A stretch of 53,524 nucleotides of DNA from Deltaproteobacteria bacterium. Its GTDB lineage: Bacteria > Myxococcota_A > Polyangia > JAAYKL01. A program made the position numbers and the translations under genes. Every line of letters begins with the position of its first letter. Position 1 is the first letter of the stretch. A model generated the notes under the pieces. The model was given only the letters and a program-made list of their open reading frames with translations, searched no databases and was not told the origin of the DNA. Below, one piece after another: positions 1 through 53,524 of this stretch. The stretch lies in assembly GCA_030621515.1 (NCBI GenBank), contig JAUXHN010000004.1:1-53524 (forward strand). Reading direction: 5' to 3'.

Positions 1-1102
1 CGGACGGTTTGGCGAATTGCCCGGCAATGGGGGCGAAATCATCGGCTGATATCGCATCACAGGGAGGAGGCATCATTGACGGCTCTCGCCAGGCCCGATC
101 CCGCGAAGACAACGCCTCCATCTTGATGTAGTCGGCCATCTCCTGACCAAAATCCTCCGATGCGAGGTCAGCAATCTTCGCCCGGGTTGCCACCGCGTCC
201 AGGCCGAACACGTTGCTCAGCGCATTTCGAAACTCGCCGGCGGACTGATACCGCTGTTGCGGTTTCTTCGCCAAAGCCTTGCCGACAATCTCGTCGATCT
301 CCGGGGGGGCGTCGTCTCTGAACCCGACAACAGAACTAGGCACATGATTGAGAACAGTCGCGAGGGTCTCGCTGTCGCTGCGCTTGGCGAATTCGTTTCG
401 CCCCACCATCAGCTGATGGAGCACCACACCGCAGGAGTACACGTCACTTACTATGCTGGCCTTGGAGCCTGAGAAAAGCTCCGGAGCGGCGTACGCCAGC
501 TTGCCCTTGAACGACCCGCTGCGGGTTCCGAAAACGCTGTTTCCTTCTGAAACAAACGCAATACCGAAATCGAGCAGCTTGGCCCGCCCCATGGTATCGA
601 TGAGAACGTTGGACGGGGAAATATCCCGATGGACAATGCGCATGGACTCCCCGTCCGGACGACTGAGGGTGTGGGCGTAGTGGAGCGCCTCCAGCATGTC
701 GAGCACGGTCTGAATCAGCAGCCCGGTGGGCAGCTGTTCGCCCCTGAACTTTTTGTACCGAATCCACTCCCGCAGCTGGAACCCATTCACGTATTCAAGA
801 ACGAGGATCATCATTCCGTTCTCCTCGACAAACTCCACCACATTCACGATTCCAGGGTGTTGCAGGTGAGAGAGGATCTGCGCCTCCCGGATGAACATCT
901 CCGAAAACTGTGGATCCTTCGCAAGGTGGGGATGGACCAGCTTGACCACCACCGGCTTGACGAAGCCCGCCGTGCCCTGCGCCCGAGCGAGGTACACAAC
1001 CCCCATGCCACCGGCCGCCAATCTGCGTACGATTTGGTAGCGCCCGAGTAACATGCGCCCCACCATGTCGTCCTTGAATCTGTTGGAATCCGATTCGTTC
1101 AT
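1..1102 (-). CDS. Ser/Thr protein kinase, 3' truncated by window edge
   Basis: Hanks-type kinase that runs off the left end of the window; 367 codons are present. The glycine loop AAGGMGVVY is at about residues 28-36, the ATP-binding Lys at 53, HRD at 157-159 and DFG at 177-179. The catalytic loop reads HRDISPSNVL, with Ser where most such kinases have Lys (HRDLKPEN). From family knowledge, HRDxSPxN variants are common among myxobacterial kinases, so I expect activity. The start is ATG with GGGGAG five bases upstream. It lies 10 bases downstream of the FecR-like lipoprotein gene, on the same strand. This makes it the last visible gene of a three-gene operon and suggests that it responds to envelope state. 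Any transmembrane or sensor part would lie beyond the edge. Confidence 0.93.
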   Translation of the reverse strand, partial: MNESDSNRFKDDMVGRMLLGRYQIVRRLAAGGMGVVYLARAQGTAGFVKPVVVKLVHPHLAKDPQFSEMFIREAQILSHLQHPGIVNVVEFVEENGMMILVLEYVNGFQLREWIRYKKFRGEQLPTGLLIQTVLDMLEALHYAHTLSRPDGESMRIVHRDISPSNVLIDTMGRAKLLDFGIAFVSEGNSVFGTRSGSFKGKLAYAAPELFSGSKASIVSDVYSCGVVLHQLMVGRNEFAKRSDSETLATVLNHVPSSVVGFRDDAPPEIDEIVGKALAKKPQQRYQSAGEFRNALSNVFGLDAVATRAKIADLASEDFGQEMADYIKMEALSSRDRAWREPSMMPPPCDAISADDFAPIAGQFAKPS

Positions 1103-1112
1103 TCCATCTCCC

Positions 1113-2645
1113 CTACCCGGCCTCTCCCGCGCCACGCCTCAAGTAGTAATGAACACCGCGCTTGGGGTGCACCAACCGCAACACTATCCCTCGATACTTG
1201 CCACTGTAAAGTATGCTGCCCGAAAATCGATTTTGTTCATCGAGTTCGAGGGCTACTCCCTCGACCGACACTTTCCAACCGGGAACCGCCACGCCGGAGA
1301 CGACGACGGTCTGGCTGGAACCGAAGCTCCCGGCCACCGGATGGTTCCAGCTCGCCTTGGGGGCCGCGTTGTCAAACTTGACCTGCACTGTAGTTTGCTT
1401 GGATTTCCAGCTGGTGCCGTCAGCGAGAAAACGTACCTTGTGGGTACCCTCGGCGAACTTGCCCGACGGGAATCGATGCTCGGCCCGCTTAACAGGAATG
1501 GCCGCTCTCTTGCCCGATGCGTACTCCACCATGAGAGTGTATGACGATGCCTCCGGTGCCTTCCCCCAACGAACCGTGACCACCGGCTTCCTGTTCTGGT
1601 ACAAGATCTTGTACCTGCGACCATCGGTCTCCACGCTGGACGCAGGAGCTTTCTTGGGGATCTTGATGCGACCCGAGTCCCTGATAACCAGTATCCTCCC
1701 CTTGCCCTCCGGCTTCTTGGACCGGGTGCCGTTCTCCAGGCAGTACACCACATAACGGTTGAGCCCCCTGCCAAACGGCACATTGACCACCCCGACCCCG
1801 CTCACCCCGCCCTTCTTTCCAGCCAGGCTGATGCCGACCCGGGAGGGGCACAGGGCCCGGGCATCGAAAGCCACAACCACCGGCAGCCGAGCAGCGTGGA
1901 CGCTCAGCGAGTCTCCCGCCGTCGCCCCCATGTCAGCATACCCGGGTCCCTTCTCGTACCTTTCCAAGGTGGCCGGCGCCTCACCGGTTCCGGTCACCTC
2001 CGCCTCCGTCGGCACCTTTCCCCGAGGGCTATCCGATCCCGCATCGGCAGGCTCCCCGGTTTTCGAAGAAAGCGGCATCAGCTCCACGTCTCCGATGGAC
2101 AGCTCAACCTCCTCCCCCGGGAGCATCTCCTCGGGGGGCCGACCCTCCCGAAACAGGGTCGCGGCCCCGACTTCGACCCTCATATCAAAGCCGGTCTCCG
2201 ACTTGGCCAGCGTCACACGGGTGCCCGAGTTTAGCACTGCGGTACCGAGGTCCGTCACCAACTCCAGTTCTCCGATGCCGGCCACCAGCTCTGCTTCACC
2301 GCTCTCCAACTTGACTCCGAGGCTGCCCGGCTTTGGTGCGTCATCCAGAAAACGTATCTGAGTGCTCTCCTTGACGTGAAGCTCGGCATCGCCGGACAGC
2401 TTCAACACCGCTCCTGACTCGGCGAGGGTTCGCACGCCGTCCCCCAAACGAAACCGGGCTCCTTTTTCCGATGGAATCCACCGGCCTATTTCAGCGGCGT
2501 AGTCCCGCTCCACGGAGCCCGACACTTTGTCGAGTTTGGCGATAAGTCCCACATCCCAGCCGCCGCAACCACACCCCTCGCAGCCCGTCGTGCACACGCA
2601 AGCGAGCACCCCGAAGACAGTGACTACAATTGTGAACAACTTGGG
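1113..2645 (-). CDS. FecR-domain lipoprotein
   Basis: Predicted lipoprotein of 510 residues. I chose a TTG start just after the upstream gene stops, because it gives a short signal ending in the lipobox VLAC (Cys17) and has AGGT in front of it. A longer TTG start at 2690 is also open. Residues about 35-200 resemble FecR domains (SGSVERD, then GDGVRTLAESGAVLKLSGD and LNSGTRVTLAKSE). FecR domains are usually periplasmic signal-transduction modules paired with sigma factors, but here the neighbour is a kinase. A Pro/Gly/Glu-rich linker follows, then Ig-like C-terminal modules (about 340-500). The Cys-rich stretch after the lipobox is unusual. The role in periplasmic sensing or structure is inferred. 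Confidence 0.8.
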   Translation of the reverse strand, partial: PKLFTIVVTVFGVLACVCTTGCEGCGCGGWDVGLIAKLDKVSGSVERDYAAEIGRWIPSEKGARFRLGDGVRTLAESGAVLKLSGDAELHVKESTQIRFLDDAPKPGSLGVKLESGEAELVAGIGELELVTDLGTAVLNSGTRVTLAKSETGFDMRVEVGAATLFREGRPPEEMLPGEEVELSIGDVELMPLSSKTGEPADAGSDSPRGKVPTEAEVTGTGEAPATLERYEKGPGYADMGATAGDSLSVHAARLPVVVAFDARALCPSRVGISLAGKKGGVSGVGVVNVPFGRGLNRYVVYCLENGTRSKKPEGKGRILVIRDSGRIKIPKKAPASSVETDGRRYKILYQNRKPVVTVRWGKAPEASSYTLMVEYASGKRAAIPVKRAEHRFPSGKFAEGTHKVRFLADGTSWKSKQTTVQVKFDNAAPKASWNHPVAGSFGSSQTVVVSGVAVPGWKVSVEGVALELDEQNRFSGSILYSGKYRGIVLRLVHPKRGVHYYLRRGAGEAG

Positions 2646-2652
2646 CAACCAG

Positions 2653-4140
2653 CTACCTGACCGGACGTAAGTCCACGTTAATGATTCCAACTTCGTTTTT
2701 ACCCACCGCGATGGTGCGGATCTGAGTCTTGAAACCGTTCACCGATATCTTGACAGTGTAGGTTCCCGGCTCCACATCGAGATCGAACAATCCCTGGGAG
2801 TCGGTGGTCAGCTTCCGCCCCAGGGGCTCCACCGAAATTTTTGCCACGAGGGGCTTACCTCCAAATGACTGGACCGTGCCACGAAGCGCGCTGCCGACTT
2901 GCTGCGCCTCTCTGGGGGCGAGCAGGACCGGCTGAAGCTCCGGAGACATGCCCTCGGCAATGTCCACCGGACTGGTGGATTCAATGCGGTCATCGGCCAC
3001 CACGGAGAGCGTACCCGGACCGAGGGGCACCGCCTCGAAGGAGAATCTGCCGTCCTCTCCCGCCGTCACCTTTATGGTCGTCTCGCCGCTGACCAACATC
3101 ACCTCCGCGCCCCCAATCGGCTGGCCTTGCGGATCGGTGATCAGGCCGGCCAGGGACACCCCTGGCGCGGGGGGCTCGGGCTGTGGGGGCACGTCCTCGG
3201 GGGTCAGCTCCCTCAGATCAAAAACGTGGGTTACCCCTAGCCAGGTTGCGAATCTCGGCTCCACGGGTACCAGGGGATCACTCGCGGTCAGCCCCGGGCG
3301 TTTGCCGAGACACACGTCGAACCAGAGTCCCAGTCCCCATGCCCGTCCCATCTTGTATCTCGCCCCCAACGACCCTATCAAGGGCGACTCCAGGGCGCCG
3401 GGGGCGTCCTCCCCTATCAGGATGTCCCAGGTGAACTCCGCCAGAAGCTCTGCCCTGCCCACGTTGAACGCGGCCCCAAGACCGGTCAACAGGGCGTTGC
3501 TCGAGCTGAGGCCGAGAGCCACCCTATCCCCCGCGCTGATTCGCGTGAGATCCGGCGCCACCTTGCGACTGTTGTCAAACCGGAACCCGGCGGCAGCCCG
3601 AAGGCTCCACTTTTCGCTGCGATCTCCCAACGCCCCAAGGAGCTTGGCATCAACCGTGGTCGCATCCCAGGCGAGGGACGGGGCATCCTCTCCAGGCACC
3701 CACACAGACACCTCACCACCAAGTTGGAAGTTTTCTGACAACCAATCACCAGCGCGAACCCGCAGCCGTGGCTCCCCCACTATTCCGTAGCTCTTGTCGC
3801 CCCCTTCGTCCGGATGCCGATCGTATCGACCGTCGAACCCCAGCCCCAGGCTGAGTTGCCGCAGGGGAGAGAACCCCAACGCAACGCTCCCGGCAACCCT
3901 GTGATGAACCCCGTCCACCGGACCCACCGATTCCGTCAGCCCGTATCCACCACCGGCGGCAACGGTTATCGTTTTCTCGACGGAGGCCGGCCGGGGGAGG
4001 TGATTTCCACCGTAAAGCCCGTCCCTGGAAACACCGGGCAAAGCTCCGACCGTGTCGTCATCGGCAACCGCCGGAGCGCCTGCACAAAAGGAGACAAGAA
4101 CCATTGCCATGGGGAGCATGATTTTTACGCACGCGTACAT
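2653..4140 (-). CDS. Outer-membrane beta-barrel protein with carboxypeptidase-regulatory-like repeats
   Basis: Protein of 495 residues with a Sec signal peptide (MLPMAMVLVSFCAGAPAVA, cleavage after about residue 26). Residues about 55-315 alternate hydrophobic and polar residues in a way typical of barrel strands, with many aromatic strand ends. Two carboxypeptidase-regulatory-like beta-sandwich units follow: about 330-395 (LAGLITDPQGQPIGGAEVML) and about 415-493 (LRGTVQSFGGKPLVAKISV). Such units often sit in the periplasm or on the surface. It is the first gene of the operon with the FecR-like lipoprotein and the kinase. The start is ATG with only a weak ribosome-binding site; a second Met at residue 8 is possible. 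Ligand or cargo is unknown. Confidence 0.78.
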   Translation of the reverse strand: MYACVKIMLPMAMVLVSFCAGAPAVADDDTVGALPGVSRDGLYGGNHLPRPASVEKTITVAAGGGYGLTESVGPVDGVHHRVAGSVALGFSPLRQLSLGLGFDGRYDRHPDEGGDKSYGIVGEPRLRVRAGDWLSENFQLGGEVSVWVPGEDAPSLAWDATTVDAKLLGALGDRSEKWSLRAAAGFRFDNSRKVAPDLTRISAGDRVALGLSSSNALLTGLGAAFNVGRAELLAEFTWDILIGEDAPGALESPLIGSLGARYKMGRAWGLGLWFDVCLGKRPGLTASDPLVPVEPRFATWLGVTHVFDLRELTPEDVPPQPEPPAPGVSLAGLITDPQGQPIGGAEVMLVSGETTIKVTAGEDGRFSFEAVPLGPGTLSVVADDRIESTSPVDIAEGMSPELQPVLLAPREAQQVGSALRGTVQSFGGKPLVAKISVEPLGRKLTTDSQGLFDLDVEPGTYTVKISVNGFKTQIRTIAVGKNEVGIINVDLRPVR

Positions 4141-4319
4141 ATTTCAACGAAAAGTATAACGCCTTTTGGCTTCCCACATAACACCTGTGATGGAAATACT
4201 CTGAGCTAGCCTGGATAATGCCCGACGTTGCTGATTAGAAGTGGGGATCTCCTGCGTAACTGTTTAAATTGATGTCGATTCCCTGCGTCACGACCCGCTC
4301 TTCAAGAAGGGACGACTAA

Positions 4320-5063
4320 CTAGTTATTGCTTGCTCCCGGCGTTGGAATTCCAATACCACTAACGCCAAAAATTTGCCATGTACTTGCACCATCAATTGT
4401 ACGCCCATTTGAATCATCGGTAATGGGATTATCCAAGTCACATCCCACATCGCAATAAGAATATGCAATGGTGAGTGTTACTCCATCTTCGGAAAGAACG
4501 ATGTCTTCACCTCCAGCGGATAGTGCGAAGCTGGTATGCAATCCAGTATCTGTAGTATCACAAATAAGTACAATCATTCCCCATGCCGGCACAACTGTTC
4601 CAGCAGGAAAAGCCCACTTCGCAGGGTCTTCTGGTTTGTCAGAGGCGTACCAACCGGTCAAATCAAAAGGCGTATTTCCCGCATTGTAAATTTCAATGTA
4701 ATCAGGGAAATCTCCATTATCACCAGGTACATCCCAAGAATCATTACTGGCCATAAATTCATTGATTAGCAATCCGGTGTCCATCGCCACACCCGTGTCT
4801 GTATCAGTATCAGTATCGGTATCAGTATCAGTATCGGTATCAGTATCGGCGTCTGTATCGGCGTCTGTATCGGCGTCTGTATCGGTGTCTGTATCGGTGT
4901 CTGTATCGGCGTCAGCATCGGCGTCTGTATCGGCGTCTGTATCGGTGTCTGCGTAGTCGGCGGTTTCTTCGAGTAAATTATATCCTATCCGGCCACAAGA
5001 CACGCTTACAAACAGGCTGGCAACGAAAACCAGAAGCCCACGTACTATCATACGATTGCTCAT
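4320..5063 (-). CDS. Lipoprotein with Asp-Thr/Asp-Ala linker and lamin-tail-like domain
   Basis: A protein of 247 residues. The ATG start at 5063 follows GGTGGAG; a GTG 30 bases further upstream is a weaker choice. A hydrophobic signal ends at Cys23 (SVSC, a loose lipobox). Residues about 37-89 are an almost pure Asp-Thr/Asp-Ala repeat, followed by a domain (about 97-185) with LLINEFMASN and DYIEIYNAGNTPFDLTGWYAS, the hallmarks of lamin-tail domains. In bacteria these often occur in secreted or surface proteins, sometimes with nucleases. No enzymatic domain is present here. The linker probably holds the domain away from the membrane. The gene is visibly AT-richer than its neighbours, which may indicate later acquisition. 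Confidence 0.8.
   Translation of the reverse strand: MSNRMIVRGLLVFVASLFVSVSCGRIGYNLLEETADYADTDTDADTDADADADTDTDTDTDTDADTDADTDADTDTDTDTDTDTDTDTDTGVAMDTGLLINEFMASNDSWDVPGDNGDFPDYIEIYNAGNTPFDLTGWYASDKPEDPAKWAFPAGTVVPAWGMIVLICDTTDTGLHTSFALSAGGEDIVLSEDGVTLTIAYSYCDVGCDLDNPITDDSNGRTIDGASTWQIFGVSGIGIPTPGASNN
4795..4953 (-). repeat. In-frame minisatellite coding Asp-Thr/Asp-Ala linker
   Basis: Short tandem units of 6 bases (GATACN/GACGCN on the coding strand), grouped into higher-order blocks: one half is mostly GATACT/GATACC, the other alternates GACGCC with GATACA. There are no unique spacers and the period is a multiple of 3, so copy-number change would keep the reading frame while altering linker length. 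Confidence 0.9.
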
Positions 5064-5432
5064 TACTCCACCGCTAACGCGACCCTTACCCACAGTGCCT
5101 CATAGTCTGCACCACGGCTATCGAAACACCGGTTTATGGTACCCCTTTTATTGGCCAGCGTCGAGAGCTTTTCCCCGTGCACATAGGGCACATTAGGCAC
5201 ATAGGCCGCATTTAGATGTGTCATTCTTGACATAATAGACATTGGGCGACAAAGTTGCCCCTCCCGACTGAATTATATCGTAAGGTGAGATGAGAGACAG
5301 CCGAATTTTTGGCTCAGACAGCTGAAGAGAGCGGCTCATCATGCCAGCGTCGAAAGCGAACTCGAAAGACTCTCAGCTTGGCACTGTACCACCACCGAAC
5401 GGGAGCATTCGCGCAGCCAGAGGCCCACCAAA
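5064..5432. other. Intergenic region between divergent genes
   Basis: A 369-base gap that should hold divergent promoters for the lamin-tail lipoprotein (minus) and the 169-residue protein (plus). I see three near-copies of GCACATAG/GCACATTAG in tandem at 5179-5205 and a TTGACA at 5228, but no convincing -10 at the right distance. The 63-codon ORF at 5309-5500 has no ribosome-binding site and no recognisable content, so I do not call it a gene. Confidence 0.5.
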
Positions 5433-5942
5433 ATGAACAAGAGCAAGCAACGATCAGCCCCCATCGGACCAGATCTAGCCTTTTACGAGGGGCCCGATAG
5501 CATCGAGGTCGATGACGAGTTCTCCATCGAGTTGATGTGGAAAAACGAAGGAGGAGCTGGGCGAGGGCTCCAGCTCCAAGCGTGGGGGGCAGCCGTCGCC
5601 GCAGGATTGGTCGAACTCTCGCAGGCAACACTGATGGCCGGCCCTTTCCCCGACGCGAAGCGAGTCAGTGTCAAACTCGAGCAGGACGCCGAAACGGCCT
5701 ATGTTGCCGATTGGGCAGAGGCGCAGATCCTCCCGGCCGCTCTAGTGCCCACCAACGGGCCAATATCCGCCACCGACCTGGCGGCTATTGGCGCGGCGAT
5801 GATCACCATCAGGCTTCACGGGCGCGTACACGGGGAAGAGCCGGTGGTATTGCTCCTCGGCTTGGTAGACGACGCCTCGGAGGAGTTCGACATCTTGGAA
5901 ATCACCCTCGTCCCATCTCCATCTGCCCGAGGGACGCCCTAA
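5433..5942 (+). CDS. Hypothetical protein, 169 residues
   Basis: I do not recognise this family. There is no signal peptide, so it is probably cytoplasmic. Alternating hydrophobic segments (SIEVDDEFSIELMWKNEGG, KRVSVKLEQDAET, AMITIRLHGRVHG, PVVLLLGLVDD) suggest a beta-sandwich. The acidic, valine-rich composition and codon use look like real coding sequence; overlapping frames are Arg/Pro-rich shadows. The ribosome-binding site is weak (AGAGG, about 8 bases before ATG). It stands alone before the next lipoprotein gene. Confidence 0.55.
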   Translation: MNKSKQRSAPIGPDLAFYEGPDSIEVDDEFSIELMWKNEGGAGRGLQLQAWGAAVAAGLVELSQATLMAGPFPDAKRVSVKLEQDAETAYVADWAEAQILPAALVPTNGPISATDLAAIGAAMITIRLHGRVHGEEPVVLLLGLVDDASEEFDILEITLVPSPSARGTP

Positions 5943-6097
5943 CGCCTTAACCGCTACTCTTGCCGGTTACCCAATCGCTGTCCGTCGAGACCATCAAGAA
6001 CAAGAGCCTGTCATATATTTTCGGCTACTATTCCACGGCTCATGTGTCTTACAAGATAAGAATAGGGATACAGTCACCTGAACAAAGGGGGACGAAG

Positions 6098-7516
6098 ATG
6101 TTCAATGCAATGCGTGTGGCAATGGTAATGGCGGCGATGGCCGTTCTTGTAATGGCGTGCTCGAGCGAGACACCACCGATCCAGGGGGACGGAGGTACCG
6201 ATACGGGTGATCCGATCGACCACGATCAACACTTCATCGAGGGGGGAGGCACCACCGGCGGGCCCGTGGACGGTCTCCTGGTGATGTGGTTCGTGGACGA
6301 TCCGAGCGGCGATCCGATCGTTGGCACGCGGGTGATGGTGGGCAACGACCCGGAGACGGCCCTCACCGGCGAGACCGACACCGACGGGCGGGTGGTGTTC
6401 GAGGACGAATCACTAACGGGCCCCGTCGACGTCCACTTCCTCGCGCAGGACTATCCGGTCGGCTCCATTTACGGACTCAACGCCGCCTACATCACCCTGG
6501 AGAGACAGAAGAGCGATTACGATCCTCAGCACTCGACCATCACCATCGCCGGGTCGATCGCCGAATTGGAGAATGTGCCGGATCCCCCCGGGCCCGGTGT
6601 GTTCAAGATGGCGGTCATCTGGCACGGTCTCCCCGTCGATGAGGTGTACACCGGCGAGTACGACGAAATTAAACAGGAAGAGGTGAGCGGTATGGCGGTC
6701 AACGTGGTGGCCCCAGTGATGGGATCTCTGTCGTGGTCCCTGGAAACCTACCAGGTGACCGGCGCCCTGTACGGGTACGCCGGCCTGCTCAACTCGAACA
6801 CCAAGGAGTTCACCGTGACCCACATCGCCCTCGAGACCGGCTTTGACCCCACAGCTGATCTCACAGATGAGCCGGTGCTGGACTTCTCCATCGTCCTCGA
6901 AGACACCGTGGAAATCACCGTCGAGAACACACCTTCGATGGTGGAGGAGATGGGCGCGTCGATCATCTACGACTTCGGCCAGGACGGCGCTATAGGGGTA
7001 CCTTCTTTCATCCCCACCACTGGAAATACTATCTCCCTGGCCATCCCCCCGGTCGCCGACGAGCCCTTCGCGAGCGCGGATATGGAGCTGATGGTCTTCG
7101 GCGCCCTCGCGGATGACGAGGACGGGCCCTCCACCGTCAGGATCATCGCCGACCCGACTCTGACATCCGGGATCTCCACCTTTACCGTTGACGACATGAT
7201 CGGCTGGCCGGACGAACTCTCCTTCGACGGCGCGGCCCTTCAGGTGACCATGCCCGAGGGCGCGAAAACCTTCTCCGTGGGCGCCACCGACGGCGACGAC
7301 GTGCAGGTCTGGGGCGCTGCGGTCTGGAACCCTCCGCTTGATACCGTTGCGATCCCCGTCTTCCCCGAGGAGTGGGGCTGGGAAGGGCTCCCGGACTCGT
7401 CCCTCGATCTCGAGACGTCTGCACTCGTCTTGAACGGAGACATCAACGAGATTGTCTTCGATGATTTTCGCGATTCCCTGGAGTCGTTCTCCGAGAGCTA
7501 TCTCAAAGTTTATTGA
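6098..7516 (+). CDS. Lipoprotein, beta-rich, unknown function
   Basis: Protein of 472 residues. The start at 6098 is supported by AAGGGGG seven bases before ATG; the open frame extends 46 codons further upstream but without a signal peptide. The signal MRVAMVMAAMAVLVMAC gives lipobox VMAC at Cys21, followed by a Gly/Asp-rich linker. Residues about 55-130 resemble an Ig-like or carboxypeptidase-regulatory-like fold (DPIVGTRVMVGNDPETALTGETDTDGRVVF), a module that often presents or tethers other domains. The remaining 340 residues are beta-rich with no motif I recognise. Its 3' end overlaps the convergent lipoprotein gene by 7 bases. The sub-cellular site (outer membrane, either face) is inferred from the lipobox. 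Confidence 0.8.
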   Translation: MFNAMRVAMVMAAMAVLVMACSSETPPIQGDGGTDTGDPIDHDQHFIEGGGTTGGPVDGLLVMWFVDDPSGDPIVGTRVMVGNDPETALTGETDTDGRVVFEDESLTGPVDVHFLAQDYPVGSIYGLNAAYITLERQKSDYDPQHSTITIAGSIAELENVPDPPGPGVFKMAVIWHGLPVDEVYTGEYDEIKQEEVSGMAVNVVAPVMGSLSWSLETYQVTGALYGYAGLLNSNTKEFTVTHIALETGFDPTADLTDEPVLDFSIVLEDTVEITVENTPSMVEEMGASIIYDFGQDGAIGVPSFIPTTGNTISLAIPPVADEPFASADMELMVFGALADDEDGPSTVRIIADPTLTSGISTFTVDDMIGWPDELSFDGAALQVTMPEGAKTFSVGATDGDDVQVWGAAVWNPPLDTVAIPVFPEEWGWEGLPDSSLDLETSALVLNGDINEIVFDDFRDSLESFSESYLKVY

Positions 7517-8694
7517 TCGGGTTTTCGCTCTTTGGGGATGAAGTTGCGCTCCACAAAATCGATCTTGTTCGACGTGAATGTAACAACGGGGGTCGAGGTC
7601 CGGCGACCGTCTTCGGACTTCACCTCCAGCCCGGGCGCGGCGCCGAGGAACAGCCAGGGCTTGCCATGGTCGGTCGAGATGCGGCCCCGGGGTTCCTGCT
7701 GCAAAGTGAACGGTCCCGCCCGCTCTGTATCGGCCGGGTTGATGGCCACCTTCTTCAGCATGTACTGATCTTTTATCATCCGGCACGCCAGGGTTGTAAC
7801 GGGCAACTTTTCGTTGGGGGCAATTGCGGTGCACACCAGCTCGATGGGGCCCATGATGCCACCTTCACCATTGGAGATATCGCAGGTGTTTCTCCACGAC
7901 CTGCTCAAGCGCACCAGTGCCGTATCTTTCTTTCGCTCCCACTTTCCGCGCACCCCGACGAGCCATCGGTCATTATTGTCACTGTTGTGGTGCTTGCCGT
8001 CTGAGGACGAGTACTTGCTCTCGGAAAAACTGCGGTGACTGGACACACCAAAACACCCCTCCACCGAGCCGTCTTTCTTTAGCTCCAGCTTCGCCCGACC
8101 CTTGATGGTACGACCGATGGAAATCTCCATGGTGGGCAACTTGCTCATGCGGAAGTCATACGACGCGGTGTACGCACCCGCGTTCGGCATCGAGGTCACG
8201 ACCTTCTTTCCGAGCATGGGCCCAAGCGGAGATTCGCTGACGCGACGATAAGTGTTGCGCACCTTCCTTTGCGGCCCGTCCCTGACGTAGGGCTCCGGCA
8301 GATCCTCAACGAGCACCAGCGTCTCGTCGTCCACTTTCTCCACCTGAATTCGCCGGGTCTTGTCGATCTCCCCCCGAACTTCGCGAAGCATCAGGGTATC
8401 CCCATCCAGCTTCCAGGTGTCGTCCCGGGCTGTCATGTAGTTCTCCACATGACAGGTGCCATCGGCCTTCAGCTCCAGCAGCCGCCTCTCCTGTTTGAAG
8501 ATGCCGCCCTTGCCGTCGGCCGGCTCCTCGGCGATCATCCGCCACTTGCCGACGATCAACTCCGCCGTGGACAGTTCGACAATCTGTTTTCCGGTGGACG
8601 GATCCGGGGCCGTGCTTTCGCCAGAGCTCCCGCAGGAATCTGTGAAAAAGGCGGTGGCCAACATCAGCGCGGTCAAAGTGAATGTTTTCATCAT
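7510..8694 (-). CDS. Lipoprotein with lipocalin-like N-terminal region
   Basis: Protein of 394 residues. The signal (MMKTFTLTALMLATAFFTDSC) ends in a loose lipobox, Cys21. Residues about 45-150 carry the pattern GKWRMIAEE...LELKADGTCHVENY...WKLDGDTLML, typical of lipocalin-like stress or regulatory domains that occur in many secreted proteins. The rest is unrecognised, with a Ser/His/Asp-rich patch near 225-245. The start ATG overlaps the stop of the AmgK-like kinase gene in an ATGA arrangement, so translation is probably coupled and the two are one transcription unit. What a lipoprotein has to do with a cytoplasmic sugar kinase is not obvious; cell-wall homeostasis is one guess. Confidence 0.75.
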   Translation of the reverse strand: MMKTFTLTALMLATAFFTDSCGSSGESTAPDPSTGKQIVELSTAELIVGKWRMIAEEPADGKGGIFKQERRLLELKADGTCHVENYMTARDDTWKLDGDTLMLREVRGEIDKTRRIQVEKVDDETLVLVEDLPEPYVRDGPQRKVRNTYRRVSESPLGPMLGKKVVTSMPNAGAYTASYDFRMSKLPTMEISIGRTIKGRAKLELKKDGSVEGCFGVSSHRSFSESKYSSSDGKHHNSDNNDRWLVGVRGKWERKKDTALVRLSRSWRNTCDISNGEGGIMGPIELVCTAIAPNEKLPVTTLACRMIKDQYMLKKVAINPADTERAGPFTLQQEPRGRISTDHGKPWLFLGAAPGLEVKSEDGRRTSTPVVTFTSNKIDFVERNFIPKERKPDQ

Positions 8695-9740
8695 GACGAG
8701 ATACTACCAAATTTCACAGGGTCCACCTTTGCCAAAATCTTCTTGAGATCATCGTGGCCGGGCAGGCGTTCGAGTGCAGACCGTACTCGGCGAAACGACT
8801 TTTCGACAAAGGGGAGGAAGTTGGGGTTGCCCTTCACCTGGTCGATGAAGACAAAACGTCCACCGTCCTTGAGCTTGCGCTGAATAGTCACCAGGTCGAA
8901 CTCCCGTTCGAGCTCCACAGGATCGATGCCGCGAGCAACTGCGTACCGGGAGATTATCCGTGTCTGCATTTCCTTGGGCACATCGACATAGGAATCGTTC
9001 AGCAACGCAACCAGGTCGTAGACGCGGGGTCCAACGAGGGCGTCCTGGAAATCGATGATGGTTATGTTCTGCGGGATGGGGTCGTCTCCCTTGATCATCA
9101 AGTTCCTCGACTGGTAGTCCCGGTGGACGAACCCCCGGGGCAACGCGGCGATCTCTTTTGCCAGATCGTCGAACACCCGGTCGAGGCGACCGCGCAAATC
9201 CGATTCGAGGGCTCTTCCGCTGCGCGCCTCCGCTCCCCACTCCCGGTAATGATCCAGCTCCCACCGAAGCAGATCGTAGTCGAACGCCCGAGTCGCCGCC
9301 AGGCAACCCTCCGGCACCGGCCACATCCGATCGTGCATGCGGACCATCAGATCCACCGCGGCGCCGTACCAGGCCTCCATCACCTCCGTGGAGCTCCCAT
9401 CGATCTTCGCAACGAATGTCTCGTCACCCAGATCCTCCAGCAGGACCGCGCCGTCGTTCACCGCGTCCAGATAGATCTCGGGCACGGGCAGATCGGCGTT
9501 CGCCATATATCGCTGGAGGTTGAGGAACGGCAGCTCGGCGGGCGTATCTCCCGCCGTCACCTCGTCACTATCGAGAGCATCGTCGGGCAGCTCCATTATC
9601 ATCAGCCGCGCCGGGGTCACGTCCGGTCCGCGCACCACTCGATGATATCTCCGGTTCGACGCGTCCCCCGTCAGCGAGATTATCTCGAAATCAGTCACAT
9701 CGTGACCGTACAATCTCTTCAGAAGAGCTTTGGTGTCCAC
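8691..9740 (-). CDS. amgK: AmgK-like aminoglycoside-phosphotransferase-fold sugar kinase
   Basis: Kinase of 349 residues of the APH fold. The catalytic loop GFVHRDYQSRNLMI (about 207-220) and the metal-binding DFQD with GPRVYDLVALLND (about 233-253) match the AmgK branch. In Pseudomonas, AmgK phosphorylates the anomeric carbon of N-acetylmuramate and N-acetylglucosamine in a cell-wall recycling route that bypasses fosfomycin-sensitive synthesis. The N-terminal LTGDASNRRYHRV is also typical. The start is GTG with GGAGG five bases upstream. The usual partner, the nucleotidyltransferase MurU, is not next to it; instead it is coupled by ATGA overlap to a lipoprotein gene. The substrate is inferred; other sugars are possible. 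Confidence 0.82.
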   Translation of the reverse strand: MDTKALLKRLYGHDVTDFEIISLTGDASNRRYHRVVRGPDVTPARLMIMELPDDALDSDEVTAGDTPAELPFLNLQRYMANADLPVPEIYLDAVNDGAVLLEDLGDETFVAKIDGSSTEVMEAWYGAAVDLMVRMHDRMWPVPEGCLAATRAFDYDLLRWELDHYREWGAEARSGRALESDLRGRLDRVFDDLAKEIAALPRGFVHRDYQSRNLMIKGDDPIPQNITIIDFQDALVGPRVYDLVALLNDSYVDVPKEMQTRIISRYAVARGIDPVELEREFDLVTIQRKLKDGGRFVFIDQVKGNPNFLPFVEKSFRRVRSALERLPGHDDLKKILAKVDPVKFGSISS

Positions 9741-9775
9741 TTGAACCTCCGCATGTCGACCTCTTCCGGGTGAGT

Positions 9776-11002
9776 TCAGAAGGTAAAAGAATGTTGTCTT
9801 GCCTGCTGCTCCGATTGCTGCCGCCGAATGAAACGACCGAAAAGGGGAACCGCAAATGAATACTTGCCGTGACGATTCTTGTAAACCAATCCGGAATTCG
9901 TCAGGGTAGAGAGCATCTGATTAATGTGGCTGGAGCTGAACGGTTTCTCCAGAATGGCTCCCGATTTTTCAACCAGCTCCTGCACCGTGAACTCTTGATC
10001 GCAGGTATCCAGAGCAGCAATCGCTACAAGAAGATCTCGTTGTCGATCAGTGGCCCTGGCCCATCTCCCGGCAAAGAAATCAACGTCCAGTTTGGATTCA
10101 ATTTCTTGCAGAGGGACACTTGGTTGTTGCCCCGTTGACAGTTTTTGTTGGAAAACATCGTATACTTCCCGGCAAATGAACTGGATGAAATATGGGTACC
10201 CGTCAGAGGAAGAAATTATCAGATCAACCGATTCATCATTCAGCTTGACCTCTGCCTCCTTTATTGGCTCCAGGATGGCCTCGCGAGAGGCCTCCTTGTT
10301 CAGACGAGTAAGAGTCACAATGCGAAACATGCGCTCCGCAAACGTTCTCGCTTCAACCAACTTGGGAAACAGTGTCGGGAGTCCGGTCAGTACTAACAGG
10401 AAACGAATCCCCTTTCGCTGAACCGACTGAAAGATATCCAGCAACATTGCCAGCGGGTATTCATCTTTTTTCGGCTTATCCGACATGTTTTGGGCTTCGT
10501 CATACGCGAAAACCACGCCTGTACTTCCCGTGCTCTTGATTACTTCCCAGGCATTCTCAATCACTGCCTTTATTTTGTCGGCGACAAGCCCCGGGGTGTT
10601 ATTGAAAACTTCCAACCAATACGAATACGACAACGCAATCTCTTCTTGTTGTTGTGACGTCCCAAACCCCAGCGGTTGCTTCTCCACTGTGTAGGAAAAG
10701 CCCGCAGTAATCATCGAGATGTCCGTGATGATTCGCTTGGCCGTTGTTTCTTCGGAAACACAAGTTGATTCGGACAGGTCCGCGCCAATCCACCGCCATT
10801 TCAAATCCACGGCGATGGGCTTGAATGTTTCGAGCAACACTGTCTTGCCCACACCGCGAAGTCCAGTCAGGACCATGTTTTCAAGTATGACATCTTGATG
10901 CAGAATTTTTTTGAACTGTTCCTTTTCATCCTCTCTACCAGCCAAATATGGAGGCATGTGGCCCGCGCCCGGTCTAAATGGATTGGCGAAATTTGTTCTC
11001 AC
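9776..11002 (-). CDS. AAA ATPase with C-terminal winged-helix region
   Basis: ATPase of 408 residues. It begins NPFRPGAGHMPPYLAGREDE, a header typical of a widespread bacterial AAA family related to ORC/Cdc6 and archaeal-type STAND-like ATPases. Walker A GLRGVGKT is at 47-54, Walker B VVFAYDEAQ at about 163-171, sensor-like LLVLTGLP near 210, and a helix-turn-helix-like C-terminal region (about 320-395, ending in VYKNRHGKYSFAVPLFGRFI). Cellular role is unknown; members often sit singly or in mobile and defence-like contexts. The start is GTG with AAGGAG eight bases upstream. The gene is AT-richer than its flanks and has a striking operator-like palindrome immediately upstream. Confidence 0.85.
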   Translation of the reverse strand: MRTNFANPFRPGAGHMPPYLAGREDEKEQFKKILHQDVILENMVLTGLRGVGKTVLLETFKPIAVDLKWRWIGADLSESTCVSEETTAKRIITDISMITAGFSYTVEKQPLGFGTSQQQEEIALSYSYWLEVFNNTPGLVADKIKAVIENAWEVIKSTGSTGVVFAYDEAQNMSDKPKKDEYPLAMLLDIFQSVQRKGIRFLLVLTGLPTLFPKLVEARTFAERMFRIVTLTRLNKEASREAILEPIKEAEVKLNDESVDLIISSSDGYPYFIQFICREVYDVFQQKLSTGQQPSVPLQEIESKLDVDFFAGRWARATDRQRDLLVAIAALDTCDQEFTVQELVEKSGAILEKPFSSSHINQMLSTLTNSGLVYKNRHGKYSFAVPLFGRFIRRQQSEQQARQHSFTF

Positions 11003-11022
11003 GCAAACATCTCCTTATAGCT

Positions 11023-11056
11023 GACTATAAATTTAGTCATCAGACTAAATTAAGTC
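11023..11056 (-). promoter_or_regulatory. Operator-like palindrome array upstream of AAA ATPase
   Basis: A perfect 9-base inverted repeat AATTTAGTC/GACTAAATT (11030-11038 and 11043-11051, 4-base spacer) is extended by further half-sites: GACTA at 11023-11027 and AAGTC at 11052-11056. The four half-sites are centred 9-11 bases apart, close to one helical turn. It lies 21 bases upstream of the GTG start, where a repressor would block transcription. The binding factor is unknown. Confidence 0.55.
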
Positions 11057-11134
11057 AAGCAAATAATAGAGTGTAAACTTCACGATGATAACCACCGCTT
11101 GCTGTCGGGCATCTGCGCACAATTATTCGGTTTT

Positions 11135-11524
11135 TCATGTCCAAAATTGCATGAGATGTCGCCCGATGAACGTCCCAGCCCATGCGGCCAGAACGCAGCT
11201 GACAACGCTGACAAGCATATTCAGACCAGCGCGCAACAGCGCACCCGATTCCAGCAACTGCAATGTCTCCAGTGAAAAAGTAGAGAACGTCGTAAATGCG
11301 CCGAGCAAACCAATCACAAGAAGCGAGCGCCATATCGGATCGGTTGTGATTTTTTCCACCAGCAGGACAAACAGCATTCCCATGACCAGGGAACCCAACA
11401 CGTTTACTACCAGAGTGCCAAAGGGGAAGCTCTTGCCGAGACCGGCGTTAACCCAACTGGATATCCAGAATCGACCGACCGCGCCCACGGCGCCGCCGGC
11501 GGCAATGGCCAGCCATTGATTCAT
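11135..11524 (-). CDS. crcB: Fluoride ion channel CrcB/FluC
   Basis: Membrane protein of 129 residues with four transmembrane helices. Family landmarks: GGAVGAVGRFWIS at the N-terminus, GTLVVNVLGSLVMG (the conserved Asn of the pore region) and GLLGAFTTFSTFSLE. CrcB/FluC forms dual-topology dimers that export fluoride from the cytoplasm. The start ATG overlaps, as ATGA, the stop of an open frame that looks like the end of RarA. No fluoride riboswitch is visible upstream, since that space is filled by the rarA-like frame. Expression may depend on read-through from the upstream lipoprotein gene. Confidence 0.95.
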   Translation of the reverse strand: MNQWLAIAAGGAVGAVGRFWISSWVNAGLGKSFPFGTLVVNVLGSLVMGMLFVLLVEKITTDPIWRSLLVIGLLGAFTTFSTFSLETLQLLESGALLRAGLNMLVSVVSCVLAAWAGTFIGRHLMQFWT

Positions 11525-11625
11525 TGATTGGTATCCTCTTTCATCGGCTGATAGTACTTCGTTGGCGTCATACCGTCAGGAAAATAATTCTCCCCTGCAG
11601 CGCAGCCCTTGGTAGGCTCGCCCTC
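11521..11625 (-). pseudogene. rarA: 3' remnant of rarA (replication-associated recombination ATPase)
   Basis: Between the beta-propeller lipoprotein and crcB, a frame without a convincing start encodes a tail containing CAAGENYFPDGMTPTKYYQP and ends in ATGA overlap with crcB. From memory, RarA of E. coli has AAGEVYFPPEIAQTRYYFP near its C-terminus, so the AAGE-YFP-T-YY-P pattern matches well. In Pseudomonas rarA lies directly upstream of crcB, which fits the position. The ATPase domains are absent, so this is read as a leftover 3' end after the rest of the gene was replaced. A short functional ORF starting at an in-frame TTG cannot be excluded. Confidence 0.55.
11610..11623 (+). repeat. 14-bp direct repeat, left copy
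   Basis: TGGTAGGCTCGCCC occurs here and again at 14058-14071, in the same orientation, bracketing the beta-propeller lipoprotein gene. This copy lies within the rarA-like remnant. Confidence 0.6.
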
Positions 11626-11635
11626 AGACGCGCGC

Positions 11636-13867
11636 TCAGTCAAGGAGCGGTAGATGGGCGTGTTCAGCCCACGGTTGGGTGAGATCTATTGAAACCAGAA
11701 CATCCCCGAGGTCGTCCACTTTCGCCAGGTTAATCATCGACGGCGCTACGGAGTAGACATAATCCTCCATGAACACGCTGCGCTTGACGTCGGTGTTGGC
11801 GTCGGTCCACCAGTTACCACAAGCCGCCCAGTAGTCGTCGCTCTCCATTGGTTCAGCGTGAGGAACTCCACCCAGGAGTTCGAAGCCGTCCTCGGCCGTT
11901 ACCTGGTAGACCATCAATCCGGCGAATGTCATGTTGTAGCCGTAGGATCCGACATCTCCACCCTCGCAGATGACCATCGGAATGGCCAGCAAGTCTCGGG
12001 AGGCAAAATAGTTGAAAGCCAGGTGGTTGGTCGCGGCTTCCGAGGTACTGCCGCGAGTTCCTATGATCTCCTTGTGCTCGAGAACCGGATTGCTTGGATC
12101 GGAAATATCAATGATCTGAAGTTGAATCCCATCGAACCAGGCAAATGATCCCATTTCATCGGCATCGTAGCCGATGGTGAGCAGGTGGTTTCTATCCATC
12201 AGGTGCATGTATGTCGAGTATCCCGGGATTTTGAGTTCGCCCACGATCTCGGGCGCGGTGGGTTGCTCCAGATCAATAACGAACAGGGGATCGGTTTTCT
12301 TGAACGTGACGACGAACCCCATATTGTCGTCAAACCTCACCGAGCGGATATCCTCGGTGGGTGCGATTCTATCTACGATGCCTACCTGAACCAGCTCGCC
12401 GTCTATCTCCTGCAAGACGGTCACGGTACTGTGCACATTGGGGTTGGGCACATGCCCGCTAGTGGTGGCAATACGCAGGTAGTCATCGTGCTCATCCATG
12501 GAGAACTGGTTGAGCACATGTCCTTTTACTACACCGCTGCCGAGATAGTCGCCTATTGCTTCACTGAGGTTGAGCGCGAACTTGTGTACGACCGAGATCG
12601 ATTCATCAACGTCGCCGTGGTACCAGTTGTAATAATCGGTGGAGCCGTACTTCCTCGCTGCCACGTACAGGGACTCCCCCGAGGCGTAGACTGCGCCGGG
12701 ATGCCCCAGGATCGTCGTCTGAGACAGATCGTCAATGGCCGTTACATCCATACCGACAAAGGACACAATATTTGTGCTCTCTGGTGTGGCCGGAAGGTAG
12801 AAATTCTCGCACTCGCCGAACAAATCCATGCTCTCTATCCACTGGCCATTCACCAGCCTCCTGTCGACCATGTTGGGGAACAACACGTCGATCTCGAGCT
12901 GCCGGATCATCTTGATATTGGTCTCGATCAATTCCTTAAATAGTTTGACTATAGCGCCGGATGAGTACGGAATATCGTCGCCGCAAGCCCAGCGGTAGGG
13001 CATTAGCTCGCCGGGCCAGGTATCGTATGCTGGCATCCTGACCCTCGGGAACACCAATACCGAGAAAACCGAGTCATTGATACGCCGAGAAGAAACGTAA
13101 GATCCGTTGAACCATGTTTCGCGGATCAGCCTGGGTGCGGTAAGGTCCGTGATATCGAACACGCTCACCTTCAACTCCCGGCCATCGCCCACGAAATCGC
13201 AATCGTACCCATAGGTACACTCGCCCCCATACAGGCTCTGCTGAAACGCCGGATCGTCGGAATAGATCTGTTCCAGTGATGAGTAAACCACAGCCCGATC
13301 AGCGTGCACGAACAGCTTTTTCGGATCACCCTCGATCGGCGTTGCCGAGAGCCGGTGTGCCTCGGTCGGCGGCCAGGCATCGAGGATTTGCAACCGCCCG
13401 TCCGCAAGCACGTAGATATTGGATCCGTCATTCTTTATGAAGTCGGCTTCGTCCACTCCTACTACCTGGTTGTTGGTCGTAGAGTAGTCGTCTGCCGAGT
13501 TGCTATCGGTGTCACTGTCGCTATCGGCGTCACTATCGGCATCGACGTCACCATCGCTATCGGCGTCACTGTCGCTATCTGTGTCACTGTCAGTGTCGCT
13601 GTCACCGCCCCACCAGCAGTCGTCCTTGCTCTTTCGTTCGAGCATGTACTCCATGTTTGCGATCAGGACTGCGGTCATCTCATCGATCATATTTTTTTGT
13701 ATCGCCTGTGCTACTTCCTCGCAGTCCGAAGCCAGATGCAATCCGTTGTCGTCCTCGTACAGTTCTATCGGAGGTGCGGATGAACTACAGCTGCCAGTTA
13801 CAACTGCGGTCAAAAAAACTCCGAGAAATACTGTCAATATTGTTTTGGGTATTTGGTTACCAGCCAT
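11636..13867 (-). CDS. Secreted beta-propeller lipoprotein with Asp-Ser linker
   Basis: Protein of 743 residues. The start at 13867 is chosen because AGAGGTG lies six bases before ATG and a signal peptide follows; the open frame continues 26 codons upstream. The signal ends at TGSC (about Cys26). Residues about 88-122 are an Asp-Ser/Asp-Thr/Asp-Ala linker, then TTNNQVVGVDEADFIKNDG and IYVLADGRLQILDA open a long beta-propeller domain of the family known as C-terminal beta-propeller proteins (PF09826 type). Repeating blade motifs such as VSVFDITDLTAPRLI, LFVIDLEQPTAPEIVGEL and LQIIDISDPSNPVLEHKE support this. Probably surface-exposed. Function of the family is not established. It is flanked by a direct repeat and may have replaced rarA. 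Confidence 0.85.
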   Translation of the reverse strand: MAGNQIPKTILTVFLGVFLTAVVTGSCSSSAPPIELYEDDNGLHLASDCEEVAQAIQKNMIDEMTAVLIANMEYMLERKSKDDCWWGGDSDTDSDTDSDSDADSDGDVDADSDADSDSDTDSNSADDYSTTNNQVVGVDEADFIKNDGSNIYVLADGRLQILDAWPPTEAHRLSATPIEGDPKKLFVHADRAVVYSSLEQIYSDDPAFQQSLYGGECTYGYDCDFVGDGRELKVSVFDITDLTAPRLIRETWFNGSYVSSRRINDSVFSVLVFPRVRMPAYDTWPGELMPYRWACGDDIPYSSGAIVKLFKELIETNIKMIRQLEIDVLFPNMVDRRLVNGQWIESMDLFGECENFYLPATPESTNIVSFVGMDVTAIDDLSQTTILGHPGAVYASGESLYVAARKYGSTDYYNWYHGDVDESISVVHKFALNLSEAIGDYLGSGVVKGHVLNQFSMDEHDDYLRIATTSGHVPNPNVHSTVTVLQEIDGELVQVGIVDRIAPTEDIRSVRFDDNMGFVVTFKKTDPLFVIDLEQPTAPEIVGELKIPGYSTYMHLMDRNHLLTIGYDADEMGSFAWFDGIQLQIIDISDPSNPVLEHKEIIGTRGSTSEAATNHLAFNYFASRDLLAIPMVICEGGDVGSYGYNMTFAGLMVYQVTAEDGFELLGGVPHAEPMESDDYWAACGNWWTDANTDVKRSVFMEDYVYSVAPSMINLAKVDDLGDVLVSIDLTQPWAEHAHLPLLD
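13501..13604 (-). repeat. In-frame minisatellite coding Asp-Ser/Asp-Thr/Asp-Ala linker
   Basis: Six-base units (GAYAGY/GACACN/GATGCC on the coding strand) encode the acidic linker of the beta-propeller lipoprotein. The repeat is less regular than the two others in the window, suggesting it is older or under less slippage. Confidence 0.85.
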
Positions 13868-14057
13868 GTGAACACCTCTTTCTTGCAAGCAATTTACCGA
13901 CAGGGAATTGCATTTGCACACGCCGTGCCACTGTGGAATATCCAAATATCAGCAATATTAATCGTTGGTTATTGGAGGGAAGCCAGCATTTCGAAATGGC
14001 GCAACTTGTGCCGAAGCATCTTTTTCATGGGTGCCAGAGTCCTTTTTCGAGGGCTCG

Positions 14058-14071
14058 TGGTAGGCTCGCCC
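14058..14071 (+). repeat. 14-bp direct repeat, right copy
   Basis: Second copy of TGGTAGGCTCGCCC, ending two bases before the rsmG start codon. The following bases are also nearly the same (CCA versus TCA). Confidence 0.6.
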
Positions 14072-14073
14072 CC

Positions 14074-14712
14074 ATGGGTCAGTCATCGGACAAACACGAC
14101 GCATCGGAGATTCTGTCGCAGACTCTCGACGCTCTTGCGATACGGGCAGGCGAAAAGGAACGGGATCTCCTCGCGGACTACGGCGCCGAACTCGTTCGCT
14201 GGAACAGGAGGGTCAACCTCACCGGCGCCACAACTCTCGTGGAGTTTTTCCAGGGCCCGTTGTTCGACGCGCTCACGGTAATCCCGGTGATCGAGGGCTC
14301 CGGATCTCTGGTGGACGTGGGCTCCGGCGGCGGGCTTCCCGGCGTTCCGGCCGCCATTCTCTTTGAACATCTGAAGGTCACTCTGGTTGAGCCCCGGGCG
14401 CGCAGAGCGGCCTTCTTGAGGCACGTTGTACATCGCATGTCGCTTGACGCCGATGTCATCCAGGCCAGAGACGAGGAGCTGGTTGAAGACGCGTGGAACG
14501 GCGCAGTGGCGCAAGCGGTCTGGCCTGCGAATAAATGGCTGAAGCGGGCCGGGAGGCTTGTTGTCCCCGGTGGATCGGTGTACGTGCTGTCCACCGATCC
14601 GGTGACGGGTCCCGATCTTCCCGCCGGTTTCGAGGTCGAAAGGGAACTCAGTATCTCAAGGCCAGTGGACGGCGCGAGGCGCTGGGCGGCTCGTTTGGGC
14701 GTAATGAACTGA
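14074..14712 (+). CDS. rsmG: 16S rRNA (guanine527-N7)-methyltransferase RsmG
   Basis: Protein of 212 residues, the usual length for RsmG/GidB. It has LVRWNRRVNLTGAT in the N-terminal part, the SAM-binding motif LVDVGSGGGLPGVPAAI (about 80-96) and VTLVEPRARRAAFLRHVVHRM. The enzyme methylates G527 of 16S rRNA; its loss gives low-level streptomycin resistance in other bacteria. The C-terminal catalytic part is somewhat diverged (VAQAVWPANKWLKRAGRLVVPGG). No clear ribosome-binding site precedes ATG; the open frame extends far upstream but without similarity. Here it is alone, not in the common gidA-gidB-parAB cluster. Confidence 0.9.
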   Translation: MGQSSDKHDASEILSQTLDALAIRAGEKERDLLADYGAELVRWNRRVNLTGATTLVEFFQGPLFDALTVIPVIEGSGSLVDVGSGGGLPGVPAAILFEHLKVTLVEPRARRAAFLRHVVHRMSLDADVIQARDEELVEDAWNGAVAQAVWPANKWLKRAGRLVVPGGSVYVLSTDPVTGPDLPAGFEVERELSISRPVDGARRWAARLGVMN

Positions 14713-14800
14713 CCTGATGTGCAGCTTTTTTCCTGCCGCCTTTCGCAAATTTCGCGCCCAGTGTGTATCAAATGTTACAATGAAGGTGAGGAGGCCTGCC

Positions 14801-15646
14801 ATGTGGCAACCGAAAATGATCTTATACCTTGTGGTCGCACTCGTGCTGATCGGGCCGGCGTCCGGATGCGTGGATACTAAAGTCAAGCCTAACGGAGGCG
14901 GGGATTCCGACTCCGATTCCGATTCCGACTCCGATTCCGACTCCGATTCTGATTCCGACTCCGATTCCGACACGGACTCCGAGTGCGTAGATCCAGTGAC
15001 CGGGGCGCCGTCAGTGACGAGCGACATCGCGCTTACCCTGCAAGCGGTCGACACCTCGGGCACGTACCAGCTCACCTTCAGCGAGGACGTTACGAGCGTG
15101 GACGGCACCTCCGTCACCTGGACCGCCACCTCCGGCGGCTCGGGCGTGCTCGACTCGATCACCGAAATAGACGCAGCAACCTACGATATCGCTTTCTCGG
15201 GGGTCAGCTGGAACGAGACCTACACCATCGAGGTGAGCACCGCCGTGACCGACGTATGCGACAATCCACTCGGAAGCACCTTCACCGCCGAGTTGGAGTG
15301 GGCCGCGCTCAGCTGCCCTCTGCCCAACAGCTACACAACTGGAATCCCATTCGACACGAACGGCTACTACGACGACGAGTATTGCTCTTCATCGGACAGC
15401 GCCTACAAGTTGTGGAACCTGAGCAGTCTGGGAGCGGTGGCCCTGTGCATCACCGGCACCTACTACGTGGAGTCATGCTGTGATGATTTCTATGTGAAGA
15501 CCGGCTCGGGAACCATCGTCTTCACAGGAACCTACACCGGTTCTTACGACCAGCTCGTCCAGGGCGACCAGGCGATAACATGTGTCGACAGCGATTACTC
15601 GATCACCTACGACGGGTACACGGTCACCGCCATCACCTGGATCTGA
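14801..15646 (+). CDS. Lipoprotein with Asp-Ser linker and Ig-like domain
   Basis: Protein of 281 residues. The start is set by AGGAGG seven bases before ATG at 14801. The signal MWQPKMILYLVVALVLIGPASGC ends with lipobox ASGC (Cys23). Residues about 34-60 are a nearly pure Asp-Ser repeat. Then comes an Ig-like domain (about 66-170) with the pattern of bacterial Ig domains found in S-layer and adhesion proteins (YQLTFSEDVTSVDGTSVTWT, YTIEVSTAVTDVCDNPLGSTFTAE). The remainder has six or more Cys and many Tyr/Ser/Thr, probably a disulfide-stabilised surface domain. Same architecture class as the two other acidic-linker lipoproteins here. Function unknown. Confidence 0.82.
   Translation: MWQPKMILYLVVALVLIGPASGCVDTKVKPNGGGDSDSDSDSDSDSDSDSDSDSDSDTDSECVDPVTGAPSVTSDIALTLQAVDTSGTYQLTFSEDVTSVDGTSVTWTATSGGSGVLDSITEIDAATYDIAFSGVSWNETYTIEVSTAVTDVCDNPLGSTFTAELEWAALSCPLPNSYTTGIPFDTNGYYDDEYCSSSDSAYKLWNLSSLGAVALCITGTYYVESCCDDFYVKTGSGTIVFTGTYTGSYDQLVQGDQAITCVDSDYSITYDGYTVTAITWI
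14902..14981 (+). repeat. In-frame minisatellite coding Asp-Ser linker
   Basis: Alternating GATTCC and GACTCC hexamers, nearly perfect, encode the poly-Asp-Ser linker. The high regularity suggests recent slippage. Confidence 0.9.
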
Positions 15647-15656
15647 AAAGCCAAAA

Positions 15657-17120
15657 CTACAGATTGTGCGGAGGCAAGTAGGGATCCTCGTCGGCGGAGT
15701 CGGTCGTTTCGGGGGCGGGGACCGGATTCGTGGATATCAGGCGCATGGGAACGAACGGAGCGAAAAAGTAAGACAAGGAACGGAAGCGCAACCCGGTGAC
15801 CACGAATGACTCCTTCGGTGATGACTCCCGGCATCTATTCATGGCGGCAAGGGCATCGCTGACGTCCTGGTATTCGCCGACAATGGAAGGCTTCCGTGCA
15901 TCCCGGTGTTTGTGAATTCCGATCTCCGCGAGCCAGTCGGCGACCAGAGCGTAAAAAATTACAAGCGTCCAGACGTCAGGGAGCAACCATAGGTGATTTT
16001 GGTGAGCCCGGACCAGGTTGTCCACAATAACCACGGCTATCAGAAAAGCGCCGCTGAGCAGGCGAGCCCGCTGCCATTGTTTTCTATCCGGCCCCGTCGC
16101 AAAGGATCTCCTCTTGCGCCAATAAAAGAGAGTCGTTGCCGGAAAGACGATCGCTGCGACGGTAGCGATGACGAATACCGTGTACCAGATTGATCCGGGG
16201 ACAAGCATCGACGACAGGGTTTCCAGAGGCGTGAGCATGAGGAAGGCGCTCAACGTGGCGGGCAACATGACCAGCATGAGGCCCACGTCGAGCGGGAGTG
16301 TTCCGCAGGTGGGCAGGGTGAAGGCGCGACCCTCTGTAAGTCGATCTCCGAAGCGAAAGAAGTGATGAATCCCAAATATCAGTCCGACGATGAGGACCGG
16401 TTCCAGCAACAACGAGAAGACGGTAACCAGACCCAATAAGAGCGCTTCTACCGCGATGGAGAGGCTATAGAGCATGTCTCCCACGAAGCCCACGGCCAGC
16501 ACCACACCGAAACCGGCGCCCACGCCGAATCGGTCGATGAGGCGAGCGGCCACAGCGAACAAAACTGTCCCCAGGGTCAGGGTCAGACAAAATAGCGGAA
16601 CAAATGGTTTGAACCCCGGCTCGAGAGTAGGGAGGGATTCCAGGTAGGTCGCGATTCCATAGCTCTGGAAAAGCGCCAGGCAAGCCCCTGCGATCAAGGC
16701 TGCCAGCCAGAGCCGTTTGCGGACAACCACGCTGGTGAGTCGTCGCCGCCTGATGGCGGGGATGATCAGCGCCACCAATTCCACAAGGACGAAGGCGACT
16801 ATGAATGGTCGCACTCCCAGGGATAGGGGTCGTGTGGTTTCTTCCAGAGAATCGCCGCTCATCGAAACAGACGGCAAAAGATCGAGAAAAGGGCTCGGTA
16901 GCCAGAATGCCGCCAGCAGTGCTCCGCCGATGAGAAAAGTGACCCCGACCCGCCTTTCGAGGGAACGGGGCCACGGCCTGCGGGGTTCCCGGCGCGGGGT
17001 CGGATCATCCTGGACCAGCTCTGCTCCGCATTCATTGCACCGGTCCAGATCTGAGCGAAATTCTGCGGGTGTACCGGTTAGTTTTCTGTGCTCGCAATCA
17101 GGATTGGGACAATAGGCCAT
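15657..17120 (-). CDS. SecY-like membrane protein with N-terminal zinc ribbon
   Basis: Protein of 487 residues. Cys4, Cys9, Cys28 and Cys31 form a probable zinc ribbon (CPNPDC...CNECG). Then come about ten hydrophobic helices. The first four resemble SecY TM1-TM4: RRVGVTFLIGGALLAAFWLPSPFLD (SecY: IPLPG), SLGVRPFIVAFVLVEL (SecY: ALGIMPYISASIIMQLL), LALFQSYGIATYLE (SecY: LAIFQSIGIATGL) and LTLGTVLFAVAARLIDRFGVGAG (SecY: [22 protein letters not shown]). The C-terminal half is strongly diverged. No ribosomal-protein or secE/secG neighbours occur. It is therefore an unusual paralogue, not the housekeeping translocase; an accessory channel or a non-transport derivative are both possible. The stop lies 10 bases from the convergent lipoprotein gene. 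Confidence 0.7.
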   Translation of the reverse strand: MAYCPNPDCEHRKLTGTPAEFRSDLDRCNECGAELVQDDPTPRREPRRPWPRSLERRVGVTFLIGGALLAAFWLPSPFLDLLPSVSMSGDSLEETTRPLSLGVRPFIVAFVLVELVALIIPAIRRRRLTSVVVRKRLWLAALIAGACLALFQSYGIATYLESLPTLEPGFKPFVPLFCLTLTLGTVLFAVAARLIDRFGVGAGFGVVLAVGFVGDMLYSLSIAVEALLLGLVTVFSLLLEPVLIVGLIFGIHHFFRFGDRLTEGRAFTLPTCGTLPLDVGLMLVMLPATLSAFLMLTPLETLSSMLVPGSIWYTVFVIATVAAIVFPATTLFYWRKRRSFATGPDRKQWQRARLLSGAFLIAVVIVDNLVRAHQNHLWLLPDVWTLVIFYALVADWLAEIGIHKHRDARKPSIVGEYQDVSDALAAMNRCRESSPKESFVVTGLRFRSLSYFFAPFVPMRLISTNPVPAPETTDSADEDPYLPPHNL

Positions 17121-17609
17121 ATCGATGACTCTATCACACCACTAATTTTTCCCCCGAGCCGATCTGAAAATTTGGAATATTCAGGCACTGTGGATCGTAT
17201 GGACAACGAGACCTGGATAAATGAAAAAGATGAACATCACAATTCTTGAGCCGGAACCATTCGAGGCTAAGCTTCCCGCCTCTGGCAGTTCCGGAATGTC
17301 GTCTTTGGAGTCGGGGGAACCAACGTTCGAAGCCGATTGGTTGGAGGAGGCGCGTCTGTCTTTCTACGGCATCACAAAGCTCTCTGTCAGGGTTTCCTCC
17401 CACAAGGCTCATTAGCCCGAACAACTCTGCTCTGGATGAAGGGAACGCGATCGGCGAAGTGATCGATGGCTTCTGGATCCTTTTTGGTGGCGGATCGCGA
17501 ATCAAGCATAACACTCGGATCTCGTGGTAAACTTCCCTTTCACCATGTAAGAAATATAGGAATACATGTTTTACTTTGATCGTTTCAGCGACCGGACAAG
17601 GAGGCATCC
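17121..17609. other. 489-base gap between SecY-like gene and tldD
   Basis: Holds the divergent promoters of the SecY-like gene and tldD plus a possible broken small gene at 17221-17530. The 157-codon minus-strand ORF (17134-17607) has Arg/Cys-rich, shadow-like composition and is not called. Confidence 0.5.
17221..17530 (+). pseudogene. Possible frameshifted small gene
   Basis: An open frame from ATG 17221 (MKKMNITILEPEPFEAKL..., 64 codons) has coding-like composition but stops at 17415. The adjacent +1 frame then continues with coding-like text (NNSALDEGNAIGEVIDGF to a TAA at 17530). Together they could be one protein of about 100 residues broken by a single frameshift near 17385-17410. I recognise no family, and the ribosome-binding site is poor, so this is tentative. 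Confidence 0.3.
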
Positions 17610-19184
17610 ATGATACACAGAATCAACAATGATGGCTGGTCACGGCGCAAGTTCCTGGCGACGTCGGCAGCCGGCGCTACCATCGCGATAGCTCCGAGCT
17701 TTCTCATCGGCTGTGGAGGACCGGCGACGCCGACGACGGGTCCGGCGGATCTATCGGGTACCTCTGGCGGCGGGTACTTCAGGAACTTCGGTGTCGACGA
17801 TCAGGTCATCGGCAAGGTACTGAACGCAGCCATGGGCAAGGGGGGCCAGTACGCCGACCTCTTCTTCCAGCACAAGGTGACCAGCTACCTGGGACTGGAG
17901 GACGGCGAGGTCAACCAGGCCTATTCCAACATCAAGCTCGGTTGCGGCGTTCGCGTGTTGAAGGGCGATCAGACCGGGTTCGCGTTCACCGAAGATCTGA
18001 GCACGGAGGCCCTTGTCTCGGCCGCCATGACGGCCGCCGTTATCGCCAACGGCCCGGCCGCGCCGCTCCTCAAGACCATCGTGCGGGTGGACGTGCCGCA
18101 ATACTACACCGTCGAGATCCCCTGGACAGACGTGGGCATCGAACGAAAGATGCCGATGCTGGCGCGCGCCAACAAGACAGCCATGGCCTACGACAAACGC
18201 ATCATCAAGGTACGCGTCTTCACCGGCGACTCCACCAGTCGTGTAATGGTCGCCAACAGCGACGGGAAGATCACGGAGGACACCCAGCCCATGACCATCG
18301 CGTACCTGACCTGCGTAGCGCAGGACGGGAAACGACGCGAAGAAAATTACTACAGCTTCGGCAAGCGAGCGGGCTTTGAGTATTACAACGACGACAGGAT
18401 GGATGAACTGGCCACCGTTGCCGCCAAGCGCACTGTCACCCTCTTCGACGCCGAGCAACCCCCGGCGGGCGAGTACCCGGTGGTGCTGGCCCCGGGCCTG
18501 TCGGGAATCCTGCTGCACGAGGCCATCGGACACGGCATGGAGGCCGACTTCAACCGCAAGGGCAAGTCGGTGTACGCAAACCGGATCGGCAAATCCATAG
18601 CGCCCGACTTCGTCACAATAATCGATGACGGCACCAATCCAAACGAGCGCGGGTCCCTCAACATCGACGACGAGGGCAACGAGTCGCAGCGCACGGTGCT
18701 CGTGGAAAACGGAATTCTGAGAAGCTACATGCACGACCGGATCTCGGCCGCCCACTACGGTGTAAAGCCCACTGGCAACGGCCGCCGGGAGAGCTTCCGG
18801 TACCCGCCTGTACCGCGAATGCGCAACACCTACATGGTCGACGGCCACCACTCCCCTGCGGAGATAATCGCTTCCGTGAAGAAGGGCATCTACGCCGAGA
18901 CCTTCACCAACGGCCAGGTGCGCATCGGCTCCGGCGATTTCAGCTTCTACCTCAAGAACGGGTACGTCATCGAGAACGGCAAGCTCGGTCGCCCGGTCAA
19001 GGACGCCAACCTCATCGGCTTCGGACCGGAGGTGCTCGAAAACGTGGTGATGGTGGGCAACGACATGGAGTTGAACGTCGGAGCGGGCATGTGCGGCAAG
19101 GACGGCCAGCGCGTGCCGGTGGGTATGGGGTTGCCGACCGTAAAGTGCAACGGCATTTCCGTAGGAGGTGTGAACAATGGCTGA
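17610..19184 (+). CDS. tldD: TldD metalloprotease with Tat lipoprotein signal
   Basis: Protein of 524 residues. The catalytic core has HEAIGHGMEAD with zinc ligands His303 and His308, catalytic Glu304, and the conserved Cys495 (GAGMCGKDGQ), all as expected for TldD. TldD and TldE normally form a cytoplasmic heterodimer that cleaves unfolded peptides, for example in microcin B17 and CcdA processing. Here the N-terminus is SRRKFLATSAAGA (twin arginines 12-13) with a perfect lipobox LIGC at 32-35, so it is predicted to be exported folded by the Tat system and lipidated. The start is ATG with AAGGAGG seven bases upstream. Its stop overlaps tldE by 8 bases, so the two are coupled. Confidence 0.93.
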   Translation: MIHRINNDGWSRRKFLATSAAGATIAIAPSFLIGCGGPATPTTGPADLSGTSGGGYFRNFGVDDQVIGKVLNAAMGKGGQYADLFFQHKVTSYLGLEDGEVNQAYSNIKLGCGVRVLKGDQTGFAFTEDLSTEALVSAAMTAAVIANGPAAPLLKTIVRVDVPQYYTVEIPWTDVGIERKMPMLARANKTAMAYDKRIIKVRVFTGDSTSRVMVANSDGKITEDTQPMTIAYLTCVAQDGKRREENYYSFGKRAGFEYYNDDRMDELATVAAKRTVTLFDAEQPPAGEYPVVLAPGLSGILLHEAIGHGMEADFNRKGKSVYANRIGKSIAPDFVTIIDDGTNPNERGSLNIDDEGNESQRTVLVENGILRSYMHDRISAAHYGVKPTGNGRRESFRYPPVPRMRNTYMVDGHHSPAEIIASVKKGIYAETFTNGQVRIGSGDFSFYLKNGYVIENGKLGRPVKDANLIGFGPEVLENVVMVGNDMELNVGAGMCGKDGQRVPVGMGLPTVKCNGISVGGVNNG

Positions 19185-20505
19185 TAAAAATCTCATGGAA
19201 ATGGCTCGCAACACAGCCCTCATCGCCCGCAAGGCCGGCGCAAAAGACGCGCGTGTCTTCCTGTCCCGCTCACGGAACGTCACCCTGGAGTGGCGCGACG
19301 GAAAGATCGACAGGATTCGCGAGTCGACAAGCCAGGGCCTGTCCATCGACCTTTACGTGGAGGGACGTTACTCCAGCAACTCCACCTCCGACCTTCGCAC
19401 CGAGGCCATAGAAGAATACGTAAAGACAGCCGTGGCTACCACCAGGTACCTGGCGGTCGACGAGCATCGCAAGCTGCCCGATCCATCTCGCTACGAGGGG
19501 ATGACCACCGAGAATCTGGAACGCAGCGATCCGACGGTTTCCGACATCAGGCCCGAAGAGCGCATGGCGCAGGCAAGACAACTGGAAGAAGCGGTCAGGG
19601 CGGGTGACAAGAAAAACAAGATCGTCTCGGTCACATCCTGGGTGAGCGACACTTCGAGCATGACCGTGGGTTTCGCCACCAACGGCTTCGAGGCCACTGA
19701 GGCCGGCACCTCCTTTTCGCGCGGGGCTGAGACCTCCGTCAGGGACACCAAGGATCGCAAGCCCTCGGGCGTGGACTACGGATCGACAAGATTCCAGGTC
19801 GATCTGCCCGGGATCGAGGACCTCGGCAGGGGCTCCCTCAGGAGAGCCATGGAACAACTCGGCTCCAAACAGGTGAAGACCGACGTATACCATGTGGTCA
19901 TGGAAAACCGGGTGGCGCCTACCTTCGTGCGACATCTTCTGTCACCCCTGTCGGGAAGCTCCATCCAGCAGAAGCGCTCCTTCCTCGAGGACAAGCTCGA
20001 AAAGGAAGTGGGTTCCAAGCTGCTCACCATCAATAGCGATCCCCACCTCAAACGGGGTCTCGCCTCCACGGCGTGGGACGGCGAGGGCATGGCCACGATC
20101 AGACGGCCGATCATCGACAAGGGCGTCCTCAAAACATTTTTCATCGACACCTATTACGCCTCCAAGCTCGGCGTGGATCCCACTTCTTCCGCCAAGTCCA
20201 ACTTGATCTGGAAGCCGGGCAAGCGAAGTGCAAAAGAGATAGTCAAGGGGATGACCCGTGGGATCTACATCACCAGCTTCCTGGGTGGAAACTCCAACTC
20301 GACGACGGGTGATTTCTCTCTGGGCATCAAGGGACATCTGGTGGAGAACGGCAAGATCATTCATCCGGTGTCCGAGATGAACATGGCGGGCAACCACCTC
20401 AAGTTCTGGGTTAACCTTGCCGAGGTAGGCAACGACCCGTGGATGCACTCCTCCAACCGGTCTCCCTCCCTGATGTTCAAGGACGTGCAGTGCTCGGGGG
20501 CATAG
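19177..20505 (+). CDS. tldE: TldE/PmbA, partner of TldD
   Basis: Protein of 442 residues of the PmbA/TldE family, which lacks the HExxxH site and pairs with TldD to form the active protease. Landmarks: ARVFLSRSRNVTLEWRDGKIDRIRES (N-terminal strand region), LEDKLEKEVGSKLLTINSDPH, GLASTAWDGEGMATIRRPIIDKGVLKTFFIDTYYASKLG, and SNSTTGDFSLGIKGHLVENGKI with VSEMNMAGNHLKFW. It has no signal peptide or transmembrane segment, although its partner has a Tat signal. The ribosome-binding site GTAGGAGG is strong and lies inside the end of tldD, giving tight stoichiometric coupling. Export by hitch-hiking on the folded TldD subunit is plausible but inferred. Confidence 0.93.
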   Translation: MADKNLMEMARNTALIARKAGAKDARVFLSRSRNVTLEWRDGKIDRIRESTSQGLSIDLYVEGRYSSNSTSDLRTEAIEEYVKTAVATTRYLAVDEHRKLPDPSRYEGMTTENLERSDPTVSDIRPEERMAQARQLEEAVRAGDKKNKIVSVTSWVSDTSSMTVGFATNGFEATEAGTSFSRGAETSVRDTKDRKPSGVDYGSTRFQVDLPGIEDLGRGSLRRAMEQLGSKQVKTDVYHVVMENRVAPTFVRHLLSPLSGSSIQQKRSFLEDKLEKEVGSKLLTINSDPHLKRGLASTAWDGEGMATIRRPIIDKGVLKTFFIDTYYASKLGVDPTSSAKSNLIWKPGKRSAKEIVKGMTRGIYITSFLGGNSNSTTGDFSLGIKGHLVENGKIIHPVSEMNMAGNHLKFWVNLAEVGNDPWMHSSNRSPSLMFKDVQCSGA

Positions 20506-20530
20506 TTTCACATTTTGGAAGAATGAAAAC

Positions 20531-20929
20531 ATGCATCGAGAAATCATAACGCTCGCAACCAGAAATCAGCAGGAGCTGGTTGACGTTACCGTTAAGTTGC
20601 GCTCCATCGCGGCGAACCACCCTGACGCCTCTCTCATGGCGGTGTACGCGAAGGGCGCCACCGCCGCCGTGATGATCCAGGAAAACTGGGATCCAAACAT
20701 CACAACGGATATCATCAACTGCCTGACCGGACTCGTTCCACGCGGCGGTTGGCTGCACGACGCTGTGGACGGAAACGCGGACGCTCACATCAAGGCCGGC
20801 ATTGTGGGTCCCTCGGAGACCATACCCTGCGAAAACGGAGAGCTGCTTCTGTCCACCTGGCAGAATGTCTTCTTCTGTGATTTCGACGGTCCCAGGAAGA
20901 ATCGAGAGCTGGTGGTGACCCTTCTTTGA
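20531..20929 (+). CDS. yjbQ: YjbQ/UPF0047 family protein
   Basis: Protein of 132 residues, the normal length for this single-domain family. Recognised by NCLTGLVPRGGWLHDAVDGNADAHIKAGIVGPSETIPCENGEL-type sequence and LSTWQNVFFCDFDGPRKNRELVVTLL at the C-terminus. E. coli YjbQ has a weak thiamine-phosphate synthase activity in vitro and the physiological role of the family is unsettled. It follows tldE by 25 bases, with GGAAGA before ATG, and may be in the same transcript. Cytoplasmic. Confidence 0.9.
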   Translation: MHREIITLATRNQQELVDVTVKLRSIAANHPDASLMAVYAKGATAAVMIQENWDPNITTDIINCLTGLVPRGGWLHDAVDGNADAHIKAGIVGPSETIPCENGELLLSTWQNVFFCDFDGPRKNRELVVTLL

Positions 20930-20971
20930 CGGCTGTAACAGGCTGTTATTATTGCTGATATTGGCGGTGTA

Positions 20972-21529
20972 TCAAATAAGAGACAGTTGTTTTCCCCGGT
21001 ATAACAACTTGCCGTGCTCCACCTCCAGACCCGGATGCAGCATGTGCTCCACGGACTCCTCGAGCCCGAGAATATGCACCACGCGAACCCCCATGGTCAT
21101 GAGCTTGTCCGCCAGCAGGCGCCGTTGGCAGTTTTCCCTATCCTTTTTTGCGCCAAGAAGAACCGTCACCGTGCTGGCTGCCAGGCCGATGAGATCCTTG
21201 CAGGACCGCTCGAAGGCCTCCGTGTTCATGGCCGCCGCGTACCGACGATCGGCTTCCTGTGCCAGAGCCACGTGGATATCGGTGCCGGTGATGTTCGGCT
21301 TGTGCCTGCCCAGACTCCTGAACCACCTATAAGACAGACCGTGTTTTTCGATCTCCAGCGCCAGGGCGTGCCGTTCGAACCACGGAAACCTGGTGGCCGC
21401 CGGGTTCGATCGGATATCCGCTACCAATCTCACCGAAGAGCGCTCGATGATCGAAAAGAACTCCTCGATGGATAGGTCGGCGTGACCCATGGTGAAGACC
21501 CTCGGTCTCCTCGTGCCCCCGGACATCAT
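20972..21529 (-). CDS. DUF488 family protein
   Basis: Protein of 185 residues. The N-terminal VFTMGHADLSIEEFFSII, then VADIRSNPAATRFPWFERHALALEIEKHGLSYRWFRSLGRHKP, identifies DUF488, a family of unknown biochemistry with conserved Arg and Cys positions. Near the C-terminus VTVLLGAKKDRENCQRRLLADKL is also typical (the segment with the CHR-like triad in the family; here NCQRR). The start codon overlaps the queE stop (ATGA), placing it at the end of the queC-queE operon and suggesting, but not proving, a role near nucleoside or tRNA modification. Confidence 0.85.
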   Translation of the reverse strand: MMSGGTRRPRVFTMGHADLSIEEFFSIIERSSVRLVADIRSNPAATRFPWFERHALALEIEKHGLSYRWFRSLGRHKPNITGTDIHVALAQEADRRYAAAMNTEAFERSCKDLIGLAASTVTVLLGAKKDRENCQRRLLADKLMTMGVRVVHILGLEESVEHMLHPGLEVEHGKLLYRGKQLSLI

Positions 21530-22170
21530 TTATTCTCTTCCCCGGGCCACAGGATTTTATGGACCTGCAGTTGCAACCGAACCGGAAGGTTTGCGTCGAG
21601 AATCCATTTTGCCAGCTCTTCTCCCCTGAGAAAACCGGACGCCGGTGAGAACAGCAACTCGCACGTTCCAGCCAGCTTTCGCGTCTGGATGAGCACTGTT
21701 GCCCAGTCGAAATCATCCCTGGAGGTTATAACAAACTTCAACTCATGCCGGTTGCCATCCAGCAGATCCAGGTTGCTCATGTCCATCCGGTCCCGCATTG
21801 CTGAGCCCGGTGTCTTCACGTCCATGATCACCCTGACGCGGGGATCCACATCGGCGATTGAAAATGCGCCCGACGTTTCGAGCATAACGTCGAAACCCTT
21901 GTCGGCAAGGGCGGTCATCAGCAATAAGGCAGATTCCTGGGCCAGCGGCTCGCCGCCGGTCACCTCCACCAGGCGACGGCCGTGCTCGGCCACCTTCGCA
22001 ACCACATCGTCGACGGTCATCGCATCACCGGTCGCCTCGCATGCCAGCCGCGTGTCGCAGTATGAGCAGTTCAGGGGACATCCCGCCAATCGGATGAATG
22101 TGGTGGGCAGCCCGGATCTGGTGGATTCACCCTGGATGGAGCTGAAGATGGCGTAGACTTGCAATGTCAT
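21526..22170 (-). CDS. queE: 7-carboxy-7-deazaguanine synthase QueE (radical SAM)
   Basis: Protein of 214 residues. The N-terminal MTLQVYAIFSSIQGESTRSG includes the QueE substrate-binding signature (IQGEG-like), followed by the radical-SAM cluster motif CPLNCSYC (Cys31, 35, 38) and TGGEPLAQ. It converts 6-carboxytetrahydropterin to 7-carboxy-7-deazaguanine in queuosine synthesis, in the cytoplasm. The start at 22170 is in ATGA overlap with the queC stop; a longer frame upstream overlaps queC and is rejected. queD is not in the window; folE, which feeds the pathway, is at 38.2 kb. Confidence 0.95.
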   Translation of the reverse strand: MTLQVYAIFSSIQGESTRSGLPTTFIRLAGCPLNCSYCDTRLACEATGDAMTVDDVVAKVAEHGRRLVEVTGGEPLAQESALLLMTALADKGFDVMLETSGAFSIADVDPRVRVIMDVKTPGSAMRDRMDMSNLDLLDGNRHELKFVITSRDDFDWATVLIQTRKLAGTCELLFSPASGFLRGEELAKWILDANLPVRLQLQVHKILWPGEENK

Positions 22171-22880
22171 GACAGCGCCGCCTTTTCTCTGCCGGCGATC
22201 GGGTCTTCGAGCCCGGCCTCCTCGAAACCGCGTCTTCGAAGCATACATGCCTCGCACTGTTCGCACGGTTCGCCTGCGGGACCAGGATCGTAACAGGAGT
22301 GGGTCAGGCTGAAATCCACCCCGAGCCGAATGCCTGCCGTCACGGTTTCACCCTTGGTCATTTCGAGCAACGGGGCGTGAATCCGAAATCTTTCTCCTCC
22401 GTTCGCCGATCGCGTCCCGAGATTCGCCGTCTCCTCGAAAGACGAGAGGAACTCGGGCCGACAATCGGGATACCCGGAGTAATCCACCGACGAGACCCCA
22501 ATAAATATGTCCCTGGCACCCGACGACTCCGCGTAGGCGAGAGCGAGGGAGAGAAAGACCGTGTTTCGGGCAGGGACGTACGTCGGCGGAATGGGGTCGG
22601 CACCTGGAGGTCGCGATCCTTTGGGCACCTTCACATCCTCGCAGATGAGCGCCGATCCATCAAAGGGTGTGGAATCGAGCTTTATTACAACATGGCGCTT
22701 CACCCCGACGGCCTGTGCCGTCTTTTGCGCACAGTCCAACTCTATATTATGACGCTGTCCGTATGAGATGGTGATCGCGTGTACCTCGTAGCCCTCGTCC
22801 GCAGCCATGGCCAGCACCACCGACGAGTCCATTCCGCCGGAAAACAGTACAACGGCCCGAGGTTTTTCCATTTTGTTCAT
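22167..22880 (-). CDS. queC: 7-cyano-7-deazaguanine synthase QueC
   Basis: Protein of 237 residues. PP-loop SGGMDSS at 14-20, AITISYGQRHNIE and IFIGVSSVDYSGYPDCRPEF in the middle, and the C-terminal zinc-binding cluster SCYDPGPAGEPCEQCEACMLRRRGF with four Cys. It makes preQ0 from 7-carboxy-7-deazaguanine, ammonia and ATP for tRNA queuosine. The start is the first ATG (22880); a TTG eight codons upstream is possible. First gene of the coupled queC-queE-DUF488 unit; its promoter should lie in the gap containing an inverted repeat and two parS-like sites. No preQ1 riboswitch is evident. Confidence 0.95.
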   Translation of the reverse strand: MNKMEKPRAVVLFSGGMDSSVVLAMAADEGYEVHAITISYGQRHNIELDCAQKTAQAVGVKRHVVIKLDSTPFDGSALICEDVKVPKGSRPPGADPIPPTYVPARNTVFLSLALAYAESSGARDIFIGVSSVDYSGYPDCRPEFLSSFEETANLGTRSANGGERFRIHAPLLEMTKGETVTAGIRLGVDFSLTHSCYDPGPAGEPCEQCEACMLRRRGFEEAGLEDPIAGREKAALS

Positions 22881-22930
22881 TGGCAAAGATACACTTGTCC
22901 GCAACTTACGCCGATTCTGTTAATAACCTG

Positions 22931-22959
22931 TTGATAACAACTGGATAGATTGTTATCAA
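22931..22959. repeat. 10-bp inverted repeat upstream of queC
   Basis: TTGATAACAA at 22931-22940 is the exact reverse complement of TTGTTATCAA at 22950-22959 (spacer of 9). A related TGTTAATAAC lies just upstream at 22918-22927. It could be an operator for queC, or weak DnaA-box-like words, as TTATCAACA is one change from TTATCCACA. It has no T-run, so it is not a terminator. Confidence 0.5.
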
Positions 22960-22997
22960 GTCAAAACACACGGCAATTTCGGTGACTTAGAAACCAA

Positions 22998-23013
22998 CGT
23001 TTCACGTGAAACA
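22998..23013. promoter_or_regulatory. parS-like site 1 (ParB binding)
   Basis: CGTTTCACGTGAAACA matches the bacterial parS consensus TGTTTCACGTGAAACA at 15 of 16 bases and contains the full 14-base palindrome. ParB loads at parS sites near the origin to organise and segregate the chromosome. Confidence 0.85.
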
Positions 23014-23046
23014 TATCTCCGGTTGTGATCTCTTCCAATTGCCCGG

Positions 23047-23062
23047 TGTTTCACGTGAAACA
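23047..23062. promoter_or_regulatory. parS-like site 2 (ParB binding)
   Basis: TGTTTCACGTGAAACA, a perfect 16-base palindrome identical to the parS consensus. It is 33 bases from the first site and just beyond the 3' end of the DnaJ-like gene. Confidence 0.9.
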
Positions 23063-23074
23063 TTTCCCCATTTA

Positions 23075-24019
23075 CTAATACTTTTCTTCCAATTTCTTCA
23101 CCAACTCTTCTGTATCCCCTTCAATATTCCCGGGTATTTTTATGGCTACCCTCACGTACAGGTCCCCGGATTTGCCCTTTTTCCTTATCCCATGCCCCGC
23201 TATCCTGAGCTTCTGTCCACCCTGTGTTCCGCGCGGCAGGGTCACCTTTCCCTTGCCCCATGGCGTCTCCACGTTGATTGAACCCCCGAAATACGCAGTT
23301 CCCACGGTTATTTTCTCGGTCTTTGTCAGGTTTATTCCATCCCTGACGTATTCCTCGCTCTTTTTTACCTTCACCTCGAGTATGAGATCTCCCCTGCTAC
23401 CTCCCGCGGGACTATCACCACCCTGACCCTTCAACCTGATACTCTTACCATCTTCTATGCCCCCTGGCACCTTCACCTTCAGGTTCCTCTTTTCCCCCTG
23501 CACCTGGATAATAAGTTGCAGCTCTCTTCCGAGCACCGCGTCGAGAAACTCTATTTCCAGTTCGGAGCGCACCTGAGGTCCTTGTGGAATCCTGCCACCT
23601 CCCCATCTGTGCACGTTTCCCGCCCGGCCCCTTCCGCGGCCGCGCCCTCCACCGAAGAGTGAATCAAAGATGTCCTCCATGCCGCCGAACCCGGAGAACC
23701 CCCCGAAATCGAACCCTCCCTGTTGAAATGGAGCGCCCGCCTGCGGCCCCCCTCGGGTCCCGTATTGCCGCCATTTCTCGGAATCGAAGCCGTCTCGAAG
23801 GCCGTCGATTCCGAACTCGTCGTATAGTTTTCTCTTTTTCTTGTCTCCGAGTACGGCATAGGCCGCCGAGACCTTCTTGAACTCCTCCTCTGCCGCCTTG
23901 TTTCCCTTGTTGTGGTCTGGATGAAGTTTTCTCGCAAGCTTCCTGTAGGACTTCTTGATTTCGGTCTCGCTCGCCCCTTTTTGCACCCCGAGTACCCTGT
24001 ACAGATCTTCGCTGTTCAT
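23075..24019 (-). CDS. cbpA: DnaJ-like co-chaperone without zinc fingers (CbpA type)
   Basis: Protein of 314 residues. The J domain (1-70) has HPD at 33-35, the motif that stimulates the ATPase of DnaK. A Gly/Phe-rich region (about 85-145) follows, with a long Gly-Arg stretch, then two C-terminal beta-sandwich domains (about 150-310) with [24 protein letters not shown] and [20 protein letters not shown]. There are no CxxCxGxG zinc modules, which separates it from DnaJ proper and places it with CbpA. Cytoplasmic. dnaK is not in the window. Its 3' end lies 13 bases from parS-like site 2, so the site sits outside the coding region. Confidence 0.93.
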
Positions 24020-24126
24020 CTTTTACACCACATGGATTCAATATGTACGTCCCGCGCCTCCCAGTAAAGGGTTACCCCTTATATCTCTTTCACGCCCCGG
24101 CCTGGTATGATAATTTCCTTTCCTTC

Positions 24127-24849
24127 ATGGTCGACAAAACACAACTTTCGCTTCCGCGCCACATCGGCATCATCATGGATGGTAACGGTCGCTGGGCCGC
24201 CTCCCGAAACCTCCCGAGGGTTGCCGGCCACAAGGAAGGCGCCGTGGCTGTCAATCGTATCGTCACTGCATGCCGCGAGCGGGGCATCCGAGTTCTCACT
24301 CTCTATGCCTTTTCCTTGCAAAACTGGGTGCGTCCCGCTCCCGAGATCAAGGCCCTCATGTCCCTCCTTGGCCTTTACCTCAAGTCCGAGCGTCGGACTA
24401 TCCTCGACAATGATATTCGCCTGACCGCCATCGGGGATCTCGGCTCCCTCCCGGACTCGCCCCGCAAGGCGCTCTTCGATCTGATGGACGATTCCAGCAA
24501 CAATACCGGGATGACCCTTTGTCTGGCCCTTTCTTACGGCGGTCGCGAGGAAATCGTGGCGGCCGCCCGGGCTCTGGCCGTTCGTGTTGCGACCGGCGAT
24601 CTGGATCCCGCTTCAGTCGATATCGATCTCTTCTCTGAATCTCTTCAATCCCGAGATCTCGGCCCCCTGGACCTTCTGATAAGAACCTCCGGTGAACTGC
24701 GGATATCCAATTTCCTATTGTGGAGTTCCGCTTACTGCGAGCTCTATTTCTCTGACAAGATGTGGCCCGATTTCCATCCTTCCGACCTGGACGAGGCTCT
24801 TTCCTCATTTTCTTCGCGCCACCGCCGCTTCGGAGGTATAGGTAAATAG
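24127..24849 (+). CDS. uppS: Undecaprenyl diphosphate synthase
   Basis: Protein of 240 residues. HIGIIMDGNGRWA (catalytic Asp18) near the N-terminus, then GHKEGAVAVNRIV, TLYAFSLQNWVRP, LALSYGGREEI and the substrate-binding LLIRTSGELRISNFLLWSSAYCELYF identify a cis-prenyltransferase. It makes the C55 carrier lipid for peptidoglycan and O-antigen. The start at 24127 is chosen on length; no ribosome-binding site is evident and the frame runs 28 codons further upstream. It abuts cdsA with no gap (TAG then ATG), the usual uppS-cdsA order. Downstream, where dxr or rseP often follow, there is a transglutaminase-like lipoprotein instead. Confidence 0.95.
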   Translation: MVDKTQLSLPRHIGIIMDGNGRWAASRNLPRVAGHKEGAVAVNRIVTACRERGIRVLTLYAFSLQNWVRPAPEIKALMSLLGLYLKSERRTILDNDIRLTAIGDLGSLPDSPRKALFDLMDDSSNNTGMTLCLALSYGGREEIVAAARALAVRVATGDLDPASVDIDLFSESLQSRDLGPLDLLIRTSGELRISNFLLWSSAYCELYFSDKMWPDFHPSDLDEALSSFSSRHRRFGGIGK

Positions 24850-25689
24850 ATGTCAAATCTCGCCCTGCGCATCATATCGGCGGTCGTAATCCTTCCGCCA
24901 ATTCTCGCCCTGATTATTCTGGCGCCGCCGTTGGCCCTCGTCGCTCTTGTCATTCTGCTGTCCGCCCTCGCCGGTTTCGAATTCGGCACCATTACCCTCG
25001 GAAGTGATTTTTCTCGGTATCGCATCTTCGTCTCCCTGCTCGCTGTCGCCGTCAGCGTATCTGTCTGCTTTCGATCCATGTACGTTTTCGCGCCCTTGCT
25101 CGCCCTGCTGCTCATCTACCCGGTCTCCCTCCTCCTTTTCATTTTCGTGCCGGGCACCCCTGAAAAGACCTTTCGAGCCGCAGCCTTCACGGCCACCGGC
25201 GCTATTTATGTCGGCGGGCTTTTCGGCTCGTTTTCCCTCCTTCATCCGTTTGATCCAACCTCTCCTTTTGCTTCGCCGGACCCCGACACCGGTCGCTGGT
25301 GGGTCCTCCTCCTTCTGGCCGGCGCCGTTCTGAACGATACCTTCGCCTATGCATTCGGTCGCCTTTTCGGAAAGAGGAAGCTCGCCCCCCGCATCAGCCC
25401 CAACAAGACCTGGGCCGGCGCTTTCGGCGGAATCTTCGGTGTTGTTCTCGCGGTCGCCGCCGCCAAGCTCACGCTTCTTCCCGGGCTGTTCTGGTACGAT
25501 ATCGTCCTGCTCGGCGTTTCCCTGAGTATCTTTTGTCAGCTCGGCGACCTCGCGGAATCCTTTCTCAAACGCGGCTTCAATATCAAGGACTCCGGAAACA
25601 TCATTCCCGGTCATGGCGGGATCCTGGATCGATGCGACGCCATGCTCTTCGGCGCTCCCGTTGTCCTCCTTTTCTCCCTGATCAGATGA
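24850..25689 (+). CDS. cdsA: Phosphatidate cytidylyltransferase
   Basis: Protein of 279 residues with about eight membrane helices. The C-terminal signature SIFCQLGDLAESFLKRGFNIKDSGNIIPGHGGILDRCDAM matches CdsA (S-x11-KR-x3-KD-x5-PGHGG-x2-DR-D), and NDTFAYAFGRLFGKRKLAPRISPNKTWAGAFGG is the other conserved block. It makes CDP-diacylglycerol from phosphatidic acid and CTP, the branch point of phospholipid synthesis, in the inner membrane. The start follows the uppS stop directly; its stop overlaps the next gene by ATGA, so three genes are translationally linked. Confidence 0.95.
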   Translation: MSNLALRIISAVVILPPILALIILAPPLALVALVILLSALAGFEFGTITLGSDFSRYRIFVSLLAVAVSVSVCFRSMYVFAPLLALLLIYPVSLLLFIFVPGTPEKTFRAAAFTATGAIYVGGLFGSFSLLHPFDPTSPFASPDPDTGRWWVLLLLAGAVLNDTFAYAFGRLFGKRKLAPRISPNKTWAGAFGGIFGVVLAVAAAKLTLLPGLFWYDIVLLGVSLSIFCQLGDLAESFLKRGFNIKDSGNIIPGHGGILDRCDAMLFGAPVVLLFSLIR

Positions 25690-28064
25690 CCGCCTTGTCT
25701 TTTTTCAATGTCCAATCGTTCGCCGCTATCCTCTTCATTGCCGCGTCAATCTCTGGTTGCGGCCCGTCCCCGGTTGCAAGCCCCCCTAAAATCATCGAGC
25801 ATTCACCCGAAGTCTTGCCACCTTCGAGCCCGAATACACTCGTCTTTTCCGTGTTTGTCGATGGTCTCAACGTGGGAAGGGAGGTTCGTTCCGTGAGCTC
25901 CTCGCAAGGTCCGTTCGGCCGCGAGAGTCTCACGCTTTCCCATCTCTTTTTGAGAATGAGTCTCAAGTCGTACGATTTCAATCACTACACGGTTCGCTCA
26001 GAACTCACCCTTGCCTCCGACGGTACCTTCCTTCGCGGGTCGTATGTGATCATGGATTCCCTTTCCGGTATTGTTGTCTCCCAGGTGGGTTTCACCGGGG
26101 ATCGCTGGGACAGGATCAAGGAGTTTCGGGAATCGGTCAGCGATCCCATCCGTCAACTTCCCTTTCCTCTTCCTCTCGTGGGCAACGAGGTCATCGGCTT
26201 CCGTCTTCACGATTTCATGCGGGATATCGTCAACGGAGACAAGGACTTCTCTGCCGTAATAGCCTACTACAACCCGTGGATGGATTCCCCTGCGGCCATC
26301 GGGTTCGCCCCTCCACAGCCGGGCAAACTAACCCGTGACGGTATGGAGATCGAAGGAACCTGGGTCACGGCATTTCGCGCGGGAACGGACCGGACTTTCG
26401 TTCGTATCTTCTTCGATGGCAACGGCCTTCCTCTCGAAGAGCATTATCCCGCTGTCCACCAGATTCGACGTCTCGCGAACCGCATTCTCCCCTTTCCGCA
26501 GGAGACCTCGAGCGCCAGGTCCGGCCGCCTGTTCTCCGACGCCTACGTTGGCCTGATACATTCCGTCACCCACGCGCGTTTCAGGCTCGTCGGCACGGAG
26601 CCCCTCGGATTCGACGCCCTTGCATTTCTCGACGATCCCGCAAACCAGAAACTCACCGTTGTCTCCGTGAACGAGCTGGAGCTGGAGGTCTCCCCCGGCT
26701 CGCCGGACAGCACGGATCCCCCCACCGACAAAGACCTCTCGTCGACCGAGTACATCGTGACCAACGCGCCGGACATTCGCAATGCTGTTCTCTACTTGCG
26801 GTCCGGCGGAAAAAACGGCTCCCTTCCCGGGATACGAAAGGACAATGCTTCCACCGTGGTCGCCAGGGCGACCCTGATCCGGAACCCGCAGCGTTTCTGG
26901 AAAAATCCGGACAAGGTCGCGAAGCTCGTCATGAACTATGTCTACACCCTCCTGCCGGAAAAAATCCATCTTCCGTCAATGACCTACGCGGTCACAATTC
27001 TCCGGCGCGGATCCGGCGATTGCAGGGATCATTCCATCCTCTTTACATCGTTGATGCGCGCACTTGGCATTCCCACCAGGCTGGTCTCCGGGGTCTTCCT
27101 CTCCCACGGGGGAACCTGGGAGCCCCACCTCTGGGCCATGTACTGGGACGGGTCTACCTGGAAACAGGTCGATCCGGGCAACAACGCATTCGTTCCCGGC
27201 GGTCTTTACGTGGCCTTCGGCCGGGGCGCGTACAGGTTTTCCGACCTTGAAACATACGTCGCCAGCTTTCTGGATCGTTCCTTCAGCGGGGTTTATTTCA
27301 ATCTGATCGAAGCCCAATCCAACGGTGAAGAGCTACACCTTGCAAGACCCCGGATTCCCGGATCCAAGAGTGCGGATACTTCGGTCTTCAACTCTGCCAT
27401 CATCTCGCAGCGAGGGGATCACGAGCGCGCACTTGCGGTATTCGACAATGGTGTCGACCTGGACAATTCCTCCGTGGAATCGCTCCTCTTTCGCGTGGAC
27501 CTTCTGCTCAATGCCGGCCGTACCGAGGATGCTCTTTCATCCATAGCGTCTCTTCGCAAGGTCACCTCGTCTGTCATTAATGCATATTATCTGGATGTTT
27601 TGGAGTTCAGGGCACTCCTCTCTCTACACCGAAAAGACGACGCGACGACTCTTCTCGAGCGCCTGTGCGACTCCATGAGCGAAGATGATCCGTCCTTCAT
27701 CGTTCACAAGGCGCGCTTTCTATTTGCAACCGGCTCCCCTCTGGACGGGATATCTCTTCTCGATAACGCCATCGCCACCTACCCGGACAACGCGGATCTC
27801 CTGACGGAGTTTGCCTCCATGGTCGGAAGGCTCGACCCGCCACCGCAAGACGAGATGATTGCCCTGGCCCTCGCCCGCGCGGACGAGGCCCTCTTCAGTG
27901 TACTTTACACTGAACCCGAGATCTTCGCGGCCCGCGCTCGTCTCCTTTTTCTGCGTGGCAATTCCGTCGAAGCGGTGACTGCTGCCGATCACGGCCTGAT
28001 TCTCAAGCCGTTCGACCCCGCGCTCAACGATCTACGAAATGGGCATTTTGCTAATTGTCCGTGA
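25686..28064 (+). CDS. Transglutaminase-like lipoprotein with TPR-like C-terminus
   Basis: Protein of 792 residues. The start in ATGA overlap with cdsA gives a signal ending at lipobox ISGC (Cys25); the frame is open far upstream inside cdsA and that part is not used. The middle has a transglutaminase-type fold with the triad Cys446 (RGSGDCRDHSILFTSLMRALGIPTRLV), His481 (PHLWAMYW) and Asp496 (WKQVDPGNN). Such domains in bacteria are usually peptidases or amide-forming enzymes. Residues about 560-790 are helical repeats resembling TPR. Probably periplasmic and lipid-anchored. Coupling to uppS-cdsA suggests a link to envelope lipid or wall synthesis, which is inference. The 3' end overlaps the convergent kinase gene by 14 bases. 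Confidence 0.85.
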   Translation: MTALSFFNVQSFAAILFIAASISGCGPSPVASPPKIIEHSPEVLPPSSPNTLVFSVFVDGLNVGREVRSVSSSQGPFGRESLTLSHLFLRMSLKSYDFNHYTVRSELTLASDGTFLRGSYVIMDSLSGIVVSQVGFTGDRWDRIKEFRESVSDPIRQLPFPLPLVGNEVIGFRLHDFMRDIVNGDKDFSAVIAYYNPWMDSPAAIGFAPPQPGKLTRDGMEIEGTWVTAFRAGTDRTFVRIFFDGNGLPLEEHYPAVHQIRRLANRILPFPQETSSARSGRLFSDAYVGLIHSVTHARFRLVGTEPLGFDALAFLDDPANQKLTVVSVNELELEVSPGSPDSTDPPTDKDLSSTEYIVTNAPDIRNAVLYLRSGGKNGSLPGIRKDNASTVVARATLIRNPQRFWKNPDKVAKLVMNYVYTLLPEKIHLPSMTYAVTILRRGSGDCRDHSILFTSLMRALGIPTRLVSGVFLSHGGTWEPHLWAMYWDGSTWKQVDPGNNAFVPGGLYVAFGRGAYRFSDLETYVASFLDRSFSGVYFNLIEAQSNGEELHLARPRIPGSKSADTSVFNSAIISQRGDHERALAVFDNGVDLDNSSVESLLFRVDLLLNAGRTEDALSSIASLRKVTSSVINAYYLDVLEFRALLSLHRKDDATTLLERLCDSMSEDDPSFIVHKARFLFATGSPLDGISLLDNAIATYPDNADLLTEFASMVGRLDPPPQDEMIALALARADEALFSVLYTEPEIFAARARLLFLRGNSVEAVTAADHGLILKPFDPALNDLRNGHFANCP

Positions 28065-29742
28065 ATATTCCGGGGATCTTCAGCCCGCCTGTCGGTTCTT
28101 TTTCACCGGCCGGCTTGTCGCCGCCACCGGCCTTGGGAGTCCACTTGCCGCCAGCCTTCGCCTTCAGATTCAGGGTCAATTCCTTGTTTTGCTCTGACGG
28201 CGTGAAGGTAAGGGTTTTCTTTTTCTTGCCCGACGTCGCGGTGATCTTCACCGGCGTGCCGGTTTCCAGTTCGAGCTCGCAAGGCGCGCTGGAGCACACC
28301 TGCCCCATCCCCGAGATTGAGATGACCGCGCCCTGGGGCGTCGTCATTATGGACACATTTGTCATGACCACCGCCTCCGGGCTTTCCCCTACCTGTTTCT
28401 CCGTCGCGCCCGAGTCCGGCTGCGCGTGCGACCCCATGACCCGATCCCCTGCCACCGAGATCCCCGGGGTGCCCCGGCCATCTGTTTTCCCGCCCGGGTC
28501 TACAAAAAATCCCCCGAAGTAGGCCACGGCGAGTCCCCCAACTACTGCGATAACCGCGACCACGAAAATGATGACCGACGCCGTAGATTTCCTTGCATCC
28601 TTGCCCCGTACCCCGGTCGTGCCGTTCCAGTCCATTGTCGTTGCGATCTGTTCGCTGGTGGGCTTCTTTATGCGTTTACCTTCTGCGGTCTCGAACCTGA
28701 TAGTGGTCTCCCGGTTGGGATGCTCCACAATGTAGTTCGCGTCCACCAGGGCACGCTCCAGATCCTTGCGAAGATCGTCCATGTCGTCGTAGCGATCCTG
28801 GGTCTCCTTGGCCATTGCCTTGTACACAACGGCACGCACGGACTCTGGAACATCCGTTTTTGGGTTTACCTCCTCTATCGCAGGAATGGTCTCGAACATG
28901 TGCTTGGTCAGGATAGCCATAAAGGAATCCCCGTCGTAGGGTACTTCTCCGGTGAATAGCTCGAACATGATGCATCCGAGGGCGTACACGTCGACCCGGT
29001 GATCCAGCTCCTTTCCCGCAGCCTGCTCCGGGGACATGTATTCGGGTGTGCCGAAGATCATCCCGGTCTTTGTGAGTCGCTTTCCCTCGTTGTCCCTGTC
29101 GGAGATCTTCGCAATTCCGAAGTCCAGTATCTTGACGAAGTCCTTACGCTCGTCGCGCTGTACCAGAAAGACGTTCTCCGGCTTCAAGTCACGATGAACG
29201 ATGCCCTTGTCGTGGGCCGCCTTCAGAGCACGCGCAATCTGCTCGATTATTGTGACCGCTCGAACCAGGGGAACCGTCTCCCCCCGGCAGATCTCGTTCA
29301 GACCGCAACCGCTGAGGAATTCCATTGCGAAGAAGACTCCGCCGTCGTCGAGCTGCCCGAAGTCTATGACGTCCACGATGTGTGGATGTCCTATCTTGCT
29401 GGCCGAGCGCGCCTCCTGACGAAATCTCTCCACTACCTCCGGTCGTTTGGAGAAGTCGTCGCGCAGCACCTTGAGAGCAACCTTTTTCTCTATCTCCACA
29501 TGCTCCGCCACGTAGACCACACCCATCCCGCCTTCGCCAATCTTGTTGAGGACCTTGTATCTCCCCTGGATCACCTTGCCCATGTAGGCGTCCTCGCGGG
29601 TGTCCCCGTATTCTTCCAGATCGGTATCCATTATGTCGAGTGTATCCGCCTCGCTTCCGAATCTCACCAGTTTCGCTCCGTCCACAGGACAGAATATCTC
29701 GGCGCCTTGGTACATCTCGCCGCATTGATTACACTTGCGCAT
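28051..29742 (-). CDS. Membrane Ser/Thr kinase with zinc-ribbon-like N-terminus and PEGA-like domain
   Basis: Kinase of 563 residues. The N-terminal CNQCGEMYQGAEIFCPVDGAKL is a degenerate zinc ribbon (Cys4, Cys7, Cys18; Asp where a fourth Cys would be). The glycine loop GEGGMGVVY is at 69-77, Lys at 91, then HRDLKPENVF, DFGIAK and GTPEYMSPEQ. One membrane helix (about 392-414) follows, then a periplasmic PEGA-like beta domain (about 460-530, TTPQGAVISISGMGQVCSSAPCELELETG) and a Gly/Lys/Pro-rich tail. A common myxobacterial kinase layout. The start is ATG with AAGGGA upstream. Signal and targets unknown. Confidence 0.95.
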   Translation of the reverse strand: MRKCNQCGEMYQGAEIFCPVDGAKLVRFGSEADTLDIMDTDLEEYGDTREDAYMGKVIQGRYKVLNKIGEGGMGVVYVAEHVEIEKKVALKVLRDDFSKRPEVVERFRQEARSASKIGHPHIVDVIDFGQLDDGGVFFAMEFLSGCGLNEICRGETVPLVRAVTIIEQIARALKAAHDKGIVHRDLKPENVFLVQRDERKDFVKILDFGIAKISDRDNEGKRLTKTGMIFGTPEYMSPEQAAGKELDHRVDVYALGCIMFELFTGEVPYDGDSFMAILTKHMFETIPAIEEVNPKTDVPESVRAVVYKAMAKETQDRYDDMDDLRKDLERALVDANYIVEHPNRETTIRFETAEGKRIKKPTSEQIATTMDWNGTTGVRGKDARKSTASVIIFVVAVIAVVGGLAVAYFGGFFVDPGGKTDGRGTPGISVAGDRVMGSHAQPDSGATEKQVGESPEAVVMTNVSIMTTPQGAVISISGMGQVCSSAPCELELETGTPVKITATSGKKKKTLTFTPSEQNKELTLNLKAKAGGKWTPKAGGGDKPAGEKEPTGGLKIPGIFTDN

Positions 29743-29816
29743 GTTCCCTTTATCCGACCCCTCTCACCCTCGCTAAAAAATAACATTCCATATTCATCGC
29801 CACAACCTTTTGCGGA

Positions 29817-29844
29817 TTGACATACCATTTCAAGCGAGGATACT
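29817..29844 (+). promoter_or_regulatory. Sigma70-type promoter of tRNA-Phe
   Basis: TTGACA at 29817-29822 and GATACT at 29839-29844, with a spacer of 16. The predicted transcription start is a few bases before the tRNA. The perfect -35 box suits a highly expressed stable RNA. Confidence 0.65.
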
Positions 29845-29858
29845 GAATTCGTTCGGTT

Positions 29859-29931
29859 GCCTAGGTAGCTCAGTCGGTAGAGCAGGGGACTGAAAATCCC
29901 CGTGTCGGCGGTTCGATTCCGTCCCTAGGCA
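29859..29931 (+). tRNA. tRNA-Phe (GAA)
   Basis: A cloverleaf of 73 bases: acceptor GCCTAGG (29859-29865) pairs with CCTAGGC (29924-29930), D-arm GCTC/GAGC, anticodon stem GGGGA/TCCCC with loop CTGAAAA, anticodon GAA at 29892-29894, T-loop TTCGATT. The discriminator is A at 29931. The next bases are CCG, so the 3' CCA is not fully encoded and must be completed by the CCA-adding enzyme. Confidence 0.96.
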
Positions 29932-29938
29932 CCGCTTA

Positions 29939-30490
29939 TCAGAACCTGTAGTGAAACCCTACCGTGAACCCGCCCTGGTGTGTTTTTTCCTGAACGAACC
30001 TGAAGTTGTAATCACCCTCCACGTATAGTCCCCAGTCGAATCCTGGTGGCAAGAACTCCACTCCGAGGCCGGCGGAAAGCGCCGCGTCTGTGGTTGTCTC
30101 TTTCCTTGTCTTGCCCATCAGGATGGTGGGCCCGAAGTTCACGTACGGCGCCAGCCACTCGTTCACATGAAACGGAATCGAGAACGATATCTCTACAGGC
30201 ACCGTGTAGGTCCTGGTTTCGTTGGTGAGCAACGCCCCGAAGGTGAACATCATCTCCAGGTGCTCCGGGATCAACACAAACCCGAAACCCAGGCCCGGTC
30301 CGTACGAGGGTCCGTCCTGTCCCCACCACATGGTGAAGTCCAGGCCGGTGACCATTTCATAGTCTTCTTTTTCCTTCGCGATATCTCCTTCGAGTTGCTC
30401 ACTCTCCTGTGATTGCCCTCCGAGGGCGGCGTCGCAAAAAAAAGTAACGGTTGCGAAGCACGCTATTGCCATTTTCATCGATCGATACAT
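29939..30490 (-). CDS. Small outer-membrane beta-barrel protein
   Basis: Protein of 183 residues. The start at 30490 has GGAGG six bases before ATG; an ATG eight codons upstream lacks such a site. Signal peptide MAIACFATVTFFCDAALGG, then a charged stretch (EQLEGDIAKEKEDYEM) and eight or so amphipathic strands ending in GFTVGFHYRF; the terminal Phe is typical of proteins inserted by the Bam machinery. Resembles eight-stranded barrels of the OmpA/OprF N-domain class in size. Function unknown. It lies between tRNA-Phe and a palindromic repeat. Confidence 0.8.
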   Translation of the reverse strand: MYRSMKMAIACFATVTFFCDAALGGQSQESEQLEGDIAKEKEDYEMVTGLDFTMWWGQDGPSYGPGLGFGFVLIPEHLEMMFTFGALLTNETRTYTVPVEISFSIPFHVNEWLAPYVNFGPTILMGKTRKETTTDAALSAGLGVEFLPPGFDWGLYVEGDYNFRFVQEKTHQGGFTVGFHYRF

Positions 30491-30516
30491 GCGGAGCCTC
30501 CAAACCCTCTTCATTT

Positions 30517-30583
30517 ACGCCCGAATCAGGGCGATTACACAGACGCCTGAATCAGGGCGATTACACAGAATCGCCCCTACATA
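30517..30583 (-). repeat. Palindromic intergenic repeat with tandem half-copy (locus A)
   Basis: Two tandem 26-base copies (30517-30542 and 30543-30568, one mismatch), the second continuing into a perfect hairpin: GGGCGATT (30555-30562), loop of 6, AATCGCCC (30569-30576). Read on the minus strand it begins GTAGGGGCGATT. The same layout, one left arm followed by two right arms, occurs at 44706-44753. Resembles REP-like or MITE-derived elements; no T-run, so not a classical terminator. Confidence 0.75.
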
Positions 30584-30593
30584 CGCTAAAAAA

Positions 30594-32630
30594 TCATCTT
30601 CTGCGGCCTTTTTTTCTGCGTGTTCTTTTTCGCGCCGGACGATCGCTGATCCCCGCTTCGGAACATATCCTTGCGATCCTGTCCCGTAACTGTGCCGCCT
30701 TCTCGAACTCGAGTGAGGCCGCGTACATCAACATCTCCTCGCGCAATGCTTCCACCAGCGCCTCCGGATCGTCATCCATTCTGTCGGTATCCGGCATCCT
30801 CGCAATCGGCGCGTAGTCCGAATTCGCAGACCCCGGTCCGATTTCCGAAATTGCTTTTCGAATGGTTTGTGGATTGATCCCGTGCTCCCTGTTGTAAACC
30901 TCCTGTCTTTCCCTCCTGTCCCGCGTCACGGTGATCGCCTGCATCATGGCGTCGGTTTCCCTGTCGGCGTACATGATTACAAAACCCTCCACGTTTCGCG
31001 ATGCTCGCCCCATGGTCTGTATGAGGGAACGCGCAGACCTCAAAAAGCCCTCCTTGTCAGCGTCCATGATGGCCACCAGAGACACCTCCGGCAAGTCCAG
31101 GCCCTCCCGAAGAAGGTTTATCCCCACCAGTACGTCGAACGTCCCGTACCGGAGATTCCTCAAGATCTCCACACGCTCGAGGGTATCGATATCGCTGTGC
31201 ATATAACGAACCTTGACGTCCAGCTCGTTATAGTACTCGGTGAGATCCTCGGCCATCCTCTTGGTCAACGTGGTAACCAGCACCCTTTGCCCCTTGTTCA
31301 CACGGTCTCTTATCTCCCCGAGGAGATCGTCGACCTGCCCCTTCGCCGGTCTTACCTCCACCAGCGGATCCATCAAACCGGTGGGCCTGATGACCTGCTC
31401 GACGATGGCGCCGTCTGCCCTGTCGAGCTCCCACTGCGCCGGAGTCGCCGATACGCAGCAAATCTGCCCTGCCTTCTCCTCGAATTCATCGAACCTCAAC
31501 GGTCGGTTATCCTTGGCCGATGGGAGGCGGAACCCGTATTCAATCAGGGTCTCCTTTCGAGAACGATCGCCCAGATACATGGATCCCAGTTGGCTCACCG
31601 TCTGGTGGCTCTCGTCGATGAAAGTGATGAAGTCCCCGGGGAAGTAGTCGAGAAGTGTTGTGGCCGGCTCTCCGGCCTCGCGCCCGTCAAGGTGACGTGA
31701 GTAGTTCTCGATACCCGGGCAGTGACCAATCTGCTCGAGTAGCTCCAGGTCGTAAAGGGTCCTCTCTTCCAGTCGCTGTTTCTCTATTAGCTTTCCCGCG
31801 GCATTCAGCTCGGCGAGCCTTTTTTGCAGCTCACTCCTTATCCGACCAATCGCCGCGTGGAGCTTGTTCGCCGGAGCAACGTAGTGAGAGCCGGGAAACA
31901 GCGCTGCTTTTTTTTGCCTCGAGATTGAATCTCCGCAGAGCGGATCTATCTCACTTATCCTCTCAACCGTATCTCCCCAGAACTCCACTCTTATCGCCCT
32001 GTTCTCCTCGTAGACCGGGAAGATCTCCACCGTGTCACCTCGCACCCGGAATGTGCCACGCGCAAAGTCCATATCGTTTCTCGTGTACTGTATCTCAACC
32101 AGACGTCGCATGAGGTTCTCGCGGCCCAGATCTTCTCCCTCCTCGACGGTTATCATCATCTCACGATAATCTTCCTTGGCTCCGATACCGTAGATGCAGG
32201 ATACCGACGCCACGATTATTACGTCTCTCCTGGTCAGGAGCGCGCGGGTTGCCGAGTGTCGAAGACGATCTATGGTTTCGTTTATGGACGCGTCCTTTTC
32301 GATAAACGTGTTTGTCGATGGCACATACGCTTCCGGCTGATAGTAGTCGTAGTAACTGACGAAGTATTCCACGGCGTTTTTCGGAAACAGCTCTTTGAAC
32401 TCAGAAAAGAGCTGGGCCGCAAGAGTCTTGTTATGTGCCAGAACAAGTGTTGGACGCCCCATACGCGCCACCACGTTGGCAATTGTAAACGTCTTTCCGG
32501 AACCAGTTATGCCCAGGAGTACCTGGTTGTCCTGACCTGATAGAAAGCCATCTACGAGCTTCTCGATAGCCTGTGGTTGATCCCCTCGTGCTTCGAAGGG
32601 AGAAACCAGCGAAAAAATACTCTCATCCAT
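30594..32630 (-). CDS. uvrB: Excinuclease ABC subunit B
   Basis: Protein of 678 residues, full length. Walker A GITGSGKT at 40-47, the beta-hairpin region [12 protein letters not shown], helicase motifs [11 protein letters not shown] and [39 protein letters not shown], and a C-terminal UVR domain (about 620-660) that binds UvrC. It verifies DNA damage in nucleotide excision repair. Divergent from dnaN across the candidate origin. The start is ATG; the ribosome-binding site is weak. Confidence 0.98.
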
Positions 32631-32940
32631 TCGTTTCAGGTTTCCATAACAGTTTTTTCTTCATAAACTTATAGTGATCAACCTGTGGAAATATGCTTCT
32701 AAAGATGTTAACTACTCACGAATTCATGGCGTTATAACTGATCTTTTTCAATAAACTAATATTGACCCCCTTTTTGTCACCGCTAATTCACAACCGATGA
32801 CTCTCTATTTCAATAGTAATTTCACGCTATTATCGCTTGTTTTCACAAATTCACAGGTATTACTACTTCTTGTTTTTAAAAAAAGAGATCTGAGGTTATA
32901 AGAAGAAAGCTGTGAAAAAACAGGAAGGTTAGGGCTCTTT
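32631..32940. other. Candidate replication origin (oriC) upstream of dnaN
   Basis: A 310-base AT-rich gap between divergent uvrB and dnaN. Several words approach the DnaA box TTATNCACA: TAATTCACA at 32784-32792 (one mismatch), TTTTTCACA as the complement at 32911-32919 (one mismatch), GTTTTCACA at 32839-32847, AAATTCACA at 32847-32855 and ATTTCCACA as the complement at 32684-32692 (two mismatches each). No perfect box exists and dnaA is absent. Hand-sampled plus-strand composition changes from C-rich to mostly G-rich across this gap. It must also contain the promoters of both genes. Confidence 0.45.
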
Positions 32941-34083
32941 ATGGAAGTCACCATCTCCAAACAATGCATGGCCTCCGCATTAGCGAGGACCTCTACGATA
33001 GCCGACAGGAAAAGCTCCATGCAGATCCTGTCGAATGTCCTCATCTCCGCCGAAGGACCAAAACAGATCCGATTTGCAACAACGGATCTGAACATGTCTG
33101 CGGCAGGAATTCTACCGGCACAAATAGTAAAAGGTGGCTCTATAACCCTGCCTGCAAAAACGCTCTATGACATAGTAAGAACCCTTCCCGACGGGCCGAT
33201 ATGTCTGAAGACGGAGGGGGATTTCGTCGAGATAACCAGCGGCAGGTCGGTGTTCAAGCTGATAGGGTTGCCGGCCGAGGATTTCCCCAAGTTACCCGAT
33301 GCATCCGGTATAGAATTCTTCGATATAGATTCTCAGATGCTCATAAAAATGATCGAAAGAACATCGTTTTCCATATCGAGCGACGAAACCAGACCACACA
33401 TAAACGGAGCGTTGTTTCAGGGTGACGGAAAGATCCTGCGCATGGTTACCACGGATGGGCATCGGCTCTCCATGGTGGAAATCAAGACCGATGAAAGCGG
33501 CTTTTATAACTACACGATGGTTGTGCCAAACAAGGGGATCGGAGAAATACGTCGCCTCATCGAAGAAGGGTCCGGCCCCATCTCCATTTGCTCCCACGAC
33601 GGCTCAATTTTCCTGCGACGAGAGATCGAAGTAGAAAAGGAAATAGATGGAGATCCACCCCGAACAGCGGAGTTCGTACTGGTGTGCAAGTTGATAGAGA
33701 CCGAGTTCCCGCCGTATGATCAGGTCATTCCCAAGGGGCAGGACAAGCGTGTGATTGTACCGAGAGTCACGCTTCTCGAGGCCCTCAAGAGGGTATCGGT
33801 GGTTTCGTCCGAGCGCACTTTGGGGGTCAAGTTCTCATTGAGTGAGGGTTCCCTGGAGATATCCACCGATAATCCGTCCGTTGGAGAGGGATCGGAAATA
33901 ATTGATGTGGGATATGACGGAGAAGAACTGGTGATCGGTTTCAATGCTCGCTACTACATCGACATACTCAATGTTCTCGATGAAAGCGAGGTCGTGCTAG
34001 AGCTCTCCGGCGATCTCGATCCGGCCGTTATCCGGGACACTTCCGATAGTTATGTCGGTGTCGTAATGCCGATGCGCATATAG
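32941..34083 (+). CDS. dnaN: DNA polymerase III beta subunit (sliding clamp)
   Basis: Protein of 380 residues with the three-domain clamp fold. Recognised by MEVTISKQCMASALARTSTIADRKSSMQILSNVLI at the start, DFPKLPDASG, SSDETRPHINGALFQ, TDGHRLSMVEI, and the C-terminal GFNARYYIDIL...PAVIRDTSDSYVGVVMPMRI. The ring encircles DNA and tethers the polymerase. AGGAAGGTTAGGGC precedes ATG. recF follows 6 bases after the stop. In many bacteria dnaA is upstream; here uvrB is, in the opposite direction. Confidence 0.98.
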   Translation: MEVTISKQCMASALARTSTIADRKSSMQILSNVLISAEGPKQIRFATTDLNMSAAGILPAQIVKGGSITLPAKTLYDIVRTLPDGPICLKTEGDFVEITSGRSVFKLIGLPAEDFPKLPDASGIEFFDIDSQMLIKMIERTSFSISSDETRPHINGALFQGDGKILRMVTTDGHRLSMVEIKTDESGFYNYTMVVPNKGIGEIRRLIEEGSGPISICSHDGSIFLRREIEVEKEIDGDPPRTAEFVLVCKLIETEFPPYDQVIPKGQDKRVIVPRVTLLEALKRVSVVSSERTLGVKFSLSEGSLEISTDNPSVGEGSEIIDVGYDGEELVIGFNARYYIDILNVLDESEVVLELSGDLDPAVIRDTSDSYVGVVMPMRI

Positions 34084-34089
34084 AAGCAT

Positions 34090-35172
34090 ATGGGACGTGT
34101 TCAACTCGACGAGCTCTTTCTCGTCGAGTTCAGGAACATCCACAGAGTAACGATCGAGCCTTCCCCACGGTTCAATATAGTTTCCGGTCGCAACGGCACG
34201 GGCAAGACCAACCTGCTGGAAGCCATCTATCTCCTCGGCTCTATGAGATCATTTCGACAATCCAGGCGGGTGGATATGGTGCGTCGCGGAGCAAAGGAGA
34301 CGAGTATCAGAGGCAGGTTCGGAAATGTATGTGCGGGGATGGTGTGCGAGATAAAAATGGGGAACGAAGGTAGACAGGTAAAGATAGATGGGAAGAGAGC
34401 GCACCTCGACGGTCGATACTTCCACTCCCTTCCAATGGTTATTTTCCACCCGGGAAACCTTACGATCGTACAGGGGGGGCCGGATGCTCGAAGGAGATTT
34501 CTGGATCGGGCGTTGTTCCAGGCGGAGATATCATACCAGGAAGCATATCGATCATATGGAAAGGCTATCGCGAGTAGAAACCGGATACTGAAGACCAGGC
34601 CGTTGGATAAACGCGCCCTCGACTCGTTCGACGAACAACTCGCTTCTCACGGGGCGCGAATAGTGATGATGCGTGAACGCCTGGTGATTTCCATGACCCC
34701 GCTTTTCGAGGAGGCCATGGAGCGTATCGGCGGCGAGGGACAATCTCGGATGGCATATCGACCGAAAATCGAGGGCGGATTCGATAAAATCATGTCCGCC
34801 CTGCGCGGTGCAGTCGAGAAAGACACCGCGATGGGATACACCACCGCCGGGCCCCACGCGGACGATCTGGTATTTGAAGTGAATGGTCTGGACGCTCGCA
34901 AATTCGCCTCCCAGGGTCAGCAGAGAACAGTCGTGCTCGCGGCCAAGATCGCGGAAATCGGATCTCTGGAAAAAAGCACAGGGAGGACGCCGCTCCTGCT
35001 CCTCGACGATGTTTCATCCGAACTGGACAGGGACAGGAACAGGCACCTGTTCGGTTTCCTGGCAGGGTTGGGCGGTCAGGTGTTTATCACCACGACCCAT
35101 CATGATCATATTCCCATAGAAGGGGATCGGGTTGATTTCTTCGTGGAGAACGGATCGATAGAGGTGAACTGA
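34090..35172 (+). CDS. recF: DNA replication and repair protein RecF
   Basis: Protein of 360 residues. Walker A SGRNGTGKTN (about 32-41), YLLGSMRSFR, GGPDARRRFLDRALFQ, the ABC-type signature FASQGQQRTVVLAAK and Walker B PLLLLDDVSSELD identify RecF, an SMC-like ATPase that loads RecA at gaps together with RecO and RecR. Follows dnaN as in many genomes; gyrB, the usual next gene, is missing and a convergent kinase gene begins its stop codon at the very next base. Confidence 0.97.
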   Translation: MGRVQLDELFLVEFRNIHRVTIEPSPRFNIVSGRNGTGKTNLLEAIYLLGSMRSFRQSRRVDMVRRGAKETSIRGRFGNVCAGMVCEIKMGNEGRQVKIDGKRAHLDGRYFHSLPMVIFHPGNLTIVQGGPDARRRFLDRALFQAEISYQEAYRSYGKAIASRNRILKTRPLDKRALDSFDEQLASHGARIVMMRERLVISMTPLFEEAMERIGGEGQSRMAYRPKIEGGFDKIMSALRGAVEKDTAMGYTTAGPHADDLVFEVNGLDARKFASQGQQRTVVLAAKIAEIGSLEKSTGRTPLLLLDDVSSELDRDRNRHLFGFLAGLGGQVFITTTHHDHIPIEGDRVDFFVENGSIEVN

Positions 35173-36576
35173 TTATTTCTTCTTTTTTCTCAGAGGTTTG
35201 AGACGAACCTTGACGGTTTTTTCCCGGTCGGGAGTGACCGACATTGTCCTGGTCCGATAGCCTGGAGCCGAGAAGGTCATCTCAAAGGACTCATCGCCGC
35301 TCGGAACCACGATTGGTCGCAAGGTCATCAACGTCCCGTCGATTTCCACACGCGTGTTCTTGGGCAAGATGTCGAGCCAGAGGGTGATCCTTGCGAGGGT
35401 AACGGGGGAGGCCGCATCGGAAATAGTCAACTTGTCATCGTGATCGATAGTCCGAAATGGGTTTTCGTGGAAAAAAAGATAATAAGCGGCGCCGGCAAGC
35501 GCGAGAATAAAAAGGACGGCCCACGGAGAGAAGGGAATAACAAGCCGACGGCTACGAGCGGGGCCCTTATAACCAGGAGCCGGACGAGGGCGCACAGGAG
35601 CAAGGTCCTTTCGATCAAGGTTTACATCGATAGACGGAAGACCCACCTTGGTTTTGCAGCTCCTCGCGTCGCTCGGCACTCTCCCCACGGCCGCAGCCGT
35701 GAGATGGCGGACGAACTCATCGGCGGTCTGGAAACGCTCGATGGGATTCTTTGCAAGGGAGGTAAGCACGAGCCGCTCCATCGCCCCGGAAATTTCCCTG
35801 CGGATAGAGGTGGGTCGAGGCACCGGCTTTGTGGCGGTGGCCATCATGATCTCGTGGGGCGTGGACCCGGTGAACGGGCGTCTGCCGCACAGCATCTCGA
35901 AGAGGATAACCCCCAGGGAGAAAAGATCCGACCGGGCGTCGATCTTTCCAGAACCGGTGATGGCCTCCGGGGCCATGTATCCGGGTGTGCCGAGGACTAC
36001 TCCCCGCTGGGTCTTCGGGCGATCGTCGACTGAGAGGCCGGGGTGGGTCACGTTCCCGCCGATGATCTTCGCGATACCGAAGTCGAGGATCTTGACAGTT
36101 TCGCGCCCATCGTCGGCCTTGCTGAAAAGCACATTCTCCGGCTTGAGATCACGATGAATAATCCCCTTGCGGTGCGCGCCTATTAGGCCGTCGAGTATCC
36201 GATCTGCAACCTCGACGATCATGCGCTCGTTGAAAAAACCCAGCCGACCCAGACGATCCGCCAGAGACTCTCCGGGCAGGTACTCCATGACAAAGAAAGG
36301 CCGTCGATCGGGTGAGAGACCGAAGTCGGTAACGTCCACCACGTTGGGGTGCTTGATACTTGCTGCGGACTGGGCCTCAACCCTGAACCGGGCGAGCATG
36401 TTCGGGTCGTCCGCCTCGCTCGGATGGAGAACCTTGATGGCGACCGTAAGATTGAGGGCCATGTGCCGCGCTTCGTATACGACACCCATGCCCCCCTGTC
36501 CGATCTTGCGGAGGATCTTGTACTTGTCCTCCAGGATCTGTCCGTCTGAAATAGAAAGGGTCACAGGTTCATACAA
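35173..36576 (-). CDS. Membrane Ser/Thr kinase (paralogue 1)
   Basis: Kinase of 467 residues. Glycine loop IGQGGMGVVY (about 25-34), HRDLKPENVLF, DFGIAK, GTPGYMAPEA. A juxtamembrane block FVRHLTAAAVGRVPSDARSCKTKVGLPS is shared with the upstream kinase. One membrane helix at about 351-369 and a periplasmic PEGA-like domain (about 398-460; WLDILPKNTRVEIDG, FSAPGYRTRTMSV). The start is a TTG at 36576 or a GTG at 36564; neither has a good ribosome-binding site. Last gene of the nifU-like, folE, kinase, kinase run. Confidence 0.93.
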   Translation of the reverse strand: MYEPVTLSISDGQILEDKYKILRKIGQGGMGVVYEARHMALNLTVAIKVLHPSEADDPNMLARFRVEAQSAASIKHPNVVDVTDFGLSPDRRPFFVMEYLPGESLADRLGRLGFFNERMIVEVADRILDGLIGAHRKGIIHRDLKPENVLFSKADDGRETVKILDFGIAKIIGGNVTHPGLSVDDRPKTQRGVVLGTPGYMAPEAITGSGKIDARSDLFSLGVILFEMLCGRRPFTGSTPHEIMMATATKPVPRPTSIRREISGAMERLVLTSLAKNPIERFQTADEFVRHLTAAAVGRVPSDARSCKTKVGLPSIDVNLDRKDLAPVRPRPAPGYKGPARSRRLVIPFSPWAVLFILALAGAAYYLFFHENPFRTIDHDDKLTISDAASPVTLARITLWLDILPKNTRVEIDGTLMTLRPIVVPSGDESFEMTFSAPGYRTRTMSVTPDREKTVKVRLKPLRKKKK

Positions 36577-36590
36577 TGACGCCTATGATA

Positions 36591-38225
36591 TCAGAAGTCG
36601 ACATCCTGTCGTGTTTTTTTCTCGGCACGGATGTTCGTTCGGAGTTCCTTGAGGAGTTCGATCTTGAGTGAATACACCTTGTTCGGGATGATATCGCGTT
36701 TGAATGTGATGTACCCCGGCGCGAATACTGTAAGCGCGGCCGCATTGTTGCCGAAGGGAATCACCACCGGGCGTTGATTCGTGAGCACGCCGTCAACCTC
36801 GACCATTGCGCTCCGGGGATTGATCTCCAGCCAGATCGTGACGACCTTGCCACTCTGGTTCAATTCGAGGTTCTCATTTGTTTTTTCCAGGACCGGATTG
36901 TTATAGAGCAAAAAGAAAATCGGGACGGCAACGCAAACGAGGAGCAAAGCGACCGCGCCGACGATCAGGGGCAACCTGATATTGGATGGTCTGGCCGGCG
37001 TTCGTGCTGATGAGCTTGCGGAGTGTGCGATGGCATCTGTCTTTTTGACGGCGTCGGTGGCGGGGGCGTCCGATAACGAATCGGAAAACACCGGCAAGTC
37101 CATGGTCTGAATACTGTCTTGATCTCCGGATTGCAGGGGAAGGGTTTCTGCGGGCTTTGGGATAATGGAGGGTGACCCCAGCTCCGTTACACACTCCCTG
37201 GCGGCATCCGGGATTCTTCCCACCGCGGCTGCGGTGAGGTGCCTCATGAATTCGGTAGTGCTGGCGAAGCGCTCCGTTGGGTTCTTTGCCAGGGCGGTAT
37301 GGACGAGACGCACCATCGCGCTGGAAATATCCGGACGCAGTTCTTCGAGACTCGGCAACGGTTTGGCAATCGTTGCCCGGAGGATTTTTCGGATGCTCTG
37401 TCCCCTGAATGGTTGGCGACCGCTGAGCATCTCGTACATTATCACCCCGAGAGAAAAAAGATCGGACCGGGCGTCTGCCTGGGACTCCCCACTGGCAGCC
37501 TCGGGGGCGAGGTAACCGGGAGTGCCGAGAATAACTCCCTGCAAGGTGAGAGAGCGTCCGTCGTGGGTGAGTTTCGTCTTTGGTTGTTCACTGTTTTCCA
37601 GTTGGTGTTGAATGCTGTTGTCGACTTCCGTCCCCCCCATGATCTTGGCGATTCCGAAGTCGAAGATCTTCACCGTTTCGCCCGCGCCTGATGACTCGAC
37701 AAGAAAAATGTTTTCGGGTTTCAAATCCCGGTGAATGATCCCACGAGAGTGAGCCATGGACAGACCACCCAGGATCTGGTCGGTGATGTTCACCACCATT
37801 CGTTCGGAGAAGCTCCCTTGCCTGTCCATGCGATCCGCAAGCGACTCGCCCGCAAGGAACTCCATTGCGAAGAAGGGTCTCTGGTCCGGGGTAAGTCCGA
37901 AGTCGGTAACCTCGACGATGTTCGGGTGCCGAATAGAGGCCGCTGACCTCGCCTCCGCCCTGAACCGTTCTACGACGTTGTGAACATCAGTCGCCGTGGG
38001 AAGGAGAACCTTGACCGCCATCTTGATATTGAGGGAAACGTGCTCTGCTTCGTAAACGATGCCCATTCCGCCGACGCCGATTTCCCTCATTATCTTGTAT
38101 TTTCCTTCGAGCAGATCTCCGATCTTGAGATGAATGGTCTCCTTGACCTTCTTCGCTCGCTGCGTTGGTGACGGATGCAATGAGTAGGATCCCGAAGATG
38201 CTGGAATTTTGGGAGAGTCGTTCAT
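36591..38225 (-). CDS. Membrane Ser/Thr kinase (paralogue 2)
   Basis: Kinase of 544 residues. Glycine loop GVGGMGIVYEA (about 51-61), HRDLKPENIFL, DFGIAKIMGG, GTPGYLAPEA. The block FMRHLTAAAVGRIPDAARECVTELGSPSI closely matches the downstream kinase, as do the single helix (about 418-440) and PEGA-like end (WLEINPRSAMVEVDG, FAPGYITFKRDI), showing a tandem duplication. The linker before the helix is longer, with extra Ser/Ala/Asp. ATG start; weak ribosome-binding site. It follows folE by 19 bases. Confidence 0.95.
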   Translation of the reverse strand: MNDSPKIPASSGSYSLHPSPTQRAKKVKETIHLKIGDLLEGKYKIMREIGVGGMGIVYEAEHVSLNIKMAVKVLLPTATDVHNVVERFRAEARSAASIRHPNIVEVTDFGLTPDQRPFFAMEFLAGESLADRMDRQGSFSERMVVNITDQILGGLSMAHSRGIIHRDLKPENIFLVESSGAGETVKIFDFGIAKIMGGTEVDNSIQHQLENSEQPKTKLTHDGRSLTLQGVILGTPGYLAPEAASGESQADARSDLFSLGVIMYEMLSGRQPFRGQSIRKILRATIAKPLPSLEELRPDISSAMVRLVHTALAKNPTERFASTTEFMRHLTAAAVGRIPDAARECVTELGSPSIIPKPAETLPLQSGDQDSIQTMDLPVFSDSLSDAPATDAVKKTDAIAHSASSSARTPARPSNIRLPLIVGAVALLLVCVAVPIFFLLYNNPVLEKTNENLELNQSGKVVTIWLEINPRSAMVEVDGVLTNQRPVVIPFGNNAAALTVFAPGYITFKRDIIPNKVYSLKIELLKELRTNIRAEKKTRQDVDF

Positions 38226-38244
38226 CGAGGTTCGGTTACATTGT

Positions 38245-38829
38245 TCATTCCAGCGCGTTGATAGTGGCGAGGAACTCCGAGCGAAGACCCTGGTCGCTTG
38301 CCATCAGACCGGCATACGCGGAGGTGACAGCGCGGCTTCCCTGCTTGCGGACGCCACGAACCACCATGCAGAGCTGCTCGGCGTTCAGGATGCAGCCGGC
38401 GCCCCTGGCTCCGAGATGTTTCATGAGCGCCGAGACTACTTCCTTGCCGATTTCCTCCTGGAGCACGAGGCGGTGGGCGAAGCAGTCCACGAGACGCGTG
38501 ATGTTGGAGAACCCGATGATGCGGTCACCCGGGATGTAAGCCACCTGGGCGAAGCCGTGGTACGGGAGCAAATGGTGCGGGCACACAGAATGAAAGAACA
38601 GGTCACGTATGATCACCAGGCCCTGATCCGCCGGCGACGGGGATCCCCCGCTGAGTATATCGACGGGATCCCAGTCGTAGCCGTCGAGAAGATCGTCGAG
38701 CCACATGGAGGAGGCTCGAACCGGAGTATTGAGTAGCTCGGGATAGGTTCCCGGGGATTTGCCCAGGGCGCGCAGGAAATCTTCGAAGGCCTTGGCGAGC
38801 TTGGCGCTCTTGTCGTCTCTGTCGGTCAT
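38245..38829 (-). CDS. folE: GTP cyclohydrolase I
   Basis: Protein of 194 residues. The active-site block FFHSVCPHHLLPYHGFAQVAY provides zinc ligand Cys83 and His85/His86, with the second Cys154 in NAEQLCMVVRGVRKQGS; GDRIIGFSNITRLVDCFAHRL is also conserved. It converts GTP to dihydroneopterin triphosphate, the first step of folate and of queuosine synthesis. The usual family spelling is CEHH; here CPHH, so the active-site loop is slightly unusual. It lies 15 bases after the NifU-type gene and before two kinases. Confidence 0.95.
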   Translation of the reverse strand: MTDRDDKSAKLAKAFEDFLRALGKSPGTYPELLNTPVRASSMWLDDLLDGYDWDPVDILSGGSPSPADQGLVIIRDLFFHSVCPHHLLPYHGFAQVAYIPGDRIIGFSNITRLVDCFAHRLVLQEEIGKEVVSALMKHLGARGAGCILNAEQLCMVVRGVRKQGSRAVTSAYAGLMASDQGLRSEFLATINALE

Positions 38830-38844
38830 TGATGCGAGCGCCTT

Positions 38845-39078
38845 CTAAACCGGGATTACGTTTTCGATCTCGGGGATCTCTTGTTTCAGGAGGCGCAACA
38901 CCCCCATCTGCAAGGTGATATTTGCCGACGGACATCCCTGGCAAGCGCCCTGGAGGCGCACTTTCACGTTGTTGCCGTCCATGCCCATGAAATCGATCCC
39001 TCCGCCGTCCATTGCCAGCGCGGGCCGGATTTTTTCATCGATGATTTTTTTTACTTTCTCTTCCATTTTCTCTTCCAT
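38845..39078 (-). CDS. NifU C-terminal-domain Fe-S scaffold protein
   Basis: Protein of 77 residues from the ATG at 39078; a GTG at 39102 would add eight residues, and a later ATG (39066) has the best ribosome-binding site (GGAAGAG). Single domain: VKKIIDEKIRPALAMDGGGIDFMG and VRLQGACQGCPSANITLQMGVLRLL with the CxxC that holds a 4Fe-4S cluster for delivery to apo-proteins. It may serve the Fe-S enzymes in this area, such as QueE and the radical SAM protein, but that is inference. Confidence 0.92.
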   Translation of the reverse strand: MEEKMEEKVKKIIDEKIRPALAMDGGGIDFMGMDGNNVKVRLQGACQGCPSANITLQMGVLRLLKQEIPEIENVIPV

Positions 39079-39180
39079 TTCTTTGTCGTCATTGGAACAC
39101 ACAACAGCCTACAATAACAGGCATACCCGATATAAGACCAGCCCGACGCGTGTCAAGTGTGTTACCGGAGTCTTTGTGCT

Positions 39181-40062
39181 CTATAGCCGGCGCATGAAGT
39201 CCGGTCGGAGGTTGGCGTTGTCCGGATCTTCGAGCACCTGATAGATCATTGCAAGGAGGCGCGACTTGTCCTTCTGCAGTTCTCCGGAAAGGGGCAGGTA
39301 GTTGGAGGCGTGGTTCGCGTGAAAGATGATTCCGTCGCTGTGCATGCAGTCAAGCATGATCCTGCACTCTTTGAGGATATCGATGGGCGAGAGGATGCGC
39401 CAGGATGGGTCGCCGTACGCCTCTTCGAAGCTCGGCTCCCGCGGTTCGAGCATGAGGGTAAGAGCCGAAGCGTACCTGGGCGCTATGGCGTCCAGGACCC
39501 GGGCGGTCTGCTCAGCGTGTCTCGTTGAGAGACGCGGTCCGGCAAGGCCCAGGATGACGGTGATGGAGAGATCGATGCCCGCCTCATGGGGTTTTTTGCA
39601 AAGCTCGATCATCTCGTCGGAGGTGCAGCCCTTGTCGATCAGGCGAAGAACCTCGTCGTCCCCCGACTCGGCGCCCAGGTAGATCATCGTCAGCCCGGCG
39701 TCCTTGAGCCGCCTCAGATCTTCCACGGTCTTGCGCTTGAAGTTCATGGGGGTGGCGTACGCGGTGACCCGTTGAAGGTCGGGGAGCTTTGCGTTCAGGC
39801 GATCGAGGATTCGCATCAGACGATCGACAGAGAGAGCCATGGCGTCGCCGTCCGCGAGGAAAACGCGTCGTACGTGGGGAATTTCCCGCGAGGCCCAGTC
39901 GATCTCGGCGAACAGGTCCTCCTGTTTTCGCGCGCGGAATTTCTTCTTTTGATAGCTCACGCAGAAGGCACACCGGTTGTGCGAGCACCCCAGGGTGGCC
40001 TGAAGAATGAGAGAGCGGCCCTCGGAAGGCGGCCGGTAGAGTGGCTGATTATAGTGAATCAC
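39181..40062 (-). CDS. Radical SAM protein with CX4CX2C motif
   Basis: Protein of 293 residues. The cluster motif CSHNRCAFC has spacing CX4CX2C (Cys26, 31, 34) instead of the usual CX3CX2C. ATLGCSHNRCAFC and the following SYQKKKFRARK define a recognisable subfamily of unknown substrate. Other radical-SAM features: VFLADGDAMAL, MIYLGAESGDDEVLRLIDKG, ILGLAGP. There is no B12 domain and no transmembrane segment. GTG start, 4 bases after the aminotransferase stop, so the two are probably co-transcribed. Confidence 0.9.
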   Translation of the reverse strand: MIHYNQPLYRPPSEGRSLILQATLGCSHNRCAFCVSYQKKKFRARKQEDLFAEIDWASREIPHVRRVFLADGDAMALSVDRLMRILDRLNAKLPDLQRVTAYATPMNFKRKTVEDLRRLKDAGLTMIYLGAESGDDEVLRLIDKGCTSDEMIELCKKPHEAGIDLSITVILGLAGPRLSTRHAEQTARVLDAIAPRYASALTLMLEPREPSFEEAYGDPSWRILSPIDILKECRIMLDCMHSDGIIFHANHASNYLPLSGELQKDKSRLLAMIYQVLEDPDNANLRPDFMRRL

Positions 40063-40066
40063 ACGA

Positions 40067-41242
40067 CTAATTCTTGATGGCGGCTTCGAACAGGGGAAGA
40101 GCTCCCTCTATCTTGTCGTCCATCACGCAGTAGGAAATGCGGAAATAGCCGCTCCTGCCGAAGCCTGTGCCGGGAACCACCAGGACGCGTTTTTCCTTGA
40201 GCTTGTCGATGAAGGCGATGTCGTCCCCGCCGGGGGCCTTGGGGAATATGTAAAACGCGCCATCGGGATAGGTAACCTCATATCCCATGCGGGTGAGCTC
40301 CTTGTACAGGAGGTCCCGCTTGCGCCGGTACCAGTCCAGGTCGATGGTCACCGATTGGAGTTGCGCCACCACCCGTTGCATGAGGGCCGGGGCGTTGACG
40401 AAGCCCAGGGTCCGGTTTGCGAAGGCGGTCGCGCCGGCAAGCCTCTCCCATCCTTTGATGCGCGGGGAGACAGCCAGAAAACCGATGCGCTCGCCGGGCA
40501 GGCCGAGATCCTTTGAGTGGCTCGTGGCCACGAGGGTGTTCTCGTAACCCTTGAACGGGCTCGTACATTTGGGAGCGTCGTAGACAAGCTTGCGGTATGG
40601 AGCGTCATCGATGACGAATATCGGCCGGTCTTGCTCCGCGGACTTCGCACGAAGGAGATCGCCGAGGCCGTCGAGTGTCTCCTGGGGGTACATGACGCCG
40701 GTCGGGTTGTTGGGGTTGGTGATGATGATGGCCCGTGTCCGGTCGGTGATCTTGGCGGCGATATCGTCGAGGTCCAGGTTGAAATCGGTCCTGGTCTCCG
40801 CGACGACCATTGTTGCGCCGTGGTTCTCTATGTAGAATTTGTACTCCACAAAATAGGGCGCGTTGACGATCACCTCCTCGCCGGGATCGATCAGAGCCTT
40901 CAGTGTCACGTTCACCGCTCCGCCGGCGCCCACGGTCATCACGATATTCTGCGGGGTGAAGGGAATATCGTGATCCCTGCAGAGATCGGTGGCAACCGCC
41001 GCGCGGGTCGCCTCGAAACCGATATTTGCCATGTACTTGTGCTGTCCCGGCGTATCGTCGTCGACAATCTTCCTGAGGGCTTTCTTGAACTCGGGGGGCG
41101 GTTCGAGGTCCGGGTTTCCGATGGAGAAATCATAAACAGGCTTCCCGCTCCCGTCGTTGGCGAGCAGTGCGCCCTCCTCGAACAATTTCCGGATCCATGA
41201 TCCTCCGGCTTGATAGGCTGCGATTCGTCTTGATATCGGCAT
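40067..41242 (-). CDS. PLP-dependent aminotransferase, class I
   Basis: Protein of 391 residues, fold type I. FSIGNPDLEPPPEFKKAL, GAGGAVNVTLKALIDPGEEVIVNAPYFVEY, IITNPNNPTGVMYPQETLDGL, IDDAPYRKLVYD and the PLP-binding lysine in SHSKDLGLPGERIGF, then the C-terminal substrate Arg in GYFRISYCVMDD. Likely acts on aspartate, alanine or aromatic amino acids; the exact substrate cannot be told. GGAAGG precedes ATG. Upstream partner of the radical SAM gene. Confidence 0.92.
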   Translation of the reverse strand: MPISRRIAAYQAGGSWIRKLFEEGALLANDGSGKPVYDFSIGNPDLEPPPEFKKALRKIVDDDTPGQHKYMANIGFEATRAAVATDLCRDHDIPFTPQNIVMTVGAGGAVNVTLKALIDPGEEVIVNAPYFVEYKFYIENHGATMVVAETRTDFNLDLDDIAAKITDRTRAIIITNPNNPTGVMYPQETLDGLGDLLRAKSAEQDRPIFVIDDAPYRKLVYDAPKCTSPFKGYENTLVATSHSKDLGLPGERIGFLAVSPRIKGWERLAGATAFANRTLGFVNAPALMQRVVAQLQSVTIDLDWYRRKRDLLYKELTRMGYEVTYPDGAFYIFPKAPGGDDIAFIDKLKEKRVLVVPGTGFGRSGYFRISYCVMDDKIEGALPLFEAAIKN

Positions 41243-41287
41243 GTTGACCTTCCGGTTTCCAGGGGCTTATCCTCGCGGGATCGCCCG

Positions 41288-41725
41288 TCAGACCATTGCT
41301 TCTCCGGTTTCTTTCTCTGGCGCTGCCAGAGCCTCGCTAACCTTCGAGGGCAGGCGCGTCAGCCGCCCGTCCAGGTTTATCGAGGCATGGCGCGTATAAC
41401 CGGCGACCAGAATATCTTCCCCCATGCTTATTTTGTAATCGAATTTGACCTGCAGGCGACCCAGATCACCCACCCAGGCCCGAATAGTGAGAACGTCATC
41501 ATATCTGGCGGGCTTGTGATAGGTGAGATGCGCTTCGACAACCGGGAGCTGGATCCCGATCTCCTCCACGGCGGCGTAGTTCGCACCGCGTAACCTCATG
41601 TACTTGGCCCGACTCGCTTCGAACCACCGCAAGTACGCGGCATGGTGTACAACCCCCATCTTGTCGGTATCGACGTAAAGTACCCGCACCTGAAGGCTTG
41701 TGGTGTTCGATGTGTTGTTTTCCAT
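41288..41725 (-). CDS. Acyl-CoA thioesterase, YbgC/4HBT family
   Basis: Protein of 145 residues, hot-dog fold. VRVLYVDTDKMGVVHHAAYLRWFEASRAKYMR has the catalytic Asp of the YbgC/4-hydroxybenzoyl-CoA thioesterase group, and VVEAHLTYHKPARYDDVLTIRAWV is the second conserved block. Hydrolyses short or aromatic acyl-CoA thioesters; in E. coli YbgC is tied to the Tol-Pal system, which is not seen here. ATG at 41725 is preferred to the GTG four codons upstream. Confidence 0.9.
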   Translation of the reverse strand: MENNTSNTTSLQVRVLYVDTDKMGVVHHAAYLRWFEASRAKYMRLRGANYAAVEEIGIQLPVVEAHLTYHKPARYDDVLTIRAWVGDLGRLQVKFDYKISMGEDILVAGYTRHASINLDGRLTRLPSKVSEALAAPEKETGEAMV

Positions 41726-41787
41726 CTCTTGCGTCACATAGACGGCAATATCAGATGGATGCCATGCCCCGCAAGGATTCTGTTATC

Positions 41788-43068
<1,281 letters not shown>

Positions 43069-43121
43069 AATAGTTCATTTCTGCTTGTCACCGCATGATC
43101 ACCTCCGCAATATAGGCGTGC

Positions 43122-44129
43122 ATGCCCGTTGAATTTCTCACAAAGTACTGGCTCGCGGGAGCTATCGTGCTGACGGTGGTCGTGGCGTTGGTTTTTCCGG
43201 CTCCGGGGCTGGCTATGCCCGATTATTACGTGATTGATATCGGCGTGGTGTTGGTGATGTTTCTGGGCGCCCTCAAGATCACACCGGATAGTTTCAGAAA
43301 AGCCATAAACCGTGTGGATCTGCTGACGCTTTCCGGAATCTCGGTCTTCGTGGTCGCGCCGGCAGCTTCTCTGGGGCTCGCCTGGGTTTTCGGGCTGGAC
43401 GAGGGAACTGACAGGCTCGCGGTGCTGGTCTGCACGGCTCAGGCGTCGACACTGGCCACCGCTATCGTGCTCACCGAGGTGGCGGGAGGAGACGTGGCCC
43501 TGGCCATGGTGATAACCGTGGTCAACAACGTCGCAACTGTTGTTCTCACACCCCTGATATTCAAAGTCGCGGCCGACGCGGAAGTGGAGGTGGATCACCT
43601 TGCAATGGCCGGCGAGATGGCGCTCAAGATCTTGACACCGGTTCTTGCGGCTCAGCTCGTCCGGCGCCGGCTGGAGGGATTCGTGTCGCGAAACAGCCGC
43701 CGGCTGTCCGTGACCTCCCAGCTGATAATACTCGTTTACGTCTACGCCGGTATGGCCGCGGCCTCACAGCGACTGGAGGGCGCCGGGCAGGTGCTGAGCA
43801 GGGTGGCCGTGCTGGTGATTGCCCTTCATGCGGCGATGCTGATCTTCAACGCGATAGTTTCAAGGATAGCCACGAGATCGCCGGAAATGAGAGTGGCTTT
43901 CGTCATGTGCTCGTCGCAAAAAACGCTGCCTGCGGCCATTCTCATCTGGAAGAGCTACTTCGCATCAATACCCATCGGACCGCTTGTGGCGGTTGCCTAC
44001 CACATGCTGCAGCTCGTGGTGGATTCAATACTGGCGCCCGGTTTTTTACGCTTGCCCATTGTGAGAAACAGGGCCAAACACAGGAGCGCCGGTTACAAAA
44101 AGGGAGAAAGCAATGGACGAAATGACTGA
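43122..44129 (+). CDS. SBF/bile acid:sodium symporter-like transporter
   Basis: Protein of 335 residues with about ten helices. VIDIGVVLVMFLGALKITPDSFRKA, TAQASTLATAIVLTEVAGGDVALAMVITVVNNVATVVLTPLI (crossover helix region) and FVMCSSQKTLPAAILIWKSYFASIPIGPLVAVAYHMLQLVVDSIL fit the SBF-like (PF13593/PF01758) superfamily, which contains bile acid, pantoate and other organic-anion carriers. Substrate unknown. Its last 17 bases overlap the hydrolase gene, so the two are coupled. Confidence 0.85.
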   Translation: MPVEFLTKYWLAGAIVLTVVVALVFPAPGLAMPDYYVIDIGVVLVMFLGALKITPDSFRKAINRVDLLTLSGISVFVVAPAASLGLAWVFGLDEGTDRLAVLVCTAQASTLATAIVLTEVAGGDVALAMVITVVNNVATVVLTPLIFKVAADAEVEVDHLAMAGEMALKILTPVLAAQLVRRRLEGFVSRNSRRLSVTSQLIILVYVYAGMAAASQRLEGAGQVLSRVAVLVIALHAAMLIFNAIVSRIATRSPEMRVAFVMCSSQKTLPAAILIWKSYFASIPIGPLVAVAYHMLQLVVDSILAPGFLRLPIVRNRAKHRSAGYKKGESNGRND

Positions 44130-44709
44130 TACCGTCGGCATCGATCCCGAGATGGCCAGTCTGTTCGACCCGGAGACCACCGGGTTGCTCGTGATCGACA
44201 TACAGGAAAAGCTGTGGCCGTTCATTCACGATAAAGAGGAGGTGTTGAGCAAGACACTCGCGGCCATCGATGTAGCCGGGCATCTCGAGTTGCCCATCCT
44301 CGTGACGGAGCAGTACGTGAAGGGCCTCGGGCCGACCATCCCGCAGGTGAAGGAGGCGCTCGATCGCTGGGGCGCCTACCGCCCGATGGAGAAGACCGCG
44401 TTCTCGTGCTTCGGCGAGCCGACGTTTGTGGAGAAATTCGAGCAATCAGCCATCGAAACCCTCGTCGTGTTGGGAATCGAGGGGCACGTCTGTGTCATGC
44501 AGACGGCGCTCGAAGCGCTGGATCGCGGGATCGACGTGTTCTATATGGCGGAGGCAATAGGTTCGAGGAGCGCGCGTCACAAAAAAGAGGCCGTTAAACG
44601 GGTGCGGGACGCGGGAGCCCTGGTCGGATCGGTGGAGATGTTCGCCTTCGAGGCCATGCGTTCGTCGACACACCCCGCCTTCAAGCAAGTCCAGAAGATC
44701 ATAGTGTAG
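44113..44709 (+). CDS. Isochorismatase-like cysteine hydrolase
   Basis: Protein of 198 residues with the triad Asp29 (LLVIDIQEKL), Lys94 (MEKTAFSCF) and Cys127 (LGIEGHVCVMQTALEAL). The branch resembles YcaC and nicotinamidase-related hydrolases that cleave amides or act on small aromatic compounds. AAAAAGGGAG lies upstream of ATG. It is coupled to the transporter in front of it and may process the compound that carrier moves. A palindromic repeat begins within its stop codon. Confidence 0.92.
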   Translation: MDEMTDTVGIDPEMASLFDPETTGLLVIDIQEKLWPFIHDKEEVLSKTLAAIDVAGHLELPILVTEQYVKGLGPTIPQVKEALDRWGAYRPMEKTAFSCFGEPTFVEKFEQSAIETLVVLGIEGHVCVMQTALEALDRGIDVFYMAEAIGSRSARHKKEAVKRVRDAGALVGSVEMFAFEAMRSSTHPAFKQVQKIIV

Positions 44710-44753
44710 GGGCGGTTCGAGAACCGCCCGTGTCAACGAGAACCGCCCGTGTC
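44706..44753 (+). repeat. Palindromic intergenic repeat with tandem half-copy (locus B)
   Basis: GTAGGGGCGGTTC then GAACCGCCC forms a 9-base perfect arm pair (44710-44718 and 44721-44729, loop of 2), followed by GTGTC, and a second copy of the right arm with tail (CGAGAACCGCCCGTGTC). It fills the gap between the converging hydrolase and ChaN-like genes. Same architecture as locus A at 30517-30583. Confidence 0.75.
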
Positions 44754-46394
44754 TCAAATACGCCGGGGGATTTTGACGCCGCGCACTTTTTCCACGAGAT
44801 CCATGTACGTTTCCGACGCCTCGTGTTCCTTGTCGAGAGGCGCCTTGAAGAGATCGCGTATGAGCTTCTTGGGAATGACTCCGTCAGTCAGGCCGTAGTA
44901 CAATTTGTCTCCCAGAATGTACCCGAGAAAATGCGCAGCTGCGTTGAAGACAGCCGGATCGGCCAGCGCCGACACATTCCTGATCCTGGTTGATTGTTTC
45001 TTGGCGGAGAGTTGCCAGGAGATGTGTTTCAGAACAAATTGGGCAGCGAGATCCTCCGCCTCCATTGATTTTTTCTTGCGGGACAGGGCCACCATAGTTC
45101 GCAGGCGTCCGGGATGGTCGGCCTTCCGCTTGGGGTTGATCACCTTGGAGCCGAAGAACGCGCACGCCTCGTTGAGCACGATGTAGTAGAAGAGATCCCT
45201 GGGGTTGTCCGGATCCACGCCGCCGCAGACCACGTGCTTGAGGTAGTGGGCAGCCTCCTCCGCCGCGTGGTTGACAGACAGGGTTGCCAGGTAGATCAAC
45301 TCCAGGGAAGGTACGCAGACGCTCTCCTCGGCCTCCGCCTGGAGGAGAATCTGGCGCTTGGCCTTCTTGCTGAGGCCCGCGTCGTCCAGGACGGTCACCA
45401 GATCCAGATCGGCGGGCATCAACACGCGCACACGCTCCGCAGCGTCCCGTGCGTCCAGCCTCAGATATCGGGCCAGATCCTTTATGAGCGAGCGGACCGT
45501 TTGGCCGAGTTGCGTGTACTCGATGAGTTCCTCGTCGAAATGAATCCAGTGAAGGTAGGAAAGCTGCTGCACCAGTGGCGGGGTGTTGTTTACGCAGTAC
45601 TCCCCGGGGGCCACCTTGACGACCTCCGCTTCCTCGCGGCCCTCGCGCGCCAGCTGCCAGTAGATCTCCTCGGCGTTCTGGTAGACAATCACCCGATCCG
45701 GAGCGTCGAGACCGTTCTTGATGAAGGACAGGTCCACCCTGGCGGGCAGGTGGGAAGGCGAGACGTGCATCTGACCGACAGAGACGATGATCGTGGCGTC
45801 GGGATACTCCTTCGCTACATGGGCTATGCGGCCTGCAGCGATCTTGTCTCGTTGTACGAGAGAAAGCCCGGGGTCGCTATCAATGGCCACCATGGGAAAG
45901 CCGCGCTCCTGGGCAAGATCGAACAGAGGCTTGAAGTTCGGCCAGATATCGTAGGGCCAGTGCTCCCGGTATCGGATTCGTCGAAGGAACGTCTGCTCCT
46001 TGATGGCGCCGTTGAGGAACCGGTCAAGGTCGGCCTGGTGCTCGCGGTCCACGAACTCGATGGCCAGGCAGATGTTGTCCACCTGATGCATGACCGCGCG
46101 GATGAGAGTGACCAGGGTCTTCTGGGCGAGCCGCAACGTGTGGTAGTCGGCCACGTATGCGACCTGGGCGGTGGCCACGGAATCGCAAAGGGCCCCGAAA
46201 CCCGACTCGTGCATATACCCCGCGACGGCGCGACGATACTCGTTTCGGTATCGTGCAAACCCGCTTGTCTGGTGGGCTTCCCGCGATTCGATCATGCTTC
46301 GCTGTCGCTTGAAGATCCGGCGCTGGAGATCGATCACCTCGGCCGTCGCCCGACGGGCCATCGCGGACAGTGTCTGCGAAGTACTTTCGTCCAA
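44754..46394 (-). CDS. ChaN/EreA-superfamily protein (cytoplasmic)
   Basis: Protein of 546 residues. VAYVADYHTLRLAQKTLVTLIRA, ICLAIEFVDREHQADLDRFLNGAI, YDIWPNFKPLFDLAQERGFPMVAID and ATIIVSVGQMHVSPSHLP match the ChaN (Cofac_haem_bdg) group, related to erythromycin esterases and the Tiki proteases; the paired His and Glu are the usual active-site or metal residues. Known ChaN proteins are lipoproteins of about 280 residues linked to haem uptake, but this one has no signal peptide and carries a C-terminal 250-residue extension with no recognised motif. TTG start, justified by GAGGAG eight bases before it. Confidence 0.85.
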   Translation of the reverse strand: MDESTSQTLSAMARRATAEVIDLQRRIFKRQRSMIESREAHQTSGFARYRNEYRRAVAGYMHESGFGALCDSVATAQVAYVADYHTLRLAQKTLVTLIRAVMHQVDNICLAIEFVDREHQADLDRFLNGAIKEQTFLRRIRYREHWPYDIWPNFKPLFDLAQERGFPMVAIDSDPGLSLVQRDKIAAGRIAHVAKEYPDATIIVSVGQMHVSPSHLPARVDLSFIKNGLDAPDRVIVYQNAEEIYWQLAREGREEAEVVKVAPGEYCVNNTPPLVQQLSYLHWIHFDEELIEYTQLGQTVRSLIKDLARYLRLDARDAAERVRVLMPADLDLVTVLDDAGLSKKAKRQILLQAEAEESVCVPSLELIYLATLSVNHAAEEAAHYLKHVVCGGVDPDNPRDLFYYIVLNEACAFFGSKVINPKRKADHPGRLRTMVALSRKKKSMEAEDLAAQFVLKHISWQLSAKKQSTRIRNVSALADPAVFNAAAHFLGYILGDKLYYGLTDGVIPKKLIRDLFKAPLDKEHEASETYMDLVEKVRGVKIPRRI

Positions 46395-46517
46395 CGATCA
46401 CTCCTCGTCACACAATGTCAAGCCTACGGGTCACCGAACGATCTTGCAAGGGGGGGCCCCGCGCACCTTTTTTCATTTTTTTGGCAACTCTTCTTCGAAA
46501 CGGCCGATTAAGGGTGA

Positions 46518-47996
46518 GTGCGTATACGAATCACCATTGCTGTTCTGGCTGCGTGGGGGCTCCTTGTGTTGCCCGCTCTTGACGCCCGTGGTGACGGGCC
46601 GGTGGGGAGAGTTCAGGCGCTGGCGTGTGCGCCGTCGAACGAGCTGGTCGCGGCGGTGCTGATCGCGTGGAGGGTATGGATAACCCTGGACGGCGGTGAA
46701 AGGTGGAGCACGCCGGCGAGGCTTCGAAACGGCGAAGGGATTGACCTGGAGTCACAGAAGGCTCCGAAAAACATGGTCACCGAGCCGACTATTGTGCCGC
46801 AGGGGCACAGCGGAGGTGTGTTTTCAAAGGAGCAGGAGATCGAGAACCCTATCGCGGACATGGATCGGAATGTCGTCGGGCGGGTAGTATCAGAAGAGAA
46901 CATCTCCCTGGCGGTGAGCGATTCGGGATCCTGGGCGGTGGCAATGGGTAATGATTTAGTGACCGGGAGCAAGTCGTCCGGGTCGGGGCGGTCCAGGAAG
47001 ATCGAGGAGGTCATGGGCGCGGCGTTCGACGGCGCCGGGGACCTGTGGGTCGTGGCCCGGGACAAACTACTGAGAATCAGAGGCGGAACCACACGGGTGT
47101 ATCGCACCATCGCGGGTGCTCGGATACCGGTGCGCGGAGTACACCCGGGCCAGATCGTTGTGCCGGGCAAAGAAGGACTCTGGGTCATCGAGACCGGTGG
47201 CGAAGAACCCTCGATGGAGCTGATAGCCATGGGGTCGGTGGACGCCGTCAGCGCCCTTGCTGGAGAGGACGGGTGGTACACGGCGGCGCGGGGCAGGATC
47301 TGGCGAGTCCGGGCGGATGGGAAGGTCATGGCCCGCGGAACGGTTCCCGGAAGGGTGGACCGGTTGCTGGTGGACCGTGAGCACGTGATGCATACCACCG
47401 GCGCGAACGGCGCCTGGAGGAAGAACGGCCTGCCCGTGTCGGCTCTCGCCGTGGCGGTGGATAACGAAGGGAGAGTATGGCTGGGCACGGCGACCGGGCC
47501 GGTGCCCCCGGGGACGACGCCGGTCATGGTGCGAGAAGTAAAAACACATGCGATCATCTACCCCCACCTGGCCGGTGTACGCGTGGAGCTTACGAGATCT
47601 CCGGGGCCGCCGCCGTGCAGGCGGTTCGCGTTCAACCCCTTGCCCGCGGCGCGCCTGATCGCTCGAATGGGGCGCAGCGACGGTCGCGGGGTCGCCCTGC
47701 CTGAAAATACGAACGAAGAGAAGATCAGGACATGGGCATATATGGGCGTGCGCCTGACCTGGGAGTTCGAGCCCCTCTATTTCGCCTCCTGCGTTACGAG
47801 GGTGCAACGCTGGCACGAGACCGTTGACGCCGGCGTGAGCCGTCTCGCCGAGCTATGGACCGCCTGGAGGAGGGTCGCGGCGGCGATGCCCGACGAAAAC
47901 GATCCAGAGGGGAACGTGGCCGCAGCAATGGAAAAGGAACGGCTCGCCGAGCTGATTCGAATCGCGAGCGGGATTTATCCGAAAGAGGAGAGATGA
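46518..47996 (+). CDS. Secreted beta-propeller-like protein
   Basis: Protein of 492 residues. GTG start, signal peptide MRIRITIAVLAAWGLLVLPALDARG. Repeated units (AWRVWITLDGGERWSTPARL, AAFDGAGDLWVVARDKLLRIRGG, VPGKEGLWVIETGG, AVDNEGRVWLGTATG) resemble beta-propeller blades of the two-component-regulator-propeller kind. A C-terminal helical part (about 410-490) follows. Periplasmic or secreted. Its stop overlaps the next gene as ATGA, so the two proteins are likely partners. The codons are strongly G-rich. Confidence 0.78.
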   Translation: MRIRITIAVLAAWGLLVLPALDARGDGPVGRVQALACAPSNELVAAVLIAWRVWITLDGGERWSTPARLRNGEGIDLESQKAPKNMVTEPTIVPQGHSGGVFSKEQEIENPIADMDRNVVGRVVSEENISLAVSDSGSWAVAMGNDLVTGSKSSGSGRSRKIEEVMGAAFDGAGDLWVVARDKLLRIRGGTTRVYRTIAGARIPVRGVHPGQIVVPGKEGLWVIETGGEEPSMELIAMGSVDAVSALAGEDGWYTAARGRIWRVRADGKVMARGTVPGRVDRLLVDREHVMHTTGANGAWRKNGLPVSALAVAVDNEGRVWLGTATGPVPPGTTPVMVREVKTHAIIYPHLAGVRVELTRSPGPPPCRRFAFNPLPAARLIARMGRSDGRGVALPENTNEEKIRTWAYMGVRLTWEFEPLYFASCVTRVQRWHETVDAGVSRLAELWTAWRRVAAAMPDENDPEGNVAAAMEKERLAELIRIASGIYPKEER

Positions 47997-48616
47997 AAAA
48001 AGCGCTATTGATTTTCACCGCTGTGGTCTTGATGTCGTTGTCGGCCCGGGCGCAGATCCCGTTGCCGAAGGCGGGGGGAGCCGTGGGAATGACCATCAAG
48101 GAGGCGATTGCCTCCCTGGCGGGCGAACCGAAGTTGGAGCGGTTGAAGCACGCGGCGCTCAAGCTCGCCGACGCGGACGTGGAAGGCGCGCGGGGATGGA
48201 TGCGCGCAACGAACTGGGCGGCGGTCCTGCCGGTGGTGAAGTTCACGGCCGAGCACGACATGGAGCGGGACGAGTCCCTCGACAGGTACCAGGACGAGCC
48301 CGACCGGTGGGGGGCGGACACGGACCGGGATCTGGGTTTACAGGTATCCGCCCAGTGGAATCTGGGAGAGATCGTGTTCAATCCGGACGAGGTGAGGGTC
48401 TATAGCGCCCTGGCGAATCGGGCCGCGAGGCGGGAGGCGCTCCTGTCCGTCCTGGTCAGTTATTACTTCGAGCGAAGAAAGCTCCAGCTCACAGAGTTGA
48501 TATCACCCGCTTCGAATCCCATGGCGGCGCTGGACAAGAGAATGCGCATCGAGGAACTCACATCCCTGATCGACGCCTTGACAGGAGGACTCCTCTCCCG
48601 CTATCTGAAACCGTAG
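47993..48616 (+). CDS. Periplasmic helical protein, TolC-like in character
   Basis: Protein of 207 residues. GAGGAG precedes ATG; signal peptide MKKALLIFTAVVLMSLSARA. Helix-rich, with LKHAALKLADADVEGARGWMRATNWAAVLPVV, QVSAQWNLGEIVFNPDEVRVYSALANRAARREALLSVLVSYYFERRKLQ, a pattern seen in one half of outer-membrane efflux (TolC) proteins (start of helices, then strand QVSAQWNLG, then long helix). It is half the usual TolC length and lacks the second repeat, so a full channel is unlikely. Coupled to the propeller-like protein. Confidence 0.65.
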   Translation: MKKALLIFTAVVLMSLSARAQIPLPKAGGAVGMTIKEAIASLAGEPKLERLKHAALKLADADVEGARGWMRATNWAAVLPVVKFTAEHDMERDESLDRYQDEPDRWGADTDRDLGLQVSAQWNLGEIVFNPDEVRVYSALANRAARREALLSVLVSYYFERRKLQLTELISPASNPMAALDKRMRIEELTSLIDALTGGLLSRYLKP

Positions 48617-48648
48617 CGTTCATGCACGATTTCAGGTGGTAAGGATAA

Positions 48649-48990
48649 ATGAAAACCGATAATCGCAGGGCAACAAGATACGATGTGGAAGTGTCGGCGG
48701 AGGTCTACACCTCCGAGGCAGTACTTCCGGCCGCGACGCGCAATCTGAGTGAGACCGGGGTGTGTTTCGACATTTCACAGGAACTCGCCGAGGATTCCAT
48801 GGTCGGAGTGTCGCTCTTTCTCACCTCGGACGGGATAGAGGATCCCGACGCGGAGCCGCTCAACATCAAGGCCAAGGTCGCCTGGTGTTCAGAGCGGGAG
48901 GACACGGGTTACTCCGCGGGGATGAGATTCAACAATCTCGACGAGAAGGCCGAGACCACCCTCAAGGGTTTCCTCTCGCAGCTCAGCTGA
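48649..48990 (+). CDS. PilZ-domain protein (c-di-GMP receptor)
   Basis: Protein of 113 residues, a stand-alone PilZ domain. DNRRATRYDV gives the RxxxR motif (Arg6/7 and Arg10) and NLSETG (33-38) the second c-di-GMP motif; IKAKVAWCSEREDTGYSAGMRF is the characteristic C-terminal strand set. Binds cyclic di-GMP and usually acts by protein contact in motility or exopolysaccharide control; no partner is visible. Follows the TolC-like gene by 32 bases. Confidence 0.93.
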   Translation: MKTDNRRATRYDVEVSAEVYTSEAVLPAATRNLSETGVCFDISQELAEDSMVGVSLFLTSDGIEDPDAEPLNIKAKVAWCSEREDTGYSAGMRFNNLDEKAETTLKGFLSQLS

Positions 48991-49059
48991 CCCCGGGGAT
49001 CGGACACGTGAAGGGCATGGACCCTGATTGATCTTCGAGCACCCCATCCCGGCTGTAAT

Positions 49060-49086
49060 TTGTTCTTGCTTTTCCCATTTTATAAT
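49060..49086 (+). promoter_or_regulatory. Possible promoter of the CBS-domain gene
   Basis: A consensus TATAAT at 49081-49086 with TTGTTC at 49060-49065 as the -35 (spacer of 15, a little short). It lies in the AT-rich gap before the CBS gene. Confidence 0.4.
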
Positions 49087-49142
49087 AAACGTATTAACGT
49101 GGTTGATTCAGAAACAAGCAAAGTGAAAGGAAATGCATATCC

Positions 49143-49583
49143 ATGATCAACGTCAAAGAAATTCTCAAAAGAAAAGGTAAAGAAGTATGGTCAATCGTGT
49201 CGGATGCCATGGCATATAAAGCCCTGGAAATAATGGCGGAGAAAGATGTCGGCGCATTGATGGTCATCGATGATGGAAAACTTGTGGGTATCTTTTCAGA
49301 ACGGGACTACGCCCGGAAGGTGGTCCTGAAAGGAAAGGAATCTCATCAAATTTCCGTCAGCGAAATCATGTGCAAGGACGTTGTCTGCGTGGATCTTACT
49401 TCAACCGTGGAGGAATGCATGCAGCTGATGACCGAGAAACACATCCGCCATCTGCCGGTCAAGCATGACGATCAGGTAATCGGCATCGTGACCATTGGGG
49501 ATATTGTCAAACAGATTATCGCTGCGCAGAAAGACACCATAGGGCATCTGGAAAGCTACATAACCGGTGGTTTCGGAGGATAG
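49143..49583 (+). CDS. Tandem CBS-domain protein
   Basis: Protein of 146 residues, two CBS modules: about 10-70 (VSDAMAYKALEIMAEKDVGALMVIDDGKLVGIFSERD) and about 75-135 (VSEIMCKDVVCVDLTSTVEECMQLMTEKHIRHLPVKHDDQVIGIVTIGD). CBS pairs bind adenine nucleotides (AMP, ATP, SAM) and regulate partner proteins. No attached domain, so it would act in trans. Codon use is AT-richer than the genes before it. It lies 23 bases before the membrane protein gene. Confidence 0.95.
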   Translation: MINVKEILKRKGKEVWSIVSDAMAYKALEIMAEKDVGALMVIDDGKLVGIFSERDYARKVVLKGKESHQISVSEIMCKDVVCVDLTSTVEECMQLMTEKHIRHLPVKHDDQVIGIVTIGDIVKQIIAAQKDTIGHLESYITGGFGG

Positions 49584-49606
49584 GCGCTTCTCTTACGGGG
49601 GAGATC

Positions 49607-50263
49607 ATGAACAACACAGCGGAAAGTGACCAGCCTCTGGTCTTCTCCTATCTTGAGCTCAGAAAAGCCATCGGGGTTCTGGGAATCGGGTTGCCCTTTG
49701 TTCTGTCGATAGGAGCGGCGATAATATTTCGGACCGGTATTCAGAGCTCCATAAGCGCCTACTACCACACAGGTATGGGAGATGTGTTCGTGGGGATTCT
49801 CTGCGTGATTGGTTTTTTCCTGTTCTCGTATCGAGGCTACAGACACGAACGTTGCGATAATATTGCAGGTAATCTGGCTTGTGTATTTGCGGTCGGTGTA
49901 GCGTTATTTCCCGTCGCGCCTGATGAAGGGGCCACTAGCTGTGCCGGTATTGTTGGGTGGGTCCACATAGCCTTCGCCATGCTATTCTTCTCTACGCTCA
50001 CTTATTTCTCACTTTTTCTGTTCACGAAAACAGACCCGCAAAAAGAGCCCAAACCGAGAAAACTGCTGAGGAACAAAATCTACAAGGCGTGCGGCTACAC
50101 GATGGGATCGTGCATCGTGCTGATCGCCGTTTATTTTTTTCTACAGGACACGTTGGCCTCGCATCTCAAAGCGTACAACCCTATTTTTTGGCTGGAAGCG
50201 CTGGCAATTCTGGCTTTTGGTATCTCGTGGTTCACAAAGGGCGAGGCAATACTGGGGGATTGA
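49607..50263 (+). CDS. Hypothetical integral membrane protein
   Basis: Protein of 218 residues with six predicted helices (IGVLGIGLPFVLSIGAAIIF, GDVFVGILCVIGFFLFSY, IAGNLACVFAVGVALFPV, IVGWVHIAFAMLFFSTLTYFSLFLF, GYTMGSCIVLIAVYFFL, PIFWLEALAILAFGISWFT). Motif SISAYYHTGMGDVFVGILC between helices is conserved in a family I know only as hypothetical or DUF998-like. GGGGGAG lies upstream of ATG. AT-rich like the CBS gene and probably acquired with it or in the same transcript. Confidence 0.75.
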   Translation: MNNTAESDQPLVFSYLELRKAIGVLGIGLPFVLSIGAAIIFRTGIQSSISAYYHTGMGDVFVGILCVIGFFLFSYRGYRHERCDNIAGNLACVFAVGVALFPVAPDEGATSCAGIVGWVHIAFAMLFFSTLTYFSLFLFTKTDPQKEPKPRKLLRNKIYKACGYTMGSCIVLIAVYFFLQDTLASHLKAYNPIFWLEALAILAFGISWFTKGEAILGD

Positions 50264-50365
50264 GATAATTCCATTTTCTCCCGCCACAATTAACGATAGA
50301 ATGTCTTTTGGGCGCAAAGAGCCCCCAAAGAGTCCTTACCAGAGCACCTAGCGAGGCCTAAAAAC

Positions 50366-51196
50366 ATGCGTAGAGCCATATTTGTACAAGTGCTGGCGGC
50401 GGTATTTCTTGTGAGCGGATCTTTAGTTGCTCAGGATAATGCCGACGGAGATAACGAAAAGGCGAAGGCTGCGGCCGCCTACAGCGAGGGGAAGACGGCT
50501 TTCGAGGCCGGGAAGTTCAAGGCCGCCCTTAAAAAGTTCACCGAGGCCTACAATCTCAGCGGGAAGGTGGATCTCCTGTGCAACCTGGCTGTTTGCTCCG
50601 AGAAGCTGGAGAAACCGGAAAAGGCCCGAGCATATTACGATCTTTACCTGGAGGAGAACCCGGAGGTGAAGGACGCGCCGGCGGCCTGCGCGAAGCTCGT
50701 CCAGCGCAATGATCTGGAGGATCAGGCACCAGTGACGCCGGAGACCCCAACCGAAACCGAGTCCGAGAATGAAACCGAGACAGTGGAGGAGTGGCCGCCC
50801 GTGGAGCGCGAGACACAATTCGAAATGGAATCGGTCGCCAACAAGGAGAAGGACGACGAGAAACCCATCGGGCCGGGCCTGATGATCGGTGTCGGTGGCC
50901 TGGTGTTGGTTTCCGGGGGATTGACGGCCATTGCGGCGTACAAGAAACACCGGGATCTGGAGATCGCCTGTTCCCCCGATTGCACTGACGGCCAGGTGAG
51001 TTCCGCCAGGAAGGTGGCCGTCACGGCGGACATTCTACTCGGTGTGGGCCTTGTGACTGCGGCGGCAGGCGTACTCTGGTTGTTGCTGAGTTCTGACAAG
51101 GAAAAAGACGGAGCCGATGCCGCGGCGAGTCGTGTAAGAGCAGTGCCCATCGCGGGTCGTGAAGGCGGCGGAATGATGCTGGAAGGGAGTTTCTGA
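50366..51196 (+). CDS. Secreted TPR protein with two membrane helices
   Basis: Protein of 276 residues. Signal peptide MRRAIFVQVLAAVFLVSGSLVAQ, then a TPR region (about 33-115: YSEGKTAFEAGKFKAALKKFTEAYNLSGKVDLLCNLAVCSEKLEKPEKARAYYDLYL is the core, with two repeats), an acidic Glu/Thr linker (about 118-160), and two hydrophobic helices (IGPGLMIGVGGLVLVSGGLTAIAAY, VAVTADILLGVGLVTAAAGVLWLLL). This TPR-plus-helix-pair layout is frequent in Myxococcota and has no assigned function. GAGG upstream of ATG; stop overlaps the next start by one base. Confidence 0.85.
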   Translation: MRRAIFVQVLAAVFLVSGSLVAQDNADGDNEKAKAAAAYSEGKTAFEAGKFKAALKKFTEAYNLSGKVDLLCNLAVCSEKLEKPEKARAYYDLYLEENPEVKDAPAACAKLVQRNDLEDQAPVTPETPTETESENETETVEEWPPVERETQFEMESVANKEKDDEKPIGPGLMIGVGGLVLVSGGLTAIAAYKKHRDLEIACSPDCTDGQVSSARKVAVTADILLGVGLVTAAAGVLWLLLSSDKEKDGADAAASRVRAVPIAGREGGGMMLEGSF

Positions 51197-53040
51197 TGAT
51201 GAATACCGTGCAAAAGAGGCTCCTCCTGATTCTCGGATGCGTCCTCCTTGGAAACTGTTCTCTTGCTCTGGATTTCGACGAGCTCAATAAGGGCTCCCCG
51301 GATACAGACACCGGCCCCGAGTGCGAGACAGACGTTGACTGCGATGACGGGATCGACTGCACCGAGGACTCCTGCCTGGAGGACGGAACCTGTCGGCACA
51401 TTCCCGACAACAGCCTGTGCGAGTATCTGGAGATGTGCGATCTCGACGATGGGTGCGTGCTCACCGGAGACGAGTGCAAGGACCACACGGATTGCGACGA
51501 CGGCGTCGACTGTACCGTGGACACCTGCATCATGATGACGGTCAAAGAGTGCAACCACCAGCCCGATCACGACTTCTGCTCCACCGGCGATCTGTGCATG
51601 GAAAACGAGAACTGCCACATCACCGCCGGGTGTCTCGACGGAACGCCGGTGGTGTGCGAACAGTCCGGCGCGCCGTGCATGATCACCGAGTGTGAGCCCT
51701 CGTCCGGCGACTGTGTTGATGTCTTGATGAGCGATGCCGACGACGACGGCGATACATATCTGGACATCCTGTGCGGCGGGGACGACTGCAACGACAGCGT
51801 CTTCGAGATCAACCCGGCCGCCTCTGAGATCTGCGGCTACACCGATGACAACTGTGACGGATATGTCGACCTTGAGATCCTCGCCGACAGCGTAGTGGTG
51901 GCGTCGGGACCGTCTCTGAACGCGCCTTCCCTCGCGTTCGACGGAACCAGTTATGCTGTTGCATGGCAGCAAAACGATGTGGCGTCGCAAGAGGTGAAGA
52001 TACGCTTCATTGAACCGGACGGGACCATGATCAGTACGGCGCACGACTTCACGGCGCTGGGCGGTTCGGGCGCGGAGGGGTTCGAGCCGGATGTGACGGC
52101 GGCGAGCGACCGGTTCTACGTCATATGGATATCGCAGGTTCCCTTGTCGGATCCGGAGGCGCGGGTGCTGGATCTCACCGTCGATACCTCTTCGGGAGTG
52201 GTAACGGAGGGGCCGCTGGTGACCCTGGAGACCGGCGCCGCAACCGAGCTTACGAGCCCGGTGATCAAGTGGGATGATCCGACTTCAGGGTCAGGTTGGC
52301 TCGCGGGCTGGTGCGCCGGGTTCTCCGGCGGGACGGGTACGGTGGAGATCCAGACTGAGGACATGCACTCGGCCCCGGATACCTCGTTCGTTGTGAGCAC
52401 AGATACCGGCTCCGCAGACGCCGTCTCCATCGAGGTATTGGGGACAAATGATTACATAGTGGCGTTTTCCAGGGAGGACATCGGCTCGGGTGACGACCTG
52501 GAGATCTTCGAGTCCCGCATCGAGCTGTCCGGAGGCATGTGGTCCAACGTGACCGGGTACCCGACAACAAGGTCCGTGGCGGCGCCTGTGCTGGTCGACC
52601 ACTCGTACGAGCCGGCGGTGTCTCTGAACGGTTCAGGGGGATGGGCCATCGCCTACACCGATACGCTGGAGACAGGACTGTCCACCAACAGGAACGTCCT
52701 CGCCTGGGACGGAGCCGCCAACATCACGCTGGCGTCGACCGCTTCGGACTGGCAGTACGAACCGTCGCTGGCGTGGAACGGAGTCCGGTTCGGCATTGTC
52801 CATACTGCTACTCTGGGGCTGTCCGCCAAGACCCTGGAGTTCATCCTGTTCGATTCTTCCCTGCAGAGTCTCGCGGCGCCCTACGTGGGCACCCGACTGG
52901 AGCAGGTCGCCGCCGGCGAGGATATCCGTCAGGGGCGACTGATATCCGACGGCTCGGGCGGATTTGCCGCCGTGTGGATAATGAACGACGGAACCGTGGA
53001 CAACGTAATCTTCTCGACCTTCTCGGGATGCACACCGTAG
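51196..53040 (+). CDS. Cys-rich lipoprotein with MopE-like metal-binding motif and beta-propeller-like C-terminus
   Basis: Protein of 614 residues. The signal ends at GNC (Cys21) or LGC (Cys15); either could be lipidated. Residues about 33-150 hold two EGF-like/Cys-rich units (DVDCDDGIDCTEDSCLEDGTC and DCDDGVDCTVDTC). Then DADDDGDTYLDILCGGDDCNDSVFEINPAASEICGYTDDNCDGYVD is the motif of MopE-like metal-binding repeats, which in Methylococcus bind copper; the role in other taxa is less clear. Residues about 230-610 are beta-rich (SYAVAWQQND, FYVIWISQ, GWAIAYTDT, RFGIVHTAT, GFAAVWIMND), probably propeller blades. ATGATG start after GAAGGGAG. Confidence 0.88.
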   Translation: MMNTVQKRLLLILGCVLLGNCSLALDFDELNKGSPDTDTGPECETDVDCDDGIDCTEDSCLEDGTCRHIPDNSLCEYLEMCDLDDGCVLTGDECKDHTDCDDGVDCTVDTCIMMTVKECNHQPDHDFCSTGDLCMENENCHITAGCLDGTPVVCEQSGAPCMITECEPSSGDCVDVLMSDADDDGDTYLDILCGGDDCNDSVFEINPAASEICGYTDDNCDGYVDLEILADSVVVASGPSLNAPSLAFDGTSYAVAWQQNDVASQEVKIRFIEPDGTMISTAHDFTALGGSGAEGFEPDVTAASDRFYVIWISQVPLSDPEARVLDLTVDTSSGVVTEGPLVTLETGAATELTSPVIKWDDPTSGSGWLAGWCAGFSGGTGTVEIQTEDMHSAPDTSFVVSTDTGSADAVSIEVLGTNDYIVAFSREDIGSGDDLEIFESRIELSGGMWSNVTGYPTTRSVAAPVLVDHSYEPAVSLNGSGGWAIAYTDTLETGLSTNRNVLAWDGAANITLASTASDWQYEPSLAWNGVRFGIVHTATLGLSAKTLEFILFDSSLQSLAAPYVGTRLEQVAAGEDIRQGRLISDGSGGFAAVWIMNDGTVDNVIFSTFSGCTP

Positions 53041-53048
53041 ACGACGCG

Positions 53049-53524
53049 ATGTCCTACCCGCGCGATACTCGATTCACACGAGGGTTGTCCGCTCTGTTTC
53101 AAATTGCGATCAAGGGTCGTTCGTTTGGATATGACAGGGGAATTCTACCCGTGCGCCGGGTCGAGGACATAACGGTGATCTCCGTGGGGAACATCCGGGC
53201 GGGCGGTTCGGGGAAAACACCGCTCGCTGCCTACCTGGCCTGCTATTTTCGAGATCGCGGCAAGAGAACGGCGATAATATCGAGGGGTTATCTCGGCGCC
53301 ATGGAAGGGCGCGGCGGTCTGGTTTCCAATGGTGACGGGCCGATGGTGACAGCCCGGGAAGCCGGAGACGAAGCATTTGCGACCGCTGCCGGGGTGAAAG
53401 ATGTCATCGTGCGGGTGGGCGCCGATCGGGTGGAGCAGGCGCGGGCGGCAAGACGCGACGGTGCGAAAATAGTGATTCTCGACGATGGTTTTCAACACCG
53501 AAGGCTCCACCGGGATCTGGATAT
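53049..53524 (+). CDS. lpxK: Tetraacyldisaccharide 4'-kinase LpxK, 3' truncated by window edge
   Basis: The first 158 codons are present. SVGNIRAGGSGKTPLAAYLA with the P-loop at 51-57 (AGGSGKT), ISRGYLG, GDEAFATAAGVKDVIVRVGADRVEQARAA and VILDDGFQHRRLHRDLD (the DDGFQH motif) identify LpxK, which phosphorylates lipid A precursor at the 4' position on the inner membrane. This shows that the organism makes lipid A. It follows the MopE-like gene by 8 bases. An in-frame ATG at 53028 inside that gene is an alternative start. Confidence 0.96.
   Translation, partial: MSYPRDTRFTRGLSALFQIAIKGRSFGYDRGILPVRRVEDITVISVGNIRAGGSGKTPLAAYLACYFRDRGKRTAIISRGYLGAMEGRGGLVSNGDGPMVTAREAGDEAFATAAGVKDVIVRVGADRVEQARAARRDGAKIVILDDGFQHRRLHRDLD

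Follow-up and report, generated by a model that had tools for sequence, protein, structure and literature searches.

Introduction

Does the TldD/TldE protease work only in the cytoplasm, or does it, in some bacteria, cross the membrane and work in the cell envelope? TldD/E is widespread, little is understood of its physiological role, and studies so far have treated it as a peptide trimmer of the cytoplasm. The E. coli enzyme is active only when both TldD and TldE are present, a homodimer of its TldD is unstable, and the active site lies within a hollow heterodimer of ~65 Å whose narrow channel admits peptides N-terminus first; homodimers of TldE have been seen both in crystals and in solution (PMC5810440). 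The question is raised by a tldD/tldE pair on contig JAUXHN010000004.1 (assembly GCA_030621515.1) of a Deltaproteobacteria bacterium of the Myxococcota_A, in the stretch of 53,524 nucleotides that was analysed as a whole and is called here the window. An earlier note on this DNA had proposed that this TldD is a Tat-exported lipoprotein and that the signal-less TldE could be exported with it as a hitchhiker; Tat does carry complexes that are already folded, and the export of hitchhiking subunits is an established route (PMC10924467).

Results

The features of the locus are as follows, in window coordinates, with the evidence in brackets:

17598-17604, + strand: Shine-Dalgarno-like AAGGAGG ahead of the tldD ATG (sequence)
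17610-19184, + strand: tldD, metalloprotease TldD (M103) with N-terminal Tat/lipoprotein signal (open reading frame, domain and homology matches)
17610-17711, + strand: predicted Tat lipoprotein signal peptide, residues 1-34: SRRKFLA, hydrophobic stretch, LIG (sequence; RR, F15 and C35 invariant, n = 14)
17712-17714, + strand: codon of lipobox Cys35, predicted lipidated residue 1 of mature TldD (sequence, homologue alignment)
17715-17774, + strand: Pro/Thr/Gly/Ser-rich flexible tether following Cys35, residues ~36-55 (sequence; AlphaFold pLDDT)
18516-18533, + strand: HExxxH zinc motif HEAIGH, TldD residues 303-308 (sequence; matches E. coli H262-H267)
19092-19094, + strand: codon of Cys495, third zinc ligand, E. 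coli Cys454 (alignment to E. coli TldD)
19162-19169, + strand: TAGGAGGT, Shine-Dalgarno of tldE, within the end of tldD and 7 bases ahead of the tldE ATG (sequence)
19177-20505, + strand: tldE (pmbA-like), non-catalytic partner with no signal and a single cysteine near the C-terminus (open reading frame, domain and homology matches)

The tldD frame encodes 524 amino acids, the first of which are MIHRINNDGWSRRKFLATSAAGATIAIAPSFLIGCGGPATP, and the start of the protein, MIHRINNDGWSRRKFLATSAAGATIAIAPSFLIGC, contains the sequence SRRKFLA at residues 11-17 with the twin arginines at 12-13, followed by an A/G-rich hydrophobic stretch and the LIGC lipobox with Cys35, just as the earlier note had read it. 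As far as the border of the conserved domain, in-frame ATG, GTG or TTG codons occur in tldD only at codons 1 and 75, and with no start in between, internal initiation cannot skip the signal. In the AlphaFold (AF2) model, residues 1-53 have a pLDDT < 50 and the fold starts at about residue 55, a disorder that fits the expectation for a signal followed by a lipoprotein tether. Among 14 aligned sequences, R12, R13, F15 and C35 are invariant and the linker is variable, and given that the homologues are only 49-66% identical to the window TldD, this invariance argues that the signal did not arise by chance. With the generic Tat models, the N-terminus of the window TldD falls short of the curated cut-offs (PF10518, 15.1 vs. 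22.7 bits; TIGR01409, 13.1 vs. 16.7 bits); at E ≤ 1, TIGR01409 matches 7 of the 14 homologues, with a best E of 0.001, and no model in NCBIfam or Pfam names a Tat-signal TldD variant.

All three PmbA_TldD Pfam domains are found above threshold in both TldD and TldE. The alignment with E. coli TldD (5nj5) covers the window TldD from residue 70 onward (E = 1.8e-109), and the residues His303, Glu304, His308, Cys495, Glu311, Asp313 and Lys497 correspond to the zinc site and the clamp contacts of the E. coli enzyme, which bears out the claim that the catalytic residues (His303, Glu304, His308 and Cys495) are intact. The window TldD belongs to the same family as the E. coli-type equivalog NF008006 and is not a member of it, scoring 411 bits vs. 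the curated cut-off of 513. The partner TldE (442 amino acids) has neither a signal peptide nor the HExxxH motif, and its best match among solved structures is 1vpb of B. thetaiotaomicron (E = 1.1e-99, vs. E = 3.6e-51 for the E. coli protein). The 8-base overlap of tldE with the end of tldD (19177-19184), also described before, was confirmed, and the expression of the two genes is probably coupled through it.

The host assembly (4.64 Mb, 346 contigs, 96% complete) encodes one TldD and one TldE, with no second copy of either, together with TatC, two TatA-like proteins and Lsp. Having Tat and Lsp, and no cytoplasmic TldD with which TldE could pair, strengthens the idea of a Tat-exported TldD with its hitchhiker. 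The genus has two other species, each likewise with this one pair, and in at least 17 genomes of the class, the host and at least 16 relatives, the only TldD is a Tat-TldD, accompanied by its TldE. Other genomes, G003, G009, G022, G064, G015 and G080 among them, have a Tat pair plus a signal-less TldD, and the paralogous canonical TldDs of the same class lack the signal. As a separate observation, the host TatC (G000:C219:684-1919, - strand, locus L003) is a 459-amino-acid frame in which an inserted segment of ~195 residues separates Pfam TatC positions 131 and 132, and the TatC of Archangium (G142) has a comparable split of ~150 residues.

Scanning 84,980 species genomes plus 295 Bacteroidales genomes, and reading the N-termini individually, we found about 105 Tat-TldDs from at least eight phyla, as the phyla are given in the database records: the sources are Myxococcota, Bacteroidota, Ignavibacteriales, Calditrichota, Zixibacteria, Eisenbacteria, Marinimicrobia, Planctomycetota, Aminicenantes and Gammaproteobacteria. 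Many of these genomes are metagenome assemblies, and the isolates include Parabacteroides, Bacteroides, Labilibaculum, Carboxylicivirga, Archangium and Polyangium; as for phage families, none was found. A TldE adjoins the Tat-TldD in 105 of 106 loci, the remaining locus ending at a contig edge, and HExx[GA]H is retained in 105/106 Tat-TldDs, with HExxxH in 0/105 of the partner TldEs. A strict Tat rule (RRx[FLMIVW] plus a hydrophobic stretch) picks out 99 of 170 TldDs, 1 of 157 TldEs and 24 of 1225 other open reading frames (2%), and the sole TldE so picked out has a wrongly chosen start. The TldE of L163, flagged as Tat, was rejected as read-through upstream of its start, as were the automatic Tat calls on L130 and L131, whose RR precedes the real start; L092 and L112 end at a contig edge and are signal-less only by truncation, and the Tat call on L025 is doubtful. 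Among the resolved pairs, none of the 105 partner TldEs has a Tat signal, which answers the question that the earlier note had put to the homologues: the arrangement of a Tat-TldD with a signal-less TldE recurs in ~105 pairs, always with the signal on TldD only. The lipoprotein part of the proposal is supported for the window TldD, with its LIGC and the host Lsp, and does not extend to the whole group, since a lipobox was recognised in 58 of 106 Tat-TldDs and lipidation is not universal; for the remaining half or so, with no recognisable lipobox, cleavage by the ordinary signal peptidase would be expected.

A working signal should make TldD dependent on Tat, and this expectation was tested in the Bacteroidales (n = 295), where TatC was found in 46 of 47 genomes with TldD vs. 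202 of 248 without it (Fisher p = 0.002, phylogeny not corrected for). The only TatC-less Bacteroidales genome with a TldD, G367, has a signal-less one (L143). Four genomes (G103, G132, G134 and G137) have a Tat-TldD and no TatC match, and these may be incomplete assemblies. As a discriminator among single loci, TatC presence proved uninformative and was discarded, with TatC in 45 of 50 genomes whether TldD has a signal or not. At E ≤ 1e-30, a TldD was found in only 47 of the 295 Bacteroidales genomes, and most of the order can therefore do without the enzyme.

In a TldD tree made with FastTree, signal columns left out and its details provisional, most of the Tat-TldDs group in a single clade of 143 rows, which has strong support and includes signal-less members as well. 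These occur at times in the same genome as a Tat-TldD and some of them in genomes with TatC, a narrower picture than the earlier note had implied. A second, deeply separate clade of eight is all Tat (L132, L150-L153 and L172-L174); its members have the motif RR(K/D/A/R)FL and each adjoins its own TldE. The Tat label changes 19 times on the best tree, at least 13 of these changes being forced by starred branches, vs. ~52 for shuffled labels. The label has changed repeatedly along the tree, which does not tell gains from losses. With many clade members signal-less, some of them in genomes with TatC, export is not essential to the subfamily.

An exported TldE should resemble exported proteins, and this was tested through its cysteines. 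There are 2.0 cysteines per TldE beside a Tat-TldD vs. 3.9 otherwise (PGLS slope -1.4, p = 0.0005), and the TldD domain shows no cysteine difference between Tat and signal-less proteins. By independent pairs, within Bacteroidales only, or within genomes (eight pairs, two of them with truncated alignments), the TldE difference is not significant, being mostly in the same direction or flat. The lower cysteine content of the TldE partners is suggestive only as a sign of TldE export.

Around tldD/tldE, no gene family recurs across phyla and no conserved neighbour hints at a periplasmic substrate; the largest neighbour cluster was rejected, consisting of antisense reading frames of tldD/tldE themselves. 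Some local neighbours may be recorded. A YjbQ/UPF0047 gene (20531-20929, + strand) lies 25 bases past tldE and may share its transcript. At 15657-17120 (- strand) there is a 487-amino-acid multi-helix membrane protein that has a Cys-rich stretch at its N-terminus and matches SecY below threshold (31.2 vs. 32.2 bits). In four Tannerellaceae loci (L075, L080, L085 and L095), a radical SAM protein that we take to resemble the anaerobic sulfatase-maturating enzymes is encoded just upstream (~1.3 kb) of the Tat-tldD.

Discussion

From these sequences, we infer that TldD would acquire its metal and pair with the signal-less TldE in the cytoplasm, aided by the overlapping and probably coupled genes, and that the Tat system would then export the folded heterodimer with TldE as the hitchhiker. 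Cleavage at LIG|C and lipidation of Cys35 would follow, and a flexible linker of ~20 residues would then hold the hollow protease to a membrane, facing the periplasm, where it would thread and trim unfolded N-termini of peptides in the way known for the cytoplasmic E. coli enzyme. Export of TldD by Tat is, in our judgement, highly probable, and if TldD takes this route, TldE would quite probably be co-exported. Without TldE, an exported TldD should be inactive, given that the E. coli enzyme requires both subunits and that a homodimer of TldD is unstable, and this requirement for TldE makes Tat export of the folded heterodimer the best reading. The combined reading, in which the exported TldD/E is an envelope-tethered peptide trimmer, is likely.

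The alternative that survives best, though an unlikely one, is that Tat exports only TldD, as a lipoprotein, and TldE is left in the cytoplasm, idle or as a homodimer with a role of its own. TldE lacks a signal, its co-export cannot be read from sequence, and its homodimers do exist in crystals and in solution (PMC5810440), all of which would suit this reading; yet TldE is kept beside the Tat-TldD in 105 of 106 loci, it would be left without any TldD partner in the single-pair genomes, the E. coli activity needs both proteins and the TldD homodimer is unstable, and the TldE partners are depleted in cysteine. Rather improbable, too, is a dual localisation, with the pool split between export and the usual TldD/E work in the cytoplasm. 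A single pair in the host and at least 16 relatives must indeed meet any cytoplasmic need, and several other genomes hold a separate signal-less pair, but no alternative start codon precedes the TldD domain, and the many Bacteroidales genomes without a detectable TldD argue that the cytoplasmic enzyme is not generally required.

The N-terminus of TldD could also be a relic or an uncleaved membrane anchor, with the enzyme acting in the cytoplasm at the membrane, and this we consider very improbable: generic Tat models remain under cut-off and signal-less TldDs are scattered within the same clade, as such a reading would allow, but conservation of the RR, F and Cys is strict, through great divergence and from phylum to phylum, with a lipobox in about half of the proteins, and a pattern so conserved is not that of a relic. 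Least credible of all is an export of TldD through Sec, which lipoprotein signals often use, with TldD folding outside and TldE uninvolved, given the Tat-like SRRxFL motif and moderately hydrophobic A/G-rich stretch, the near-complete TldD-TatC linkage in Bacteroidales, and a signal-less TldE that would be stranded, leaving the protease shell incomplete.

The preferred reading, Tat export of the folded TldD/TldE heterodimer, may be compared with known systems. With E. coli TldD/TldE (PmbA; MEROPS M103; 5nj5), the window pair shares the three domains, the HExxxH and Cys zinc ligands and the Glu/Asp/Lys residues; the E. coli heterodimer has one active subunit, and an active heterodimer is predicted here by homology. 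In contrast to E. coli TldD, which has no signal peptide, the window TldD has an added Tat lipoprotein signal and linker. The Bacteroides and Parabacteroides relatives, like the window, pair a Tat-TldD with a signal-less TldE, and the B. thetaiotaomicron TldE homologue, 1vpb, was solved as a homodimer without TldD in a paper that is silent on export. In the periplasmic NiFe hydrogenases, formate dehydrogenases and PaoABC, the Tat signal is likewise on one subunit and the signal-less partner travels along (PMC10924467, PMC4273604); these known hitchhiker complexes are redox enzymes with cofactors, whereas TldD/E is a metalloprotease. Tat-dependent lipoproteins also have an RR motif and then a lipobox, and no TldD is among those in the papers found. 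In full-text literature, mostly without subscription papers, we found no link of TldD or PmbA to Tat or export, an earlier mention being possible, and the Bacteroides locus-tag, vesicle and secretome papers do not mention export of TldD or PmbA.

Beyond the window, we lean towards an old and widespread TldD/E subfamily that would be a Tat-exported folded heterodimer trimming envelope peptides, and the sole TldD/E in many Myxococcota and Bacteroidota. This also makes an annotation like “modulator of DNA gyrase” misleading for the Tat-tldD/tldE genes. If the enzyme is exported and lipid-anchored, its unknown substrates would sit in the envelope; if the reading is true, a non-redox protease would join the Tat hitchhiker complexes, a direct test would be possible in culturable Bacteroidota or myxobacteria, and the known cytoplasmic TldD/E would be just one of two lifestyles of the family.
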